Positions 1-64,000 of a DNA stretch of 64,000 nucleotides are shown here, piece by piece (position 1 is the stretch's first letter; each line of letters starts with the position of its first letter). The translations under genes were made by a program, and so were the position numbers. Location of the stretch: positions 1,895,501 to 1,959,500 of the forward strand of contig NZ_AP019697.1 of assembly GCF_007164725.1 (NCBI RefSeq), given 5' to 3'. This stretch comes from Dialister hominis (GTDB lineage: Bacteria > Bacillota > Negativicutes > Veillonellales > Dialisteraceae). Under the pieces are notes generated by a model. That model worked only from the letters and a program-made list of their open reading frames with translations, did not search any database and was not told the DNA's origin.

Positions 1-171
1 GACAACCCGAACAGAAACTACGGCGGCGCGAAATTCTTCCTCGCCAAAGCAGCCTACGTTCCAATGAAAGGCCTCATCATCGAAGCCAACTACGGCTTCA
101 ACGCCCAGGACATGGGCGGCAAGAAGATGGACAACATGTTCCTCCTCAAAGCCACCGCCTATATTAAATAA
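1..171 (+). CDS. Porin/S-layer-type outer membrane protein, C-terminal 56 residues (5' end outside window)
   Basis: An open frame enters from the left edge and stops at a TAA at 169-171. The visible end alternates hydrophobic and polar residues (AAYVPMKGLIIEANYGF, then MFLLKATAYIK), as in the last beta strands of an outer membrane barrel. Veillonellaceae porins with an N-terminal SLH domain usually end this way; the SLH part would lie outside the window. A strong terminator follows directly. The family call comes from strand pattern and taxon context, not from a catalytic motif. Confidence 0.6.
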   Translation, partial: DNPNRNYGGAKFFLAKAAYVPMKGLIIEANYGFNAQDMGGKKMDNMFLLKATAYIK

Positions 172-182
172 GAAATAAAAAG

Positions 183-216
183 AAACCCCGGAAAGCCGAA
201 AGGCCCGGGGTTTTTG
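183..216 (+). terminator. Rho-independent terminator of the porin gene
   Basis: GC-rich hairpin (AACCCCGG paired with CCCGGGGTT) followed by a T run, 12 bp after the porin stop. Confidence 0.85.
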
Positions 217-231
217 ATTGTGATTTTTCAG

Positions 232-1056
232 AGAGCGGCACGAGGCCTCATGGTTTTCTATCGAACGTAGTTCGGTTTAAGGGTGTCAGAGCTCACCCCG
301 TAGGGGGAGCTGATTGCCTTTGACCTTGCTCTGGAAGAGAAGGTCGGGATAAGATTACGAAAGGTTTCAAATAAATAAGAGTCGAGCTCTTTCTTTTATT
401 CCTCGTGAAGCTGCCCCCGACGGAGGGAAGTGGCGCCGTTAGGCGACGAAAGGGGTGCAGTAAATAGGAAAGGACATCAGCGGTAGCACCACAAATGTCT
501 CATAAGTTAGTGTACGGGGCGGATGAGTTGCATTTCCCAGGACATGGGCCGGTTGTACGGTTTTATCATATTTTACGTTTCCCACGAGCGAAGCGAGGTC
601 GTGTGGTTTCGAATAAACACCGGACAACCTCGCTAGCGCTCGTGGAACTACACCCCTTTCTGCCGCATTCGCGGCGTCCTTCCCCGACGGGCAGGTCAAA
701 ACCTTCCGTACCGGCACTTAACGATATTATCACTATCATTTAAATACGAACCGTAAATGACAATCGTAAAATACTCATTCGATACTATCCGTCAGCAACG
801 AAGCGGAGGACTTTAATCTCCCCGTCGGGGGAGAATGGTCAGCCTATCTTTTTACTGTTGCTGACAAAAGGGGTGCAGTATTCATTGGTTTTTATAAAAA
901 GGTTCCATCGAGCCCCGCGAGGTTGTATGGTTTTATCTTCTTTCCCTCGCATCAGCGAGGTCGTATGGTTTTTCATAGCTGTATGGTTTTATCATATTTC
1001 TCCCACGCAAAACCCGCCGCAGTCCAATTCCTGCGGCGGGTTTCCTTACTATTTCC
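232..1056. repeat. Large cluster of dispersed palindromic repeats in a gene-free gap
   Basis: This gap of about 880 bp has no credible gene. It is built from short palindromic units that recur elsewhere in the window. A 27-bp unit around 431-457 (core GTGGCGCCGTTAGGCGACG) is found in inverted orientation at about 60629-60656. A 20-bp unit at 519-540 (GATGAGTTGCATTTCC core) recurs at 31020 and, inverted, at 52805. The phrase CCTTGCTCTGGAAGAGAAGG at 320-345 recurs at 17890. Short hairpins such as CCTCGCTAGCGCTCGTGG are also present. Confidence 0.75.
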
Positions 1057-1362
1057 TTATTTCAAGTTTGTCTTGAAGAATTCTGCAATCTTGGCGAATG
1101 GGATGACGTCCATATGATCGTAGAGGTCGGTGTGGACGGCGCCCGGGATGATGAGGAGTTCTTTGTTATTTCCTTTCATCTTCTTGTAGACGTCTTCGCT
1201 GAAGTAGCGGGAATGGGCTTTTTCTCCATGGATGAGGAGGACGGGTGTCTCGATTTCATCGGCGTAGATATTGATCGGCATGCCGGCGAAGTCCGGGAGG
1301 GAGCTCAGTGTCGCACCTGTGGTGGAGCCGAAGGATCTCGGGCTGTAGCCTCTCTTTGTCTG
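1057..1362 (-). pseudogene. Alpha/beta hydrolase, C-terminal fragment (3' half of gene split by the 9.7-kb insertion)
   Basis: Reading on the minus strand from the junction gives TKRGYSPRSFGSTTGATLSS, then a typical hydrolase end with PVLLIHGEKAHSRYFSED and a catalytic-His segment (PGAVHTDLYDH). It has no start codon or ribosome binding site of its own. The missing N-terminal part is at 11071-11886 in the same orientation; joining the two at a shared CTG restores the frame as ...HDFYQ-TKRGYSP... This is the distal piece of a DltE/YcjY-like hydrolase and is presumably not expressed. Confidence 0.9.
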
Positions 1363-1372
1363 TTACAGGCAA

Positions 1373-1789
1373 TTACGTTTCCCTGGCCTTGTGGGCGGCA
1401 GCGACGATATCCGCTGCTGTGAGGCCGTATTTCTTTAAGAGGTCGGCCGATGAGCCCGATTCGCCGAAGGTGTCCTGAATGCCGACGAATTCCTGGCGGA
1501 CAGGATAGCGGCGCACCAGCGTTTCAGCTACGGCCGAGCCCAGGCCGCCGATGACGGAGGCTTCTTCTGCCGTGACAAAGCAGCCTGTTTAGCGGGCTGC
1601 TTTGTCGATGAGGTCTGCATCGATGGGCTTCAGCGTAGGCATGTTGATGACCATGGCCTGAATCCCTTCTTGGGCCAGCGTGTCTGCTGCTGCCAAGGCT
1701 TCTGCCGTCATGCGGCCTGTGCCGATGAGGGCTACGTCTGAACCGTCACGGAGGATTTCCCCCGTGTTGATTGTGCCATCAGCCTTCAC
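1373..1789 (-). pseudogene. Transketolase C-terminal subunit, decayed (large internal deletion plus in-frame stop)
   Basis: The remaining sequence encodes the last third of the pyrimidine-binding subunit of a split transketolase (DGSDVALIGTGRMTAEALAA ... EEASVIGGLGSAVAE ... GIQDTFGESGSSADLLKKYG). Two lesions are visible. First, the first half of the subunit is missing: the end of the N-terminal subunit runs directly into the position of about residue 180. Second, a TAA at about 1588-1590 interrupts the frame between KAAR and TGCFVTAEE, where family members usually have Glu, so GAA to TAA is likely. The natural stop is at 1373-1375, only about 10 bp from the insertion edge. Confidence 0.85.
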
Positions 1790-2597
1790 CTCCCAGTTCC
1801 TTCAGTGCCGTTGCGGCATCCTTGGCATCTAAGGCTTTATTGTGCCATTCCTTGTTATTTTCCATAAAATCGACGCCCTTGCCCTTGACCGTTTCGGCAA
1901 TGATGACCGTCGGCTGGCCTTTGTGGGCCAGGGCTTCCTGCAAGGCGCTTTTGATTTGCGTAAAGTCGTAGCCGTTAATGGTAATCGTGTGCCAATGGAA
2001 ATCGCGGAATTTAGCGTCGATAGGCATGATGTTCATGACGTCTTCCGTCGTGCCGCCTAGCTGCAGCTTATTATGGTCGATGATGAGTGTCAGGTTATCG
2101 AGCTTGAAGTGGGCACTGGTCATAGCCGCTTCCCAGATAATGCCTTCTTCAATTTCTCCGTCGCCGCAGAGGACATACGTATGCCAAGCGGCATGGTCGA
2201 GACGGGCGCCGAGGGCCATGCCGTTACCGGCCGACAGGCCTTGGCCCAGAGAGCCTGTAGACATGTCGATGCCCGGCGTGCGGTTCATATCCGGTACGCC
2301 CTGGAGCATAGCACCGCACTGGCGCAATTGCCAAAGCTCTGCTTCCGGGAAAAAGCCCTGCAGCATAAGCGTGGCGTAGAGGGCCGGTGCGGCATGGCCC
2401 TTGGACAGGATGAGCCGGTCCCGGTCAGGCCAATGGGGCTTTTGGGGATCGACATGCATGAATTCGCCGTATAATACCTGCAGTATTTCGACGATAGACA
2501 GAGAACCACCGGGATGGCCGGCGCCTGCAGCAGCCAGCATCTTGACGACGTACGAGCGCACCTCGGCGGCCCTGTGCATCAGTTTTTCGTTAGTCAT
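1779..2597 (-). CDS. Transketolase, N-terminal (TPP-binding) subunit
   Basis: This is the diphosphate-binding half of a split transketolase (pentose phosphate pathway, transfer of C2 units). GHPGGSLSIVEIL near residue 28 and the TPP/metal motif GDGEIEEG followed by DHNKLQ are clear. At about 272 residues it has the usual length of the N-terminal subunit. The ATG at 2597 is chosen because AAGGAG lies about 9 bases upstream; the in-frame ATG at 2606 would abut that site. Its partner subunit immediately downstream is wrecked, so the enzyme is probably non-functional unless another copy supplies the second half. Confidence 0.88.
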   Translation of the reverse strand: MTNEKLMHRAAEVRSYVVKMLAAAGAGHPGGSLSIVEILQVLYGEFMHVDPQKPHWPDRDRLILSKGHAAPALYATLMLQGFFPEAELWQLRQCGAMLQGVPDMNRTPGIDMSTGSLGQGLSAGNGMALGARLDHAAWHTYVLCGDGEIEEGIIWEAAMTSAHFKLDNLTLIIDHNKLQLGGTTEDVMNIMPIDAKFRDFHWHTITINGYDFTQIKSALQEALAHKGQPTVIIAETVKGKGVDFMENNKEWHNKALDAKDAATALKELGGEG

Positions 2598-2729
2598 ACG
2601 ATTCATCTCCTTATGAAAACAAAATCATATATAGCATACGTACAGCATAGACCTTTTTGGCCCTGCCGTAAAGTGTCGGCACGCCGGGATCGGCAGTGTT
2701 AAACAAACTATAACTTCCTGGGAAACTGC

Positions 2730-2758
2730 TTGACAATATGGGCCGTTTAGCCTATTAT
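2730..2758 (+). promoter_or_regulatory. Sigma-A type promoter for ktrBA
   Basis: TTGACA at 2730-2735 and TATTAT at 2753-2758 with a 17-bp spacer, about 75 bp before the ktrB start. Confidence 0.75.
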
Positions 2759-2834
2759 ATGCGGATGATATATGGCGCCGCACGACGGTGCCGGAAAGTT
2801 TCAATATCCCTTTCTTTGGGGCAGGAGGAAATAT

Positions 2835-4166
2835 ATGGATGTACTGAAATACGGGCGGTCCCTGTCGCCGGCGCAGATCATCGTGTACAGCTTTGCGCTC
2901 TTTATCCTGGCCGGGACGGCCCTGCTTATGCTGCCTGCAGCCACTGTCGATGGCGCCGGTGCGACCTTTACGGATGCCCTCTTTACGATCGTTTCCGCCG
3001 TCTGCGTAACGGGCCTTTCCGTACAGGATACGGGGACCTACTGGACCTTCTTCGGCCAGGCGGTCATTCTTTTTGCCATTCAGGTCGGCGGCCTGGGCGT
3101 CGTCACGGCGGCCATTTCCCTGACCGTCTTTTCAGGCCGTAAGATCGGCCTCATGCAGCGCAATACCATGCAGGAAGCACTGGCGGCGCCACAGCTCAAG
3201 GGCATCGTCCAGCTGGTGCTCTTCATCCTGAAGTATGTCGCCATCATTGAGCTCGTAGGCACACTGCTTTTGTATACGGTCTTTGCGCCGCAATACGGCT
3301 GGGTCACCGGCTGGTGGTATGCTATGTTCCACGCCATTTCGGCCTTTTGTAATGCCGGCTTTGATATTATGGGACCGGCTGGCGGCGGCTCCCTTACGAC
3401 GTATGAATTCAACCCTGTCGTCAACACGGTCATCATGCTGCTCATCATCATCGGCGGCCTGGGCTTTATGACCTGGGCCGATGTGCGTACCCACGGCTTC
3501 CACATCCGGGCGTACCGCCTGCAGTCCAAGATCATCCTGATCATGACGGCTGTGCTCATCATCGTGCCGACGCTCATCTTTTACGCTACGGAATTTGGCC
3601 AGAACCACGATACGATGTACCTCTTCCCGGCCATGTTCCAGGCCGTGACGACGCGTACAGCCGGCTTTAACAGCGTCGATCTCATGACCCTTTCCGAATC
3701 CAACCGGGCTATCCTGATCCTGCTCATGCTCGTCGGCGGGGCGCCGGGCTCGACGGCCGGCGGCATTAAGACGACGACGGCCTTTGCCCTCTTGGCATCG
3801 GTGTGGGCCATGATGCGGCGCAGCTCCGATATTTCCTGCTTTGGCCGGCGTATTTCCGAGGATACACTGCACAAGGCAACGGTGCTCTTCATGATGTATC
3901 TCCTCTTGATCATCTTCAGCACCATCTTCATTTCCGCCTTGGATGATTTTTCCATCCTCGATTCGTGTTTTGAAACGGTTTCGGCTATTGCGACAGTAGG
4001 CCTTTCTATCGGCATTACAGATCAGCTGAGCACGCTCTCTAAGTATATTCTGATCTTCCTTATGTTCTTTGGCCGTGTCGGTGCCTTGACCTTTGTCTTT
4101 GCCGTTCACTCCAAGTTTGACGGCACGCGCAGCCATTACGTCAAGGAAGACGTCGTTATCGGTTAA
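2835..4166 (+). CDS. ktrB: Potassium uptake channel subunit KtrB (TrkH/KtrB family)
   Basis: Integral membrane protein of about 443 residues that conducts K+ with the cytosolic KtrA ring encoded 17 bp downstream. It shows the repeated helix-pore-helix design of the family, with filter-like segments around TIVSAVCVTGLS, AISAFCNAGFD, TTRTAGFNSVD and SAIATVGLS, and a glycine-rich GGAPGSTAGGIKTTT stretch. The ATG at 2835 follows GGAGG at good spacing. The longer frame starting at 2772 has no such site. The gene is intact, unlike several neighbours in the inserted block. Confidence 0.92.
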   Translation: MDVLKYGRSLSPAQIIVYSFALFILAGTALLMLPAATVDGAGATFTDALFTIVSAVCVTGLSVQDTGTYWTFFGQAVILFAIQVGGLGVVTAAISLTVFSGRKIGLMQRNTMQEALAAPQLKGIVQLVLFILKYVAIIELVGTLLLYTVFAPQYGWVTGWWYAMFHAISAFCNAGFDIMGPAGGGSLTTYEFNPVVNTVIMLLIIIGGLGFMTWADVRTHGFHIRAYRLQSKIILIMTAVLIIVPTLIFYATEFGQNHDTMYLFPAMFQAVTTRTAGFNSVDLMTLSESNRAILILLMLVGGAPGSTAGGIKTTTAFALLASVWAMMRRSSDISCFGRRISEDTLHKATVLFMMYLLLIIFSTIFISALDDFSILDSCFETVSAIATVGLSIGITDQLSTLSKYILIFLMFFGRVGALTFVFAVHSKFDGTRSHYVKEDVVIG

Positions 4167-4183
4167 GAAAGAAGGACAACCAC

Positions 4184-4825
4184 GTGAAATCTATTTTAAT
4201 CATCGGCTTAGGCCGTTTTGGCAGCCATATTTGCATGATTCTCCATGACATGGGTCATGAAATCCTCGTCGTCGACACGTCAGAAGAACGGGTACAGAAA
4301 ATGCTGCCCTATGCGACGAACGGCCTCGTTGCGGACAGTACGGACAAAAGCTTCCTCGAATCTCTGGGGATTCCTAATTTTGATATTTGCCTGGTGACCA
4401 TCGGTGATGATTTCCAGAGCTCTATGGAAACGGCGGCACTCCTCAAGGACTTGGGCGCTAAGCTCGTCGTATCCCGTGCCTCCCGGGGGATTCATGAAAA
4501 ACTCTTGCGCCGCTGCGGTGCTGACGTCACGGTCTACCCGGAAAAGCAGACGGCCTTTCTGACAGCCCTGCGCTACGGCTCGGATTCCCTCTTTGAATAC
4601 TTCATCATCAGCAAGGATTACGCCGTTTGTGAAGTGGCTATTCCCCAGGCCTGGATCGGCAAGACCGTTGGTGATCTGAATATCCGCAAAAACTACCATA
4701 TCAATATCCTGGCCCTCAAGAAAGGCGAAGAGCTTACGGCTGAAATCACGCCGCAGACGGTCTTTACGGAAGATCACACGATTCTCATCTTGGGTAAAAA
4801 GGAAACACTCGAACAATTCTATTGA
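4184..4825 (+). CDS. ktrA: Potassium uptake regulatory subunit KtrA (RCK domain)
   Basis: Cytosolic gating subunit of about 213 residues with an N-terminal Rossmann nucleotide-binding (RCK_N) domain (IIGLGRFGSHIC at residue 5, acidic VDTSEER after strand 2) and a C-terminal RCK_C domain from about residue 140. The start is GTG at 4184 with AGAAGGA upstream. It is the second gene of the ktrBA operon and is followed by a terminator. Confidence 0.92.
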   Translation: MKSILIIGLGRFGSHICMILHDMGHEILVVDTSEERVQKMLPYATNGLVADSTDKSFLESLGIPNFDICLVTIGDDFQSSMETAALLKDLGAKLVVSRASRGIHEKLLRRCGADVTVYPEKQTAFLTALRYGSDSLFEYFIISKDYAVCEVAIPQAWIGKTVGDLNIRKNYHINILALKKGEELTAEITPQTVFTEDHTILILGKKETLEQFY

Positions 4826-4840
4826 GCTTAGCATATAGGA

Positions 4841-4875
4841 AAAGACCTGCATAACGCGCTATGCAGGTCTTTTTG
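4841..4875 (+). terminator. Terminator after ktrBA
   Basis: Perfect hairpin AGACCTGCATA/TATGCAGGTCT with a T run. Confidence 0.9.
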
Positions 4876-5009
4876 TAAGAAATTCTCAATATCGTTGTAA
4901 TAACAACAGATTCATTTTTCTCCCTATCGTATACTACAGCCATAAGGATGAAGCAGTCCTAACAAGCTAGATAAAATACCAACCGGAAACGGTGAAGGGA
5001 GCGATATAT

Positions 5010-5696
5010 ATGAGCTTTATCGATTGGCAGGATAAAATTAAGGATTTTAAAAAAGTAGACGTACGGGGCATTCAGGGAAACTTCTTTCCCGGACTGAAAC
5101 AGCAGGCAGCCAAGCTGCCCGTTGGCGCCGGCCTGGAAGTGGTCCAAAACTTTGACCCCATTCCCTTGTACGAAGTTATGCAGGAATTAGGCTTTGAATA
5201 TCATACGGAACAGACCGGTGATGCTGAATTTCATGCGTACTTCTATAAGACGACGGCTAGCAGTGATCCCGGTGACATTCCCATGCGCCCGGCCGCACTG
5301 ACCAACATGCCCCTCATCGATGATGAACTGGGCAAGCTGTCCGTCTCCTTCTGGGATCTCACCTGGAATGATTCGAAACGCTTTTTGCCCTATGAATTCC
5401 GTCTCCTCTTGTCCCCGACCAATGCCGTCGGTGCCGGCCGCATGCGTCAGGCTACGCAAGAATTGGTCAAAGCCTATATCCACGGCTTGCCGTCAGCTGC
5501 CCTGGACGACGTCTTTGAACTCTTGGCGTGGAACCAGAGGATCGGCTTCTTCAGTTCTGAAATCGGTCCGTCCACCCTGTTCCAGGCTTATAAGACCGTA
5601 AGAAACCTGGAAAAACAGGGGAAGAGCCGGGCAGAAATCGGCGCTGTCCTGAAGGAAAAATTCGGCGAAAAGAATCCCGACATAAAAGTGCAGTAA
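5010..5696 (+). CDS. DUF2249 domain protein with second uncharacterised domain
   Basis: Protein of about 228 residues. Residues 10-70 (VRGIQGNFFPGLKQQA, LEVVQNFDPIPLYEVM, FEYHTEQTGDAEFHAYFYK) match the style of the DUF2249/SirA-like fold found near redox and nitrosative-stress genes. The second half (about 90-228) looks alpha-helical and may be related to AhpD/carboxymuconolactone decarboxylase-like proteins, but no CxxC pair is seen. ATG at 5010 is preferred (AAGGGAG upstream) over the GTG at 4992. It lies directly before the flavodiiron gene, suggesting a link to O2/NO handling. Confidence 0.7.
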   Translation: MSFIDWQDKIKDFKKVDVRGIQGNFFPGLKQQAAKLPVGAGLEVVQNFDPIPLYEVMQELGFEYHTEQTGDAEFHAYFYKTTASSDPGDIPMRPAALTNMPLIDDELGKLSVSFWDLTWNDSKRFLPYEFRLLLSPTNAVGAGRMRQATQELVKAYIHGLPSAALDDVFELLAWNQRIGFFSSEIGPSTLFQAYKTVRNLEKQGKSRAEIGAVLKEKFGEKNPDIKVQ

Positions 5697-5778
5697 CAAC
5701 GTATTCTAGATAAAATGCGTGAGATAGTGTATACTAAACAATAAGTATAACTATTGGAATTTCAAAGAGGCAAGTGTT

Positions 5779-6965
5779 ATGAGAAAACATGTAAAAGGTA
5801 ATGTCAGCTGGATTGGCTATGTCGATTGGGAACTGGAAAGCTTCCACGGCGATGATTATTCGATTTACAACGGCTCCAGCCAGAACGCCTATCTGATTGA
5901 AGAAGAAAAGACGGTCCTCGTCGATACGATCTGGGTTCCCCATCGTTTCGACTTTATCGAAAACCTGAAAAAGGAAATCGATCTGCACAAGATCGACTAC
6001 ATCATTGCCAACCACGGCGAATGCGACCATTCCGGCGCCTTGACGACGCTCATGGAAGAAATTCCTGATACGCCTATTTATTGCACGGCCAACGCTGTCC
6101 GCAGCATTGAAGGCCAGTACGGCAAACGGGGCTGGAATTTCCACGTCGTCAAAACCGGCGACAGCCTCGACATCGGCAATGGCAAAAAGCTTATTTTCGT
6201 AGAAATGCGTATGCTCCATTGGCCTGATTCCATGGCAACGTACATGACCGGCGACAACATCCTCTTCTCTATGGATGCCTTCGGCCAGCACTATGCCGTA
6301 GAAGAACTGTTCAACGACAAAGCCGACCAGTGTCTCCTGAACCGCGAAGCCATGAAATACTTCGCCAACATCCTCAACCCCTTTGCCCCCATTTTGACAA
6401 AGAAACTCGAAGAAATCGGCAAACTCAACCTGCCCATCGGAATGATCGCTCCGTCCCACGGTGCTATTTGGCGCACCGATCCCTTGCAGATCGTCGAAAA
6501 TACGCCCAGTGGGCTGATGCCTACCAGGAAAACCAGGTTACCATTGCCTACGATACCATGTGGAACGGCACAGAATCCATTGCCCACAAGATCGCTTCGG
6601 AAATCCATGCCCAGAGCCCGGATACAGTCGTCAAGGTCTTCAATATCGCCAAGTCCGATAAGAATGAAGTCATGACGGAAGTATTTAAATCCAAGGCCAT
6701 TGCCGTCGGTTCGCCGACCGTCGGCTGCAGCATCCTTTCCAGTGTTGCCGGCTGGCTGGAATTCCTGAAACAGCTGAAGTTTAAGAATAAGAGAGCCGCT
6801 GCCTTCGGCTGCTATGGCTGGAGCGGTGAATCCGTCAAAATTCTCCAGGCTAAATTGAAAGAAGCTGGCTTTGACGTCATTGACGACAATATCCGGTCCC
6901 AGTGGAATCCGGAAGAAAGCGATTACGCCGCTGTACCGGAACTGGTAAAACACCTCTTAGGTTAA
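5779..6965 (+). pseudogene. Flavodiiron protein (A-type flavoprotein), frameshifted
   Basis: Reduces O2 or NO in anaerobes. The N-terminal metallo-beta-lactamase-type diiron domain carries the HGECDHSGA ligand motif near residue 79 and [15 protein letters not shown]. The C-terminal flavodoxin domain begins at [16 protein letters not shown]. The two are in different frames: at 6497-6500 the sequence has four As where five would give the expected [12 protein letters not shown], so one base is missing. As written, the product loses its flavodoxin domain. The homopolymer position means a sequencing slip cannot be excluded. Confidence 0.88.
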
Positions 6966-6992
6966 CACCCATACCTCCTCTCACGTAGTGTC

Positions 6993-7036
6993 AGGGCACG
7001 GTCGTGCCGGGTTATCCCGGCGCGGCCGTGCTTTTT
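6993..7036 (+). terminator. Terminator after the flavodiiron gene, between convergent genes
   Basis: Long GC hairpin (GCACGG...GTGCCGGG ttat CCCGGC...CCGTGC) followed by seven Ts. Confidence 0.88.
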
Positions 7037-7039
7037 TTG

Positions 7040-7884
7040 TCAGCCTAAGATGATGTTGTCGATAAGGCGCGTCTTGCCAATGCGTACGGCCAGGGCAAGG
7101 AGGCTCTTTTCATCGACCGTTTCGATTGCTTCAAGGGCCGGGAAAGAAAAGAGATCTACGTAGTCGATAGCGGCTAGCGGTTCCCCTGCGATTTCTTTCG
7201 TGACCAGCGCCTTCAGGACGGCTGCGTTGCGTTCGCCCTTTTCATAGGCGTCCTTTGCCAGGCGCAGGCTGCGCGACAAGACGAGAGCTGCCGTCTTTTC
7301 CTCCGGCGACAGATAGACGTTGCGCGAGCTGCGGGCCAGGCCGCTTTCTTCCCGCACGATGGGGACCATGTTGATATGAACCGGCAAGTTCATATCCTGG
7401 ACAAAGCGGCAGACAACGACGACCTGCTGGGCATCCTTTTGTCCGAAAAAGGCTTCGTCTGCCTGGGTAATGTTAAAGAGCTTCGTTACGACTGTGGCGA
7501 CACCGCGGAAGTGGATAGGCCGCTGGGCACCACAGAGCTTGTGTGTGATATCGCCGTCGACGTTGACGTACGTACAAAAGCCCTGGGGATACATGTCTGC
7601 CGCTTGCGGATGAAAGACGGCATCGACGCCGACGCTTTCGAGCTTCCGGCAGTCTTCTTCAAAACGGCGTGGATAGGCGTCAAAATCTTCATTGGGGCCG
7701 AACTGGGTTGGGTTGACGAAGACCGATGCGATGACGAAATCCGTCGCTTCTTTTGCCGCCCGCATCAGCGTCAGATGGCCTTCATGTAAGGCTCCCATCG
7801 TGGGTCCAGGCCGATCCGGCGGCCTTCCTGCTTCAGGCGCAGGGCAAATTCCTGCATTTCTTTGACTGTGCGAAAAATCTTCAA
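7040..7884 (-). pseudogene. panC: Pantothenate synthetase, frameshifted near the N-terminus
   Basis: Joins pantoate and beta-alanine in vitamin B5 synthesis. The family signature TMGALHEGHLTLMR, the ATP-site segments FGQKDAQQ and VPIVREESGLARSSRNVYLS are all present. The first 28 codons lie in another frame: a TTG at 7884 with AAGGAG upstream starts LKIFRTVKEMQEFALRLKQE, and one base appears to be missing near 7804 (expected GGTACCC, seen GGACCC) before the ATP-binding PTMGALHEGH. The C-terminal 250 residues are undamaged. No panB or panD is nearby. Confidence 0.87.
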
Positions 7885-7941
7885 GGTTCATACACTCCTT
7901 TTGATGGTTTTGGGGCAAAAGAGTATAAAAAAAGGGTTATA

Positions 7942-8260
7942 GGACAAAACGTGTTGGTAAAAATTTATATTATGCTTGTATTAAGGGCAGAATACAGGGC
8001 ATACTGGAATACGCCCGAGTTGCACTGTAATCCATCTCATTACAATTAGCTGGAAGCGTAAAAGGCCCATATTCTCAGCACTTCCAGGTTTGTGTTCAAA
8101 TGCGCACTTTTCCGCATCAGCAGCAGATAAAGACACAATAAGGGCATCTATTTTTCATAACGATAATCTTTCCAGAAGATTATTCACACTGAAAAGATAA
8201 AATCCCATTTTAGCCTGTATTTATCAGGGGTTTGAGGCTTTTTACCAACACGTTTTGTCC
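7942..8260. mobile_element. MITE-like element with perfect 22-bp terminal inverted repeats
   Basis: The 22 bases at 7942-7963 (beginning GGACAAAACGTGTTGG) are the exact reverse complement of 8239-8260. The inverted repeat continues imperfectly outwards (AAAGGGT / ACCCTTT). The 275-bp interior has no coding frame but includes a hairpin (ATAATCT...AGATTAT). No transposase is encoded, so this would be a non-autonomous element. It lies between panC and its possible upstream region. Confidence 0.75.
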
Positions 8261-8261
8261 A

Positions 8262-8362
8262 CCCTTTAAGAATTACTGAAAGTCTTAAAATGCCGATGGA
8301 GCCCGATAAACGCGGGGCTCATCGACTATAAAAACAACACGAAATGTCCTATAAGCCTAAAA
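8262..8362 (-). repeat. Dispersed repeat arm, second copy at 60445-60541
   Basis: On the minus strand this reads TAGGCTTATAGGACATTTCG followed by a stem-loop and a TTTTAAGA-type end; the same about 95-bp arrangement with compensatory-looking stem changes is found at 60445-60541 on the plus strand. Its outer end (ATAGGACA...CGTGTTG) resembles the outer end of the adjoining 7942-8260 element, so the two may be ends of one composite element. Confidence 0.7.
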
Positions 8363-8585
8363 AAAGCACCCTTCAGCGCAGACTGAAAGGTGCATGGGAC
8401 ATGCAGACGTCAATACGCGCAACTCTTGCTCCTTTTTTGGCGTAAAAGGGCGCAAAAAGAGCGCGGTCTTTGATGAGTATCCTTTCTGTCTCGGTCTAAA
8501 AAGATCCAAGCAGCTGACAATCCATCCATTCAAAATATAAAACCGAAAAGTATAACTCACGTAACGTGATGCTATCTTTTGCCTC
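8359..8585 (-). ncRNA. Candidate small RNA or leader RNA, minus strand
   Basis: A good minus-strand promoter (TTGCTA complement at 8615-8620, TATGAT complement at 8592-8597, 17-bp spacer) faces a strong minus-strand terminator (GCACC.TTCAG stem at 8366-8393 followed by seven Ts at 8359-8365). Nothing between them looks coding. The about 227-nt transcript could be a free-standing small RNA, or a former leader of panC separated from it by the MITE. No known riboswitch consensus was recognised. Confidence 0.45.
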
Positions 8586-8794
8586 GGCCGTATCATATCA
8601 CACTTATTCTGTTTTAGCAACAAGTGATTGAAATTTTCCGTTTCTTATACAGCTTGCAGAAATATTCTGTCAAAGGGGAGGGAAGCTGCCTGCAGGGAAA
8701 AAGGCACAATGGGCACCTTAATGAGGAAAATTTTTTTTCGGCGCCCTTATATGATTAGATTATATACACGTGAAAATTATCACTAATAACCCTC

Positions 8795-8823
8795 TTGTCA
8801 GGGTCAGTCTGTCTGTGTATAAT
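8795..8823 (+). promoter_or_regulatory. Promoter of the amino acid permease
   Basis: TTGTCA at 8795-8800, 17-bp spacer, TATAAT at 8818-8823; leader of about 45 bases before the ATG. Confidence 0.8.
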
Positions 8824-8876
8824 GGACGCGACATGCTGACATCCAACCAATAGTTCCCACGGGAGGAAATACGCCG

Positions 8877-10127
8877 ATGGAATATGTACGTGAGTTGGAT
8901 ACAAGAGCGGCGGGCACTGCCGCCACCCAAAGTGCCTTGAAGGTGCATCGTCTTACCTTTATGGAGGCAGCCATGCTGGTCGTCGGTTCGACCATTGGCT
9001 CCGGTGTCTTAGGACTGGCCTACGCGAGCCGTTTAGCCGGCTGGCCTGTCCCATTCGTCTGGCTCGTCGTAGCCGGGATTTTTTCCGGTATTTCCATGCT
9101 GTATGTCGCGGAAACAGCCTTGCGGACACAAGAGCCGTTGCAGCTTTCCGGCCTGGCTGAAAAGTACGTGGGGAGAATCGGTTCCTGGCTGATTTTTTTC
9201 TCCGTTGGCGCTACGTCCTTTTGCAGTCTCATTGCCTATACGGCCGGCTGTGGCCGGATCCTCAGCGAGTGTACGGGCCTTACGCCGGAGCTGGCCGGCA
9301 TTCTCTTTGCTGCCGCTGCGACCGTTGTCGTCTGGGGCGGCCTGAAGGTGACCGGTGTAGCCGAAAAATTTCTCAGTCTGGGCATGATCATCATGCTGCT
9401 GCTCCTGGCCGGGGCCTCTGTCGTATCAGCCCGCGTGCCTCTGGCAGATATTTTTTATACCCACTGGGCCCATGCCGTCCCGGTTTTTAATATTGCCGTT
9501 TTCTGTTATGCCGTTCAATATATTGTGCCGGAGCTGGCTCGCGGCTTTACCCATGCGCCACAAAAATTGGTGCCGTCCATCCTGACCGGCATGGGCATTT
9601 CCTTTCTCATCCTGGCCAGCGTGCCCTTGTCTGTTTTCCTCATGCTGCCTGTAGCAGAGATTACGGAAGTAGCGTCTCTCTCGTGGGGACGGGCCCTGCA
9701 GCCGGATATTTTCTTTTTCCTGGTCAATGCCTTTGCCTTTTGCGCGATGCTGACGTCCTTTTGGGCTATTTCGGAAAGCTTTTTGACCAATATGGTAAAC
9801 CGCCTGCACCTGGCCTCGGAAGGGGCTGTAAAGGGCCGTGCCCTGTGCCTGGCCGTCATCGTTATACCGCCTGTTTTTCTGGCGTCAGGCAATCTCGTAG
9901 GCTTTGTCAACGCCTTGTTTAGTGCCGGTACCTTTGGCGGTATTATCATGTCCGTCCTGCCTGTGTTCATGCTGCGCCAGGCCCGGCGCCAGGGCAACCG
10001 GCAGCCCTGCTGGCAGTGTGGCCGTATTGCCAGCCTGCCTGTGCAGCTCCTGGTCGTGGCCCTCTTTAGCGGTGCCGGCATCTATGCCTTGTGCAGCCTG
10101 GCAGGACTGCTGCCGCCGGCGTGGTAA
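8877..10127 (+). CDS. Aromatic amino acid permease-like transporter (HAAAP family)
   Basis: Inner membrane transporter of about 416 residues with roughly 11 hydrophobic helices. The first helix contains the unwound TIGSGVLGLAYASRLAGW segment typical of the hydroxy/aromatic amino acid permease family (TyrP, Mtr). The substrate is probably tyrosine or tryptophan; sequence alone does not decide which. ATG at 8877 follows GGAGGAAAT. No T-box was seen in the leader. It is a single gene between its own promoter and a terminator. Confidence 0.82.
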   Translation: MEYVRELDTRAAGTAATQSALKVHRLTFMEAAMLVVGSTIGSGVLGLAYASRLAGWPVPFVWLVVAGIFSGISMLYVAETALRTQEPLQLSGLAEKYVGRIGSWLIFFSVGATSFCSLIAYTAGCGRILSECTGLTPELAGILFAAAATVVVWGGLKVTGVAEKFLSLGMIIMLLLLAGASVVSARVPLADIFYTHWAHAVPVFNIAVFCYAVQYIVPELARGFTHAPQKLVPSILTGMGISFLILASVPLSVFLMLPVAEITEVASLSWGRALQPDIFFFLVNAFAFCAMLTSFWAISESFLTNMVNRLHLASEGAVKGRALCLAVIVIPPVFLASGNLVGFVNALFSAGTFGGIIMSVLPVFMLRQARRQGNRQPCWQCGRIASLPVQLLVVALFSGAGIYALCSLAGLLPPAW

Positions 10128-10140
10128 TCGATGTACTAGC

Positions 10141-10186
10141 GAAGTCTGGACTGCGTGTGATGACGCGGACCAGGCTTCTTTTTTCT
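10141..10186 (+). terminator. Terminator after the permease
   Basis: Hairpin GAAGTCTGG/CCAGGCTTC with T6 tail. Confidence 0.8.
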
Positions 10187-10288
10187 AAATGAGAAGAATA
10201 AGGATGCACGGGCACTGTATTTGTGGTAGGATGGAATAAACATAACGCTATATACTATGCTAAAACCTTCCGGAGGAGGTGCCTCATT

Positions 10289-10888
10289 ATGCTAGGAGAT
10301 TGTGCGAATTGCAACTGTGGCCATATATGTGCGACGAAAGGTGTGAGCTGTACGCCTGTCGACAAGGAAGCCGTCCTGAGCCAGTATTCGCCAGAGGAAC
10401 GGAAAATGATGGAAGCCGCTGCCTATGTCGAAGCGACGTATTATATGCAGTATACGCGCATTCAGGAAACGGCGGCCTTTGCCCAGCGCATGGGCTACAA
10501 AAAAATCGGTTTGGCCTTTTGCGTCGGCATTAGCCACGAAATGGAGCTCATTGCCAGCTATTTCTCGAAATTTTTCGACGTCTATTCTATTTGCTGCAAA
10601 AACTGCGGTATTGCCAAGGACGAGCTGGGCCTGTCCCGGGTCACGCCGGAAAACCCCATCGAAAGCATGTGCAACCCGAAAAACCAAGCCCATTTTCTGA
10701 ATGAACAGGGCTGTGAGCTCTTCGTCTCTGCCGGGCTCTGCGTCGGCCATGATGCCATTTTCAATGCGTCCTGTAAGGGACCGGTGACCAACCTGATCGC
10801 TAAGGACCGCGTCCTGGCCCATAATCCCATGGGCGCCGTGTATTCGAACTACTGGCGCAATAAGCTGGGCCTGAACGGAGAGGACTAG
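10289..10888 (+). CDS. DUF1847 metal-binding protein
   Basis: About 199 residues with a cysteine-rich N-terminus (GDCANCNCGHICATKGVSC) and further cysteines (CCKNCGIAKDE, SMCNPKNQ, AGLCVGHD), consistent with the DUF1847 family of putative zinc or Fe-S binding proteins of anaerobes. The function is unknown. ATG at 10289 follows GGAGGAGGTG; the longer in-frame ATG at 10223 lacks such a site. Last complete gene in the inserted block. Confidence 0.82.
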   Translation: MLGDCANCNCGHICATKGVSCTPVDKEAVLSQYSPEERKMMEAAAYVEATYYMQYTRIQETAAFAQRMGYKKIGLAFCVGISHEMELIASYFSKFFDVYSICCKNCGIAKDELGLSRVTPENPIESMCNPKNQAHFLNEQGCELFVSAGLCVGHDAIFNASCKGPVTNLIAKDRVLAHNPMGAVYSNYWRNKLGLNGED

Positions 10889-10916
10889 GGCTTGTTGCAC
10901 CAGCCGTACAGACAAA

Positions 10917-10949
10917 AAAAGAACTCCACTACAAAGTAGTGAAGTTCTT
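10917..10949. terminator. Bidirectional terminator between the DUF1847 gene and the tRNA fragment
   Basis: Hairpin AAGAACT.CACTAC aaa GTAGTG.AGTTCTT preceded by an A run. Confidence 0.75.
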
Positions 10950-10955
10950 AGACTT

Positions 10956-11001
10956 TGGAGCCACTAATAGGATTTGAACCTACGACCCTCTCATTACGAA
11001 G
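10956..11001 (-). pseudogene. 3' half of a tRNA-Thr(CGT) gene
   Basis: On the minus strand the anticodon loop TTCGTAA (anticodon CGT), the 3' anticodon strand TGAGA, T-arm GTAGGTTCAAATCCTAT and an acceptor end TAGTGGCTCCA are intact. Upstream of the loop the sequence does not pair with TGAGA and contains no D-arm or 5' acceptor strand (GCCACTA expected). A tRNA truncated at its anticodon loop is the usual form of an integrase attachment core, but no integrase accompanies it here. Confidence 0.8.
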
Positions 11002-11070
11002 AATAACATAATAAAATTGGTTGACAATACGGCATGAATTACTATTCATTTGCACTTAAACAGAAATCGG

Positions 11071-11886
11071 CTGGTAGAAGTCGTGGTAGTTTCTGACGAA
11101 TTCAGGCATGTCCGGGGTGACGGTTTCCGGGACGCCGCCTGCCATCTTGTAGGTGCCGTTCTTGTAGTCGAGCGTTCTCTGCGCGCTGACCATTTCACGA
11201 AGGGCTTTTCTTTCTGCCTTGATCTGTTCCGGTGTCTTGTCATAGTCGAAGTAGCCGTTGGCGATGACGCGGCTCATGTCGTACATGGTGGATGTCACGG
11301 TCGCTTTGATTCTCGGGTCCATGGATGCCGCATTGATGGCAAAGCCGCCCCAGCCGCAGATGCCGAGGACGCCGATTTTCTGCGGATCAACATCAGGCCT
11401 GTTGGACAGGTAATCGACAGCTGCCAGAAAATCTTCGGTATCAATGTCCGGGGATGTGGTGTTTCTCGGCTGTCCGCCAGATTCCCCTGTGTAAGACGGA
11501 TCGAAGGCGAGTGTCAGGAAACCGCGGGCCGCCAGTTCCTGTGCATAGCGTCCGGAGACCTGTTCCTTCACGGCGCCATACGGGCCGGCCACGGCAATGG
11601 CATCCAGTTTTTCACCCGGTTTCATGTCTTTTGGCGTATAAAGGTCGCCGACAAGAGTGATGCCGTATCTGTTGTGGAAGGTCACTTTCTTATGGCTTAC
11701 CCTTGCATCTTCAGGAAATGTCTTGTCCCATGCGTTCGAAAGCTTCGAAGCGTCGATCGTTTCAGCCGGCGCTTTGGAAGCTGCGACGGGCGCGCGGTCC
11801 ATAGCAGAAGCATTCATCATGCCGCCTGCCATGAGAAGTCCGAATGCAGCGAGCGTGAGAGCGCGTTTCATCATTTTCTTATTCAT
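11071..11886 (-). pseudogene. Secreted alpha/beta hydrolase, N-terminal fragment (5' part of the split gene)
   Basis: Starts at ATG 11886 with AGGAGG upstream. It has a signal peptide (KRALTLAAFGLLMAGGMMNASA) and a DltE/YcjY-like alpha/beta hydrolase core: HNRYGITLVGDLYTP, FDPSYTGESGG, and the nucleophile-elbow segment GICGWGG, where the usual nucleophile position is occupied by Cys. It runs to HDFYQ and then into the inserted block, adding PISV before a stop at 11056. The catalytic His region is 9.7 kb away (1057-1362). A truncated secreted protein could still be made. Confidence 0.9.
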
Positions 11887-11943
11887 CTTGGTTCCTCCTG
11901 TGGTTGAATTCCATACCTTGCTTCTTTTACGAATAGAGTGTAA

Positions 11944-11972
11944 CATTAGACTTAACTCTAAGGTTGATAGCA
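11944..11972. promoter_or_regulatory. MerR-type operator/promoter between the hydrolase and its regulator
   Basis: On the minus strand the gap contains CTTAGAGTTAAGTCTAA, an imperfect palindrome of the type bound by AdhR/NmlR-like MerR regulators, which sit in the long spacer between -35 and -10. It lies 55-85 bp before the hydrolase ATG and just upstream of the divergent merR-type gene. Confidence 0.6.
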
Positions 11973-11995
11973 TTTTCAAAAAAATGGGAGGAAAT

Positions 11996-12457
11996 ATGTC
12001 ATATACCATCCAGCAAGTTTCCAAAATGACGCGCATCCCGGCGACGACGCTCCGTTATTATGACAAGGAAGGCCTTCTCCCCTTCCTCGAAAGGACCGAG
12101 TCCGGATACCGCCGCTTCTCTGACGTCGACCTCGCCGCTCTCCAGATTGTCCAGTGCCTCAAGAGTGCAGGGCTTTCCATCGAGGAAATCCGCCAGTTCT
12201 CCGAATGGGTCCACGAAGGCGACAGCACGCTTCAGAAACGCCTCGACCTTTTCCTCCGCCGCAAGGAAGAAATGGAAAAGCAGATCGAGGAATGGAAGAA
12301 AATCCTCGACGTCATCAATTACAAATGCGAGTATTACCAGAAAGCTGTCGAAGCAGGAACGGAAAAGCATCTCTTCGCCAAGGACAAACTGCCCCACGCA
12401 GATGAATTCATCACAGCCATGCCCTCTTTACCAAATCCTCAGACATCTGAAAATTGA
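11996..12457 (+). CDS. MerR family transcriptional regulator
   Basis: 153 residues: winged helix-turn-helix (YTIQQVSKMTRIPATTLRYYDKEGLLPFLERTESGYRRFS), then a long coiled-coil dimerisation helix (residues 80-120) and a short effector tail with one Cys (NYKCEYY). ATG at 11996 follows GGGAGGAAAT. It is transcribed away from the split hydrolase and probably regulated it through the shared operator. The regulator is intact although its target is destroyed. Confidence 0.9.
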   Translation: MSYTIQQVSKMTRIPATTLRYYDKEGLLPFLERTESGYRRFSDVDLAALQIVQCLKSAGLSIEEIRQFSEWVHEGDSTLQKRLDLFLRRKEEMEKQIEEWKKILDVINYKCEYYQKAVEAGTEKHLFAKDKLPHADEFITAMPSLPNPQTSEN

Positions 12458-12465
12458 GAGCATTA

Positions 12466-12514
12466 AAAAATCTCCCTTTGGAATCCAAATTTCCTGGACC
12501 CAAAGGGAGATTTC
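12466..12514. terminator. Bidirectional terminator between merR-type gene and ispE
   Basis: AAATCTCCCTTTGG pairs with CCAAAGGGAGATTT across a 20-base loop; serves both convergent genes. Confidence 0.85.
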
Positions 12515-12519
12515 TATTT

Positions 12520-13380
12520 TTACAATTCATGTCTTCCGACGGTTTCTGCTGTCTGGGCGAACCAGTCTGGTTTTTCTTCGTGGATCTGTTCGACGATCCA
12601 CTGTCCTTCTTCGTGGCTTCCGGGGATGAGGTAGAAAGCGGAGCCTGAGCCGGTCATGACGGCGGGGCAGTCGAAGCTCTGGACATAGCGGGCGGCTGAG
12701 AGGAGTCCCGGGGAGTTCGGGAAGAGTCCGAGTTCGAAGTCGTTGGAGAGGGAATCGGCGAGGCCTTCCCAGTCTCTTTCTTCGAGCGCTTTGAGGCAGT
12801 CTTCTGTCTTGTCGATGCTGAGTTCTTTTCTTTCATCGAGCTTCTGGTACGCAGGACCGGTCGGCATGAAGAGCGGCGGCATGGCGATGACGAGCGGCAG
12901 GCCTTCCCAGGCTCTGGCCGGTGTCAGGATTTCCCCGATGCCCTGGCAGCGCGATGCCCCTCCTTCTACGCAGAAGGGAACGTCGGCGCCGATCCTGGCT
13001 GCGACTTTAAGGAGATCTTCTTTGCTGAGCGGATGCTCGTAAGCTTTGGAAAGTCCGCGCAGGACGGCGGCTGCATCGGCAGAGCCCCCTCCCATGCCGG
13101 CACCTGAAGGGATTCGTTTCTTCAGCGTCAGGAAGACGCCTCCTTCCAGTTCTGTCACGGCGAAGAATGCTTCAGCGGCGCGGACCATGAGGTTTTCCTG
13201 TCCTGCCGGCGCATCGCCTTCGAGGACTGTCAGGAGGATCTCATTCGATTTCTCCAGTGTAATTTCATCTGAGAGCGATATGCTGTGCATGACGGAATCG
13301 ATCGAGTGGTAGCCGTCCGGCCTCTTCCTCCCGACCCAAAGCGTCAGATTGATTTTCGCGCGCGCTGTTTCCGTGATCAT
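12520..13380 (-). CDS. ispE: 4-diphosphocytidyl-2-C-methyl-D-erythritol kinase
   Basis: GHMP kinase of the non-mevalonate (MEP) isoprenoid pathway, about 286 residues. N-terminal AKINLTLWVGRKRPDGYHSI, ATP-binding KKRIPSGAGMGGGSADAAA and the C-terminal TGSGSAFY are all in place. ATG at 13380 is chosen (GAGGTAATC upstream, fits family start MITETARAKINL). Confidence 0.95.
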   Translation of the reverse strand: MITETARAKINLTLWVGRKRPDGYHSIDSVMHSISLSDEITLEKSNEILLTVLEGDAPAGQENLMVRAAEAFFAVTELEGGVFLTLKKRIPSGAGMGGGSADAAAVLRGLSKAYEHPLSKEDLLKVAARIGADVPFCVEGGASRCQGIGEILTPARAWEGLPLVIAMPPLFMPTGPAYQKLDERKELSIDKTEDCLKALEERDWEGLADSLSNDFELGLFPNSPGLLSAARYVQSFDCPAVMTGSGSAFYLIPGSHEEGQWIVEQIHEEKPDWFAQTAETVGRHEL

Positions 13381-13498
13381 GATTACCTCTTTTCCTGCCA
13401 TTTCCGGCATTTTTTTTCTTCATTTTATAGTGATCTATCTTCCGTACTCATTATACCATTCCTTTGAATTATTAATATTTAAACATTTAAATTTGTTG

Positions 13499-13527
13499 TT
13501 GTATTTTTCAAGAGAACTATGTATAAT
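13499..13527 (+). promoter_or_regulatory. Promoter of the radical SAM gene
   Basis: TTGTAT at 13499-13504, 17-bp spacer, TATAAT at 13522-13527, 78 bp before the ATG. Confidence 0.75.
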
Positions 13528-13605
13528 AGTGATTGTTAAAACTGTATGTAACTATTTTGTAAAACAGTATCATTAAAATGTCCCACTTTGAAAGGAAATG
13601 GTCGT

Positions 13606-14520
13606 ATGCCAGGATTATTTTTTGACGACTACGAAACCCCAGTTTACCGTCCGCCGAGTGAAGCAGAAAGCTTCATCCTCCGCGTGACTCGTGGATGCGC
13701 GCACAACCACTGCACTTACTGCAACATGTACCGCGGCGTCCAGTTTGAAAAACTTACCGATGAAGAAATCATGCGCCAGATCGCCATGGCTTACTCCGTC
13801 GACCGCGATGGTGTCCGCCGCGTATTCCTCGCTGACGGCGATGCGCTTGTTCTCGAAACCGAACGTCTTCTGAAAATCCTGAATACGCTCAAGAAATATT
13901 TCCCGAACCTGGAAAGAGTCGCATCTTACGCCGCTCCTGGAGATATCCTCAGAAAGTCCGTGGAAGAACTGACCCAGCTTCGTGAAGCAGGCCTGCAGAT
14001 CCTCTACTACGGCATGGAATCCGGCGATTCCCAGACCCTGCGCGATATCCGCAAAGGCGTCGACGGCCCGCAGTCCATCGAAGTCGGCAAGCGCGTACGC
14101 GCAGCCGGCATGCAGCTTTCCATCATGATCATCCTTGGCATCGCAGGCGTTCCGGGCAGTGAAAGACATGCCCTGGCCACCGCAAAAGCCATCAATGAAA
14201 TCAAACCGACCCATCTTTCCGCACTCTCCCTCATGCTCTACCGCGGAAGCGAACTGAAGGACCAGTTCGAACGCGGCGAGTTCACACCGCTCACCCCGGC
14301 AGGACTCATGGAAGAGCTGAAGGTCATCATCGAGCACCTTGACCTTCCGGAAACGGAACACATGATTTTCAGAAGCAACCACGTTTCCAACTACATCCGC
14401 CTCGCAGCAACATTGCCGAGAGACAAGGACCAGCTCCTTGCGGATATCGATGAAAGCATCGCTTACCTGAAGAAACAGAAGCACTGGGATATCTACAACC
14501 ACGACTGGAGCAAATTCTAA
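13606..14520 (+). CDS. Radical SAM protein of unknown substrate
   Basis: About 304 residues. The [4Fe-4S] cluster/SAM motif is CAHNHCTYC near residue 31 (CxxxCxxC), followed by a TIM-barrel with FLADGDAL, YYGMESGD and LSIMIILGIAGVPGSE. It belongs to the COG1032-like radical SAM oxidoreductases; no cobalamin-binding or SPASM domain is visible. ATG at 13606 follows GAAAGGAAATGG. The substrate cannot be inferred and the gene stands alone. Confidence 0.85.
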   Translation: MPGLFFDDYETPVYRPPSEAESFILRVTRGCAHNHCTYCNMYRGVQFEKLTDEEIMRQIAMAYSVDRDGVRRVFLADGDALVLETERLLKILNTLKKYFPNLERVASYAAPGDILRKSVEELTQLREAGLQILYYGMESGDSQTLRDIRKGVDGPQSIEVGKRVRAAGMQLSIMIILGIAGVPGSERHALATAKAINEIKPTHLSALSLMLYRGSELKDQFERGEFTPLTPAGLMEELKVIIEHLDLPETEHMIFRSNHVSNYIRLAATLPRDKDQLLADIDESIAYLKKQKHWDIYNHDWSKF

Positions 14521-14589
14521 GTCCGTCGTTTGATTTTTCACCTTCAAACTCCTATAATAAAAACAATCAGAAATGATTCAGAGAGAATG

Positions 14590-14628
14590 AAATGCCGCGG
14601 ATTGGAAGACGATCCGCGGCTCTTTTGT
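14590..14628 (+). terminator. Hairpin with short T tract before the tannase-like gene (terminator or leader attenuator)
   Basis: CCGCGGAT...ATCCGCGG hairpin followed by CTCTTTTG, between the radical SAM stop and the next ribosome binding site. A TATAAT-like box at 14552 lies upstream, so the hairpin may sit in the leader of the next gene. Confidence 0.55.
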
Positions 14629-14642
14629 TAAGGAGGAATAAT

Positions 14643-16535
14643 ATGGTATCCAAGAAATGGCTCGCCCTTTCAGCCGCTGTGCTGATGGGCCTCGCTCGCG
14701 TATCCTTCGCATCTGCTGCTGATGAGACGCCTTCAGCAGCACAGGTCTTCAAGACCACAGCTGCCTTTGTACAGACGGCTTCAAAGACAGACAAGGCAGA
14801 CTCCAAAGAAACGGCCAAGGCTCCGCTCACGGCTGAATCGATCAAAGTGAACCCCGCCAAGTGGAATTACGATGAGAAGAATGATATTTACTACCAGATC
14901 GGCCTCGTCTACTGCACAAAGCCGGCTGCGACGGAATATGAGCAGCTCGCTGTCTACGTCCCGGGCGCTTATATGAAGGGCACGAAAAATCAGGACGGCA
15001 CGTACACGGCCGTTATCAATGACAAGGCAAAGGTAGGAAACTACACAGCTAAGACTGCACCGATCGTCATGCCGGTCAATACGGGCGGATACGCCGCGCA
15101 GAAAGCGCCGTCCGCTTACTATTCTAACGGTCTCAATACGTACCTCTCCGAAGGCTTCGTCTATGTCTTTGCAGGATGCCGCGGAAGAGAAAACGGCACG
15201 AACCCGGACGGTACGGAATTCGTCGGCGGCGCTCCCTGGGGCGTCACGGACCTGAAGGCCGCTGTCCGCTACCTCCGCTACAATGACAGTCTCATCCCGG
15301 GCAGCAAGAACCGCATCTTCACCTTCGGCCACAGCGGCGGCGGCGCGCAGAGTGCACTCATGGGCGCGACCGGCGACAGTGATTTCTTCGGACCGTACCT
15401 TTCCTCCATCGGCGCACTCATGACCGATGCAAAGGGAAAGCCTTTGAGCGATGTTATCGACGGCGCGCAGGCATGGTGCCCGATCACGAACCTTACGCAG
15501 GCCGATTTCTCCTATGAATGGATGATGGGCCAGTATGCGAACGACGGCGAGAGAGCCTACGGCACATGGACCCGCGCGATTTCTCAGGACATGGCAAGAA
15601 ATTATGCCGCTTACCTGAACAACATGCAGCTCAAGGATGAAAATGGAAATCTGCTCACCCTTTCGCAGGGCTGGGACGGAAACGGCATCAATGCGAGCGG
15701 CACATACTATGACTACATGAGAGGTGTCATTGAAACATCGCTCAACCATTTCCTCTCGGACAACAAATTCCCGCTCACCTTGGGAGGCAGCGATTTCCAT
15801 ATGGACGGCGGCTTCCCGGGACAGGGCCCGCAGCAGCGCCCGACCTCCATGGTCCCTGGCGGCAAGCCTTTCCCGAAGGACACACCGACCGAGCCTCATA
15901 CCTACCAGACCCCGCAGGACTACATCGACAGCCTGAACGGCGACGACCCGTGGATCACCTATGACGCCAAGACGAATACGGCAAAGATCACATCCATCGG
16001 CGCCTTCACGTCCCGCCTCAAGAAAGCATCCAAAGGCATCGGCGCCTTCGACAGCACCACGCTCTCCCAGGCAGAAAACCTCCTCTTCGGCAATGGCAAG
16101 GTCAGCGCCATGCACTTCGACGGCGGCATGTCCTGGCTCATGGAACACAACAAGGACCGCTACAGCGCTTACGCGGACTACAATGACAACATCAGGAAAT
16201 CTTACTATGACGAAATGGACAATGTCGACAGCCTCGGCGTCCCCTCCATCATCCGCCAGATCATGTACGATCCGATGACATTTATCCTCGTTCCGAACGA
16301 TGAAGAAAAGCCGTCCGTCCTTGCCAACCACTGGCGTATCAATACCGGCCTCTTCCAGGGTGACACCGCTCTCAATACCGAGCTCAACCTTTACCTCGGC
16401 CTGAAGCAGAGAAAAGACGTGAAGGACGTCCTCTTCACGACCGTCTGGAACCAGAAGCACACCATGGCAGAACTCACCGGCAATTCGACCGACAACTTCA
16501 TCGCCTGGGTCAAAGAAGTCACAGCAAAAGAATAA
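14643..16535 (+). CDS. Secreted alpha/beta hydrolase, subtype B tannase-like
   Basis: About 630 residues with a signal peptide (KKWLALSAAVLMGLARVSFASA). The hydrolase core has an oxyanion-type segment VFAGCRGREN, then FTFGHSGGGAQSALMG with the catalytic Ser in G-H-S-G-G, and a C-terminal WNQKHTMAE that can supply His. Order and length fit bacterial subtype B tannases, which hydrolyse galloyl or other hydroxybenzoic esters. The substrate is inference; a feruloyl-esterase role is possible. ATG at 14643 follows AGGAGGAATAAT. Confidence 0.72.
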   Translation: MVSKKWLALSAAVLMGLARVSFASAADETPSAAQVFKTTAAFVQTASKTDKADSKETAKAPLTAESIKVNPAKWNYDEKNDIYYQIGLVYCTKPAATEYEQLAVYVPGAYMKGTKNQDGTYTAVINDKAKVGNYTAKTAPIVMPVNTGGYAAQKAPSAYYSNGLNTYLSEGFVYVFAGCRGRENGTNPDGTEFVGGAPWGVTDLKAAVRYLRYNDSLIPGSKNRIFTFGHSGGGAQSALMGATGDSDFFGPYLSSIGALMTDAKGKPLSDVIDGAQAWCPITNLTQADFSYEWMMGQYANDGERAYGTWTRAISQDMARNYAAYLNNMQLKDENGNLLTLSQGWDGNGINASGTYYDYMRGVIETSLNHFLSDNKFPLTLGGSDFHMDGGFPGQGPQQRPTSMVPGGKPFPKDTPTEPHTYQTPQDYIDSLNGDDPWITYDAKTNTAKITSIGAFTSRLKKASKGIGAFDSTTLSQAENLLFGNGKVSAMHFDGGMSWLMEHNKDRYSAYADYNDNIRKSYYDEMDNVDSLGVPSIIRQIMYDPMTFILVPNDEEKPSVLANHWRINTGLFQGDTALNTELNLYLGLKQRKDVKDVLFTTVWNQKHTMAELTGNSTDNFIAWVKEVTAKE

Positions 16536-16539
16536 ATGC

Positions 16540-16572
16540 TCACGGAAAAGCCTCCATCGGGGGCTTTTTCCT
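16540..16572 (+). terminator. Terminator after the tannase-like gene
   Basis: GGAAAAGCCTCC atc GGGGGCTTTTTCC hairpin with T5 in its 3' arm. Confidence 0.8.
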
Positions 16573-16757
16573 ATGGACCCACCAATGAGGCAACCGGAAA
16601 TCCCGCACTTTTGCCTGATTTCCTTATTTCCATGCATCCTGCGCCAAATAAAATTACCATGCTTGACATCTTCTGATATAATGAGATGAATGTAATTCCG
16701 CGGGCTGCTTTGTTGACTATGGCCTGCGTTTCTTGCGCCCTGCAGAAAGGAACCAAA

Positions 16758-17786
16758 ATGGCAGCTCTTTCGATGTCCGAATACCGCACACCGCTCTTCT
16801 GGAAACGTCTGGCTTTCATTATAGCGATTACGATCCTAGGCACTTTCATTTATTCCGTCGGCGTCAATGCCTTCTTCGTCCCGCACCAGTTCCTGGCTGG
16901 CGGGCTGACAGGTATCGCCATGATTGTATACTACCTGACCGGCATTCCGATCGGCGTCACGAACCTTGTCCTGAACCTCCCAATCCTCGGTCTTTCCCTG
17001 AAATTCATGGGGAAATTTTACACCATCATCACGATCCTCGGGACCGTTCTCCTTTCCCTTTTCATCGACCTCACGGCCTTCCTGGCTGACTACCACGTCG
17101 TCAAGGACCCGATCGTCGCTGCCATCTCCGGCGGTGTCGTCCTGGGCGTCGCCATGGGTATCCTTTACCGTTACAACAGCAACACCGGCGGCCTCGACGT
17201 CATCGGTGCCATCATCAAGAAGTACTACAACCTGGAAATCGGCTACGTCGTCTTCGCACTGAACTTCATCATCGTCATGGCCAGTGCATGGATCTTCGCT
17301 CTGGAACCAGCCATCTGCACCCTGATCGGCATGTACATCAATGCGAACCTCGCCAGCCGTCTCGTCCTTGGTTTTGCCCAGAGAAAAGCAGCCTTCATCG
17401 TCTCCGACAAGCCGCTTGAAATCTCTGATGCCATCCTGCGCACCATCCACCACGGCGCGACCCTCCTCTACGGCCAGGGCGCTTTCTCCGGCGCTGACAA
17501 GAAAATTATCTTCGCCATCGTCGACCTCACCCAGGTCACCCGCGTCCGCCACCTCGTAGAAGACATCGACCCGCACGCCTTCGTCTTCCTCATGAACACC
17601 ACCGACGTCATCGGAAGAGGCTTCACCAGCCCCCTCGCCGCCGGCCGCAATATCCCCCAGTCCATCCGCTACACCTGCGACGAAAAAGGCGACGTCGTCC
17701 CCACCCGCATGTGGCAGTTCGAAATGGACGCAGAAGCCCATCCCTACAAAGGCGAACAAACACCACCCAAAGTCGACCAGAAATAA
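16758..17786 (+). CDS. YitT family membrane protein
   Basis: About 342 residues: five hydrophobic helices of the DUF161 part (SVGVNAFFVPHQFLAGGLTGIA, NTGGLDVIGAII are family signatures) and a cytosolic DUF2179 domain from about residue 215 (AAFIVSDKPLEISDAI, VTRVRHLVEDIDPHAFVF). The function is not established for the family. ATG at 16758 follows AGAAAGGAACC; an extended -10 (TGATATAAT) is at 16673-16681. Confidence 0.9.
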   Translation: MAALSMSEYRTPLFWKRLAFIIAITILGTFIYSVGVNAFFVPHQFLAGGLTGIAMIVYYLTGIPIGVTNLVLNLPILGLSLKFMGKFYTIITILGTVLLSLFIDLTAFLADYHVVKDPIVAAISGGVVLGVAMGILYRYNSNTGGLDVIGAIIKKYYNLEIGYVVFALNFIIVMASAWIFALEPAICTLIGMYINANLASRLVLGFAQRKAAFIVSDKPLEISDAILRTIHHGATLLYGQGAFSGADKKIIFAIVDLTQVTRVRHLVEDIDPHAFVFLMNTTDVIGRGFTSPLAAGRNIPQSIRYTCDEKGDVVPTRMWQFEMDAEAHPYKGEQTPPKVDQK

Positions 17787-17791
17787 AAATG

Positions 17792-17826
17792 AAGGATGTA
17801 CACGACAAAATGTACATCCTTTTTTG
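17792..17826 (+). terminator. Terminator after the YitT gene
   Basis: AAGGATGTACA/TGTACATCCTT hairpin plus T run. Confidence 0.88.
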
Positions 17827-17835
17827 ATGCAGGGA

Positions 17836-17930
17836 GGATGATCCTGCGAGCGAGGCGAAATACTCGCCTTCCCAGACGGGGAAGTATGCCTTTGACCTTG
17901 CTCTGGAAGAGAAGGTCAAAGGCATCCATT
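17836..17930. repeat. Palindromic repeat cluster
   Basis: Contains CGAGCGAGGCGAAATACTCG, CTTCCCAGACGGGGAAG and CCTTGCTCTGGAAGAGAAGG units that recur at 320-345, 18885, 32115, 32185 and 52840-52885. Confidence 0.7.
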
Positions 17931-18009
17931 TTTACAGTCCCTTTTCCTCTTGACTGAAGTCTGCTTTCACTTTTTATAATAAAGGAAAAGACTACTGAAG
18001 GAGGCTCTC

Positions 18010-18834
18010 ATGAACGAATCAAAGGTACCTTACATCACACTTTCAGACGGCGGGATGATCCCGCAGCTTGGTTTTGGCACATGGACACTCAGGGATGATG
18101 CTGAAGATGCGGTGGATACAGCCATCAAAGCAGGCTACCGTCTCATTGACACCGCATCCATGTATGGCAATGAAGAAGCCGTCGGCCGCGGCATCCGGAA
18201 GAGCGGCATCGATAGGGAATCCCTCTTCGTCACAACGAAGATCACGCCAAGTGAAATGAGCCAGCGCCCGCAGAGCCAGTGGATTGAAGAGAGCCTTGAA
18301 AGGCTCGACATCGGCTGGATCGACCTCATGCTCTTCCACTGGCCGGCAGCGAACGAAAAGTATCACAGAGAAACATGGGACGTCCTGGAAGAATACGCAG
18401 CCAAAGGCCTCATCAAGCACCTCGGCGTATCGAATTTCAACCCGCGCCAGATCGACGACCTCCTCATCCACGGCCATCTTCCGCCCGTCGTCAATCAGAT
18501 CGAGCTCTATCCCTACCGCCAGCAGATCGGGAACGTCAAAGCAGACGGTGAAAGAAACATCGCCATCGAATGCTATTCCCCTTTGGCCGAAGGAAGAGCC
18601 GCCAAAGATCCCGTCCTTGAAGAAATCGCCAAAGCCCACGGAAAAACCGCCGCGCAGGTCACCCTCCGCTGGGAAATCCAGAAAGGTTTCATCACCATCC
18701 CCAAAGGCAGGAACCCCGCCCACATCCAGAGCAACATGGACATCTGGGACTTTGCGCTGACAGAAAAGGAAATGGAAACCATCGCCTCCCTCAACGAATA
18801 CACCAGCACCGACCCCGAAGACTCACCGTGGTGA
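18010..18834 (+). CDS. Aldo/keto reductase
   Basis: NADPH-dependent reductase of 274 residues with the AKR barrel: LGFGTWTL, the catalytic tetrad region GYRLIDTASMYGNEEAVG (Asp, Tyr), Lys in TTKITPS and His in FHWP, and the cofactor end IPKGRNPAHIQSNMDIWDF. It is like 2,5-diketo-D-gluconate or glyoxal reductases; the substrate is unknown. ATG follows GAAGGAGGCTC. A promoter-like TTGACT/TATAAT pair with a long spacer lies at 17950-17980. Confidence 0.9.
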   Translation: MNESKVPYITLSDGGMIPQLGFGTWTLRDDAEDAVDTAIKAGYRLIDTASMYGNEEAVGRGIRKSGIDRESLFVTTKITPSEMSQRPQSQWIEESLERLDIGWIDLMLFHWPAANEKYHRETWDVLEEYAAKGLIKHLGVSNFNPRQIDDLLIHGHLPPVVNQIELYPYRQQIGNVKADGERNIAIECYSPLAEGRAAKDPVLEEIAKAHGKTAAQVTLRWEIQKGFITIPKGRNPAHIQSNMDIWDFALTEKEMETIASLNEYTSTDPEDSPW

Positions 18835-18844
18835 GACTGCCGAG

Positions 18845-18962
18845 GAGCATGCATTCTCGAGAGCGCCGCTAACACTTGCCTTCCCAGACGGGGAAAGGGA
18901 ACCGCGTGCGGTGGATAGGGTTGATTATTGACAGCCGAAGGCTGGTTGTATGGTTTTCTGCT
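18845..18962. repeat. Palindromic repeat cluster
   Basis: Holds CTTCCCAGACGGGGAA, the GTGGATAGGGTTGATT phrase and a GCCGAAGGCTGGTTGTATGG unit, all shared with clusters at 32040-32275 and 31030-31110. Confidence 0.65.
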
Positions 18963-19025
18963 TTCCTATGACTCCGTACACTTGCATTAGATATTCTTTT
19001 AATCTTATCCCACCGCAAAAAGAGG

Positions 19026-19066
19026 CTGCAGAAATGATTGCACATTCCTGCAGCCTCTTTTTAATA
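19026..19066 (-). terminator. Terminator of the ADP-ribosylglycohydrolase gene
   Basis: AAAAAGAGGCTGCAG...CTGCAGCCTCTTTTT hairpin; T run present in both directions. Confidence 0.85.
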
Positions 19067-19070
19067 TTCC

Positions 19071-20528
19071 CTACACTTCCAAATCTTCAATTCTTTTTAT
19101 GGTGTCTTCTCGAATTTCTCTGTATCCTGCGTGGCCGTCCTGACGGAAGAGGATGGCGCCCTTTCCTACTCTTTCTTCCGTGCTGACGTAAGCGCCGAAG
19201 AAGCCGGCGATGTCTTCGCCTGTCCAGAGGTAGAGGCGTACTTTATGGTTGACGTGGCTTGCCATTTCCTTTTCGGGGATGATTCTCGGCGCCTGGATTT
19301 CGCCGAGGCCGTCGTCATCGAGTTTCTTGAGACGGATGAGCCAGCGGCGGACGGAGCCGTTCCGCATGAATTCGGTGAGGCTTCCTCCGTAGGATTTCTC
19401 TGCTTCCACGGCCGCGACGAGAAGGGCCATGATGGTACGGGAGTCGAGGTTTCCGACTTCGGCTTCGCTCATGGATTTCGCGCTCCATGTAATGTGGGAT
19501 TCCCAGAGGATATCGCGGAAGTCATCGAGTTTCAGTTCAGGATGAGCAGCTTTGAAATCTTCAATGGTCCTCATGAAGCTCTGGCCGGCAGCGGAGTAGG
19601 ATGCTTCGATTTCCGCATCCTCGTCTTTCTTTCTGGCCGTGATAGCCCATGTGCCTACGCCCAGGCGGTCGAGGTCGTCGAGGTATCTTGTAATTTTTTG
19701 GAAAGCCCTGCCATGCCCGGCGGATTTCCTTCGTTTCTGTGCCAGCAACGTCTCGAAGCGGTCGACGACTTCGAGCATGTCTTCAGGTAGGCGGTGGCGG
19801 CATTCGGCTATGAGGTCGACGGGAATGATGTAGTAGGCCGATGCCATGGCGCCTGTCATCGCTCCGCTGGAGTCGGTATTGCCGCCTAAGAAAATGACGG
19901 TGCGGAGGGCGTCTTCAAAATTTTTGGATTCGAGGAAGGCAGTGATGGCTTGAGGAACCGTTTCCTTGCAGGATTCCTGATGTTCGTAGGTCTTGCGGAT
20001 TTCTGCGCAGCTGCGGCTCAGGTCATAGCCGAAGATCCTCTGGACGTAGTCCTTGATTTCCTCTTTCGTCGAGCCTGTTCTTGCCATGTAGACGACGGAG
20101 GCGACGGCGTCGGCGCCTCGGATGCTGTCCGGATTGACGTGCGTCGTCATGGCGGAGAGGCGTGCCATTTTTCTTGTCTCGTCGATCGTGTCGTAGAGCC
20201 AGCCGATGCAGGAAATGCTCATAGCCGCATCGACAGTATCGACGTCGAGGGGCTTGTGATCCTTGAAGAGCCAGCGGAGGTACTGCGCGCTGTAGCCTGC
20301 CTTGGGGTATTTCCTGCCCCAGCGCAGCATCGTCTCGGCGATGCATTTCTGGATCTCCTTGTCGCTTTCTCCTTCTGAATCCATCAGGGCTTCCGCCACA
20401 GCGACTGTCATGACGGTATCATCGGTGTAGGTCGACTCCGCAGTAAAAAGCGGGAAATCCTTCGTCTTTTCACCCCTGTCGAACTCATAAGGCGCGCCGA
20501 TCATATCGCCCAAAGCTGCTCCGTACAT
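19071..20528 (-). CDS. ADP-ribosylglycohydrolase fused to a DUF6508-like domain
   Basis: About 485 residues. Residues 1-260 are an ADP-ribosyl hydrolase (DraG fold): GAALGDMIGAPYEF, YTDDTVMT with metal-binding Asp, and GGNTDSSGAMTGAMASA near 230, where the canonical GD.D becomes N.D. Residues 300-440 form a second helical domain (TWAITARKK, LDDFRDILWES, WLIRLKKLDDDG) like DUF6508. The enzyme would remove ADP-ribose from proteins or small molecules. ATG at 20528 follows AAGGAGG. No partner ADP-ribosyltransferase is in the window. Confidence 0.85.
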   Translation of the reverse strand: MYGAALGDMIGAPYEFDRGEKTKDFPLFTAESTYTDDTVMTVAVAEALMDSEGESDKEIQKCIAETMLRWGRKYPKAGYSAQYLRWLFKDHKPLDVDTVDAAMSISCIGWLYDTIDETRKMARLSAMTTHVNPDSIRGADAVASVVYMARTGSTKEEIKDYVQRIFGYDLSRSCAEIRKTYEHQESCKETVPQAITAFLESKNFEDALRTVIFLGGNTDSSGAMTGAMASAYYIIPVDLIAECRHRLPEDMLEVVDRFETLLAQKRRKSAGHGRAFQKITRYLDDLDRLGVGTWAITARKKDEDAEIEASYSAAGQSFMRTIEDFKAAHPELKLDDFRDILWESHITWSAKSMSEAEVGNLDSRTIMALLVAAVEAEKSYGGSLTEFMRNGSVRRWLIRLKKLDDDGLGEIQAPRIIPEKEMASHVNHKVRLYLWTGEDIAGFFGAYVSTEERVGKGAILFRQDGHAGYREIREDTIKRIEDLEV

Positions 20529-20689
20529 CGCACTGCCTCCTTCTGAAATGCGCTTGTCGCATCTCGATTGCACTCTATGTCATCTTAATCATAGCACGGA
20601 AAAGCGCCGGCTGCTCTTAGTTTATTTCTATATTTTCCCCTTATTTTTTAAGAAATTGATAACCTCCTGTTTGACTCATTCCTGCATGA

Positions 20690-20726
20690 AAAAAGAGCCC
20701 GAAACCAGGAAGATAGTTTCAGAGCT
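20690..20726 (-). terminator. Terminator of the EamA gene
   Basis: AGAGC.CGAAAC / GTTTC.GAGCTCT hairpin with an A run on its left, giving a T tail on the minus strand. Confidence 0.7.
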
Positions 20727-21608
20727 CTACTTGATGCCGGCAACGACGGTCGCGATGATGATGAGTGCCATGCCTGTCAGTTCGTACATGCCAAATGTCA
20801 TGCTGAAGAGGAGGAAGGAAAAGATGACGGAGGAAACTGGTTCGAGCGCCGAGATGATGCTTCCTCTTGACGGAGAGACGTAGGCAACGCCGCCCAGGTA
20901 GAAGACGAAGGATAGGATGGTACCGAAAACGACGACGTAGGCAAATGCCAGAAGCGTGTTCGTATCGACGACGCCGGTGAAGGTGGTCATAAGCGTCACG
21001 GGCATGAGGACAAGGGATCCGAGGAACATGCCCCAGCCGACGACGACGGGCTCGCTGTATTTCAGGATGAGGCCGACCGGGGAAATCGTGTAAAGCGCGC
21101 AGACAAAGGCGGAAAGGAGGCCCCAGAAGAGCGCCTCGGGAGGAAGCGCCAGAGACGTCAGGTCTCCGGCTGTCGCGATGAGGACCGTACCGACGATGGC
21201 GAAAACGGCACAGAAGACTTCCTTCCCCCGCGGAAGCCGTTTTTCACGCATGCAGTACCACATGATGATGAGGACCGGCATGATGTATTCGAGAACCGTC
21301 GCGGCCGCCGCGTTGCTGACCTTGATGCAGGCGAAGTAGCAATACTGCGTCCCCAGCATGCCGAGGCATCCGAAGATGATGAGCCGCAGCCTTTCGGCTG
21401 AACTTTTCTAGACGGAAACAATGCCCTTCCCCATCAGATGGGAAATAAGAAGGAGGAGCGATCCGGCAACGAAGAGGCGGAAGAATGTCAGCCACTCCGG
21501 AGATATGCCCTGCCCCTGCAGAATGTACTGCCCTGCGATGCCGCTGGAACCCCAGAGAATGGAACCTGCGGCGACGAGCAGCACGCCGTGACTGGATAAA
21601 TTTGCCAT
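20727..21608 (-). pseudogene. EamA/DMT superfamily transporter interrupted by an amber stop
   Basis: Ten-helix drug/metabolite exporter-type protein. The N-terminal part (ATG 21608, GGAGGGAG upstream: SHGVLLVAAGSILWGSSGIAG) runs to MGKGIVSV and meets TAG at 21408-21410. The same frame then continues KSSAERLRLIIFGCLGMLGTQYCYFACIKVSNAA to the natural end at 20727. No frameshift is needed, so a single substitution explains the break (a Trp TGG codon is common at this position). A restart at an internal Met near 21359 would lack the first two helices. Confidence 0.88.
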
Positions 21609-21892
21609 GATCTCCCTCCTTTCGTTTTGTCTTATCATTGTAGCACGGAAACAATTTTTGAAAAACCCGCAAAGGGATGAAAAATTTCCTTTCCAAAAAA
21701 GTGTCACGAAATACGGCCCCCGCGCATTTGCGGAATCGTCAAATTCGATGCCCCTTCCCATTTATTTAGGGACTGCCGCGCTCCTGTGGAGCAGGGTATT
21801 TTCGCCGCTTTCCCCTGTTTTCTCTTCCGCAGTCTCTCCTGCACCTATGATTAAATGTTCTCAATATGTAGAACATTATTTCTTTTTTGCAT

Positions 21893-21921
21893 TTGACTCA
21901 GTTTTTGATTCTGCCTATACT
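21893..21921 (+). promoter_or_regulatory. Strong promoter facing trkA, heading a non-coding stretch
   Basis: TTGACT at 21893-21898, exactly 17 bp, TATACT at 21916-21921. The transcript would begin near 21928 with GGATAGAGGCAAAGGCAGAG and reach the terminator at 22180-22213, giving about 285 nt without a coding frame. It could be a small RNA or an attenuated leader of trkA. No known riboswitch consensus was recognised in it. The rest of the 21609-22341 gap shows no gene. Confidence 0.6.
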
Positions 21922-22179
21922 GTGGATAGAGGCAAAGGCAGAGCCCTCTGTCTCCTGCACTTAGCCGGCGGACCCTTACTAATGTCTGCACATATACCCC
22001 AATATTTGCGGTACTTCTAATTGTTTTCACTGCTTTCGTTCTTCTCAAGATTTTTTTCATTTGATCGTAGTATGAAAATATGCCTCTTGAATGAATCATA
22101 GTGACACAGTAAGGAAAAATCCCCTCCATCCGCCGGCAATTCAAAATAGGACTCTTACCCAAGGAGAGTCCGGAAAATC

Positions 22180-22214
22180 CCCGTCGCCCGCACGACGGGG
22201 ATTTTTCCTGCCCG
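22180..22214 (+). terminator. Terminator/attenuator upstream of trkA
   Basis: AAAATCCCCGTCG cccgca CGACGGGGATTTTT, a near-perfect intrinsic terminator about 130 bp before the trkA start; a TATAAT at 22253-22258 follows it. Confidence 0.8.
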
Positions 22215-22341
22215 TTTATCATACCTTGTAGCAGGGTATTGTATGAGCGTAGTATAATGAGGAGTAATGTCCGAGGGGAATTTCTCCTCCATATTCCCAT
22301 AAGAAAGCAAGCCAAATGGCTGCCATAAGGAGTCAAATTAT

Positions 22342-23696
22342 ATGCGTATCGCTATTATCGGAGCGGGGCATCTGGGCTATATTATCGCGGAATTTCTTTC
22401 CAACGAGCAGTATGACGTCGTCGTCGTCGATTCGGGTGAATCGAAGCTGGATGCGATCCGCGACGCGCTGGACGTACTGACGATCCATGCCGACGGCACG
22501 AGCCCGTCTTTTATGCGTGACGAAGATATGAAAGGCACGGATATCGTCGTCGCCGTCACCGCCATCGATGAAGTGAACATCATCGCCTGCATCCTCGCCA
22601 AGAAGAACGGCATCCCCCATACCATCGCGCGTATCAGGGACCCGAAGTTCCTTGCCGAACCGCCGTCCTACATCAGAGAAAATTTCGACATCGACCTTCT
22701 CTTAAGTCCTGAGCTCATCACCGCGCGTGAAATCAACCGCATCCTGATGACGCCTTCGGCACTGAATGTCGAAGACTTCGCAGAAGGCAAGGTACGCCTC
22801 ATGGAAACGAAACTGGGACCGCGTTCCCCGCTTCTCCATATCCCGCTGAAGGATCTGCGCCTGCCGCAGTCTGTCCTGATCGCTATGATTTTCCGCGATC
22901 ACAGGATGATCATCCCTCACGGCAATGACGTGCTGCTGCCGCTCGATAACGTCTATTTCCTGGGAAATCCGGAAACTGTCGCCGAGCTTCCGCAGAATGT
23001 CGGGGCCGCCAATTACCAGCACCGCATCCGCCGCGCTCTCATCATCGGGGCCGGCCGCACGGGGCAGATTCTCGCCCCCATGCTGGAAGAACAGGGCATT
23101 TCCGTCAAAGTCATCGATAACGACAGGGACCACTGCCGCCTCGTCGCTTCCCGCCTGAAGAAGGGCATCGTCCTTTACGGCGACGGGACCGACATCGATC
23201 TTCTGAAGCAGGAAGGCGTTGAGGATGCGGATATCGTCATCTGTATCACAAGCGACGAACGCCTGAATATGATGATGGCGCTCCTGGCCAAGCACCTCGG
23301 CGCCCGCCAGACCATCGTCCGCGTCGTCCGCACCGAGTACGTCGCCCTCATGCAGCAGGTCGGCGTCGACATCGTCCTTGCGACCAGGCTTCTGGCTGCC
23401 GGCGAAGTCCTCTCCTTCGTACGAAGCGGTTCCATCGAACGCGTCAGCCTCCTCGAAGGTGCGTGCGTCCAGGCTGCCGAAATCATCGCATCGTGCAGGA
23501 AGGCTCTCCGCTCGACGGACGCCGCCTGATGGACGTCGATCTTCCGAAGGGCTGCCTCATCGGCACGTACGTCCGTGACGGCAAAGCCTTCATCCCTGAC
23601 GGCCGCTCTGCCCTCCATGCCGGAGACAGGGCCATCGTCATCGTCGAAGCCGACCAGGCCTCCGACGTCCTTTCCTTCTTCAAAGGCGGGGATTAA
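22342..23696 (+). pseudogene. trkA: Trk potassium uptake protein TrkA, frameshifted near the C-terminus
   Basis: NAD-binding regulator with two RCK repeats: the first starts IIGAGHLGYIIAEFL, the second IIGAGRTGQILAPML near residue 230. The frame breaks near 23485-23490: AAIIGAGR-type RCK2 is complete, but at QAAEII the sequence gains the equivalent of five bases (ATC-ATCGC-ATCG), sending the ORF to a stop at 23529. The remaining RCK_C (VQEGSPLDGRRLMDVDLPKG ... GDRAIVIVEA) continues in another frame to 23696. The product loses its last about 65 residues. Confidence 0.85.
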
Positions 23697-23699
23697 GCA

Positions 23700-25148
23700 A
23701 TGAATCTTAAAGTCATTTACACCATGCTTTCCCGCATCATGCTCGTCAGCGGGGCTATGGTGGCGCTGCCTCTGGCCATTTCCCTCATCATGGGAGGCCC
23801 GATCCTCGCCTTCATCTTCTCCATGGCCGTCGCGGGTCTTGCAAGCGTGGTTCTCAAAAAAAGAGGCGTCGCGCAGGAAAACAGCCTGACGCCCAGAGAA
23901 GGCACGGCCATCACCGCGCTCTCCTGGCTCTTCGTCTCGCTCCTCTTCGCGCTGCCTTATATATTCAGCGGAACACTGGGGCCCCTGGACAGCCTCGTCG
24001 AAAGCATCTCCGGCCTCACCGGCACCGGCGCGACCGTCATCGACGACCTTGGCGCTGTCCCGCAGAGCATCCTCTTCTTCCGCGCCATGACGCACTGGCT
24101 GGGAGGCCTCGGCATCATCGTCATCTTCGTCGCCATCTTCCCGCAGATCGGGCGCGGCAGTGCGAAGATGGTCAATGCGGAAAGCACCGGCCCCACCTCC
24201 TCGAAAGCCCTTCCAAGGATCAAGGAGACAGCCTCTGCCCTCTTCACCGTCTACCTCATTTTCACGATTGCTGCCGCCGCGGCCTACATGCTCTGCGGCC
24301 TCACCTTCCTTGATGCGATAGACACGTCGTTCTCGACGATTGCGACCGGCGGCTTCTCCACGAAGGACGCCAGCATCGCCTACTATAACAACCCCGTCCT
24401 TGAGCTCGTCATCGCTTTCTTCATGATCATCTCGAGCGCCAACTTCGGGATTTACGTCGAAGCAAGGAAACGCGGCCTTTCCGCCATTACCGGCGATATG
24501 GAATTCCGCACCTACATCGGCATCGTCCTGGCAGCGACGGTCCTTATGACGATTTCCTTAGTCCTTCAGGGAAATTACGGATTCGTGGAAGCACTCCGTG
24601 AGACCTTCTTCCAGTCCGCCTCCCTCTCCTCGACGACAGGTTTCGTCTCTGCGGACTTCGACCAGTGGCCGTCCTTTGCGAAATTCATCATCCTGCTCAT
24701 TATCATCGTGGGCGGTTGCGGAGGTTCTACCGCAGGCGGCCTGAAAGTCATCCGCCTCATCCTCCTCGTGAAGAGCTTCACCTCGATTCTGAAGCTCCAC
24801 ATCCACCCGAGAGCCGTCCTCCACGTCACCGTATCCCACGAAAGATACTCCCAGGACACCATATTCCGCGTCCTCTGCTTCTTCTTCATCTACATGGCCC
24901 TCTCCACACTCTGGGCCGCATGCATGATGATGGACGGAGTCGCCTTCATGGACGCCATCGGAGTCTCCTTCTCCACCATGTCCAACGCAGGCCCGGCCTT
25001 CGGCCAGTTCGGAGCCACCTGTACCTACTCGGCACTCCCCGATTTCAGCAAATTCGTCGTCTGCCTCTCCATGCTCTTCGGCAGACTCGAATCCGTCACA
25101 CTCCTTGCCATCTTCATCCCTTCCTTCTGGAAAAAGAGCGGATGGTAA
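23700..25148 (+). CDS. trkH: Trk potassium transporter membrane subunit TrkH
   Basis: About 482 residues, K+-translocating partner of TrkA, 3 bp downstream of the trkA end. Pore-loop segments include SGLTGTGATVID, FSTIATGGFSTKD, SLSSTTGFVSAD and FSTMSNAGPAFG, each with a filter glycine, plus GGCGGSTAGGLKVIR. It is intact. Together with the upstream ktrBA block it gives the window two K+ uptake systems. Confidence 0.93.
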   Translation: MNLKVIYTMLSRIMLVSGAMVALPLAISLIMGGPILAFIFSMAVAGLASVVLKKRGVAQENSLTPREGTAITALSWLFVSLLFALPYIFSGTLGPLDSLVESISGLTGTGATVIDDLGAVPQSILFFRAMTHWLGGLGIIVIFVAIFPQIGRGSAKMVNAESTGPTSSKALPRIKETASALFTVYLIFTIAAAAAYMLCGLTFLDAIDTSFSTIATGGFSTKDASIAYYNNPVLELVIAFFMIISSANFGIYVEARKRGLSAITGDMEFRTYIGIVLAATVLMTISLVLQGNYGFVEALRETFFQSASLSSTTGFVSADFDQWPSFAKFIILLIIIVGGCGGSTAGGLKVIRLILLVKSFTSILKLHIHPRAVLHVTVSHERYSQDTIFRVLCFFFIYMALSTLWAACMMMDGVAFMDAIGVSFSTMSNAGPAFGQFGATCTYSALPDFSKFVVCLSMLFGRLESVTLLAIFIPSFWKKSGW

Positions 25149-25156
25149 GAAAAATG

Positions 25157-25203
25157 AAAAGGGCTGTGGTAAATGGATAATCATTTATCACAGTCCTTTT
25201 TGA
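25157..25203 (+). terminator. Terminator after trkH
   Basis: AAAAGGGCTGTGGTAAATG pairs with CATTTATCACAGTCCTTTT. It is one of the long TGTGG.AAATG-type terminator hairpins seen several times in the window. Confidence 0.85.
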
Positions 25204-25356
25204 TGAAAGAAATTATCAGATTTCTTTACATTTCCTTTTGACAAAGTCTATTATTGTCACACTAAAAGTTATAATTAGGATAAGAAGGAAAAATGCATGA
25301 CACAGATGAATCCTTCTTAAAGATAATCATACGTTGATGAAGAAGGGATGAAGGAA

Positions 25357-26244
25357 ATGAAGTACGGAGTATCGGGGACAGGCGATGTGGGACATGTCAT
25401 CGCAAGCAAATTAATCGACCTCGGCCATGAAGTCATGATGGGTGCCAGAAGTGCATCGAGCGAAAAAGCGCAGAAATGGGCTGAAGAACATGGCAGCCAT
25501 GCCTATTACGGAACATTTGAAGATGCTGCCAAATTCGGGGAACGCGTCTTCAACTGCACGCAGGGAATTCATGCTATCGAAGCACTGGAACTGGCAGGAA
25601 AAGATCACCTCAATGGAAAAATTCTGATTGACACTTCGAATCCATTCCACTATGAAGACGGCCATATTTCCCTTGATCCTAAGTACAGCGGAAACACAAG
25701 CCTTGGCGAAGAAATCCAGAAATTTCTCCCAGAGACCAGAGTGGTAAAAACCCTGAACTACATCGGCAGCTCCATGATGGATTTCAATTATGATGATAAT
25801 GACTCTGACTATGCTCCCTTTACTGCTTTCTACTGCGGCAACGACTCTGATGCCAAGAGGGAGACAGCCATACTCCTCTATGACTTCGGCTGGCGAGACC
25901 TCCTGGATATCGGAGACATTTCCATGTCCCGCTATACGGAGATGCTGGGCGCTTTTTGGGTACCGCTCTATAAGAAATTTAATTCCATGAAATGGGGCTT
26001 CGCATTATCCAGAAACTTTGAAAAAACGCCGGAAAAAATTGCCTTATCAAGAGGATACCTGGGAGCAAAGCCTACGGGGAAAAAATGGCATGGTCACGAG
26101 ATCTATATACCGATTCCCAATCCCGCACATAAACAGCCGGAGGGCATCGATATGAAACAATATATCCTTGATGGTGATGGCACAAATAATATTTGTACAG
26201 ATCTGCAAGGTGATATGACTAAAGCTCTTAATGATGAAAATTAA
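25357..26244 (+). CDS. NADP(H)-binding oxidoreductase, F420-dependent NADP reductase-like
   Basis: About 295 residues. The N-terminal Rossmann motif is YGVSGTGDVGHVIASKLIDLGHEV with MMGARSAS for the NADP phosphate. Mid-protein DTSNPFHYEDGH and VVKTLNYIGSSMM match the F420:NADP oxidoreductase fold. Organisms of this type normally lack F420, so the partner is likely another small molecule. ATG at 25357 is preferred to 25348 because GAAGGG then has proper spacing. Confidence 0.75.
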   Translation: MKYGVSGTGDVGHVIASKLIDLGHEVMMGARSASSEKAQKWAEEHGSHAYYGTFEDAAKFGERVFNCTQGIHAIEALELAGKDHLNGKILIDTSNPFHYEDGHISLDPKYSGNTSLGEEIQKFLPETRVVKTLNYIGSSMMDFNYDDNDSDYAPFTAFYCGNDSDAKRETAILLYDFGWRDLLDIGDISMSRYTEMLGAFWVPLYKKFNSMKWGFALSRNFEKTPEKIALSRGYLGAKPTGKKWHGHEIYIPIPNPAHKQPEGIDMKQYILDGDGTNNICTDLQGDMTKALNDEN

Positions 26245-26269
26245 GTGAACGAAACAAAATAGGGTAAAA

Positions 26270-26317
26270 GAACACCGCTGCATGACTTGGAATGAGCCAT
26301 ACAGCGGTGCTTTTTTA
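26270..26317. terminator. Terminator between convergent genes
   Basis: ACACCGCTG...CAGCGGTGC hairpin followed by T6. Confidence 0.85.
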
Positions 26318-26329
26318 GTATCCTTCGCC

Positions 26330-26728
26330 TTACCGGATATTCAATTCTTTAATCAGTGCCTGCTGGAGGACATTTGAGAAATTGACGCCTTTTTCCTGCG
26401 CCATCGTATCAAGCCACTGCGGGATGCTCAGCGTCTTCTTGATGGCTTTTGTATCGTACTTTCTCCGATACGCCAGTGTATCCGCTTTGACCAAAGTGAC
26501 GATATCATCTTTGTTTTCTTTATGCACCTCATTGATTGGCGTCGGAGACGGTGCTGAAATGTGATTTTCTTCCATATCCCAGAGCATCAATGTCAGTGCA
26601 TCTTCTGCCATCTCGCAGCATTCCTGAATCGTTTCTCCCTGAGAAAGACAGCCCTCTATATCCGGAAAGGAAATCGTATACCCGCCCTCCGGTTCAGCAT
26701 GAAAAACAGCTGGATAAACATATTTCAT
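26330..26728 (-). CDS. HicB-family antitoxin-like protein (orphan)
   Basis: 132 residues. The N-terminal RNase H-like HicB fold reads YPAVFHAEPEGGYTISFPDIEGCLSQGETIQE, and the C-terminus (TKAIKKTLSIPQWLDTMAQEKGVNFSNVLQQAL) is a ribbon-helix-helix DNA-binding segment. HicB neutralises the mRNA-cleaving HicA toxin. No HicA-sized frame is visible on either side, so this is a solitary copy. ATG at 26728 follows GGAGGGATT. Confidence 0.82.
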   Translation of the reverse strand: MKYVYPAVFHAEPEGGYTISFPDIEGCLSQGETIQECCEMAEDALTLMLWDMEENHISAPSPTPINEVHKENKDDIVTLVKADTLAYRRKYDTKAIKKTLSIPQWLDTMAQEKGVNFSNVLQQALIKELNIR

Positions 26729-26880
26729 GAGAATCCCTCCATCGCACCATTTTCTTTATTATATACGTAATCATACGTATCGAAAACAGGACGAATCCTC
26801 TCAGGATATCATCATCCGCCCCGCTTAAACATTTCTTTGCCTGAATTAAAGAAAATTTTAGGAATTGTTTGCATTGAGTC

Positions 26881-26917
26881 AATCACCTCATGGTATCTTT
26901 ATTTCATCGAGGTGATT
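26881..26917 (+). promoter_or_regulatory. Nine-bp inverted repeat around the -10 region and ribosome binding site of the first PAP2 gene
   Basis: AATCACCTC (26881-26889) is the exact complement of GAGGTGATT (26909-26917), which contains the ribosome binding site. An extended -10 (TGGTATCTT, 26891-26899) sits between. The second PAP2 gene keeps the same layout with CACCTC at 27665 and GAGGTG at 27695 around TGATATACT. Because the left arm precedes the -10, an operator is more likely than an RNA hairpin. Confidence 0.45.
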
Positions 26918-27517
26918 ACCATATTTGCACTGAACAATTTTGATATAGGAGTCCTGTACCTGATCCAGGACTCCCTCCGCTCGCCGATTCTGACGAGCTT
27001 TCTGGAATTCATGACTGACCTGGGGAATAACGGCTATGTCTGGATCGCCCTTGCCGTCCTTCTGATGACCATCAGGAAATGCAGAAAAGCAGGACTTACG
27101 ACGATGCTCGCGCTTGTCATCAATGTCATTCTTGCCAACGGCATCCTGAAGCACCTGGTCCAGCGTCCCCGCCCCTTTGACACCTACGGCGGCCTTCAGG
27201 TCCTGATCCACCGCCCGGCCGACTGGTCCTTCCCGTCCGGCCATGCATCAGCGTCCTTCGCTGCTGCTTTCGTCCTCTACCATTACCTGCCGAAGAAATT
27301 CAGCATTGTTATGTTCGTTCTCGCCGCGCTCATCTCCTTCTCGAGACTTTACCTCGGCGTCCACTATCCCACCGACGTCTTCGCCGGCGTATTCGTCGGA
27401 TACTTCTCCGCATGGCTCTCTGAAAAGATCACCGGCTTCTTCGGCAAAGACACAGGAACCAAAGTCACCGCCATCATGGCCAAACGCCCCGGCAGGAAAT
27501 CTGCCGAGAATGCGTGA
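26912..27517 (+). CDS. PAP2-type phosphatase, first of a tandem pair, unusual start
   Basis: Membrane phosphatidic acid phosphatase-like protein of about 200 residues. The three-part PAP2 signature is visible as KHLVQRPRPFD, PSGHASASFAA and SRLYLGVHYPTDV. The neighbour at 27708 aligns from its first residue (MFAFDNFEIG), but here the matching codon at 26921 is ATA, 4 bases after GAGGTGATT. The GTG at 26912 lies inside that ribosome binding site. The long frame back to 26837 lacks any start signal. Either ATA is used or the gene is poorly translated. Confidence 0.8.
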   Translation: MITIFALNNFDIGVLYLIQDSLRSPILTSFLEFMTDLGNNGYVWIALAVLLMTIRKCRKAGLTTMLALVINVILANGILKHLVQRPRPFDTYGGLQVLIHRPADWSFPSGHASASFAAAFVLYHYLPKKFSIVMFVLAALISFSRLYLGVHYPTDVFAGVFVGYFSAWLSEKITGFFGKDTGTKVTAIMAKRPGRKSAENA

Positions 27518-27554
27518 CCATTTTATCGCATAGATGATTAATTCCAACCCCTCC

Positions 27555-27602
27555 GAAAAAAGGAACCGTGAAAGAAAGCGATACCTTCACAGCTCCTTTT
27601 TT
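27555..27602 (+). terminator. Terminator after the first PAP2 gene
   Basis: AAAGGA..GTGAA...TTCAC..TCCTTTTTT hairpin. Confidence 0.75.
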
Positions 27603-27707
27603 CAATGCAGGAAACCCCTCCCATATTTAAACAAAATTTTATCGTTTATTAGATTTTCAGAAAGCACCTCATGATATACTTAAAATGACGAAACGAGGTG
27701 ATGGCAG

Positions 27708-28292
27708 ATGTTCGCTTTTGATAACTTTGAAATAGGCGCGCTTTACCTGATTCAGGACTTCATGCGCACTCCGAAGCTGACGGATTTCCTGGAATCCATG
27801 ACGGATCTGGGAAATGCGGGCTTCATCTGGCTGGCTCTCGCCATCGTCCTCATCTGCACGAAGAAATACAGGAAGGTCGGGTATGCCACTTTTCTATCCC
27901 TGGCAATGAACCTCATCCTGACGAACGGCATCCTGAAGCATATTTTCAAAAGGGCCCGCCCCTTTGACACGTATCCGGATCTGCAGCCGCTCATCCATGA
28001 GCCGACGGACTGGTCGTTCCCATCCGGCCATTCCTCTGCTTCCTTTGCCGCTGCTTTCGTCCTCTACCATTACATGCCGAAGAAATTCAGCATTCCTGCG
28101 CTCATCCTCGCCACGCTCATCGCCTTCTCGAGGCTTTACCTTGGCGTCCACTACCCCAGCGACGTCATCGGAGGCGCCGCAATCGGCTACCTCACCGCCT
28201 GGGCGTCTGAAAAATTCATGACCTACACGGAGAAAAAAACGGGCGCGAAATCGCAAAATCTGGCTCATAAGAAAAGGGCAGAAAGCGCATGA
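27708..28292 (+). CDS. PAP2-type phosphatase, second of the tandem pair
   Basis: 194 residues, a clear duplicate of the preceding gene. Motifs are KHIFKRARPFD, PSGHSSASFAA and SRLYLGVHYPSDV, with about five hydrophobic helices. Likely substrates are undecaprenyl pyrophosphate or phosphatidyl phosphates at the cytoplasmic membrane. ATG at 27708 follows GAGGTGATG, and an extended -10 (TGATATACT) lies at 27672-27680. It has its own promoter and terminator, so the pair is not an operon. Confidence 0.88.
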   Translation: MFAFDNFEIGALYLIQDFMRTPKLTDFLESMTDLGNAGFIWLALAIVLICTKKYRKVGYATFLSLAMNLILTNGILKHIFKRARPFDTYPDLQPLIHEPTDWSFPSGHSSASFAAAFVLYHYMPKKFSIPALILATLIAFSRLYLGVHYPSDVIGGAAIGYLTAWASEKFMTYTEKKTGAKSQNLAHKKRAESA

Positions 28293-28321
28293 ATTTCCAC
28301 TACCATCCAATTCATAAAAAG

Positions 28322-28366
28322 AAGCCGTAAAGAGACAAAAAATCCCGTCTTTTACGGCTTTTTTCA
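28322..28366 (+). terminator. Terminator after the second PAP2 gene
   Basis: GCCGTAAA...TTTACGGC hairpin and T6. Confidence 0.85.
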
Positions 28367-28459
28367 TGTCTATTCTTCCTGCGTCTGACACCCATTTCAA
28401 ACTTCATAAAAACTTTAAAATCTATTATATTTCATGAAAAAAATTCCATGTATATTATA

Positions 28460-28787
28460 GTCAGGCGAAAGCAAAGGAGCCTAAAAGGAAATAAGGCATC
28501 ATCCGGAATACCCCGGAGCACCTCCCTGGAACCTGCCTGCGGCGCCATATCGCAGGTCGCTTCTCTTTCGCTGATACATTCCACAGCCAAATGTTTTGAA
28601 GGCCGTTAACTTCTGCCAGCACCACCTTCCGCAGGCAGGAGCCTTCCCAATTGTCCGGCGCGCCCACGCCCAGGACACGGCCGAAAGAATCAACTGGCTG
28701 GATCCATCCTATGGTCCGGACTCCCGAACGCCGGACCTGGAGAGACAGGTGCTCCCACATTTCCTGTCTCTCCGTATCACTCTTTTT
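28460..28787 (+). ncRNA. Candidate large structured RNA of unknown class
   Basis: A 330-bp GC-rich stretch with no coding frame but many stems. An 11-bp perfect inverted repeat pairs CCTGCCTGCGG (28532-28542) with CCGCAGGCAGG (28629-28639). Nested hairpins are GCCT...AGGC (28479-28497), CCGG...CCGG, GGAG cac CTCC, CCTGCG...CGCAGG (28539-28557) and GGTCCGG...CCGGACC (28713-28737). It ends in an 11-bp terminator stem GGAGAGACAGG/CCTGTCTCTCC followed by T5. A TATTAT box at 28453-28458 could start it. RNase P, tmRNA, SRP and T-box signatures were not found. Confidence 0.5.
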
Positions 28788-28810
28788 CCAAACTACCTTT
28801 CAAAAACGAA

Positions 28811-28860
28811 AACGGACCCTGTTTCTGGAGTTTCCACCAGAGCAGGGTCCGTTTTCAATT
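28811..28860. terminator. Bidirectional terminator of tetR-type gene and the structured RNA region
   Basis: AACGGACCCTG...CAGGGTCCGTT (11-bp perfect stem) with T tracts on both strands. Confidence 0.85.
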
Positions 28861-28862
28861 GT

Positions 28863-29465
28863 TTATTCTTCAATATAAGCACCGAGAAGGTTGTCTATAT
28901 CCGTCTTCGCATAGACATCGGCATCAGCCACGATGTCCCATTCGCCATTCATCATGCACCAGATCGTGAGGACGCCGAAGAAATGGCTCATCAGCAGTTT
29001 GGAGAGCATATCGAGCGGGGCATCTGCACGGAGCTCGCCTTTTCCCTTGCCAAGGCCGGTCACGAAGATATCCATGACCGTATTGCGGATGCCGTCGAGG
29101 CATTCCCTCGTCCGGGAATCCGGCGTTTCCGCCTCCATCGTTTCCTTCATCCACTGGCGCACCAGGCGCACGCCCGACCAGGAAGCATCCTTGTAAAGCT
29201 CGATGAAGTAGTAAAGGCAGCGTTCCCTGACGTCTCCGTCATAATCGATCGCCTTCTTGATGATGGTCTGGATCGACTGGAAGGAAAGCTCCGCCACGAC
29301 CTCTTCCTTGCATTCGAAATAGTGGTAGAATGTACCCTTCGCCACGCCGCTGTCTTTTGTGATATCCTCTACAGACACGTGGTCAAATCCTCTCTCACTA
29401 ATCAGCCGTCTTGCGGATTCCAAGAGCCTTGAACGCGTCTTTTCCGCCTTCTTCGTTAAAGCCAT
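28863..29465 (-). CDS. TetR/AcrR family transcriptional regulator
   Basis: 200 residues. The N-terminal helix-turn-helix reads ARRLISERGFDHVSVEDITKDSGVAKGTFYHYF, then an all-helical ligand-binding dimerisation domain. ATG at 29465 follows GAGGAGGCATC. No efflux or enzyme gene is adjacent on the same strand, so its target is not evident. The facing gene at 29762 (MetE-like) is a possible one. Confidence 0.9.
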   Translation of the reverse strand: MALTKKAEKTRSRLLESARRLISERGFDHVSVEDITKDSGVAKGTFYHYFECKEEVVAELSFQSIQTIIKKAIDYDGDVRERCLYYFIELYKDASWSGVRLVRQWMKETMEAETPDSRTRECLDGIRNTVMDIFVTGLGKGKGELRADAPLDMLSKLLMSHFFGVLTIWCMMNGEWDIVADADVYAKTDIDNLLGAYIEE

Positions 29466-29671
29466 GATGCCTCCTCACTGTCACTAAGCATACTATTTCT
29501 TACAGTATACTAAAAAAGCATTTGTCTTGCAATGACTTATGGTCAATTTCTATAGCCGGTCACTTCCCTGTCAGGAAAACGCATCGTTTCTATTTCGATA
29601 AAAATCATAATAGATTGCGAAAATGCCAACCTTGAATACCCCCTATTTCCTTGAGAGCCATCCTCATTCAA

Positions 29672-29724
29672 TGCTATACTTGAATTACCCGGCAGCGGGA
29701 AATCCCGCGATCTGCCGTTTTTCG
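29672..29724 (+). promoter_or_regulatory. Leader of the MetE-like gene: -10 box and terminator-like hairpin
   Basis: A TATACT box (29674-29679) is followed by the hairpin CGGCAGCGGGA aa TCCCGCGATCTGCCG (29692-29720) and T5. The hairpin lies about 40 bp before the start codon and looks like an intrinsic terminator, which suggests attenuation. A competing stem was not found. Confidence 0.5.
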
Positions 29725-29761
29725 AATCAATAGATTCCGAGTACTGAGAGGATGTGTCCAT

Positions 29762-30880
29762 ATGGGAACAAGAAACGTACCGCCGTTCCGCAATGACGTC
29801 GTAGGAAGCTTCCTGCGTCCACAAGTCATTCATGAAGCGCGCCGCAATCTGGAAGCAGGCAAAATCACAGCTTCCGAACTTCGCCAAATCGAAGACGAAG
29901 AAATCAAGAAACTTGTCGCCAAGGAAATCGAAAATGGTCTCCATGCCGTGACCGACGGAGAATTCCGCCGCACTTACTGGCATCTGGACTTCCTTGAAAA
30001 CCTTGAAGGAGTAGAAAAGGTCAAGGCCGAAGAATGGTCCGTCCATTTCAAAGGCCACCAGCCCAAAGCCGCTACCGTGAAGATCACCGGCAAAATCGGC
30101 TTCGGCGATCACCCCTTCGTCAAAGACTTCGAATACCTGAAGAGCGTCGCAGGAGACACCATGGCCAAGATGACCATCCCGTCCCCGAGCATGCTCCACC
30201 TCATCTGCTGCGTCCGCGAAGAAAACTACCAGCCGATCGACCTTTACAAGAACGAAGATGACCTCTACAGAGACATTGCCCTCGCTTATCAGGAAGCCAT
30301 CCGCACCTTCTACAAAGCAGGCTGCCGCTACCTCCAGTTCGACGATACCTCCTGGGGCGAATTCTGCGATCCTGACAAGAGAAAAGCCTACGAAGCAAGA
30401 GGCCTTGATCTCGACAAGATCGAAAAGAACTACGTGAAAATGATCAACCTCGCCCTCGAAGCCAAACCAGCTGACATGAAAATCACCATGCACATCTGCC
30501 GCGGCAACTTCAGATCCACCTGGTTCTCCTCCGGCGGATACGACCCGGTCGCTGAAATCCTCTTCGGCCACTGCAACATCGACGGATTCTTCCTCGAATA
30601 CGACTCCGACCGCGCAGGCGGCTTCGAACCGCTGAAGTACATCCAGAAACAGCAGGTCGTCCTCGGCCTCATCACCTCCAAATTCCCGCAGCTCGAGAAA
30701 TTTGAAGACGTCAAGGCACGCGTAGAAGAAGCCTCCCAGTACGTCCCCAAAGACCAGCTCTGCCTGAGCCCCCAGTGCGGCTTCGCCTCCACCGAAGAAG
30801 GCAACGCCCTCACCGAAGAAGAACAATGGGCCAAAGTCAGACTCATCCGCGACTACGCAGATAAAATCTGGGGAGAATAA
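29762..30880 (+). CDS. Cobalamin-independent methionine synthase-like protein (YxjG/YxjH type)
   Basis: 372 residues, equal to the C-terminal catalytic half of MetE. The start GTRNVPPFRNDVVGSFLRP, the mid-protein CRYLQFDDTSWGEFCD and the zinc site MHICRGNFR (His, Cys) with LSPQCGFAST (second Cys) are visible. It would transfer a methyl group to homocysteine or a related thiol; without the N-terminal MetE domain the methyl donor is uncertain. The codon choice is unusually uniform and GC-rich in its second half. Confidence 0.88.
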   Translation: MGTRNVPPFRNDVVGSFLRPQVIHEARRNLEAGKITASELRQIEDEEIKKLVAKEIENGLHAVTDGEFRRTYWHLDFLENLEGVEKVKAEEWSVHFKGHQPKAATVKITGKIGFGDHPFVKDFEYLKSVAGDTMAKMTIPSPSMLHLICCVREENYQPIDLYKNEDDLYRDIALAYQEAIRTFYKAGCRYLQFDDTSWGEFCDPDKRKAYEARGLDLDKIEKNYVKMINLALEAKPADMKITMHICRGNFRSTWFSSGGYDPVAEILFGHCNIDGFFLEYDSDRAGGFEPLKYIQKQQVVLGLITSKFPQLEKFEDVKARVEEASQYVPKDQLCLSPQCGFASTEEGNALTEEEQWAKVRLIRDYADKIWGE

Positions 30881-30897
30881 AAGAATCAACCTGGAAC

Positions 30898-30928
30898 AAA
30901 AAAGGGACTCGAAAGAGTCCTTTTTTTG
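30898..30928 (+). terminator. Terminator after the MetE-like gene
   Basis: AAAAAAGGGACTC gaaa GAGTCCTTTTTTT. Confidence 0.92.
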
Positions 30929-30949
30929 ATGCGGGAAATCGAAAATAGC

Positions 30950-31115
30950 GGTGAACGCCAAAGTGGAAGACCTTTCACCTTGCCCTGGAAGGGAAGGTGC
31001 CCGGCCATAAATTCTGATGCCGGGCGGATGAGTTGCATTTCCTCAAGGCGCTCGCCTTGGTTTTATGGTTTTCAAAGAGGGTTGATTTCCTCGGACAAAG
31101 TCCGGTTGTATGATT
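30950..31115. repeat. Palindromic repeat cluster
   Basis: Contains CCTTGCCCTGGAAGGGAAGG, the GGCGGATGAGTTGCATTTCC unit (also at 519 and, inverted, 52805) and CGGACAAAGTCCGGTTGTAT. Confidence 0.7.
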
Positions 31116-31243
31116 TTCTCCTTCTCTCCTTAAAGAAAATTTTTCCCTCTCTCTCCTCTCGACAGTTCCTGTCATCCTTTTCCTTATAATGAAGATAGCA
31201 AACCAGACCGATGAACCACTGTCAAACGAAAGGAGAACCCATC

Positions 31244-31978
31244 ATGAAAACCGTACAAAAAGAACTTATCGCCAAACGCCAGGAAATCGAAGAAAAATTA
31301 CAAACCATCCTATACGAAGACGAAAAACTCGAACTCCTCTATTGCGGCCGCCAATACGCCTCCGCCTATGCCCTCATACGAAGAAAAGACGGCATGTACT
31401 ACAGCTTCCGCTTCAGCGACCACAAAACCACGCCCTATTACTCAAGCAAAACCTTCGACATATACGCGCCGATCACGGGCGAAGTCCTAAGAAATATACG
31501 AGAAACCCTGGACAAAGTCTCATGGTGTCCCTTCACCCTATACGACTACCTCACCCTCCGCACCATCTACTATTTCAATAACCTGAGACAGCCCTTCTGT
31601 ATCGACAACACCATGAACATCTTCGTAGGCAACAAAATGGGCCTCCTCTTCTACCGCAGAAAACGCATCGGAAAAGACAACTGGGAATTCGAAACCGTCT
31701 CCGAATCCTTCCAAAAAGAACTAAGAAAACTCTTCGCCACAGGCCTCCTGCACGCCTATACCTGCAAGAAAACCAGAAGCATCCAGGTCTACATCACCGA
31801 AGCCGGCCTATCCATGATCAAAGACACCGACCTCGAAAACAACAACTTCGTCAAACACTACCTCCAATTCAAAACCGACCCCACATTCTCCAGCTGCCTC
31901 CAGCTCCCGACACAAAACAAAAAATACAAACCCTTCCGCTCCCCCATGGACAATCCGCCAGAACAAATGGTGGAATGA
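31244..31978 (+). CDS. Hypothetical protein, 244 residues
   Basis: No family recognised. The N-terminal 25 residues form a charged helix (KELIAKRQEIEEKLQTIL), followed by a compact, aromatic-rich domain (YCGRQYASAYALIRRKDGMYYSFRFSDHKTTPYYSS) and a basic stretch (MGLLFYRRKRIGKDNWEF). There is no signal peptide or membrane helix. ATG at 31244 follows AAAGGAGAACCC. Its C-terminus runs to a terminator at 32005. It marks the left edge of the accessory island. Confidence 0.75.
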   Translation: MKTVQKELIAKRQEIEEKLQTILYEDEKLELLYCGRQYASAYALIRRKDGMYYSFRFSDHKTTPYYSSKTFDIYAPITGEVLRNIRETLDKVSWCPFTLYDYLTLRTIYYFNNLRQPFCIDNTMNIFVGNKMGLLFYRRKRIGKDNWEFETVSESFQKELRKLFATGLLHAYTCKKTRSIQVYITEAGLSMIKDTDLENNNFVKHYLQFKTDPTFSSCLQLPTQNKKYKPFRSPMDNPPEQMVE

Positions 31979-32004
31979 AAGGAAGCGTAAGGATCCAACC
32001 ACAG

Positions 32005-32030
32005 AAAAAGACCCGCGAGGGTCTTTTTTC
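32005..32030 (+). terminator. Terminator after the hypothetical gene
   Basis: AAAAAGACCC gcga GGGTCTTTTTT. Confidence 0.9.
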
Positions 32031-32035
32031 TTGGA

Positions 32036-32275
32036 AGATATGAGAAGATTGCTTTTCAGGGCCGAAGGCCGGTTTGCCTATTTTCCCTTTGCGAAGCAAA
32101 TAAGTGGTGTTAACCTTCCCAGACGGGGAAGGAGGGCCACGAAGTGGCGGTTAGGGTTGATTTCCGCGAGCGCAGCGAGTACCCGCCTTCCCAGACGGGG
32201 AAGGCGCCCGAAGGGCGGATAGGGTTGATTTTCCTGGACAAAGTTCGATCCCATGGTTTTCTCTTTTCTCCCCTC
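32036..32275. repeat. Palindromic repeat cluster
   Basis: Two CTTCCCAGACGGGGAAGG units (32118 and 32189), each followed by a variable short palindrome and TAGGGTTGATTT, plus GGCCGAAGGCCGG and CGCGAGCGCAGCGAG. The duplicated order shows tandem amplification of the unit. Confidence 0.75.
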
Positions 32276-32419
32276 AAAAATTTTTCGCCTTTTCCCCCCC
32301 AATCTTCCCGAACACTATAGTCATTTATATTAGATATATATATAAATTATTTATATATTCTGGTAATTAGTCTTGGCGCTAGAATAAGTTTAGATAATTA
32401 CTAAAAGGAGATGCTCTCG

Positions 32420-32977
32420 ATGAAAAAGATTCTACTGCTCTTACCTGGACTTATCCTGATTCTTTTCTCTGCCTTTGCCATTTCACTTTCCGAAATCCAA
32501 AGTGATCCCGGACGCTATGTAAAAGTAGCTGAAGGGCAAACTACCACTATGTATGTAGATTCTTACTCCATTCAATCACTCCGCTATGCTCCTCCCTACT
32601 ATACAATTCAAGGAAAGATATACTATGTCTCATATACAGGTAATTGTATTGAGAAATCTACAGTTATATTTAATTATGACTATGATAGAAGCTCAGTAAA
32701 TTTAAGAAAAGATCTTATGCCCAATAATCCATATATCACAGATGCCGATCGTGGGAATGCCTTATGGAATGAAATCAAAGCTAATACTGGAATAAAATTT
32801 ACCGAAACGGATGTATATACCTATTCTCTTTCCGGTGACTACATAGAAACTGAAAAGAATTTTTTTGATCAATCTGTTGGTGGTAATTCTCCGGCTTATC
32901 ACGCTGCTAACTATATGTTCTACAAATGCTATAATATTTACTTCGATCCTAAATATGACTCAAAAAACCTGTATTAA
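32420..32977 (+). CDS. Secreted protein, member 1 of a four-gene paralog array
   Basis: 185 residues of unknown function. Signal peptide KKILLLLPGLILILFSAFA, then SLSEIQSDPGRYVKV shared with members 2 and 3, a middle APPYYTIQGKIYYVSY segment, FNYDYDRSSVNLRKDL and a C-terminal AANYMFYKCYNIYFDP. ATG at 32420 is preferred to 32411 because AAGGAG then has 9-base spacing. Base composition (about 35% GC) is far below the flanks. It would be periplasmic or exported. Confidence 0.8.
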   Translation: MKKILLLLPGLILILFSAFAISLSEIQSDPGRYVKVAEGQTTTMYVDSYSIQSLRYAPPYYTIQGKIYYVSYTGNCIEKSTVIFNYDYDRSSVNLRKDLMPNNPYITDADRGNALWNEIKANTGIKFTETDVYTYSLSGDYIETEKNFFDQSVGGNSPAYHAANYMFYKCYNIYFDPKYDSKNLY

Positions 32978-33012
32978 GACATATTTTCAATTTTTTGATA
33001 AGGATGGTATTT

Positions 33013-33588
33013 ATGAAAAAGATCTTTTTACTCTTACTCACTTTTTTCTTTATTCCATTCTCTGCCTTTGCGATTTCTCTATCTGAGTTGCAAAGCAATC
33101 CGGATAAATATTTCCTGATTGATAAAGACCTACATACAACAAGCTATATTGAGCCCAAAACAATTTATATTAAAAACTTCCATAATCTCACTATTGATGA
33201 TCAACCTATTTTCTTTATGATTCGAATCCAAGGTACTGCTTATCTAGTAAACCATGAAACTAATATGATAGTCCAATATAATCAAATATTCACCTATAAC
33301 TGCGATAAAAATGTGATTCCTATTATTGAAAAATTACATCGACACCATAGCCAACAGTCTGACTCTGATTCAAGAAACTTAGCCTACTATGACTTAGAAA
33401 AAAGCGGCGGTATAAAGGTAAATAACTCCGCGGGATGTTATTATCACTATGATGGATCCCTTATTCCTTCAAGTTCCATACATTATCCATTCCCGCTGCC
33501 AAGCTCGCCAAATTATAAAATGGCTGATTACTACTTTTACCATGCTTTTATTCCCCTTTTTCAATTAACTCTTCCTGGGGAACCTTAA
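33013..33588 (+). CDS. Secreted protein, member 2 of the paralog array
   Basis: 191 residues. Signal peptide MKKIFLLLLTFFFIPFSAFA, followed by ISLSELQSNPDKYFLI. It is the most diverged of the three closely related members: the middle keeps FFMIRIQGTAYLVNHETN, the end ADYYFYHAFIPLFQ replaces AANYMFYKCYN. There is a 35-bp gap after member 1, so the two may be co-transcribed. ATG at 33013 follows AAGGATGG. Confidence 0.78.
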   Translation: MKKIFLLLLTFFFIPFSAFAISLSELQSNPDKYFLIDKDLHTTSYIEPKTIYIKNFHNLTIDDQPIFFMIRIQGTAYLVNHETNMIVQYNQIFTYNCDKNVIPIIEKLHRHHSQQSDSDSRNLAYYDLEKSGGIKVNNSAGCYYHYDGSLIPSSSIHYPFPLPSSPNYKMADYYFYHAFIPLFQLTLPGEP

Positions 33589-33770
33589 CATATTGAATAA
33601 TTTTTCAAAGAATCCCCCCCAAAATAATCAAATAAATCATTTACCCTGCATAATTTACAAATCAAATACATTTATATCCTGTTTATCAATCTCCCAGTAA
33701 GAAACTGATTGTTCTAATTCCGTGCAAAGTCGATTTTCAATTGCCTATTGTACTCTAATGGGGTGTTTTT

Positions 33771-34325
33771 ATGCGAAAGAGCTTCTTTTCAATCTTACTT
33801 TGTTTTATATTGATTCCTTTTACTATATCTGCCATTTCCTTATCAGAGATAGAGAATGATCCAATTCGTTATGTAAAAGTTTATGAAGTAATGGATGAAA
33901 CTGGATGTTATTATACGGGAAGTATGTATGTAGATAAAGATTCTGTAGAAGTCTTACTTTGCGCTCCACCTCTTTACACAATCCGCGGGAAAACATATTT
34001 TATTGACCACGGCGCAATTATTCAAGATACAAGAATTATTAATTACGACTATAATCAGTCTATGGAGACAATAACAAAACGTTTGATCTTAGATAACCCT
34101 AAAATATCTAGAGATGAGTTCATAAAGAAATACCTAGATATAATACATATTAATTCCGGGATTACATATTCAGAAACTTACTCTAAAATGTATAATAGTG
34201 ATGGCACTATAGCCCTAGATAACCTGCCGGATATTCCCTTACAAAAGTGTGGGTCCTTCTCAGGGATTGGAAGAGCTGCTAATTATATGTTCTATAAATG
34301 CTATAACCACTACTTTCAATTATAG
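33771..34325 (+). CDS. Secreted protein, member 3 of the paralog array
   Basis: 184 residues. Signal peptide RKSFFSILLCFILIPFTISA, then ISLSEIENDPIRYVKVYE, TGSMYVDKDSVEVLLCAPPL with YTIRGKTYF, INYDYNQSMETIT and the family end AANYMFYKCYNHYFQL. It has two extra cysteine pairs relative to member 1 (GCYYTG, LCAPP, KCGSF). It lies 180 bp after member 2; the start is supported by conservation of the signal peptide length. Confidence 0.78.
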   Translation: MRKSFFSILLCFILIPFTISAISLSEIENDPIRYVKVYEVMDETGCYYTGSMYVDKDSVEVLLCAPPLYTIRGKTYFIDHGAIIQDTRIINYDYNQSMETITKRLILDNPKISRDEFIKKYLDIIHINSGITYSETYSKMYNSDGTIALDNLPDIPLQKCGSFSGIGRAANYMFYKCYNHYFQL

Positions 34326-34456
34326 TGTTAATTTCCGAAATGGAAGTACCTCCCTTTATCTCTCTATTCCGCAGAAAGGTTTCTATAAAAATAATCTATA
34401 GAATTTTCATCTCTGATTTATAGATTCCTCATTTACAACAAAGCGAGGTCCTCACT

Positions 34457-34975
34457 ATGTCTCTCAAGAAGATTATATCCGCCCTCTTATTTGCTATTCT
34501 TGTTGTTTTTGCAGGCATGACGTGCCGTGCTGCGGAAGTTAATAGTAATTATTTAAACGGAAATAAGAATTTCCCTATGATTGATTGGAAACAGGGAGTA
34601 AGTTCCTTCTTAGATAAAAGCTCTCTTGTTTGTGAAAGATACGATCCTCCCTACTATATACTTGCAGTTAATGTACTTTATGTAGATCACGCTGACAAAG
34701 GTAATACAACTCCTAATGTTATTAGAACTTTCCGCATTTTTTATGACTATAATAAAACAGAAATGTATAACATAACTAAAGACAAGAGAGGTTTAACCAC
34801 TTCTTACTATATCGATCCCAATGGCTGCGAAGCTCAAAAGAGTGTTGTTATGCCGGCTGGTGAAGCCGCATTTTATTTATGCTATAATCTTAAATTTTAT
34901 GGAACTCTATATCAGAAATTTGGAAATGAATATTATCCAGTATTTTCTGATGAATTCTACGATCATCTGAAATAA
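34457..34975 (+). CDS. Secreted protein, distant member 4 of the paralog array
   Basis: 172 residues. Signal peptide KKIISALLFAILVVFAGMTCRA, no SLSEI box, but the shared core is visible: YDPPYYILAVNVLYVDH, FRIFYDYNKTEMYNI and EAAFYLCYNLKFYG match APPxYTI, NYDY and AxYMFYKCYNxYF. Comparable small exported proteins are common in Selenomonadales, with unknown function. It is followed by a terminator and then the IS element. Confidence 0.75.
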   Translation: MSLKKIISALLFAILVVFAGMTCRAAEVNSNYLNGNKNFPMIDWKQGVSSFLDKSSLVCERYDPPYYILAVNVLYVDHADKGNTTPNVIRTFRIFYDYNKTEMYNITKDKRGLTTSYYIDPNGCEAQKSVVMPAGEAAFYLCYNLKFYGTLYQKFGNEYYPVFSDEFYDHLK

Positions 34976-34986
34976 CCCATCAAAAC

Positions 34987-35020
34987 TCCCCACGCAGCTT
35001 TTGCTCATGGGGATTTTTCT
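34987..35020 (+). terminator. Terminator after the paralog array
   Basis: CTCCCCA...TGGGGA hairpin and T5. Confidence 0.7.
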
Positions 35021-35156
35021 TTACGCCGTTATCGTAGGCTCTCCTTATTCTATATTCAACTCACTTTAACTCCTGCTAACATCTTTCATTTTTCACCTGT
35101 TTCATGCTATACTATTAACAGATTCTAAAAAACGTACAGTAATCGTACAGCATAGT

Positions 35157-36937
35157 AACCTGCAGTCCCGTGATTTTATATCTAGGAAGTATTTGGGTTG
35201 CCGGCTAAGAATCCGATAAATACTGGTATTTTTATTATATTTTCACCAACAAACGGCTTGAAAATTCCTTCTGATAGGTACATAATTATATCTAGCGAGG
35301 AGGAGATTCTATGAATATACCAGCTAACGCCAAGACGCAGACTATCTCGGGGGAAAAGTATGTTTTTATAGATACCCCATATTGGAACGCAGAGAAGCAT
35401 CGCGGAGAGCATAAACGCCGCTATATTGGGAAAATAGTAGAGGGGCAGTTCGTCCCGAACGGAAGGTATCTGCTGTCACTGGAGAAGTCCGGGACAATAA
35501 AGCCTGGACCGGTTCCTGTCACAGAATGCAAGCGGCAGTTTTATGGGGCCACTTATCTTCTTGACCAAATCGGTGACAAACTGGGAATTGTGGATGATTT
35601 GAAGGCTTCCTTCCCCGATAGGTATAAGCAGCTCTTGTCTCTTGCCTATTTCTTTGTCCTGGAGGAAGGCATGTCTGCTTACCGTCTCCGTAAGTGGGCG
35701 TTGACTCATAAGCATCCCTATGGCCGGGATATCCCCTCCCAGCGTATCAGTGATCTGATGGGCTCTATTGATGAGGCTTCAAAGATGAATTTCTTCCGCA
35801 GGCAGGCCAAGCGCAGGGCGGAGAAGGAGTACCTTGCTTTTGACACCACATCAATTTCCTCCTATTCTGAGCTGATTAAATTAGCCAAGTATGGAAAGAA
35901 CAAGGAAGGAGACCACCTTCCGCAGGTTAATCTTGCTTTGTTGTATGGGGAAGTTTCACGGCTTCCGGTTTATTTCCGCAAGCTTACAGGAAATACGGCA
36001 GACGTCAGTTTGATACGGAATCTAATGCTGGACATCGATTTCCTGGATATGAAGAAGCTGAGCTTCGTTATGGGCAGAGGCTTCTACAGTGAGAAGAACA
36101 TTAATGACCTGATGAAGCGCCATTATAAGTTTCTCATAGGCATCCGCTGCGGGTTAAAAATTGCAAGAAAGCATCTGGACGAGATTCGTGGAGAGAAGAT
36201 GATCAGCTGGGAAAATTACCACGATGATGTGGGGCTGTATGCCATGAGCTTCACTGATGAATGGGACTATAGGGAAGAGCAGCCAAGGACGGGGAAATGT
36301 ATATGTGACAAGCGGAGAGTCTATGTCCATATATACTTCAACGACCAGCGCTGTACCGATGAGCGGCTGAGCTTTGCCAGGTATCTGACCTGTCTGCAGG
36401 ATGAACTTAAAAGCGGCAGGAAGACAGACGGGCACATGAAGGACTATGACAAATACTTCATAGTGACCGAAACGCCTAAGAGGGGACTGCACATTGTCCC
36501 CAAAGGTGATGCAATTCGTGAGCGCCAGCGCGATTTCGGCTATTTCGTCCTGCTGACCAATGGGATAAAGAATCCGGTGGAAGCCATAAGGCTCTACCGT
36601 GTGAGAGACCTGATTGAAGAAGCTTTTGCAAACCTGAAGGAACGGCTGGATATGAGGCGCATGTCCGTCTCCTCCTCCGAGAATTTCGAAGGAAAACTCT
36701 TTGTCCAGTTTCTGGCCCTAATCTGCCTTTCCTACATCAAAAAGCAGATGGATGAGAAGGGCCTGTACAAGAAGTACACGATGCAGACACTGCTGGATGA
36801 CTTGGATATAATTGAGCTTTACCAGCAGCCGGGGAGGGCCCATCACCTTTCAGAGATAACGAAGAAGCAGATAGCTCTATATGACGCAATGAGAGTCCCA
36901 TTTCCGAAATAGATATAATTTCACGGGACTTCAGGTT
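35157..36937 (+). mobile_element. Insertion sequence, IS4-superfamily (IS1634-like)
   Basis: About 1.78 kb. The left end AACCTGCAGTCCCGTG (35157-35172) and the reverse complement of the right end AACCTGAAGTCCCGTG (to 36937) match with one difference, and the similarity continues inwards (TTATATCTA in both). No clear target duplication is visible, suggesting an older insertion or rearranged flanks. Confidence 0.82.
35311..36912 (+). CDS. IS1634-like transposase with altered catalytic residue
   Basis: 533 residues, IS4-superfamily DDE transposase. The first Asp is D178 in YLAFDTTSIS. The last motif Y-(2)-R-(3)-E-(6)-K is Y429, R432, E436, K443 in YRVRDLIEEAFANLK. The second Asp is expected in VMDRGFYS, but residue 255 is Gly (VMGRGFYSEKN, codon GGC at 36073-36075). 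A single A-to-G change explains this and would be expected to abolish catalysis. The frame is full length. ATG follows GAGGAGGAG. Confidence 0.88.
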   Translation: MNIPANAKTQTISGEKYVFIDTPYWNAEKHRGEHKRRYIGKIVEGQFVPNGRYLLSLEKSGTIKPGPVPVTECKRQFYGATYLLDQIGDKLGIVDDLKASFPDRYKQLLSLAYFFVLEEGMSAYRLRKWALTHKHPYGRDIPSQRISDLMGSIDEASKMNFFRRQAKRRAEKEYLAFDTTSISSYSELIKLAKYGKNKEGDHLPQVNLALLYGEVSRLPVYFRKLTGNTADVSLIRNLMLDIDFLDMKKLSFVMGRGFYSEKNINDLMKRHYKFLIGIRCGLKIARKHLDEIRGEKMISWENYHDDVGLYAMSFTDEWDYREEQPRTGKCICDKRRVYVHIYFNDQRCTDERLSFARYLTCLQDELKSGRKTDGHMKDYDKYFIVTETPKRGLHIVPKGDAIRERQRDFGYFVLLTNGIKNPVEAIRLYRVRDLIEEAFANLKERLDMRRMSVSSSENFEGKLFVQFLALICLSYIKKQMDEKGLYKKYTMQTLLDDLDIIELYQQPGRAHHLSEITKKQIALYDAMRVPFPK

Positions 36938-37245
36938 TGTAATCAATGACAAGTCGTACGTGATCGAGTGGTTTCATAGGGAGCTCCTTTGTGGAAATGG
37001 GGCTTTGCCTCCAAGGGATGATGGGTTCGCGGTGAAAAGGGAAAAAGGTGCCTTGGGCAGTTAGTGCCTTCGCTGGATGAGGCAGCGTCCTGTCGATCGG
37101 ATTTCCCGGTATTTCATCTTCATAGCGCGCCTTCCCTTTATGAACAAACTGCGATACGAATGTGATTCTCCCGCCATTATATCCTATCCGATTTTATCGA
37201 GAAATACGGGCAGGCGTAAGATGCGGTCTTCCTTGATTCACATGC
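36938..37245. other. Gap without recognisable gene
   Basis: About 310 bp between the IS right end and the terminator of the next gene. No frame with start signal, no repeat of the palindromic family and no promoter pair was recognised. Confidence 0.5.
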
Positions 37246-37281
37246 AAAAAGCTCTGGCGGTTCCGTTCCGCCAGAGCTTTA
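37246..37281 (-). terminator. Terminator of the small gene at 37286-37546
   Basis: AAAGCTCTGGCGG/CCGCCAGAGCTTT, 13-bp perfect stem, T5 on the minus strand. Confidence 0.9.
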
Positions 37282-37285
37282 TTTA

Positions 37286-37546
37286 TTAGTATTCACCGTT
37301 ATCGCAGATGAGGCCTCTGCGCTTGAGTTCGCGGCCGTATCCCCAGATGCACCACTTATCTCTTTCCTTGCAGGTATTGTTGTACCTCCGGATGGCTGCC
37401 TGATAGACGACGAAAAGTTCTTCATTGCCATACCATTTCGCTTCTGCCTGACAGTCTTTGATGATATCTGCCTTTTCAGAGAAACCTTCTTCTACGCTTT
37501 TTACACAAAATCTTGCGATGCTGCCCACTGCATCCAAAACGCTCAT
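37286..37546 (-). CDS. Small hypothetical protein, 86 residues
   Basis: Cytosolic, helical (FCVKSVEEGFSEKADIIKDCQ, FVVYQAAIRRYNNTCKERDKW), three cysteines, no known motif. ATG at 37546 follows GAGGGTAGAGCAGG. It has its own terminator and is followed on the left by the IS remnant gap. Confidence 0.6.
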   Translation of the reverse strand: MSVLDAVGSIARFCVKSVEEGFSEKADIIKDCQAEAKWYGNEELFVVYQAAIRRYNNTCKERDKWCIWGYGRELKRRGLICDNGEY

Positions 37547-37864
37547 CCTGCTCTACCCTCCCATCCTTTTCCGCTCTGGCAGCCCTGCCTCCCATGCAAA
37601 ACTCCCAACATACGGTTTTAACGATTCGTTTATATATTCTCTATCATTGTAGCACAGTGGATTTTTATGTCAAATCGCGAAAAGTAATGCGAAATCTCTC
37701 GAAATAGTGCGGCAAAAGCGAAGATTTTCCATTTCCAGAGACATACGAATGTCCGAAGAGGTATCGCTAAACATGAAAATGTCATTGATTTAGGAACCTT
37801 TTGCATATGTAATAAACGAAATAAAATTTTAATAGTTCGATACTGTATTTTTTATAAGGCATGC
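37547..37864. other. AT-rich gap without recognisable gene
   Basis: About 320 bp, AT-rich, between the small gene and the terminator of the Fe-S operon. It probably contains the promoter of the small gene, but no box pair is convincing. Confidence 0.4.
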
Positions 37865-37910
37865 AAAAAGGACAGTAGAAATGTATAGTCATTTCGTTAC
37901 TGTCCTTTTT
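37865..37910 (-). terminator. Terminator of the Fe-S/glycine-rich operon
   Basis: AAAAAGGACAGTA...TACTGTCCTTTTT-type hairpin (TTACTGTCCTTTTT right arm). Confidence 0.88.
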
Positions 37911-37914
37911 CGGT

Positions 37915-38910
37915 CTATTTCTTTTCAAGTTCTTTTATCTTCTCGTCGATGGCGTGTTTCATGTCTCTTTCATAGGTATCGAAGACTTTCTTGAACATGT
38001 CGTCGAACTTGATGTCTTTGGAAATCCCTTCATTGATTCCCTGAATGAGGTCTTTGCCGTATTCATCGACGAGGGCTTTGTACTGGTCGATGACGTAGGC
38101 GCCGTTGGAGCGGAAGAATCCTGTATCCTCTTTCAGTTCCTTGATTTCATAGGCATGGGAGTACGGCTCATCGCTGCTGCTTCTTACACTGTCCTCAACG
38201 GTTTCTTCTAAATCATCCATGCCCCATGCGGAGGTCTCGAAATCGCTGAAGCAGGTCTCGTCCGCCGAGGGAGATACGAGGATTTCCTTCCATGATTCGG
38301 GCGGGTCGCTTTCATCGGGTGAGACGGCATCCCATCTGGCATAGACGGCGCCGAGGAGGTCCTGCGCTTCTTTGTTGTACTCGTAGAAATAGCTCCACGG
38401 GTTGTCTGCCGGAAGGTAGTAGGCGCTGAGGCGCTCTGCCTTGTAGCGGGCCAGGATCTGCCTGGTCATCATGCTGCGGATGTCTTCATCATAGACATGG
38501 TTCTTGAAGCATTTCCTGAGAGCCTCGTCTGCGTCGTCCCAGGAGGAAAATGTTTCTTCCGGATAGTCATAATCAAGCGGAAGGTCGGTGATGTCATACC
38601 CGGGATCGGGATGGAATTCCGGTCTTTTCAGCTTGAAATGATCTCTGAAATCTCTCATTTCTTCCAGAAGGCGTTCCTTTGATTCGGAAAGGACGCGCGA
38701 ATCGGCGGTTTCCTTTTTGAGTGGCGAGAGGTGCAGTTCATGGATCGGACAGATTCTCTCTATTTCTTCCAGGTCGGGAAGGTCTTTATCCGTGACCATC
38801 ATTCCCGGGATGGCCCGGGCGATGCCGTCTGTCGTTTCTTCTATGTATTTCTTATTGTGCAGGCAGATGCCGCAGCCGATGCACTTTTCTCCAATGATGA
38901 CTCGTTTCAT
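37915..38910 (-). CDS. Ferredoxin-domain protein with long uncharacterised C-terminus
   Basis: 331 residues. The first 60 form a single 4Fe-4S ferredoxin-like unit (CIGCGICLHNKKYIEE ... ERICPIHEL: C-x2-C-x2-C and a distant CP). The remaining 270 residues are acidic and helical with many aromatic residues and no known domain; the end is a charged coiled-coil (DTYERDMKHAIDEKIKELEKK). Third gene downstream of Sir2 on the minus strand, 12 bp after the preceding gene. ATG at 38910 follows GGGAGGGAATC. Confidence 0.75.
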   Translation of the reverse strand: MKRVIIGEKCIGCGICLHNKKYIEETTDGIARAIPGMMVTDKDLPDLEEIERICPIHELHLSPLKKETADSRVLSESKERLLEEMRDFRDHFKLKRPEFHPDPGYDITDLPLDYDYPEETFSSWDDADEALRKCFKNHVYDEDIRSMMTRQILARYKAERLSAYYLPADNPWSYFYEYNKEAQDLLGAVYARWDAVSPDESDPPESWKEILVSPSADETCFSDFETSAWGMDDLEETVEDSVRSSSDEPYSHAYEIKELKEDTGFFRSNGAYVIDQYKALVDEYGKDLIQGINEGISKDIKFDDMFKKVFDTYERDMKHAIDEKIKELEKK

Positions 38911-38922
38911 GATTCCCTCCCG

Positions 38923-39852
38923 TTAAATGCCCGCTTCGAGGCACATGGATTGGGCTTCGGTGAGGAGTTCCACCCCGCTGGCTATAAGTTCCTGTCCGTT
39001 TTCTGCAATCTTGCCCTGGCTGTCCATGATGGGAACGGTCAAAATGGTGCAGACGGCGCCGGCGAGATTGGCGCAGGTCATGAGGATATTGACGTCTTCG
39101 TCGGTGTAAGCGTATTTCTCCGTGCCTTTTTCCTGAATCAGCTGGTCGCAGGCAGCAATGGCTCTTGTGAAGAGAAGGTTCATGGCGGCGGTGATTTCTG
39201 CGATCCTGTCTGCGAACTGGCAGATGGCGCGGCAGATCTGCGCATGGCTTTCTGCCTGGGCATAGACGGCATTGGCCGCTCTCATCTGCCTGCCGGCTGC
39301 AATGAGGGCTCTTTCGGAATCCTTTTTCATGGACGCACCCACGCCAAGGGTCAGAAATGCGATGCCGCCGGAAGCAGCGATTGAGGCAAGCGTCACGCCG
39401 GCCGTTGCGCCAATTGCAGCGGCGCCGATTTCAAGTCCGCCGCCGGCCGCAAAGTTCACCGGGCCTTCGAGAAGCCATGTGGAAGCGAGTTCATTGCTGC
39501 TGAGACCCTCATACGACTCGATTGCCGAAACCGGCAGGTCCCCGATGCGCGCCAGATCCGTCGTATGGATGACGGCAGGCGGGAGGGATTCGTAGAGGAC
39601 GGTCTGGATTTTCCCGTAGACTTTGACGAACCGGGGAAGCGTGTACTCCATGATGGCCTGACGTTTCCGCACGATATTATTCGGCCGGCGCTGCATGCGG
39701 TCAGCTTCCTGTTTTTGGAGGAGCCAGCCTTCTGCTTCCCTGGCAATGGCCTCGAGCCGTTTTTCCTCGGCTTCCTCCTCCATGCTGTGGCTTTCGTTGA
39801 TATCGTAAAGAAATTTCCCGATAATTCCTGCACCTACGATTGATGGAATCAT
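38923..39852 (-). CDS. Hypothetical protein with glycine/alanine-rich hydrophobic core
   Basis: 309 residues. A short hydrophobic N-terminus (IPSIVGAGIIGKFLYDI), a charged helix (EEEAEEKRLEAIAREAEGW), then a central Gly/Ala-rich hydrophobic region (GGGLEIGAAAIGATAGVTLA, then SIAASGGIAFLTLGVGA) that could insert into a membrane as a glycine zipper, and helical tails. Pattern recalls phage-tail or toxin-like membrane-inserting segments, but no family is recognised. It shares an operon with the Fe-S protein and with the damaged gene at 39865-40644. Confidence 0.65.
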   Translation of the reverse strand: MIPSIVGAGIIGKFLYDINESHSMEEEAEEKRLEAIAREAEGWLLQKQEADRMQRRPNNIVRKRQAIMEYTLPRFVKVYGKIQTVLYESLPPAVIHTTDLARIGDLPVSAIESYEGLSSNELASTWLLEGPVNFAAGGGLEIGAAAIGATAGVTLASIAASGGIAFLTLGVGASMKKDSERALIAAGRQMRAANAVYAQAESHAQICRAICQFADRIAEITAAMNLLFTRAIAACDQLIQEKGTEKYAYTDEDVNILMTCANLAGAVCTILTVPIMDSQGKIAENGQELIASGVELLTEAQSMCLEAGI

Positions 39853-39864
39853 GATGCCGCCCCC

Positions 39865-40644
39865 TTAGAATTTCAGGATCAATGGCTGATCCCACTGCGC
39901 CTTGTATTCGTCCTTGGAATGGAAAAGGACGGTCTTTCCCCAGTAAGCAAGGACCTTGTCTATGCCCTTCGTGACAGCGTCATAGTCTGTATCTGAGGAA
40001 AGGGCGCCGGTGAAGACTTCATGAAGTCCATCCCCCATGACGGAATCGAAATGAGCAAGCTCTTCTTCGGTCATCTTCTGGTATTCATCCTGGCGTTTGC
40101 GGATGATTTCTTCGACCTTCTTATAGATTTCATTAATCGTCTCGGATTTTTCGTTATACACTTCGATGGATTCCTCGCCCGCCAGAAGCTGGTTCCCCGT
40201 AAGGCCCATGGCGATCGATGCGATCATGCCGCCAAGGAGCGCGCCTCCGGTCATGCCGAGCGGTCCCAGAATGGCGCCTGCAGCAGCGCCGCATTCAGCA
40301 CCTTACCATGATGCGGCAAGGGAAGTGACGCGGTAACCGGCATCCTGGGCAAATTTCTGCCCGGTGATTTCCCCGTTCACGTACTGCTTCAAAGGCTGGC
40401 TGAGCTCAATGCCCGCCTGAAGGACGAGGACGCCTACATTCGAGCGCAGGAGCGTATTGACCAGATGGCTCGTCGTCCCTCTTGTCATCGTCAGTGCTGC
40501 CTGATAAGCACCGCCGGCTGCCGTGATCGTCCCGACGGTCTTAGCCATATCCTTGGCCGCATCATCAGCATCCTTCTTCCCCATGATGACATCGGCCGCC
40601 TGCATGCAGCTTTTGATGATCAGGGCAGGAGCTGCGATGCGGAT
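39865..40644 (-). pseudogene. Glycine-zipper protein, 5'-truncated and interrupted by a stop
   Basis: One continuous frame encodes IRIAAPALIIKSCMQAADVIMG ... AKDMAKTVGTITAAGGAYQA ... DAGYRVTSLAASW, then TAA (about 40303-40305), then GAECGAAAGAILGPLGMTGG with GALLGGMIASIAMGL and a helical end to 39865. The 5' end is lost: it is fused out of frame to the first 17 codons of a Sir2-like gene at about 40650. Gly/Ala-rich segments resemble those of the neighbouring 38923-39852 protein. Two independent lesions imply a dead gene. Confidence 0.75.
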
Positions 40645-40646
40645 TG

Positions 40647-41678
40647 TCAGGGATCAGGACAGCGTCGGCCTGCTTGATTTTTTCTGCAATTGCCTGATAA
40701 TCCATTTCTTACTCCTCCCCCTTTCTTTTTGACAGCCGCGGTCAGGACTTCTGCAATATCTCCCAGGATGGTCATGCCCTTATCCTCGATCTGGCGCGGA
40801 AGGAAGTCGAACTGGTTGTTCACGCCGATGTACCTCGCATGCGGCAGGCCCATGGTGAGCTGCCAGAAGGGTTCCTGGATGAACATCGGTGTCATGCGGC
40901 CGACACCGAGCTCGATGAAGAGGATCTTTGCATCCTTGTGTGATGCAATGTAGCTGGATGCCTTTTCATACTGTTCTTTATACTTCTTTCCCTGCAGGAA
41001 ATTGCCGTATCCTCTGACCCAGGGGAAGGCTTCGCCGCCGCAGTGCGGACAGCGCGGAATCATGCCCTTTGGGATCTTGATGCCGTCTCCCATGGCACGG
41101 ATCATGTCTTCTACCGGCTGCACGGCATCCCACGTGTCATCCTGGCAGCAGGAGGCGCACTGGAAGAAACGGTGGTCGCCCTGCAGCTCTGCGACTTTAT
41201 TTTCCGGATAGAGTTTGATGAACTGCGTATCCTGGTTCGTCGTGATGACGAAGAAATCCTTACCCTTGAGCAGGGCGTCCAGATCATGGTACGGCGCGCG
41301 TATGGGCGCAGTGAGCGTCGTATGAAGGAATGTCGCAAGGAATGCCCAGAAAGCCGCACGGTCATTCCAGTGACGGAACATGCCGTCGAAGGCGCCGTTG
41401 AAGTGGTAGACTTCCTCGAACTTGCCGAAGTATTTCTTGAAGGAATCGTTGTTTTCATAGTAGAAATTGCCGCCGCCAGCCGCAGAAAGGCCGGAAGCGC
41501 CGCCCACGATGACGCAGTCCGCATCGCGGATTTCCTGAACGAGACGATCAATCTTCTCATCCATGGAAAGCTTGGAAGGGCCGGCCAGCTCGTAGGGCGT
41601 ACCGCCTCTTCTGTAAATACCGTAATATTTTTGGAAATTCATCTGTGTCTGCATGACAAGATCTTCATAAAAGCTCAT
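40647..41678 (-). CDS. Sir2 family NAD-dependent deacylase-like protein, altered C-terminus
   Basis: About 343 residues. The NAD-binding loop is VIVGGASGLSAAGGGNFYY, the ribose/nicotinamide motif VITTNQDTQF, the catalytic His is in QGDHRFFQC, and a zinc site is formed by CASC and CPHC. It would deacylate lysine or transfer ADP-ribose. Near 40714-40718 a run of five Gs replaces the four that would give KKKGEE-stop at 40709, so the frame runs on for about 20 extra residues over the next gene. Core intact. ATG at 41678 follows AAGGAGAACAACC. Confidence 0.85.
   Translation of the reverse strand: MSFYEDLVMQTQMNFQKYYGIYRRGGTPYELAGPSKLSMDEKIDRLVQEIRDADCVIVGGASGLSAAGGGNFYYENNDSFKKYFGKFEEVYHFNGAFDGMFRHWNDRAAFWAFLATFLHTTLTAPIRAPYHDLDALLKGKDFFVITTNQDTQFIKLYPENKVAELQGDHRFFQCASCCQDDTWDAVQPVEDMIRAMGDGIKIPKGMIPRCPHCGGEAFPWVRGYGNFLQGKKYKEQYEKASSYIASHKDAKILFIELGVGRMTPMFIQEPFWQLTMGLPHARYIGVNNQFDFLPRQIEDKGMTILGDIAEVLTAAVKKKGGGVRNGLSGNCRKNQAGRRCPDP
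40655..40705 (-). pseudogene. Start of a second Sir2-like gene, truncated after 17 codons
   Basis: ATG at 40705 with GGGGAGGAG upstream reads MDYQAIAEKIKQADAVL, the opening of a sirtuin-type Rossmann strand parallel to LVQEIRDADCVIVGGAS of the gene just upstream. The expected GASNG-type NAD loop is absent; sequence jumps to the glycine-zipper gene. This is a deletion scar. Confidence 0.65.
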
Positions 41679-41734
41679 GGTTGTTCTCCTTATTGCTGTA
41701 AATATTATTCTTACATCCATATACTACAGATTTC

Positions 41735-41763
41735 TTGCTATCGTGTCAATCTGTTGTTATAAT
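41735..41763 (+). promoter_or_regulatory. Promoter of the rrf2-type gene
   Basis: TTGCTA at 41735-41740, 17-bp spacer, TATAAT (with upstream TGT extension) at 41758-41763. Confidence 0.78.
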
Positions 41764-41790
41764 TTAATATACAGCAAAGGAGCGATTCCC

Positions 41791-42225
41791 ATGAAATACT
41801 CGACAAAAGTGAGCGATGCCGTCCACATTCTTTCCTTCATTGCGCTGAACGCGAAGGAAAGCCTGACGAGCCAGGCCATCGCAGAAAGCGTCAAAACGAA
41901 CCCTGCCTTCGTGAGGCAGCTGATGTCATCGCTTAGAAACGCAGGACTTTTGACCAGCGTCAAAGGCCACGCCAAGCCGGCTCTCTCCCGGGATGCGAAG
42001 GACATTTCCCTTCTGGACGTGTACCGCGCCGTCGAAGGCGACAAGCCCCTCCTGCATCAGGACACGCACACGAATCCGGAATGCGGCGTGGGTGTCAATA
42101 TCCAGCTCGTCATCCGCGACTGCTACGACCAGGTGCAGAAAAAGACCGAAGAGGAAATGGCCTCCATCAACATGCAGGATATCCTGGACCAGTACGAAAA
42201 ACGGCTGGAAAAGCAGGGACTCTGA
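41791..42225 (+). CDS. Rrf2 family transcriptional regulator
   Basis: 144 residues. Winged helix (STKVSDAVHILSFIALNA, SQAIAESVKTNPAFVRQLMSSLRNAGLL) and the SVKGHAKPALSRD wing, as in Rrf2/YwnA-type repressors. Only one Cys (PECGVG) is present, so it lacks the three-Cys Fe-S site of IscR. Divergent from Sir2 with 112 bp between the starts, so it may control that operon. ATG follows AAAGGAGCG. Confidence 0.9.
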   Translation: MKYSTKVSDAVHILSFIALNAKESLTSQAIAESVKTNPAFVRQLMSSLRNAGLLTSVKGHAKPALSRDAKDISLLDVYRAVEGDKPLLHQDTHTNPECGVGVNIQLVIRDCYDQVQKKTEEEMASINMQDILDQYEKRLEKQGL

Positions 42226-42348
42226 TCAGCGGCGCAAGATGCCGGGGCCTCCCCGCCTTTCCTTCCGTCTGGCAGAATCGTATAATGAAAGTAATAGTAA
42301 TTACAGGATCTTATGCATATCTGTTTGTTTCAAAGCGGGGTGTCTTAC

Positions 42349-42741
42349 ATGCGGAAATTAAAAGCGATTGTTTTGGCCGGCATTTTATCTGTCACGTGTG
42401 CCTTCAGTGTTTCGGCGGCAAGCGGTTACGTTCAGATCGTAGGCAATACAGCGTATGACAGCAATGGCAATTCTTATACCACCGTCGGAAATACGACGTA
42501 CTCTTCCGATGGTACTTCCTATACACAGGTCGGAAATTATGTCTATGGGAGCAATGGCGTTTCATACACGACCATCGGCAATACGACCTTCGACAGCAAT
42601 GGCGGATCCTATCAGGCGGTAGGCAATAACATCTTTGGCTCTGATGGCAGCCACGCACAGGTCGTTGGCAATCAGATCTACTATGATGAACCCGATGATC
42701 AGGATCAGGACCAGGATGACGTCTTCCCCTACCTTTATTAA
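42349..42741 (+). CDS. Secreted protein with five 15-residue tandem repeats
   Basis: 130 residues. Signal peptide (KLKAIVLAGILSVTCAFSVSA) then five repeats of VGNTxYxSNGxSYTT (for example VGNTAYDSNGNSYTT, VGNTTYSSDGTSYTQ, VGNYVYGSNGVSYTT), ending in an acidic tail DEPDDQDQDQDD. Similar GNT-Y-S-D/NG units occur in other exported bacterial proteins; a beta-solenoid or surface role is possible but unproven. ATG at 42349 is used because it starts the signal peptide. Confidence 0.8.
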   Translation: MRKLKAIVLAGILSVTCAFSVSAASGYVQIVGNTAYDSNGNSYTTVGNTTYSSDGTSYTQVGNYVYGSNGVSYTTIGNTTFDSNGGSYQAVGNNIFGSDGSHAQVVGNQIYYDEPDDQDQDQDDVFPYLY

Positions 42742-42743
42742 AC

Positions 42744-42792
42744 AAAAGAGCTGAGACGAAATGTGCGGGCATTTCATCTCAGCTCTTTTTTT
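42744..42792. terminator. Bidirectional terminator between repeat protein and arsC
   Basis: AAAGAGCTGAGA.GAAATG/CATTTC.TCTCAGCTCTTT long hairpin with T7. Confidence 0.9.
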
Positions 42793-43204
42793 ATTTCCAT
42801 TCTTTCTGGATTTTCTCTTTCAGGTCCAGAATGCGCTGTTCTATGATTCTTATAGTTTTCTCGTATTCTTCCCTGGATTTCCCGGAAGGATCGTCAAACC
42901 CCCAGTTCTCTTCGTAAGCGGCCTTCATGGCCGGGCAGGCTATGCCGCAGCCCATGAGAATGACGATGTCCGGCGCCGGGATATCCCTGAGCGTCTTGCT
43001 CCTCTGCGTCTTTTCCATGTCTACGCCATGCAGCTCTTTCATCCATTTGACGGCGCCCGGGTCAAGGTGATCCTGCTTTTCCGTACCCGCTGAAAAGGGT
43101 TCGAACGCATCTCCCGCCAGTTTTCTTCCCAGGGCTTCTGCGATCTGGCTTCTGCATGCATTATGCGTGCAGAGGAAAGCCACTTTCGGCTTATTTTTAT
43201 TCAT
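42791..43204 (-). CDS. arsC: Arsenate reductase, thioredoxin-coupled (LMW phosphatase-like)
   Basis: 137 residues. The P-loop CTHNACRSQ (Cys12) and the redox pair near CGIAC (Cys86, Cys90) match the thioredoxin-dependent ArsC family, which reduces arsenate to arsenite for export. Last gene of arsR-acr3-arsC; overlaps acr3 by 4 bp, so translation is coupled. Confidence 0.92.
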   Translation of the reverse strand: MNKNKPKVAFLCTHNACRSQIAEALGRKLAGDAFEPFSAGTEKQDHLDPGAVKWMKELHGVDMEKTQRSKTLRDIPAPDIVILMGCGIACPAMKAAYEENWGFDDPSGKSREEYEKTIRIIEQRILDLKEKIQKEWK

Positions 43205-44259
43205 CTTGTTTTCCTCTTTGGGAAATAGTCCTGCGTCGAATTGGCGATGAGGACAAGGGTGAGCATGACAGGAACTTCTGTCAGCACGCCGACGGTGGTT
43301 GCCAGCGCGGCAGGGCTCGTCGTGCCGAAAAGGGCAATGGCGACGGCCACGGAGAGCTCAAAGAAATTGGATGCGCCGATCAAGGCTGCCGGAGCGGAAA
43401 TATCATATGGCAGCTTCAGGATGCGGCAGGCACCATAGGCGATAAAGAAGATAAGGAATGTCTGAAGAATGAGCGGCACGGCGATGAGGACGATGTGCAG
43501 CGGATTCGACAGGATGACTTCAGTCTGGCCGGCAAAGATGAGGATCAGCGTAAGGAGAAGTCCGATGGTCGTCGCATTATCGAATTTGTGGATGAATGTC
43601 TTTTCGAAGTACTCCCTGCCATGGCTCTTGATGACGCTGATACGTGTCAGGATGCCTCCTGCAAGCGGAATGACGACGAAGAGGAGGACACTTAGGAAAA
43701 GCGTGCTGTACGGGACTTCGACATGGGACACGCCCAGGAGGAATTTCACGATCGGCACGAAAAGGACAAGGATGATGAGATCATTCGTTGCGACCTGGAC
43801 GACAGTATACGCCGGATTTCCTTTTGTCAGAGAGCTCCAGACGAAGACCATGGCCGTACAGGGAGCCGCCCCCAGGAGCACGGCGCCGGCAAGGTACTGC
43901 GTCGCAATGTCCGGCGCTATCCACGCTTTGAATACGACGAAGAGGAAGAAACTGGCGATGCCGTACATGGTGAACGGCTTGATGAGCCAGTTCACGATCC
44001 ATGTGACGATGAGGCCCTTCGGATTTTTCCCGATTTCCCTGACGCTTTCAAAGTCGACCTTCATCATCATGGGATAAATCATGACCCAGATGAGGATGGC
44101 GATCGGTATGGAAATCCCTGCAATCGTCATATTTCCAAGAAAAGCCGTCACGGACGGCGCGGCTTTACCAATAAGCACGCCGGCGGCCATGCAGAGAAAT
44201 ACCCAGACCGTCAGGTAGCGGTTGAAGAAGCTGATGCCTTCCTGTTTTTCCTGGCTCAT
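43201..44259 (-). CDS. acr3: Arsenite efflux permease Acr3
   Basis: 352 residues, ten hydrophobic helices. Family landmarks are LIWVMIYPMMMKVDF, LLGAAPCTAMVFVWS with the essential Cys, and IGASNFFELSVAVAIALFG. It exports As(III) (and possibly Sb(III)) by proton exchange. It overlaps arsR upstream and arsC downstream by 4 bp each. Confidence 0.94.
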   Translation of the reverse strand: MSQEKQEGISFFNRYLTVWVFLCMAAGVLIGKAAPSVTAFLGNMTIAGISIPIAILIWVMIYPMMMKVDFESVREIGKNPKGLIVTWIVNWLIKPFTMYGIASFFLFVVFKAWIAPDIATQYLAGAVLLGAAPCTAMVFVWSSLTKGNPAYTVVQVATNDLIILVLFVPIVKFLLGVSHVEVPYSTLFLSVLLFVVIPLAGGILTRISVIKSHGREYFEKTFIHKFDNATTIGLLLTLILIFAGQTEVILSNPLHIVLIAVPLILQTFLIFFIAYGACRILKLPYDISAPAALIGASNFFELSVAVAIALFGTTSPAALATTVGVLTEVPVMLTLVLIANSTQDYFPKRKTR

Positions 44260-44621
44260 TTTCCGGCTTCCTTTCCGTCATCCTGGCAGGGATCCCCTGC
44301 TCCGTTATCCCTGCAGGATTCGCAGGTCTTGTAATCCGCATAAGCTTCTTCGCTGATGGTGTAGCGCTCTACCAGTGCGCGCAGCGTCCTGCCGCCTTCC
44401 AGCGACAGCGAATAATACATCCACTTCCCGCACTTGCAGGAATCGACAAGGCCTGTATCGCAGAGAATTTTCATGTGGTGCGAAAGCGTCGGCTGCGTGA
44501 TGTGCAGCTCCTCTAAAATAACGCAGGCACATTTTGAACCGTCCTGCAGCATATGGAGAATCGCCAGACGGTTCTCATCCGTCAGCGCTTTTATGATCCG
44601 TACATCGTTTTTATAATCCAT
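44256..44621 (-). CDS. arsR: Arsenic-responsive repressor ArsR
   Basis: 121 residues, ArsR/SmtB winged helix: LTDENRLAILHMLQDGSKCACVILEEL (vicinal Cys pair in the DNA-binding helix, the classic As(III) site) and TQPTLSHHMKILCDTGLV. A Cys-rich tail (YKTCESCRDNGAGDPCQD) may add metal affinity. ATG at 44621 is used; the longer frame to 44666 runs through the promoter. Confidence 0.92.
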   Translation of the reverse strand: MDYKNDVRIIKALTDENRLAILHMLQDGSKCACVILEELHITQPTLSHHMKILCDTGLVDSCKCGKWMYYSLSLEGGRTLRALVERYTISEEAYADYKTCESCRDNGAGDPCQDDGKEAGK

Positions 44622-44650
44622 CTCGAACCCCCCTCTTGTGATATATGGTA

Positions 44651-44684
44651 AGTATAAAGCATACATTCACGCTTGTCAATGTAT
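44651..44684 (-). promoter_or_regulatory. arsR promoter and operator
   Basis: On the minus strand TTGACA (44674-44679 complement) and TATACT (44651-44656 complement) are 17 bp apart. A perfect inverted repeat ATACATT/AATGTAT (44661-44667 and 44678-44684) overlaps the spacer and the -35, as expected for autoregulation by ArsR. Confidence 0.82.
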
Positions 44685-44703
44685 CAATATGAAGAAAGAG
44701 CAT

Positions 44704-44738
44704 GAAAAGAGCAGCCCATAGCGAGCTGCTCTTTTTTA
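44704..44738 (-). terminator. Terminator of the TauE/SafE gene
   Basis: AGAGCAGC ccatagcga GCTGCTCT with T tracts on both sides. Confidence 0.88.
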
Positions 44739-44755
44739 TTCCCATTTTTTATTGA

Positions 44756-45493
44756 TCAGATCAGGATCATGCTGCCTGCTGCGAGAAGTAAGCAGTAAGT
44801 CAGGCGGTTGAACATTTTCTGGTTGATCATGTCATGAATCTTGTTCCCGAGCCAGATGGCAAATACGAGCGGAATGACGCCGAGTGCCAGGAGCTGGAGG
44901 AACTGCGCATTGTAGAGGCCTTTGGAGTAGTCGTTGAACATCAGGACGAGGTTCAGAATCGACCATACGGAAGCGACGTTGGCGCGGAAGGAGTCTTTGT
45001 CACGGAAGGTGGCAACCAGGTAGACGACCAGGAGGGCGCCGCCGGAAGCGAACATGCCGTGGATAATTCCTGCTCCGAGGAGTACCGGGATGGCAATCCA
45101 TGCCGGGAGGGAAGAATTAGACTGCTTCATGAAGAGGTTCTTCAGTGCGACGGCTACGATGATGCCGCCGTAGAGAGGAACGAGGATGGCCTGGTTCACG
45201 ACGTTGTAGAGGTGAATGCCAATAGCCATGCCGACGAGCATGAAGGCAACGATTCGGAAAAGTTCCTTCGGGTTGATATATTTGCGGTTCTGCACCATGA
45301 GCAGAACGCATACGAGCCAGCAGATGACATTTATGACCGCTTTGGCCATATCTGGTCCGTAGAGGAGGATGGTCGGCGGAATGGAGAGCATCACGCCGGC
45401 AAATCCGGTCAGGGCCTGTATTATATTTGAAATAAATACGGCTGCCATAAAGAGAGCTAATTTTACAAATTCTGGAAGCATCATAAGATCCAT
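44756..45493 (-). CDS. TauE/SafE family sulfite/organic anion exporter-like permease
   Basis: About 245 residues with 7-8 hydrophobic helices. The repeated TauE motif is seen as NIIQALTGFAGVMLSIPPTILL and GAGIIHGMFASGGALLVVYL. The substrate is unknown. The ATG at 45493 follows GTGGTGAACGAG; no better start is present upstream, although the frame stays open to 45616. Confidence 0.82.
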   Translation of the reverse strand: MDLMMLPEFVKLALFMAAVFISNIIQALTGFAGVMLSIPPTILLYGPDMAKAVINVICWLVCVLLMVQNRKYINPKELFRIVAFMLVGMAIGIHLYNVVNQAILVPLYGGIIVAVALKNLFMKQSNSSLPAWIAIPVLLGAGIIHGMFASGGALLVVYLVATFRDKDSFRANVASVWSILNLVLMFNDYSKGLYNAQFLQLLALGVIPLVFAIWLGNKIHDMINQKMFNRLTYCLLLAAGSMILI

Positions 45494-46173
45494 CTCGTTC
45501 ACCACATTTCTTTGTTTTAATATTCGGCTTGGGATTTCTCGTATCCTGGAAGCCCGATAACTTGTATGTTTTCCATTATATTCTCTTTTTTCGAATTGTA
45601 TAGTAGGCTTGACCATTCTCTATTTATTGATATGTTTAAGTCATAGCAAGATAGCATATCAATCTTATTAGGTTATACAGTTTTAAGCAGCTATCCTATT
45701 ACTCAAACTCATCTGAAAGCCTTTGGATGAGTTTGAGTTATATCCGATACAATCGAGCTTTTTTCAAAATGACCATGATTTTAAGTGTTTTGAAAATTGA
45801 CCGGGCGTTCAAAACCTTTATGCATAATGTATAAAAAAGTGATAGCTATAGAATATTTCTATGGCTATATCGTTTGCCGCTTATACCTTATTTCATCATG
45901 AAGATGCAGAACAAAGTGTAAGGAATTGGAGGCAGGATTATTTCCCCTTCTCGCTGCCATCTGCCTGCTTCCAGAGCTTTGCCGGGCAAAGGCTTTCGCG
46001 ATTTCCTTCCCCACTGCTTTTGCAGAAAAGACTTCGAACGCCTGAAGTGGTATTACCTGCACCTGCAGCATTCCTGGAAATCACGGGACCGGTTACGCTC
46101 TTTTGGCTATTTCTTCCGTATCCTGTATAATAGATGTAATACTTAATGAATTTACTGAGCGTGGAGGTTTTTT
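45494..46173. other. Gene-free gap of 680 bp containing a 13-bp inverted repeat
   Basis: ACTCAAACTCATC (45701-45713) is the exact complement of GATGAGTTTGAGT (45726-45738) with a 12-base loop and no T run, so it is not a standard terminator. Small frames at 45861-46130 have no start signal and no protein-like composition. A TATAAT-like box at 46125 probably serves the next gene. Confidence 0.6.
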
Positions 46174-46674
46174 ATGGCAGATAATGTGACTCCGTTCCCG
46201 CAGGGGGTTCGGCATAAGAATTTGAAAGCGGATGCTTTCGAAAAGTATATGAAGGCAGAAGGGCTGAATTTCTTCCGCCGTCAGGATGTGCATGATTCTT
46301 TTGATACGGTGATTTTCATGACAGCACTGCCGGCCGGCGCAAGCCACAAGGTCGTGACGGCTGTCATTACGAATAACAGCATGTACCTTCTCGTCCGCGT
46401 GCATCTGGGCACCTGCCCGAAGGGGCCGGCCCGCCAGACGTTCCTGGACTATATCAACCAGCTGAACGGCCATCATGCGATCGTGAAATATTCCGTCGAA
46501 CGGGATGACAATGTATTCCTCGATGTCTGCGTGACATCCCGCGACGAACGCTTCGATCCGTCCGTCGTCCGCACGTCGCTCGACCTTCTTGTTTTCCACC
46601 TGAAGGAATACTATGATGACATCGCACGCCGTCTGGACAAGACAAGCGATCAGACGAACGGCTTCACCATGTAA
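46174..46674 (+). CDS. YbjN-like domain protein
   Basis: 166 residues. The fold pattern (FEKYMKAEGLNFFRRQD, TAVITNNSMYLLVRVHL, YINQLNGHHAIVKYSVERDDNVFLDVCVT, LDLLVFHLKEYYDDIARRL) matches the YbjN/type III chaperone-like family of unknown function. ATG at 46174 follows GTGGAGG. Confidence 0.7.
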   Translation: MADNVTPFPQGVRHKNLKADAFEKYMKAEGLNFFRRQDVHDSFDTVIFMTALPAGASHKVVTAVITNNSMYLLVRVHLGTCPKGPARQTFLDYINQLNGHHAIVKYSVERDDNVFLDVCVTSRDERFDPSVVRTSLDLLVFHLKEYYDDIARRLDKTSDQTNGFTM

Positions 46675-46687
46675 AAAATGGAAATAA

Positions 46688-46733
46688 AAAAGGGGCTATG
46701 ACAAAATGTGCAATCATTTTGCCACAGCCCCTT
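46688..46733 (+). terminator. Terminator after the YbjN-like gene
   Basis: AAGGGGCTATGACAAAATG/CATTTTG.CACAGCCCCTT long hairpin. Confidence 0.85.
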
Positions 46734-46734
46734 G

Positions 46735-46950
46735 TGCATTGTTATATTCGATTTTTGGGGATTATCCAACATATTTATCTATCTGTTTTATCTGAAAACC
46801 TCAAAACCTCGCTTTGCTCGAGAACTACTGTATTCCCCGGCTTCGCCGGGACCTTCTCCTTCGGAGCAAGGTTAACACCCTTAAACCGAACTTCGTTCGA
46901 GGAAAAGCAAAAGCAGCATTTTGTTGGATTTTGTCACAGCCCCTTTTCTT
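46735..46950. repeat. Palindromic repeat cluster bounded by terminator-like arms
   Basis: After a GGGGATTATCCAACA motif (46757), hairpins CCTCGCTTTGCTCGAG, CCCCGGCTTCGCCGGG, CTCCTTCGGAG and CCGAACTTCGTTCGAGG follow each other. The right end TTTTGTCACAGCCCCTTTT (46934-46951) is an inverted match of the left terminator at 46688, so the whole is framed by a large inverted repeat. Confidence 0.7.
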
Positions 46951-46964
46951 ATGATCAAATCATT

Positions 46965-47519
46965 TTAGATCTTTTTCAGTTCTTCGATGAGTTTCTGAGC
47001 GCTTGCTTTGCAGTTATCTACGATCTTCTGCTTGTCTTCCTCGGTGGAAAGGCCTGGTACGTACATGCAGCCGTAGGTGATGATCGGTTCATGCTTCTTC
47101 ATGCCGGTGAATGTTGCGAGCTGATCGAAGTTGAAGAAGAATTCGCTGATCGGATGGTTCTGCGGGCCTTCATGGCTGTAGGATTCTTCCGGGCCGCCAG
47201 TGGTGCTGGAAATGAAGAAATCCTTTCCCTGCAGAGCTGTTCCGCCGGTGCCGTATGCGAAGCCGTGAGCGAGGACTTCTTCGACCCATTTCTTCAGGAG
47301 TGCCGGATAGGAGTACCAGTAGAGCGGGAATTCAAATACAAGAGCATCTGCGTCTACGACAGCTTTTCTTTCAGCTTCGATGTCGAAGTCCCAGCCAATT
47401 TCGGAGAGGTCTTCGATGGTGATATCGAGGCCGGAATTCTTGAGTTCGGTGAGGATAGTCTGGTTTGCCAGAGACTGATCAAGATGCGGATGTCCGGAAA
47501 TAACTAAAATTTTTGCCAT
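46965..47519 (-). CDS. NAD(P)H-dependent oxidoreductase, flavodoxin-like (KefF/MdaB type)
   Basis: 184 residues. FMN-binding flavodoxin-like fold: ILVISGHPHLDQSLANQTI, FEFPLYWYSYPALLKKWVEEV with HGFAYGTGG, and STTGGPEESY. It reduces quinones or similar electrophiles. ATG at 47519 with AGAAGGATTC upstream. A 20-bp palindrome lies 44 bp before the start. Confidence 0.88.
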   Translation of the reverse strand: MAKILVISGHPHLDQSLANQTILTELKNSGLDITIEDLSEIGWDFDIEAERKAVVDADALVFEFPLYWYSYPALLKKWVEEVLAHGFAYGTGGTALQGKDFFISSTTGGPEESYSHEGPQNHPISEFFFNFDQLATFTGMKKHEPIITYGCMYVPGLSTEEDKQKIVDNCKASAQKLIEELKKI

Positions 47520-47562
47520 AATTGAATCCTTCTTTCTGAAATATGATTTATTTGATACTATA

Positions 47563-47582
47563 ATGTAAAGGTATCTTTACAT
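47563..47582. promoter_or_regulatory. Perfect 20-bp palindrome in the divergent oxidoreductase/def promoter region
   Basis: ATGTAAAG-GTAT-CTTTACAT, resembling operators of HxlR/MarR-type redox regulators that control quinone reductases. No regulator gene is adjacent. Confidence 0.6.
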
Positions 47583-47646
47583 TTAATATGTTCAATATAA
47601 TAGTATTATAACACAGTGTCAGTTTTTGGGATATAGGGGGATTTCT

Positions 47647-48060
47647 ATGATAAAAGATATTGTAAGAGACATTCTTTTCCTGCAGAGGAAGGCAGAACCG
47701 GCGACAAAGGACGACTGGCAGGTCGGAAGGGACCTTGTCGATACGCTGGAAAGCAAGCTCGATACCTGCGCAGGCCTTGCCGCCAATATGATCGGGAGCA
47801 CGAAGGCAGTCATCCTTTTCCGTCAGGGAAATAAGTCCGTCGTCATGTACAATCCGGAAATCTTAAAGACCTCCCCTGCCCCGTATGATGCCGAGGAAGG
47901 CTGCCTGTCCCTCGACGGCCGCCGCCCTTGTAAAAGGTACGACAAGATCGAGGTCAAGTTCATGGATTCCCTCTTCAGGAAGAAGACGAAGACCTTCACG
48001 GGATTTACGGCAGAAGTCATCCAGCACGAAATCGACCACCTGCATGGGATTTTGATCTGA
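47647..48060 (+). CDS. def: Peptide deformylase
   Basis: 137 residues. Three family motifs: CAGLAANMIG (motif 1, normally GxGLAAxQ, Gln replaced by Met), EEGCLSL (Cys metal ligand) and QHEIDHLHG (HExxH). It removes the formyl group from nascent proteins. The altered motif 1 is typical of the shorter, divergent deformylases of Firmicutes, and a full-length def may exist elsewhere. ATG at 47647 follows AGGGGGATTTCT. Confidence 0.87.
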   Translation: MIKDIVRDILFLQRKAEPATKDDWQVGRDLVDTLESKLDTCAGLAANMIGSTKAVILFRQGNKSVVMYNPEILKTSPAPYDAEEGCLSLDGRRPCKRYDKIEVKFMDSLFRKKTKTFTGFTAEVIQHEIDHLHGILI

Positions 48061-48069
48061 AATGAAAAA

Positions 48070-48118
48070 GAAGTGGTTGGGACAAAATGTGTAACCATTT
48101 TGTCCTAACCACTTTTTC
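48070..48118 (+). terminator. Terminator after def
   Basis: AGTGGTTGGGACAAAATG/CATTTTGTCCTAACCACT long stem with T5. Confidence 0.9.
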
Positions 48119-48131
48119 TATTGGAATATTT

Positions 48132-48256
48132 CATTAGAGGATCATCCAGCATCTACATGCATTGGATTTGTCTGAGTGCCTGACGGATGCTTCATCTCCC
48201 TAGAGAATGAACCCCTTTCGGCGCATGCGCGCCACTTTCCCCTAACGGGGACAGCA
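48132..48256. repeat. Repeat unit: GGATCATCC motif and palindromic repeat
   Basis: AGAGGATCATCCAGCATCTA corresponds to AGAGGATTATCTAACAATTA at 60413. It is followed by GAACCCCTTTCGGCGCATGC, GCGCCACTTTCCCCTAACGG and GGACAGC, the same unit as at 60624-60672. Confidence 0.75.
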
Positions 48257-48281
48257 ATAGCTGCAGCCTCTTTTTTATTGA

Positions 48282-49721
48282 TTATCCGTTTCTGAGTGCT
48301 CTCTTCAGGATCTTGCCTGTTGCGTTTTTCGGGAGGGCGTCCATCGGGATGAAGCGTCTTGGGATCTTGTAAGTGGCGATGTTGCCTGCCATGTACTTGC
48401 GGATCTTGTTTTCGTCGTATTCGTATCCGTCTTTCATGACGACATAAGCCCAGACTGCCTGTCCTCTCAAAGGATCAGGATGTCCGACGACAGCGCATTC
48501 GCCTACGCCTTCGACTTCATAGATGCAGTCTTCGACTTCGCCCGGATAGACGTTTTCGCCGTTGACGATGATGAGGTCTTTCAGGCGGTCTACGATGTAG
48601 ATGTAGCTGTCTTCATCCATGTAAGCCAGGTCGCCGGTTCTGAGCCAGCCGTCTTCGGTGAAGACCTTCTTCGTTTCTTCCGGCTTGTTCCAGTAGCCCT
48701 TCATGACATTGTCGCCGCGGACTAAGAGTTCGCCGACGGTGCCCGGTACGTACGGGCCGCCGTTTTCAGTGAGGATCATAGCTTCGACGCCCGGTATGGC
48801 AGGGCCGCTGGTCAGGTATTTCGGCTTGTTTTCCGGAAGGACGCTGACGACCGGGGATGCTTCTGTCAGGCCGTATCCTTCGCGGACAGGATGGCCGAAG
48901 CGATCATAGAATGCCTTGGCAACCGGCTGCGGGATGGATGCGCCGCCGGAGATGAAATCATGGACGGTTTCCATGACGGACGGTTCGCCTTTTCTGGCAA
49001 GCAGGTTGTACATCGGCGGAACCATGATGGCGATGGTGACAGAGTGTTCGACGATCGTATTTATGATTTCAGACGAGCTCTTAAAACGCAGGATGACGAT
49101 CGTGGAATGATGGTACAGGCTGGAGTTCACGACAGTGGTGAGGCCGTAGCAGTGGAACATCGGCAGGATGCAGAGGACCTTGTCTTCCGGCATGAAGATG
49201 ACCTGTTTGGTGAACTGTTCCACGTTGGAAATAAGGTTCTTGTGCGTCAGCATGGCACCCTTCGGGCTTCCGGTCGTGCCGGAGGTGTAGACGAGGGCGC
49301 AAACGTCGTCTTCTGTCAGATCAGACGGGAATGGCGGTGCTTCTTCGAGCGGGCCGTCCTTGGCTTCGTAGTCGTAATCATGCAGGTCGATGACGCGGCA
49401 GGAAACGGTCAGCGGCACATCGGAGACGACGAGCTTGGAACCGGAGTCCTTCAGGATGAAATCGACTTCGCGGTCGACAAGGGAATTGTTGATCGGGATG
49501 ATGATGGCTCCCAGGGAAATGACTGCCATGTATGTATAGATGAAACCAGGGCGGTTGGCGCAGTAGAGGCCGACTCTGTCGCCTTTCCTGACACCTTCTC
49601 TGTAAAGCAGATTTCTGAATCTTCTGATGGTTTCGGCCAGCTGGCCATATGTGATTTCTACGTCGCCGTCAAGGGCTATATGGGCGGGATCCGCTCCGTT
49701 GATCATTTCATGTACAAACAT
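48282..49721 (-). CDS. Long-chain fatty acid-CoA ligase / AMP-binding enzyme
   Basis: About 479 residues, ANL superfamily. The P-loop is YTSGTTGSPKGAMLTH, followed by GGASIPQPVAKAF, the GYGLTEASPV adenine site, TGDLAYMDEDSYIYIVDR and the C-terminal Lys in PKNATGKILKR. It activates a fatty or aromatic acid as acyl-AMP and transfers it to CoA. ATG at 49721 follows GAGAGGTGA; the GTG at 49730 is part of that site. Confidence 0.9.
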   Translation of the reverse strand: MFVHEMINGADPAHIALDGDVEITYGQLAETIRRFRNLLYREGVRKGDRVGLYCANRPGFIYTYMAVISLGAIIIPINNSLVDREVDFILKDSGSKLVVSDVPLTVSCRVIDLHDYDYEAKDGPLEEAPPFPSDLTEDDVCALVYTSGTTGSPKGAMLTHKNLISNVEQFTKQVIFMPEDKVLCILPMFHCYGLTTVVNSSLYHHSTIVILRFKSSSEIINTIVEHSVTIAIMVPPMYNLLARKGEPSVMETVHDFISGGASIPQPVAKAFYDRFGHPVREGYGLTEASPVVSVLPENKPKYLTSGPAIPGVEAMILTENGGPYVPGTVGELLVRGDNVMKGYWNKPEETKKVFTEDGWLRTGDLAYMDEDSYIYIVDRLKDLIIVNGENVYPGEVEDCIYEVEGVGECAVVGHPDPLRGQAVWAYVVMKDGYEYDENKIRKYMAGNIATYKIPRRFIPMDALPKNATGKILKRALRNG

Positions 49722-50017
49722 CCAGGTCACCTCTCTGAAATTACCTTCCGCAAGGCGGAATCGGCCGTCTTTGCAGCCTTTGCACCGGCCGCATCTTCCC
49801 TTCCCGGAAAGGTTTCTTTTCTCGTATAATAGGCCGTATTTGTATTATTATAGACCTTTCCGCGTCCGTTCTCAATGTTAACGGCCAAAATCGCCCGTTT
49901 TCAGGGTGACAATTTGATATTTATCGTTGAGTGCCGATGGGCGCTGCATTATAATATATATATAACTATGAATCGAAATCGTAATGCGTTAAAATAGTTG
50001 AAATCGTGGAGGGTTCT

Positions 50018-50914
50018 ATGCTGTCAATCTATCCGGTGTTTTTCCCTTACTTCAAGTGCAAGGCGGATGCCTGCAGTCATACCTGCTGCCAGATCTGGGA
50101 AATCGATATCGATCCCGACAGTGAGGCACGCTACCGAAGCGAAAAAGGGCCTCTTGGCGAAGAACTGGCCCAGTGGATGCAGAAGAGTGAAGACGGGTCC
50201 ACCTGTTTCAAACTGAATGATGAAGGATACTGCCATTTTCTCACCAAGGAAGGGCTCTGCCGCCTCGTCCTTGAAAAGGGCGACGACTATCTCTGCGACA
50301 TCTGCAAGATGCACCCACGTTTCTTCAAGTACATCGACGACTGGGAACTCTGCGGGACAGGGCTTTCCTGTGAAAGGACCGTCGAGCAGATCATGGAAGA
50401 AAAAGGCTCGCTCACCTTCCGCGCGGACAAGGCCGACGGCTTCTATTCGCTCGAAGACCTCGTGAATGCGCTCGGCTGGGACATGCAGACATCTGCCTAC
50501 GTCTTCCGCCCGAGCCTTGAGGAAAAGCGCGTGAAGACAGTCCTTTCGCGTCTCGAAAAAACGGAGCCGATCGACGAGGCATGGACGAACCGCCTGTCCC
50601 TCATGACGAGGAAGACGGATTCGCTCATCCGCCTGGCCAGGGCCTACCTTTCGAAATATGATCCGTACTTCTTCAACCGCCTTTACCAATACATCTGGTA
50701 CCGGGCGCTCGATGAATCAGATGCGTACGGCATGGCAGCCGTTTCGGACTTTGCCCGCGACGCCGCCGAATACATTTTCCTTGAAGCGGCGCTGACGGAC
50801 GATCCGATCCGCTCAGCCGCACGCTGGTCGGAACAGGTCGAGTATGACACGAAAAATCCTGCCATTCTCCTGAACCTGATCGCCAATGCAGAGGAGGAAG
50901 GCAAAGATGTTTGA
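50018..50914 (+). CDS. FliB-like protein (flagellin lysine-N-methylase family)
   Basis: About 298 residues with the Cys pattern of the family: FKCKADACSHTCCQIWEIDID, CHFLTKEGLCRLVLE, DYLCDICKMHPRFF and CGTGLSCER. These could bind a metal cluster. Named after FliB, which methylates flagellin, but no flagellar gene is in the window, and such proteins occur in non-motile anaerobes, so the substrate is open. ATG at 50018 follows GTGGAGGG. It overlaps the next gene by 8 bp. Confidence 0.82.
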   Translation: MLSIYPVFFPYFKCKADACSHTCCQIWEIDIDPDSEARYRSEKGPLGEELAQWMQKSEDGSTCFKLNDEGYCHFLTKEGLCRLVLEKGDDYLCDICKMHPRFFKYIDDWELCGTGLSCERTVEQIMEEKGSLTFRADKADGFYSLEDLVNALGWDMQTSAYVFRPSLEEKRVKTVLSRLEKTEPIDEAWTNRLSLMTRKTDSLIRLARAYLSKYDPYFFNRLYQYIWYRALDESDAYGMAAVSDFARDAAEYIFLEAALTDDPIRSAARWSEQVEYDTKNPAILLNLIANAEEEGKDV

Positions 50915-51878
50915 TTCCCAGGCTCACCGCGGAGGGAGAGACGCGCGCCCGGAAAACACACTGTATTCCTACCTCTATGGCATGGAAATCGGAGCCAACA
51001 TCGAGTGCGACATGCAGCTCGCGCGAGACGGCATCGTAATGAGCCACAATCCGGTCCTGAATCCGGATATCACAAGAGATATCCACGGTTCGTACCTCCG
51101 GACGGGCATCTACGACATCCGTTTGATGACCATCGAGGAAATCAAGTCTTTTGACGTTGGCGCCATCAACCCGGAGAGCGAGTACTTCGGCCTTCACGGC
51201 TCACAGACTGCGCTCCACGCCAAAATCCCGACGCTTGAAGAAATGTTCCAGCTTGCGGTCGATACTGGCCACAACACAACGGAATTCAATATAGAAACGA
51301 AATCGTACCCGGATCCGCAGAGCCCTTTCTATGAGAACAATGCGGACCCGCACAAATTTGTCGACGAATTTCTCCGCATCGTACGCAAGTACAAGATGGA
51401 GAAACGCGTCATCCTGCAGTCCTTCGACTGGAGGACGCTGCGCATCATGAAGGATGAGGCCCCGGAAATCCGGACGTCCGCCCTCTACCAGCTGTCCCCC
51501 GATAGTCCCGTCGACGGGGATACGATCCATATGACAAGAAGAGAGCCTTCGCCATGGCTGGCAGGCCTTTCCATCCACGACTACGACGGCCACATCGCCG
51601 CCTGCGCCTATGCAGCGGGAGCTGATATCCTCTCGCCGAACTTCCGGGAATTCACGGAAAAAGATGCTTACGAAGCCCATGAACTGGGCATGAAAATCCT
51701 GCCCTGGACCGTGAACTCGAGGAACGACATGCTTGAAACGATTGAAAAAGGCGCTGACGGCATCATTTCCGACCGCCCGTGGATCTTGAGAGAGCTTCTG
51801 GAACGAAGGGGCATCCCCCTCCGTCCGCTTTCGCCTTCGCCTGAAAGCCCGTACCACATCGAAGGCACCATGCTATAA
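50907..51878 (+). CDS. Glycerophosphodiester phosphodiesterase
   Basis: 323 residues, GDPD TIM barrel. The catalytic start is QAHRGGRDARPENTLYSY, with IECDMQLARDGIVMSHNPVL carrying the metal Glu/Asp and general-acid His. FNIETKSYP and LPWTVNSRNDM are also typical. It hydrolyses deacylated phospholipids to glycerol-3-phosphate. ATG at 50907 follows GAGGAGGAAGG. Middle gene of a three-gene operon. Confidence 0.92.
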   Translation: MFDSQAHRGGRDARPENTLYSYLYGMEIGANIECDMQLARDGIVMSHNPVLNPDITRDIHGSYLRTGIYDIRLMTIEEIKSFDVGAINPESEYFGLHGSQTALHAKIPTLEEMFQLAVDTGHNTTEFNIETKSYPDPQSPFYENNADPHKFVDEFLRIVRKYKMEKRVILQSFDWRTLRIMKDEAPEIRTSALYQLSPDSPVDGDTIHMTRREPSPWLAGLSIHDYDGHIAACAYAAGADILSPNFREFTEKDAYEAHELGMKILPWTVNSRNDMLETIEKGADGIISDRPWILRELLERRGIPLRPLSPSPESPYHIEGTML

Positions 51879-51893
51879 TATAAGGAGGTTTTC

Positions 51894-52640
51894 ATGCCGC
51901 TTTTCACTGATTTTGATCCGGAAGAAGGGCTCATCAGCCCCGGCTTTGAGAAACTGGGCCTTGCCCTTCCCGAATACGCCGTCATGGCATTTCTTTCTGA
52001 AAGACATATCCAGTCCTTCGCCGAAGCGCACGAAGGATACCAGGCAGGGAAATTCATGTCGCTGACAAAAAACTTTCCCGTCTGGGTCGTAAAAATAGGA
52101 GAAGAAGAAGTCACTCTCATCCAGGCCCCGGCCGGAGCACCGGCTGCCGTCCTCATGGAAGAGAGACTCTTTGCCTACGGCACTGAAAAACTTCTCACCG
52201 TCGGCTGCTGCGGCGCCCTCACCGACCTTCCCGAGAACACCTTCCTTCCCGTTAAGGAAGCCTTCCGGGACGAAGGCACCTCCTTCCACTACCTCCCCGA
52301 ATCCGACTCCATCGTCCTCGATGAAGAACCGCTCGCGCATATAGAGGAAATCTTTGCCAAAAGAAATATCCCCTGCATGCCCTGCACCGTCTGGACCACC
52401 GACGCCTTCTTCCGCGAAACGAAGGAAAAGATCGAACAGGTGAAAGAAGCCGGCTGCCAGGCCGTCGATATGGAATGCAGCGCCCTTGCCGCCTGCGCCA
52501 GATTCAGAGGAAAGACCTTCGCCCAGATCCTCTTCACCGCAGACACCTTAGCCTCCATGAGGCACGATGAAAGAAACTGGGGAAAAGACAGCAGAAACGC
52601 CTCCCTCGCACTCGCCATGGAAGCCGTACTGGGAATGTAA
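51894..52640 (+). CDS. Nucleoside phosphorylase family protein, copy 1
   Basis: 248 residues, PNP/UDP phosphorylase fold: VTLIQAPAGAPAAVLMEERL (phosphate site), TVGCCGALTDLPENTFLPV, and AVDMECSALAACARFR carrying the Met-Glu nucleoside-binding pair. It would cleave purine or pyrimidine nucleosides with phosphate. It is 15 bp after the GDPD gene with TAAGGAGG as ribosome binding site. Confidence 0.87.
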   Translation: MPLFTDFDPEEGLISPGFEKLGLALPEYAVMAFLSERHIQSFAEAHEGYQAGKFMSLTKNFPVWVVKIGEEEVTLIQAPAGAPAAVLMEERLFAYGTEKLLTVGCCGALTDLPENTFLPVKEAFRDEGTSFHYLPESDSIVLDEEPLAHIEEIFAKRNIPCMPCTVWTTDAFFRETKEKIEQVKEAGCQAVDMECSALAACARFRGKTFAQILFTADTLASMRHDERNWGKDSRNASLALAMEAVLGM

Positions 52641-52650
52641 GAATGAATTG

Positions 52651-52677
52651 AAAAAGGACCCGCCAGGGTCCTTTTTG
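52651..52677 (+). terminator. Terminator after phosphorylase copy 1
   Basis: AAAAAGGACCC gcca GGGTCCTTTTT. Confidence 0.9.
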
Positions 52678-52682
52678 CTTTG

Positions 52683-52925
52683 ATATATTTGATTAGAGGG
52701 TTTATCTAACATAGATATACAAATGGACTACCTAAAAACTAAAAGGATGCTTCGCCTTTTTAGAAACTGCCCCCCAAATAAACCGCTAAACCAGCCTGCG
52801 GCTGAGGAAATGCAACTCATCCGTCGCCTCTGGCGACACCTTCCCTTCCAGGGCAAGGTCAAAGGCATACTTCCCCGTCTGGGAAGGCGAGTGTTAGCGG
52901 CGGCCCCGCCTCTCCCTCCCTCCTC
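52683..52925. repeat. Palindromic repeat cluster between the two phosphorylase genes
   Basis: AGAGGGTTTATCTAACATAG motif (52696), then units GAGGAAATGCAACTCATCCG, CGCCTCTGGCGACACC, CCTTCCAGGGCAAGG and CTTCCCCGTCTGGGAAGG, which are inverted copies of units at 519, 17890 and 32118. Confidence 0.75.
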
Positions 52926-53074
52926 AGTATTGATTGAATAAAAGAAGTTTTTATATGATTCGAAATATTTTATTACGAGATTCTATCTAAAATGATATAA
53001 TAATAACATAAAACAAGTATATGCTAATAAGAAGAGGGACGGGAAGTCCCCTTGCCTGCTTAGGAGGCACTATC

Positions 53075-53821
53075 ATGAGTCTGGATACTGAATTTGATCC
53101 GTCGGAGGGCCTGATTTCGCCGGATTATGAGAAACTGGATCTGCAGCTGCCCGAAAGGGCTGTCTATGCCTTCCTTTCCGAAGCGCGGATTGGAAGCTAT
53201 ATCGAGATCCGCGGAGGAAAACTGATCGGCCACCTGCCTACGACGATGAAGAATATCCCGATCTGGATCGTCAATGATGACGGCGAGGATGTAGCTGTCA
53301 TGGAGGCGCCATTGGGCGCGCCTGCTTCCGTCATCACGCAGGAGAGGCTCTTTGCGTACGGTGTCGAGAAAATGCTCATGATTTCCTGCTGCGGGATGCT
53401 TGTCGACATGCCGGAGAATACGTTTCTCCCTGTCGAAAGGGCGTATAGAGATGAGGGCACGTCGGCCCACTACATGCCGGCTTCCCATTTCATAGAGCTC
53501 GATCCGAAACCCCTTTCCAAGATCGAAGCTCTTTTCATGGACCTGGGCATTTCCGTCGAGCCATGCACGACATGGACGACGGATGCCTTCTTCCGTGAAA
53601 CAAGGAATAAGGTGGAAATGAGGAAAGCGCAGGGCTGCCAGGTCGTCGACATGGCCTGCAGCGCACTCGCTGCCTGCGCCCGTTTCAGACATAAGGAATT
53701 TGCTGAAATCCTCTTCACGACAGACACCCTGGCCACTGTCAGCCACGATGTCCGCACATGGGGCAGGGAAGCAAGAAATGCAGCGCTCAATCTGGCGCTG
53801 ATGGCAATCAGAAGGATTTAA
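53075..53821 (+). CDS. Nucleoside phosphorylase family protein, copy 2
   Basis: 248 residues, paralog of the gene at 51894 (shared EGLISP.YEKL, GAPA.V..ERLFAYG.EK, PENTFLPV, CT.WTTDAFFRET, CSALAACARFR). The active-site segment here reads VVDMACSALAA: the Met-Glu pair that binds ribose (MECS in copy 1) has become Met-Ala. This suggests changed specificity or loss of activity. ATG at 53075 follows TAGGAGGCACTATC. Confidence 0.87.
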   Translation: MSLDTEFDPSEGLISPDYEKLDLQLPERAVYAFLSEARIGSYIEIRGGKLIGHLPTTMKNIPIWIVNDDGEDVAVMEAPLGAPASVITQERLFAYGVEKMLMISCCGMLVDMPENTFLPVERAYRDEGTSAHYMPASHFIELDPKPLSKIEALFMDLGISVEPCTTWTTDAFFRETRNKVEMRKAQGCQVVDMACSALAACARFRHKEFAEILFTTDTLATVSHDVRTWGREARNAALNLALMAIRRI

Positions 53822-53828
53822 GGAAATA

Positions 53829-53880
53829 GAAAAAGGCTGGAGCGGAATGTGATATCATTTCGCTCCAGCCTCTTTTTTGC
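53829..53880. terminator. Terminator after phosphorylase copy 2
   Basis: AAAGGCTGGAGCG.AATG/CATT.CGCTCCAGCCTCTTTTTT long hairpin. Confidence 0.88.
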
Positions 53881-53913
53881 ATAGCAATCAATATCTGCCC
53901 GGGTTCCCTGCTG

Positions 53914-54189
53914 TTAGTAATCAACCCATTCCATTTCAGACTCCGCTTCCCAAAAGGTTCTTCCATCCCAGAGTCTGGCCATCAGAAATTCCTGCACAGG
54001 GTAGGTTTTATCTCCTTTGCCAACCCAGATATAATCGGTTCCCGGAAGTTCCCAGCGGTCCAGATAAGTCGTGAATTTGTTGTCATCCTGAAAGAGACCT
54101 TCCAAAAAGAATTTCTGTCCTCTATACATGAAAACCAATTCGTCACCATAATGGATCCTATCTACAAAATCTCTGACATCACCATTCAT
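53914..54189 (-). CDS. Small hypothetical protein, 91 residues
   Basis: Short cytosolic acidic protein (GDVRDFVDRIHYGDELVFMYRG, FTTYLDRWELPGTDYIWVG, WEAESEMEWVDY). No family recognised; the layout recalls small immunity-like or DUF-type proteins but no partner toxin is next to it. ATG at 54189 follows GGGGGTGGCGG. Confidence 0.65.
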   Translation of the reverse strand: MNGDVRDFVDRIHYGDELVFMYRGQKFFLEGLFQDDNKFTTYLDRWELPGTDYIWVGKGDKTYPVQEFLMARLWDGRTFWEAESEMEWVDY

Positions 54190-54246
54190 CAATTTCCGCC
54201 ACCCCCTTAAAGTATTTTCTATACTTATTATATCCTTCCTTGGAAT

Positions 54247-54292
54247 ATAAAAGGAGCAGGAAAACGATAATCCGTTTCCCAGCTCCTTTTTT
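54247..54292 (-). terminator. Terminator of bcp
   Basis: AAAAGGAGC...GCTCCTTTT hairpin with inner GGAAA.CG/CG.TTTCC stem; T tracts on both strands. Confidence 0.8.
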
Positions 54293-54299
54293 GCTTTCC

Positions 54300-54764
54300 T
54301 TATTTCCCGACGAGGTCTTTCAAGAGGTCCCCCACGTGGGAGGCTGCTTTGACTTTGCGGTATTCTTTTACGAGATTTCCTTTTTCATCGATGATGAAGG
54401 TGGATCTTTCGATGCCCATGTATTTCTTGCCGTACATGCTCTTTTCCTTGAGGACGCCGTAAAGGTTGACGACGACTTCATCGGCATCCGAGAGAAGCGG
54501 GAAGTTGAGTTCGTTCTTGTCCCTGAAGTTGCAGTGCTTCTTGACGGAGTCGCGGCTGACGCCAAGGACGACGTAGCCGAGTTTTTCGAAGTCGGCAAGG
54601 TGCGTCCGGAAGGCCTGTGCTTCGAGTGTGCAGCCGGAGGTATTGTCCTTCGGGTAGAAGTAAAGGATGACTTTCTTTCCGAGGTAGTCGGAGAGGGACA
54701 CATCTTTGCCGCTGTCGGAGGGCAGTGTGAAGTCCGGCGCTTTCTTTCCAATTTCCAATGCCAT
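54300..54764 (-). CDS. bcp: Thioredoxin-dependent peroxiredoxin (BCP type)
   Basis: 154 residues. The catalytic motif is YFYPKDNTSGCTLEAQAFR with peroxidatic Cys; the usual second Cys five residues on is Ala/Gln, so this is a one-Cys or atypical BCP. It detoxifies peroxides. ATG at 54764 follows AGAAAGGAGAAC. Confidence 0.92.
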   Translation of the reverse strand: MALEIGKKAPDFTLPSDSGKDVSLSDYLGKKVILYFYPKDNTSGCTLEAQAFRTHLADFEKLGYVVLGVSRDSVKKHCNFRDKNELNFPLLSDADEVVVNLYGVLKEKSMYGKKYMGIERSTFIIDEKGNLVKEYRKVKAASHVGDLLKDLVGK

Positions 54765-54785
54765 AATAGTTCTCCTTTCTAGAGA

Positions 54786-54815
54786 AAAAGGGACCTCCTG
54801 CGAGGCCCCTCTTTA
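54786..54815 (-). terminator. Terminator after rplI
   Basis: GAGGGGCCTCgcagGAGGTCCCTTTTT on the minus strand. Confidence 0.75.
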
Positions 54816-55262
54816 TTATTCCGGAATGACGGAAACGTGTACTGTGCTGGTGACGTTCTGGTGTACCCAGACTTCGACATCGTATTCGCCTGTAGCTTTG
54901 ATCGGGCTTTCGAGACGGATGTTTTTCTTGTCGAGTTTGAATTTGTACTGAGTCTGAAGGGCTTCGCTGATGTCTTTTCCTGTGACGGAGCCGAAGACTC
55001 TTCCGTCTTCGCCGCACTGTACTTTAATGACGACTTTGACTTTCTTCAGCTGGGCAGCCATGATGACTGCTTCATCGGCAGCGACCTGGCTCTTGAATTC
55101 CTTGGCTTCCTGGCGCTGTGCTGCTGTATTGAGGTTCTGGCGTGTGCCTTCTACGCCGAGGCCTTTGCGGATGAGTACGTTGCGGCCGTAGCCGTCGGAG
55201 ACTTCAATGACGTCTCCCTTTTTCCCCATTTTCTTGACGTCCTGCAGTAATACTACTTTCAT
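54816..55262 (-). CDS. rplI: 50S ribosomal protein L9
   Basis: 148 residues. N-terminal KVVLLQDVKKMGKKGDVIEVSDGYGRNVLIRKGLG is the L9 signature, followed by the long central helix and the C-terminal RNA-binding domain. It overlaps gdpP by 4 bp, an arrangement shared by many Firmicutes. Confidence 0.97.
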   Translation of the reverse strand: MKVVLLQDVKKMGKKGDVIEVSDGYGRNVLIRKGLGVEGTRQNLNTAAQRQEAKEFKSQVAADEAVIMAAQLKKVKVVIKVQCGEDGRVFGSVTGKDISEALQTQYKFKLDKKNIRLESPIKATGEYDVEVWVHQNVTSTVHVSVIPE

Positions 55263-57244
55263 TCTTTTTCCTCCTCTATTTGTTTTTCGGCCTCCTGGAT
55301 GAGCGTCTTGGTGATGGCTTCCTGATCGGCTTCATCTCCGACCTGGGCGCCGGCTACGGTCTGGTGACCGCCGCCTCCCACGGCTTCCATGATGACCTGC
55401 ATATTGATGGACCCGTCAGACCGGGCGGAGATGCAGAGACCTTTTTCTGAGTGGTAGAACACGAAGCTGGCCCTGATTTCCTTCACGGTGACAAGGTAAT
55501 CGGCAATTTGTCCCGCCAGAATCTGTGATTCTTCTGCGTCCTTGGGGCATTCGGCAACGGCGATGCACCCGTGGGCGATTTTCATCTGGGCAAGGATCTG
55601 CGCTTTCTTCTGGATGAAACCGATGTCTTCGGCAAAGAGCCCGTGGACGAGCTGCGTGTTCGCACCGCAGCGGCGGAGGTAACTTGCCGCGTCGAAGGTG
55701 CGGACGCTCGTCTGCACGGTGAAGCTCTTCGTGTCGACAACGATGCCTGCATAGAGGCAGGATGCTTCGATTTCATTCATTTCCTCATCGCCGCCATAGT
55801 ACTGGATGAGTTCGGTGACGAGCTCGGATGCGGACGATGCGGATGGTTCCATGTATGTCAGAAGAGGCGTTTCAATGATGCTCTTCGCTCTTCTGTGATG
55901 GTCGATAACGACTCTCTTCTTGACCTTCTTCAGGAGCTCAGGCGCTGCCACGAGTTCCGGAATGTGGGTATCGACGACGACGAGGACGGTCTTGTCTGTG
56001 ACAAGGCTCTTCGCTTCACCGGCATCGATGATGAGGCCTTCGACTTCGCCGCTCTTTTCGATGGCTTCTGCCATCTTGCGGCAGGTGTCTCTTTCCTTGG
56101 AAAGGACGATATGCGTCTCGATGTGCGAGGAACGCGCGAGGTGGGTGACGCCCACAGCGGATCCGAGCGCATCGAAGTCTTCGTGATTATGTCCCATGAC
56201 GAGGACGAGGTCTGCGCCTTCGATGATTTCCTTGAGCGCCTGGGCAACGACTCTGACCCTGACTCTTGTCGAGCTGACAGAGGTCGGTGCCTTGCCGCCG
56301 AATGCTTTCGTGTCCTTGCCGATCCTGACGATGGCCTGGTCGCCGCCGCGGCCAAGAGCGAGGTCTAAGGAAACCTGCGCTTCGTCATACTGTTTGGCAA
56401 AGGTATCGTCAATCTGCGCGACGCCGATGGAAAGCGTCACAGGAATGCGGTTGACGGTATGGATGGCACGTACGGTATCGAGGATATCGAAATTATGCTC
56501 CATCATTTCCACAAGCGCCTTATGCGAAATGCATGCGACGAAATCCGTATCATTGTACTGCTTGATGAACCCGTCCCTCTCATTGAAGTAAGAGAGGACT
56601 TTTTCCGTGACATCGCTCAAAAGCGAGGAGCGTTCCACGTCCGTCATTTCGGAAGTGACTTCGCTCATGTTGTCGATGCGGATGATGCAGAAAACAGGGC
56701 GTGCGTCAGCGCATTCGCGCACAGCCACTTCCACATCGGTGCGGTCCATGAAGTAGAGCACCATGAAGGGGTCTTCCATACCTTCCGTGTCAGACACGTA
56801 CTTATGGAAAACGCGGAAGAACGTGCCATTGGCATGGCAGTCGAACCATCCGGTCTTGCCCCATATTTTCGAAATTTTCTGACCTGTGATCAGGTCCTGG
56901 AGACTTGCGCCTTCCTGCGCATCATCTCCCAGCCAGCTCCGGAATACGCCATTCGTCCAGACGAGCTCCTTGCCGCTGTCCATCATCGCAATCCCGATAG
57001 GCAGGTTCTTGACGGCATAGACAGTCCCGGCCGACACGCCAGCCGACAGATCGTCCAGGTACTTCATCAGCTTCTTTTCCTGCGTGAGGTCGCACCGTTT
57101 CGTATAGACGATGCATCCTGCGACGATGATGAAAAGAAGGACACCGAGCTGCCAGTTCTGGGTCGCCAGCATGATGACTGCCAAAAGCAGCAGCGTCACG
57201 TAGATCCGGCTGGTTTTCTTATAAACCCAAATATCACCGAGCAT
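55259..57244 (-). CDS. gdpP: Cyclic-di-AMP phosphodiesterase GdpP
   Basis: 661 residues. Two N-terminal membrane helices (IYVTLLLLAVIMLATQNW, LGVLLFIIVAGCIVY), a PAS-like region (90-160), a degenerate GGDEF (175-305) and a DHH/DHHA1 phosphodiesterase (DFDALGSAVG, VIDHHRRAKS, and GGGGHQTVAGAQV at the end). It hydrolyses c-di-AMP, the messenger that limits K+ uptake through Ktr/Trk RCK proteins, so it links to the potassium systems at 2.8 and 22.3 kb. Confidence 0.95.
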   Translation of the reverse strand: MLGDIWVYKKTSRIYVTLLLLAVIMLATQNWQLGVLLFIIVAGCIVYTKRCDLTQEKKLMKYLDDLSAGVSAGTVYAVKNLPIGIAMMDSGKELVWTNGVFRSWLGDDAQEGASLQDLITGQKISKIWGKTGWFDCHANGTFFRVFHKYVSDTEGMEDPFMVLYFMDRTDVEVAVRECADARPVFCIIRIDNMSEVTSEMTDVERSSLLSDVTEKVLSYFNERDGFIKQYNDTDFVACISHKALVEMMEHNFDILDTVRAIHTVNRIPVTLSIGVAQIDDTFAKQYDEAQVSLDLALGRGGDQAIVRIGKDTKAFGGKAPTSVSSTRVRVRVVAQALKEIIEGADLVLVMGHNHEDFDALGSAVGVTHLARSSHIETHIVLSKERDTCRKMAEAIEKSGEVEGLIIDAGEAKSLVTDKTVLVVVDTHIPELVAAPELLKKVKKRVVIDHHRRAKSIIETPLLTYMEPSASSASELVTELIQYYGGDEEMNEIEASCLYAGIVVDTKSFTVQTSVRTFDAASYLRRCGANTQLVHGLFAEDIGFIQKKAQILAQMKIAHGCIAVAECPKDAEESQILAGQIADYLVTVKEIRASFVFYHSEKGLCISARSDGSINMQVIMEAVGGGGHQTVAGAQVGDEADQEAITKTLIQEAEKQIEEEKE

Positions 57245-57409
57245 TTTGCTTCTCCCTTTTATACCTTTTTGAGCCGCGGCTCATACCAGCGTGGATAGTT
57301 TCCCTATCCCTTCTGATATCTATAATCGTACCCGAAAAGCACCCCAAATGCAAATAAAAGGGCGCTGATTTATAGTTTCCTACAAGACAGCCCCCTTCAT
57401 CTCCACTTC

Positions 57410-58366
57410 TTATTGATAATTTCTTTTTTTACGGTAGTTGACCGCCATATCCGCCATTCCAAGGAAGACCATCATCATCTGGAAAAGTCCCACGAAGAAG
57501 GACAGCAGAACGATCAGCACGCGGAAGGGACGGACCCTCGGATACTTGTGCGGCATCCACCAGAGCGTCGCAAGCCCCTGCAGCCAGAAGATCAGGACGC
57601 AGCCGACTTCCACATTGTAGAGGACATAGTCCATCATGCCCTGCGGCTTCAAGAAATATCCTGCCACGACGACAGCGATGTACACATAAAGAACCGGTCT
57701 TGGCATTTCCCAGCGTTCCAGAGCCGGAAGCATCGGGATATCCTTGATGCCCATCTTCTGGAAAATCATCTTGCCAAGCGTCATGGACGCCCAGGAATAG
57801 AAGAAGGACGCTGCCACCATGGCAAAGGGAATGGATTTCCTGATGGATTCCATCATGACATCGACGCGTTCCTGCGCCTGCGTCAGCGCTTCGCCCGAAT
57901 AGAAGGACGGAAGCATCTCATTCATCGACTGCTCCATCTGCGTGAAACCTTCCCCGCCTAAAATCGGAGAGGAAATCCCCAGGACATAGAGCGCTGCCAG
58001 CCCTTCGGCGACAAGTGCGATGAGAACGACGACGGCGCCTGCAATCAGCGCCTTCCACGCCGCAATCTTATGCTTGTAGCAGATCCCCATCACGATGCCC
58101 AGGATCCCGAAAATCGCGCAGAGGAAAGCGGCAGAAACGATGCCGAAGAAAACCGAGTCCAGGATCAGGATCCCGCTCGTGACGATGACCGACCACTGGA
58201 TCCCCTCGCGCATCCCCAGGTATGCGATCGGAAGAGGGATCAAAAGAAATACGATAGTGGAAAAAAGCGGCATGTAGAGCCCAATCATAGAAAGGACTAC
58301 GGCCAGAGCCGTACACATCCCTGCCAATACGACCGCGTTGGTGCTGCCTGCCTTGAAATCTCCCAT
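57410..58366 (-). CDS. DUF2232 (YybS-like) membrane protein
   Basis: 318 residues, about eight hydrophobic helices, with the typical DUF2232 opening (VVLAGMCTALAVVLSMIGLYMP and FLLIPLPIAYLGMREG). Function unknown; it resembles membrane components of ECF-type transporters. It regularly precedes gdpP-rplI in Firmicutes, as here (165-bp gap). ATG at 58366 follows AAAGGAGACAGT. Confidence 0.9.
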   Translation of the reverse strand: MGDFKAGSTNAVVLAGMCTALAVVLSMIGLYMPLFSTIVFLLIPLPIAYLGMREGIQWSVIVTSGILILDSVFFGIVSAAFLCAIFGILGIVMGICYKHKIAAWKALIAGAVVVLIALVAEGLAALYVLGISSPILGGEGFTQMEQSMNEMLPSFYSGEALTQAQERVDVMMESIRKSIPFAMVAASFFYSWASMTLGKMIFQKMGIKDIPMLPALERWEMPRPVLYVYIAVVVAGYFLKPQGMMDYVLYNVEVGCVLIFWLQGLATLWWMPHKYPRVRPFRVLIVLLSFFVGLFQMMMVFLGMADMAVNYRKKRNYQ

Positions 58367-58531
58367 ACTGTCTCCTTTACTGTAAACCTATAATGTGATA
58401 CCTCTATTCTAACATAAAAACAGGAAAAATCCGCATGACAGAAATTTCGAAAAGGGTATAGATTTGCGCAGATGGGAATGAAAATGAATCTCCAATTTCA
58501 TTTTTCTTCTACTATCGCTCTGCATGCCTTG

Positions 58532-58540
58532 TGTTATAAT
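58532..58540 (+). promoter_or_regulatory. Extended -10 promoter of rnj with long leader
   Basis: TGTTATAAT at 58532-58540 is a perfect extended -10; no good -35 is present. The leader to the TTG start would be about 127 bases and includes T7 and a T6 stretch. Together with the sequence 58367-58531 this accounts for the gap, which otherwise holds nothing recognised. Confidence 0.7.
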
Positions 58541-58674
58541 AGGAGTAACGACTATGGAACGGCTTATTTTTTTATCTATATAAGTTTTTAAAATGTTTTT
58601 TTGATCGATTGATTCAGCTTATGATACGGAACACCACATATGCATGAAACAAAATCACACAGGAGGTATTTTTC

Positions 58675-60336
58675 TTGTCCAAAACCAGATTACAAATTAT
58701 TCCCTTAGGAGGACTAGGGGAAATCGGAAAGAACATGACTGTCTTCCGTTACGACGACGAAATTATCGTAATTGATGCAGGCATGGCATTTCCTGATGAA
58801 ACCATGCCGGGGATTGACATCGTCATCCCCGATTTCAGCTATTTGATTGAGAACAGAGACAAGGTCAAGGCGATTCTGATCACCCATGGTCACGAAGATC
58901 ACATCGGCTCCCTGTCTTATCTTTTAAGGGATGTCAAAGCGCCAGTCTATGCGACACGCCTCACCTGCGGCCTCATCGAAGGCAAGCTCAAGGAAGCGAA
59001 AGTCAATGACGCTGATTTGCACGTCGTGAAGTCCGGGGACGAATTCAAAGCCGGTTCGTTCAAATTCGGATTCTTCCACGTCTGCCATTCCATTCCGGAT
59101 TCCTGCGGCATCTACCTCAGGACCCCGGTCGGCACCATCGTCCACACGGGCGACTTCAAATTCGACCATTCACCGGTCGATGGAGAACAGACCGACATGT
59201 ACAAACTGGCTGAGCTCGGCCACAGAGGCGTACTTGCCCTCTGCGCTGACTCCACCAATGCACAGAACCCGGGCTACACCCCGTCCGAAGCCGTCGTCGC
59301 CAAGTCTCTCATGAGCTCCTACGCCGACGCCAAGGGCCGCATTATCCTTGCCACATTCGCATCCAACGTATCCCGTATCCAGATGGCAGTCGATGCCGCT
59401 CTGGCATTCAAGAGAAAAGTCTGCGTCTTCGGCCGTTCCATGGTCAATGTCGTAGGCATCGCCCGTGAAATGGGCTACCTCAAAGCGCCGGAAGGCACAT
59501 TCATTGAACCGGAAGAACTTAACCGCTACAGAGACGACCGCATCTGCATCCTCACCACAGGAAGCCAGGGCGAACCGATGGCAGGCCTCTCCCGCATGGC
59601 AGACGGCAGCCACCGTCAGGTACAGATTCATGCCGGCGACACCGTCATCATCTCTGCATCCCCGATCCCGGGCAACGAAAACAGCGTAGGCCGCACCATC
59701 GACAACCTCATGCGTCTCGGCGCACACGTCGTCACCAGCCACAACACACGCGTCCACGTTTCCGGCCACGGATCCCAGGAAGACCTGAAAACCATGCTCT
59801 CCCTCGTCCATCCGAAATTCTTCATTCCCGTCCATGGCGAATACCGCATGCTCTGCAGCCACGCAGAACTCGCTGAAAGCCTTGGCGTCAAGAAACAGAA
59901 CATCCTCATCGGAGAAAACGGCTCCGTCTTCGAACTCACTAACCGCAGTGCGAAGATCAATGGCAAAGTCCAGGCAGGTGCCGTATTCGTTGACGGCTTA
60001 GGCGTAGGCGACGTAGGAAACATCGTCATCAGAGACCGCCAGCAGCTTGCTCAGGACGGCGTCGTCATCGTCGTCATCGCCCTCGAAAAAGGCAGCAACC
60101 AGGTCCTCGCAGGCCCGGACATCGTCTCCAGAGGCTTCGTATACGTCAGAGACAGCGAAGGCCTCCTGACCGAAGCCAAAGACCGCATCGAATCCATCCT
60201 CGACCGCTGCGAAGCAGGCAACGTCACCGAATGGAACGCCATCAAGACTCAGATCAGAGACTCCCTCGGCAAGTACTTCTTCGAACGTACCAAACGCAGA
60301 CCGATGATCCTTCCGATCATTCAGGAAGTCAAATAA
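58675..60336 (+). CDS. rnj: Ribonuclease J
   Basis: 553 residues, metallo-beta-lactamase/beta-CASP RNase: LGGLGEIGKNMTVF, zinc motif LITHGHEDHIGSL, HTGDFKFDHSP, the beta-CASP core with TTGSQGEPMAGLSRMA and the C-terminal domain. It matures and degrades RNA as endo- and 5' exonuclease. The start is TTG at 58675, with AGGAGGT 7 bases upstream, and no ATG fits better. Confidence 0.95.
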   Translation: MSKTRLQIIPLGGLGEIGKNMTVFRYDDEIIVIDAGMAFPDETMPGIDIVIPDFSYLIENRDKVKAILITHGHEDHIGSLSYLLRDVKAPVYATRLTCGLIEGKLKEAKVNDADLHVVKSGDEFKAGSFKFGFFHVCHSIPDSCGIYLRTPVGTIVHTGDFKFDHSPVDGEQTDMYKLAELGHRGVLALCADSTNAQNPGYTPSEAVVAKSLMSSYADAKGRIILATFASNVSRIQMAVDAALAFKRKVCVFGRSMVNVVGIAREMGYLKAPEGTFIEPEELNRYRDDRICILTTGSQGEPMAGLSRMADGSHRQVQIHAGDTVIISASPIPGNENSVGRTIDNLMRLGAHVVTSHNTRVHVSGHGSQEDLKTMLSLVHPKFFIPVHGEYRMLCSHAELAESLGVKKQNILIGENGSVFELTNRSAKINGKVQAGAVFVDGLGVGDVGNIVIRDRQQLAQDGVVIVVIALEKGSNQVLAGPDIVSRGFVYVRDSEGLLTEAKDRIESILDRCEAGNVTEWNAIKTQIRDSLGKYFFERTKRRPMILPIIQEVK

Positions 60337-60346
60337 AAAGAAAAAA

Positions 60347-60393
60347 GAAGGGGGCTGTGGCAAAATGGTTAATCATTTTGCCACAGCCTCTTT
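60347..60393 (+). terminator. Terminator after rnj
   Basis: GGGGCTGTGGCAAAATG gttaat CATTTTGCCACAGCCTCTTTT, a member of the long terminator family. Confidence 0.92.
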
Positions 60394-60444
60394 TGTATTG
60401 GAAAATCCCGTCAGAGGATTATCTAACAATTATATGCCTTTTGT

Positions 60445-60541
60445 TTAGGCTTATAGGACATTTCGTGGTGTTTTTAATGCCAATGAAGCCAGTGTTTATC
60501 AGGCTTCATTGACATTTTAAGATTTCCAGTCATTTTAAAGG
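60445..60541 (+). repeat. Dispersed repeat arm, second copy of 8262-8362
   Basis: Begins TTAGGCTTATAGGACATTTC, contains a stem with ATGAAGCC...GGCTTCAT and ends near TTTTAAAGG. It matches the element in the 9.7-kb block in opposite orientation. Confidence 0.7.
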
Positions 60542-60589
60542 TGCATCTGCGGGATCTGAAAAACAGACAATCAGCTTAAGACGGAAGGA

Positions 60590-60695
60590 AAACCATACAA
60601 CCGCAGCTCTGCTGCGTGGTAATGAACCCCTTTCGTCGCCTAACGGCGCCACTTTCCCCTGACGGGGACAGCTTCTTGTCATAGGGACTCCCGAA
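60590..60695. repeat. Palindromic repeat cluster
   Basis: AACCCCTTTCGTCGCCTAAC, GGCGCCACTTTCCCCTGACG and GGGACAGCTTC, the clearest full unit of the family. It is the inverse of 431-457 and a sister of 48208-48255. Confidence 0.75.
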
Positions 60696-60712
60696 TTCTC
60701 CATCAAAAAAGA

Positions 60713-62174
60713 GGCTCTTCACGCTTTTTTGTGGGATAAAAATAATAACATATAAAATTGGCATTGAAAAAGAGCATTATCTACTCCAAAATGTAAGTTG
60801 CCTAAAACTACGCACGGAGGTCGAATAATGCTCTTTTATTACCATAATGAAATCACTTTTAATTGTCAATATTATCGCACAGAAAATATCACTAACCATC
60901 CAAATCCTCATTGCCATACCCGAGTTACCAGTCTACGGACTGCCAGAGATTTTTCCTGTCCGCACTGTCACTCCCGTATGTATAGTTATGGGGCTTTTTC
61001 TGTACTCATCAAGGATTTTCCAGATCTTCCTAAGCAAAAGAAGTATATAGAGTTCTCGGGGCACAGATTCCGCTGCACATCCTGCGGGGAGGCCATAACG
61101 GAAGATATCCCCTGCCAATGCCCTTTCACACGCGTTACTTGGGATATGGCCTTGTGGATTATCCATCTGCTTAAGTGTCATACATCCATTTCTGCCATTT
61201 CGGCCATGCTCTCTGTACATTGGAGTGCCATACAGAGAATACAAAAGCATATCATGGATAAGGCGTTGGCTGCCTTTGAAACCTGCCTGAAGAAAAGTAA
61301 CTATCGCCCACGGTATTTGGCCGTAGATGAGTTCGCTATCCATAAGGGCCATCGCTATGCCACCTGCGTTATGGATTTGGAAACGGGATTCATCTTGTGG
61401 GCCGGCCTGGGTCGCTCTATGGCAGATTTTGAGCACTTCTTTAAGAGCATTGACCTTTCGCTTCTTTCCAAGCTAAAAGCGGTGGCCATGGATATGAACG
61501 CATTCTTTAACAGGCTGTTCCAGAAATATTGTCCGAAGGCCCCCATCGTTTATGACCGGTACCATATGCAGGCACAGTTTGGGCGTGATGTTATGGGAGC
61601 CGTGCGCCTGGAGGAAGCACAAAAGCATAGGCAGGAAGCAGAAGCATTAAAGAAATATACGAAAGAAACTAATAATCCAGAGCTCCAGAAGATGGCCAGG
61701 GAAAAGAGCCATGAAGAAAGGAAGCTTTATACCGAATTAAAGAAATCCCGATGGATACTGTTAAAGAAGGACGACCACCTGAATGAAAGGCAGAAAACTC
61801 ATCTGTTGGATATCCTGAGCGAGCATAGGGATTTGGCGATTTGTTATGCCATGAAGCAGGAGATGACTCGTCTGTTCACATTGACTGACTATGAAGAAGC
61901 TCTCGCCGGATGGACAAAATGGATTCAGGCTGGACTGGAGAGCGGGATTCCTGCCCTGGTAAAGTTTGCCCGGCAAAAGCAGAAGCGAATCAAGGGACTG
62001 GCTGCTCATGCCCTGTATCCTATCAATACGGGGAAGCTTGAAGGATTTAATAATAAGATCAAGGTACTAAAAAGAATCGGATATGGGTACCGAAACATGG
62101 ATTATTTCTTTACCCTTATCCGATTCCATTCTTTACCTAAAAATTATTCATCCCCCAAATTTCCGTGAAGAGCC
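60713..62174 (+). mobile_element. ISL3-family insertion sequence with 8-bp target duplications
   Basis: 1462 bp. Terminal inverted repeats begin GGCTCTTCACG at both ends and continue imperfectly (TTTG.GGGAT.AA.AAT). Flanks are identical 8-mers AAAAAAGA at 60705-60712 and 62175-62182, the size ISL3 elements generate. Intact repeats, duplications and frame indicate a recent insertion. Confidence 0.93.
60828..62168 (+). CDS. ISL3 family transposase
   Basis: About 446 residues. N-terminal zinc-finger-type cysteines (CPHCHSRM and FRCTSCGEAI), an HTH (SISAISAMLSVHWSAIQRIQ) and the DDE domain (LAVDEFAIHKGHRYATCVMD; AVAMDMNAFFNRLFQ; KLEGFNNKIKVLKRIGYGY with the final Glu). ATG at 60828 fits; the in-frame ATG at 60798 lies close to the left end. 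Probably active. Confidence 0.92.
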   Translation: MLFYYHNEITFNCQYYRTENITNHPNPHCHTRVTSLRTARDFSCPHCHSRMYSYGAFSVLIKDFPDLPKQKKYIEFSGHRFRCTSCGEAITEDIPCQCPFTRVTWDMALWIIHLLKCHTSISAISAMLSVHWSAIQRIQKHIMDKALAAFETCLKKSNYRPRYLAVDEFAIHKGHRYATCVMDLETGFILWAGLGRSMADFEHFFKSIDLSLLSKLKAVAMDMNAFFNRLFQKYCPKAPIVYDRYHMQAQFGRDVMGAVRLEEAQKHRQEAEALKKYTKETNNPELQKMAREKSHEERKLYTELKKSRWILLKKDDHLNERQKTHLLDILSEHRDLAICYAMKQEMTRLFTLTDYEEALAGWTKWIQAGLESGIPALVKFARQKQKRIKGLAAHALYPINTGKLEGFNNKIKVLKRIGYGYRNMDYFFTLIRFHSLPKNYSSPKFP

Positions 62175-62234
62175 AAAAAAGAATCATGAAGATCAATGTT
62201 CATTTTCATGGCTCTTTTACTTTTATATTCTTTT

Positions 62235-62729
62235 TTACAATCCTTCAATGATTGCAAGGATCTTTTCGAGGACTTCTTCTTTGGTTCCATGGTTTCCTAT
62301 GATGGTGTCGGCGGCGTTCCGGTAGAGGGTGATTCGTTCCTGATAGAGGTCGTAGACTTTCTGGGGGCCGTCTTTGAGGAGCGGGCGTTTTTCTACTTCT
62401 ACGTCGCTGGCAATATCTTTGGCGTCGCGGTCAAGGAAGAAGATGTGGCCATTTTTCTTGAGGTTTTCTATGCTGGCACGTCTTTTGATGACGCCGCCTC
62501 CGGTGGCTATGACGAGGTTTTCCTTTTCGGAAAGGTCACGGATGGTTCTTTCTTCGGCATCGCGGAAGGCGTCTTCGGAAATGGCGAAGAGGGAGGCGAT
62601 GGTTCTTCCTTCTTTTTCTTCGAGGTAATCGTCGGCATCGATGAAGGGGCGGCCGAGTCTTTCGGCGATGGCTTTGCCGAAGGTGGTCTTGCCGCTTCCG
62701 GGCATGCCGATCAGGATGATGTTCCTCAT
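62235..62729 (-). CDS. aroK: Shikimate kinase
   Basis: 164 residues. Walker A GMPGSGKTTFGKAIAERL, shikimate-binding DADDYLEEKEG and the GGGVIKRR loop. It phosphorylates shikimate at C3 in aromatic amino acid synthesis. It overlaps aroE by 4 bp. Confidence 0.95.
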   Translation of the reverse strand: MRNIILIGMPGSGKTTFGKAIAERLGRPFIDADDYLEEKEGRTIASLFAISEDAFRDAEERTIRDLSEKENLVIATGGGVIKRRASIENLKKNGHIFFLDRDAKDIASDVEVEKRPLLKDGPQKVYDLYQERITLYRNAADTIIGNHGTKEEVLEKILAIIEGL

Positions 62730-63586
62730 AGGCCTGCCTTCTTTTCTTTCGCTCTTTCTGCTTCGACGCGTTCTTCCTGGAGCTGCTTCATTTCTTCGAC
62801 GATTTCCATGGCGACGAATTCAGGGATGTCGTGGCCGAGCCATATTTCTTCGGCGCGGACGGCCTGCATGACGAGCATGTAGAGGCCGTTTGATTTATCG
62901 GCATTCATGGCATCGGAGAGGAGTTTTGTCTCGGAGGGGTTGTAGATGAGGTCGATGACCTTGTCGAAGCGTTCAGCGACCTCGGCAGGCACGGGGGAAA
63001 AGCCTGCTTTCGGGTACATGCCTACGGGAGTGGCATTGACGAGGAGGTAGCCGTCTTCCTGGTTGAGGATGCTGTAGTCGATGATGAGGCAGTCTCTCTT
63101 TTCCGCAAATTCCTGGAAGGATTCATCAACGGCTTCAGGGCAGCGGCTGACGATGAGAATAGCGCCTGCGCCTCTGTCGTGGAGGCACTGGACGACGGCG
63201 CGGGAGGCTCCGCCATGGCCCATGACGAAGACTTTCTCGCCTTTGACATCGGCCGCGATCTTGTCGAGCGTCCTCGCAAATCCATCATAGTCAGTGTTGT
63301 AGCCGTACCGTTTGCCGTCATGGACAGCGACGGTATTGACGGCGCCGATGGTCCTGGCTTCGGGGGATATTTCATCCAGGAAGGGCATGATGTCTGTCTT
63401 GTAAGGGATGGTGACATTGAAGCCGTCCATGCTTTCAAGGAGGGTTTCGACAGTATCCTTCAGATTCATCCTGGCGATGGGAAGCAGGTTGTAGGTGCCG
63501 CAAATGCCCAGTTTTTCAAAAATTTTCTGATGTATTTCAGGGGAAAGGCTGTGTCCCAGCTTTTCTCCGATAAGCCCAAGTTTCAT
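62726..63586 (-). CDS. aroE: Shikimate dehydrogenase
   Basis: 286 residues. Substrate site GEKLGHSLSPEIHQ, catalytic Lys in NVTIPYKTDI, GAVNTV, the NADP loop GHGGASRAVVQCL and the NATPVGMYP end motif. It reduces 3-dehydroshikimate. A charged tail (KQLQEERVEAERAKEKK) extends beyond the usual end. It overlaps aroK downstream and pheA upstream by 4 bp each. Confidence 0.95.
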   Translation of the reverse strand: MKLGLIGEKLGHSLSPEIHQKIFEKLGICGTYNLLPIARMNLKDTVETLLESMDGFNVTIPYKTDIMPFLDEISPEARTIGAVNTVAVHDGKRYGYNTDYDGFARTLDKIAADVKGEKVFVMGHGGASRAVVQCLHDRGAGAILIVSRCPEAVDESFQEFAEKRDCLIIDYSILNQEDGYLLVNATPVGMYPKAGFSPVPAEVAERFDKVIDLIYNPSETKLLSDAMNADKSNGLYMLVMQAVRAEEIWLGHDIPEFVAMEIVEEMKQLQEERVEAERAKEKKAGL

Positions 63587-64000
63587 CGCTGCTCCTTTCT
63601 TTCCTCTTCACTGATACAGGAAGGATAGTTTCCCAGTATTTTGAAATAGGTGCACATCGATTCGAGGCCCTTCAGCGTGTGCTGGTTGGACGGGTCCATG
63701 AGCCGGCCGGTGACGTCGATGTGGAAGAAATATTCGAAGGGCCGCCCTGCCATGGGACGGGATTCGAGGTGTGTCATGTTCATGCCGCCGTAGAAGAAGT
63801 AGCCTAGGACGTGGTAAAGGGCGCCCGGCTCGTGGCGTACGGCAATGACGAGGGTGATCTTGTCGGACTTCTCCGTGATTTCCATGTGCGGTCCGATGAC
63901 GAAGAAGCGGGTGCAGTTGCTGTCGTTGAAGAAAATATTTTCCTTCAGGATGGAAAGGCCGTACAGCTTGGCAGCAGCCCTTCCTGCAACGGCCGCCTGG
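63583..64000 (-). CDS. pheA: Prephenate dehydratase, C-terminal part (5' end beyond window)
   Basis: The frame enters from the right edge: AAVAGRAAAKLYGLSILKEN, then the conserved TRFFVIG segment and an ACT regulatory domain (KITLVIAVRHEPGALYHVLGYF, NMTHLESRPMAGRPFEYFFHIDV) that binds phenylalanine for feedback. It converts prephenate to phenylpyruvate. The first gene visible of the pheA-aroE-aroK operon. Confidence 0.92.
   Translation of the reverse strand, partial: QAAVAGRAAAKLYGLSILKENIFFNDSNCTRFFVIGPHMEITEKSDKITLVIAVRHEPGALYHVLGYFFYGGMNMTHLESRPMAGRPFEYFFHIDVTGRLMDPSNQHTLKGLESMCTYFKILGNYPSCISEEERKEQR

Follow-up and report, generated by a model that had tools for sequence, protein, structure and literature searches.

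The intergenic region at 28460-28787 of the window (the whole 64 kb stretch of Dialister hominis DNA that was analysed) raises the question of whether it specifies a structured RNA of its own, and if so of what kind. A preliminary description had proposed here a large multi-stem RNA of no recognised class. The region lies between two ordinary genes, and a very A+T-rich sequence, with only 18% G+C in 28401-28450, is followed from about 28460 on by one rich in G+C. The features of the locus are as follows.

27708-28292, plus strand: PAP2-type phosphatase gene (Pfam PF01569), upstream neighbour of the candidate
28318-28364, plus strand: terminator-like hairpin (AAAGAAGCCGTAAA / TTTACGGCTTTTTT), recognised from an inverted repeat and the sequence, closing the PAP2 gene
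28403-28431, plus strand: promoter candidate TTCATA-17-TATATT, from a promoter scan
28453-28458, plus strand: -10-like TATTAT, read from the sequence within the AT-rich region 28403-28461
28460-28787, plus strand: candidate element, intergenic, about 325 bases
28808-28856, both strands: strong terminator-like hairpin (inverted repeat; folding z -7.9), common to the candidate and the TetR gene
28863-29465, minus strand: TetR regulator gene, downstream neighbour, convergent with the candidate

The terminator-like hairpin at 28318-28364 sets the candidate apart from the upstream PAP2 gene, and the bidirectional hairpin at 28808-28856 is likely, from its predicted folding, to form the 3′ end of a plus-strand transcript, which would then be about 395 nt long. 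About 440 bp lie between these two hairpins as a block of their own. Since the candidate is bounded by the PAP2 terminator-like hairpin on one side and the hairpin at the TetR end on the other, it is neither the leader nor the tail of either gene, and its independence from the flanking genes is shown by position. In the same neighbourhood, two PAP2 phosphatase genes duplicated in tandem (26837-27517 and 27708-28292) shared 73% DNA identity over 491 bp, and in the other family members searched they had distant relatives only (best protein identity 36-37%); a HicB-like antitoxin (PF15919) was encoded at 26330-26728.

Folding of the plus strand of 28460-28787 gave -127.2 kcal/mol, compared with -98.7 +/- 5.9 for shuffled sequences (z -4.81, n = 100), and none of the 100 shuffles folded as well. 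The minus strand reached a z of -2.62, and with the 3′ hairpin omitted the values were -3.6 on the plus and -1.15 on the minus strand. The centroid coincided with the minimum-energy structure, and most helices had a mean pair probability above 0.9. Perfect inverted repeats were also in excess, with seven 9-mer matches versus 0.25 expected, a number that none of 2000 shuffles reached. Matches of 11 bases numbered two versus 0.015 expected (P 0.003, shuffles). The elements of the predicted fold, all from fold prediction, were the following.

28464-28572, plus strand: Domain I (alone z -2.1, modest)
28464-28471/28565-28572 and 28475-28480/28559-28564, plus strand: bipartite 14-bp helix closing Domain I
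28502-28517 and 28535-28557, plus strand: hairpins of Domain I
28573-28778, plus strand: Domain II, closed by GAUAC/GUAUC (28573-28577/28774-28778)
28584-28700, plus strand: branched arm of Domain II (alone z -4.7)
28713-28737, plus strand: Domain II hairpin GGUCCGG/CCGGACC
28739-28773, plus strand: Domain II hairpin with an 11-bp stem and a loop of 13 nt rich in C (UGCUCCCACAUUU), forming with a probability of about 1

The folding surplus sat mostly in the branched arm and in the two 3′ hairpins (z -5.3 for the latter). A stable fold of the plus strand is thus shown at the level of prediction, and the multiple stems of the preliminary description were borne out as two well-defined domains. 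The 11-bp long-range helix that it had included fared differently. Its arms (28532-28542/28629-28639) are indeed perfectly complementary, but the helix had an ensemble probability of about 5e-9 and forcing it cost 14.7 kcal/mol, because each arm is engaged in a local hairpin of greater stability. A switch between the long-range and the local pairing was rejected as well, the two states being 14.7 kcal/mol apart.

Signals for transcription were less distinct. The plausible -10 box noted earlier is present as TATTAT at 28453-28458, which would put the start at about 28464, that is, at the beginning of the first helix, but the -35 paired with it was poor, and the promoter scan returned three sites, all weak matches, versus 0.9 expected. 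At the other end, the 11-bp stem that had been taken for a terminator (28739-28749/28763-28773) was missing from the list of the terminator scan; it is not a canonical terminator, because it has no adjacent U-tract, the sequence TCTTTTT starting 8 bases later.

The region had also been described as having no coding frame. A frame does exist, an antisense ORF of 99 aa at 28461-28760 on the minus strand, which covers almost all of the block and whose ATG is preceded, at a distance of 9 bases, by a GGAG, and on these grounds the locus could be a gene for a small protein. What stood of the earlier statement is that no coding signal was detected by codon score in any frame of the candidate. The 99-aa ORF scored -0.18, compared with +0.2 to +0.5 for most long ORFs in the window; ORFs of at least 90 aa arose in 5.5% of the shuffles of the region; searches of Pfam, NCBIfam and PHROG gave no match to the candidate's frames; and tblastn with the 99-aa ORF returned its own locus only. 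Having neither a coding signal nor a homologous protein, the small protein gene was rejected as an explanation and is regarded as very improbable.

A diverged copy of a known RNA, such as 6S, SRP, RNase P or tmRNA, a T-box or a riboswitch, would agree with the similar size and the terminator-flanked position. However, Rfam gave nothing at the gathering score for the candidate, and only sub-threshold chance matches up to an E value of 5, so the assignment to no recognised class held even under permissive settings. The genome possesses 6S RNA (RF00013) at C1:893764-893943, SRP RNA (RF00169) at C1:704378-704477 and RNase P RNA (RF00010) at C1:1073101-1073448, all three above cut-off and at a distance from the candidate, which was not matched by any of their covariance models. 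The candidate is therefore not the 6S, SRP or RNase P RNA of this organism; the lack of RNase P and SRP signatures reported before agrees with these findings, and that of tmRNA and T-box signatures with the nil result in Rfam. A riboswitch or T-box is further opposed by the lack of a plus-strand gene close downstream to control. Descent from a known RNA family is thus the least credible of the explanations weighed, with hardly any probability left to it. The sole Rfam match of the window was a pan motif (RF01749) at 8482-8578 on the minus strand (54.8 bits), and a literature search on Dialister ncRNAs found nothing relevant.

Relatives of the candidate were sought by several routes. It was single copy in its own genome, and DNA searches found no homolog in 80 relatives, in five other Dialister genomes or in 61 genomes of the order, no match in plasmids, and just short fragments (34 nt or less) in 12 family genomes at E values up to 10. 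IMG/VR contained no match to either of two exact 20-mers or to the pattern of the 3′ hairpin. No credible match was obtained with a full-length covariance model in the order (61 genomes) and the family, and a second model, restricted to the branched arm of Domain II, gave none in 380 genomes of the class, both models being built on effectively one sequence, so that strongly diverged relatives would escape them. The only match of the full-length model with an E value below 0.01, in D. succinatiphilus, was a 103-nt partial one on the antisense strand within a coding gene beside parB, and was rejected. The TetR protein of the locus shared about 61% identity with that of D. succinatiphilus YIT 11850; in D. 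succinatiphilus and a Dialister MAG, the TetR ortholog had different surroundings, close to rsmG, and no candidate adjoined it. With effectively one sequence and no homologs, no covariation could be counted, and since no homolog appeared in other Dialister, the family, the order or beyond, these searches give no sign that the structure has been under selection.

One match was found in the phage collection, MT837459.1, deposited in GenBank as "Bacteriophage sp." (UNVERIFIED, human faeces). As this entry is colinear with 25267-32316 of the window and carries the PAP2 and TetR genes, it is a mislabelled Dialister host contig, a near-identical piece of this chromosome, and a phage origin of the candidate was rejected. 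It showed zero differences from the window over 28462-28999; this identity is no proof of constraint, because 27613-28380 was likewise identical, and depletion of SNPs was not used as evidence of constraint since the adjacent coding DNA was equally free of them.

The restriction to one species raises the alternative that the block is non-functional intergenic DNA, a decayed gene, a mobile-element remnant or foreign G+C-rich DNA, with an incidental fold. Besides the single copy missing from all relatives searched and the weak promoter matches, this is favoured by the folding baseline. On a fixed-sd scale, with the baseline confined to 182 other segments of the same length from the 64 kb sequence, two of the 182 folded more extremely than the candidate and several others similarly, those inspected among the extreme ones owing their energy to dispersed hairpins and repeats; the folding number of the candidate is unusual but not unique. 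Against an incidental fold stand the strand-specific surplus and the well-defined ensemble, the neat fit between two terminator-like hairpins, the lack of any trace of a protein in all frames, and the intact state of the block in a second, independently sequenced copy. Taken together, non-functional DNA is a serious possibility.

As for repeats elsewhere in the window, a dispersed intergenic repeat around AAACCATACAACC was present in seven copies (at most one mismatch) versus 0.09 expected, at 551-971, 18944, 31059-31116 and 60590, the copies inspected lying in long, hairpin-rich intergenic regions. Intergenic hairpins of the form (G)GCTGTG..CACAGC with an A+T-rich centre occurred at 60350-60395, 46680-46729 and L033:2110-2150, in this genome and in D. 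succinatiphilus; their sequences have the appearance of a dispersed family of terminators or repeats. A strict pattern for this hairpin found no copy within the window, and blast matches joined 46680-46729 of the window to L032 and L033.

The unpaired parts of the predicted fold bear on what such an RNA could do. On the plus strand, they were mostly pyrimidine-rich, namely GCACCUC (28518-28524), ACCACCUUCC, CCUUCCCAAU, UCCAUCCUAU, UCCCGAAC and CUCCCACAUUU, and UCCC occurred fully unpaired at three sites.

28645-28648, plus strand: UCCC in a multiloop
28722-28725, plus strand: UCCC in an apical loop
28753-28756, plus strand: UCCC in an apical loop

Unpaired UCC occurred seven times versus a mean of 2.9 in folded shuffles (reached by 5 of 600), and unpaired UCCC three times versus a mean of 0.85 (reached by 28 of 600, a weak enrichment), both on a statistic chosen post hoc, after the loops had been seen, and on a strand that is C-rich (108 C, 76 G). 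Accessible UCCC loops are a reported signature of Gram-positive anti-Shine-Dalgarno sRNAs, and RNAIII, RsaE, LhrC and others contact Shine-Dalgarno regions via such loops (PMC4132741, PMC3861533). The predicted fold likewise exposes UCCC and other C-rich motifs in its loops, as judged post hoc. Thus, by analogy, the most likely function of the RNA, if it is made, would be that of a translational regulator acting through C-rich loops, because unpaired UCC is enriched by that post hoc count.

The location in a hairpin-bounded block of its own and the strand-specific folding favour a stand-alone RNA on the plus strand. We therefore tentatively prefer to regard the candidate as a lineage-specific regulatory sRNA, a reading to which we give a little less than an even chance. 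Transcription would start near 28464 or, if the upstream promoter candidate were used, near 28438, run through the two compact domains and end at the shared hairpin at 28808-28856. Acting in trans, the RNA may offer its three unpaired UCCC sites and GCACCUC to the Shine-Dalgarno regions of target mRNAs, and base-pairing at the ribosome-binding sites would block translation of the targets in a manner similar to that of RNAIII, RsaE and LhrC.

Alternatively, the RNA might act via its fold, as a protein-binding scaffold or in a ribozyme-like manner, rather than by base-pairing, and represent a new class of large ncRNA. Its size, the two compact domains, the z value of the branched arm and the nil result in Rfam would suit such a class. 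Large structured RNA classes are, however, normally conserved across genera, and no relative emerged from the order with the full-length model or from the class with the arm model; we consider this alternative unlikely. An undescribed class of large two-domain ncRNA confined to one Dialister lineage, with an autonomous fold and serving as a multi-loop translational regulator or an RNA-protein scaffold, is likewise doubtful. The earlier suggestion of something undescribed is accordingly not upheld for a class, since only one species is known to carry the element, and it had no relative in the family or order genomes searched. The sRNA interpretation is preferred in the following form: the locus is most suitably regarded as a candidate for a regulatory RNA specific to the species, plausible and unproven, not as an established new class.

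If transcribed, the candidate would add a regulatory RNA confined to one lineage within a genus common in the human gut. It would also exemplify a large, well-folded RNA without detectable relatives, a kind that ncRNA discovery by comparison is bound to miss. Should it not be transcribed, it would warn that for intergenic DNA rich in G+C, strong folding statistics are insufficient. OLE, ROOL, GOLLD and raiA are large structured bacterial ncRNAs of several hundred nucleotides with multi-branched folds. The candidate is similar to them in having several hundred nucleotides and a multi-branched fold, but it has no Rfam match and no conservation past the species. It also resembles the orphan motifs of GC-IGR screens for ncRNAs, which select such long, G+C-rich intergenic regions, in combining a region of this type with a stable fold and the absence of any known RNA, whereas many representatives, often with covariation, are available for those motifs and the candidate comes from a single species (PMC8632094, PMC6429828). 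With RNAIII of Staphylococcus aureus, RsaE, LhrC, SprD and FsrA it shares no sequence or covariance similarity, as indicated by the absence of an Rfam match, and its host belongs to the Negativicutes, in contrast to the Bacilli of the RNAIII-type UCCC-loop sRNAs. Nevertheless, it is similar to these sRNAs in being a stand-alone structured RNA, here predicted from the sequence, with UCCC in several accessible loops (PMC3861533, PMC4132741).
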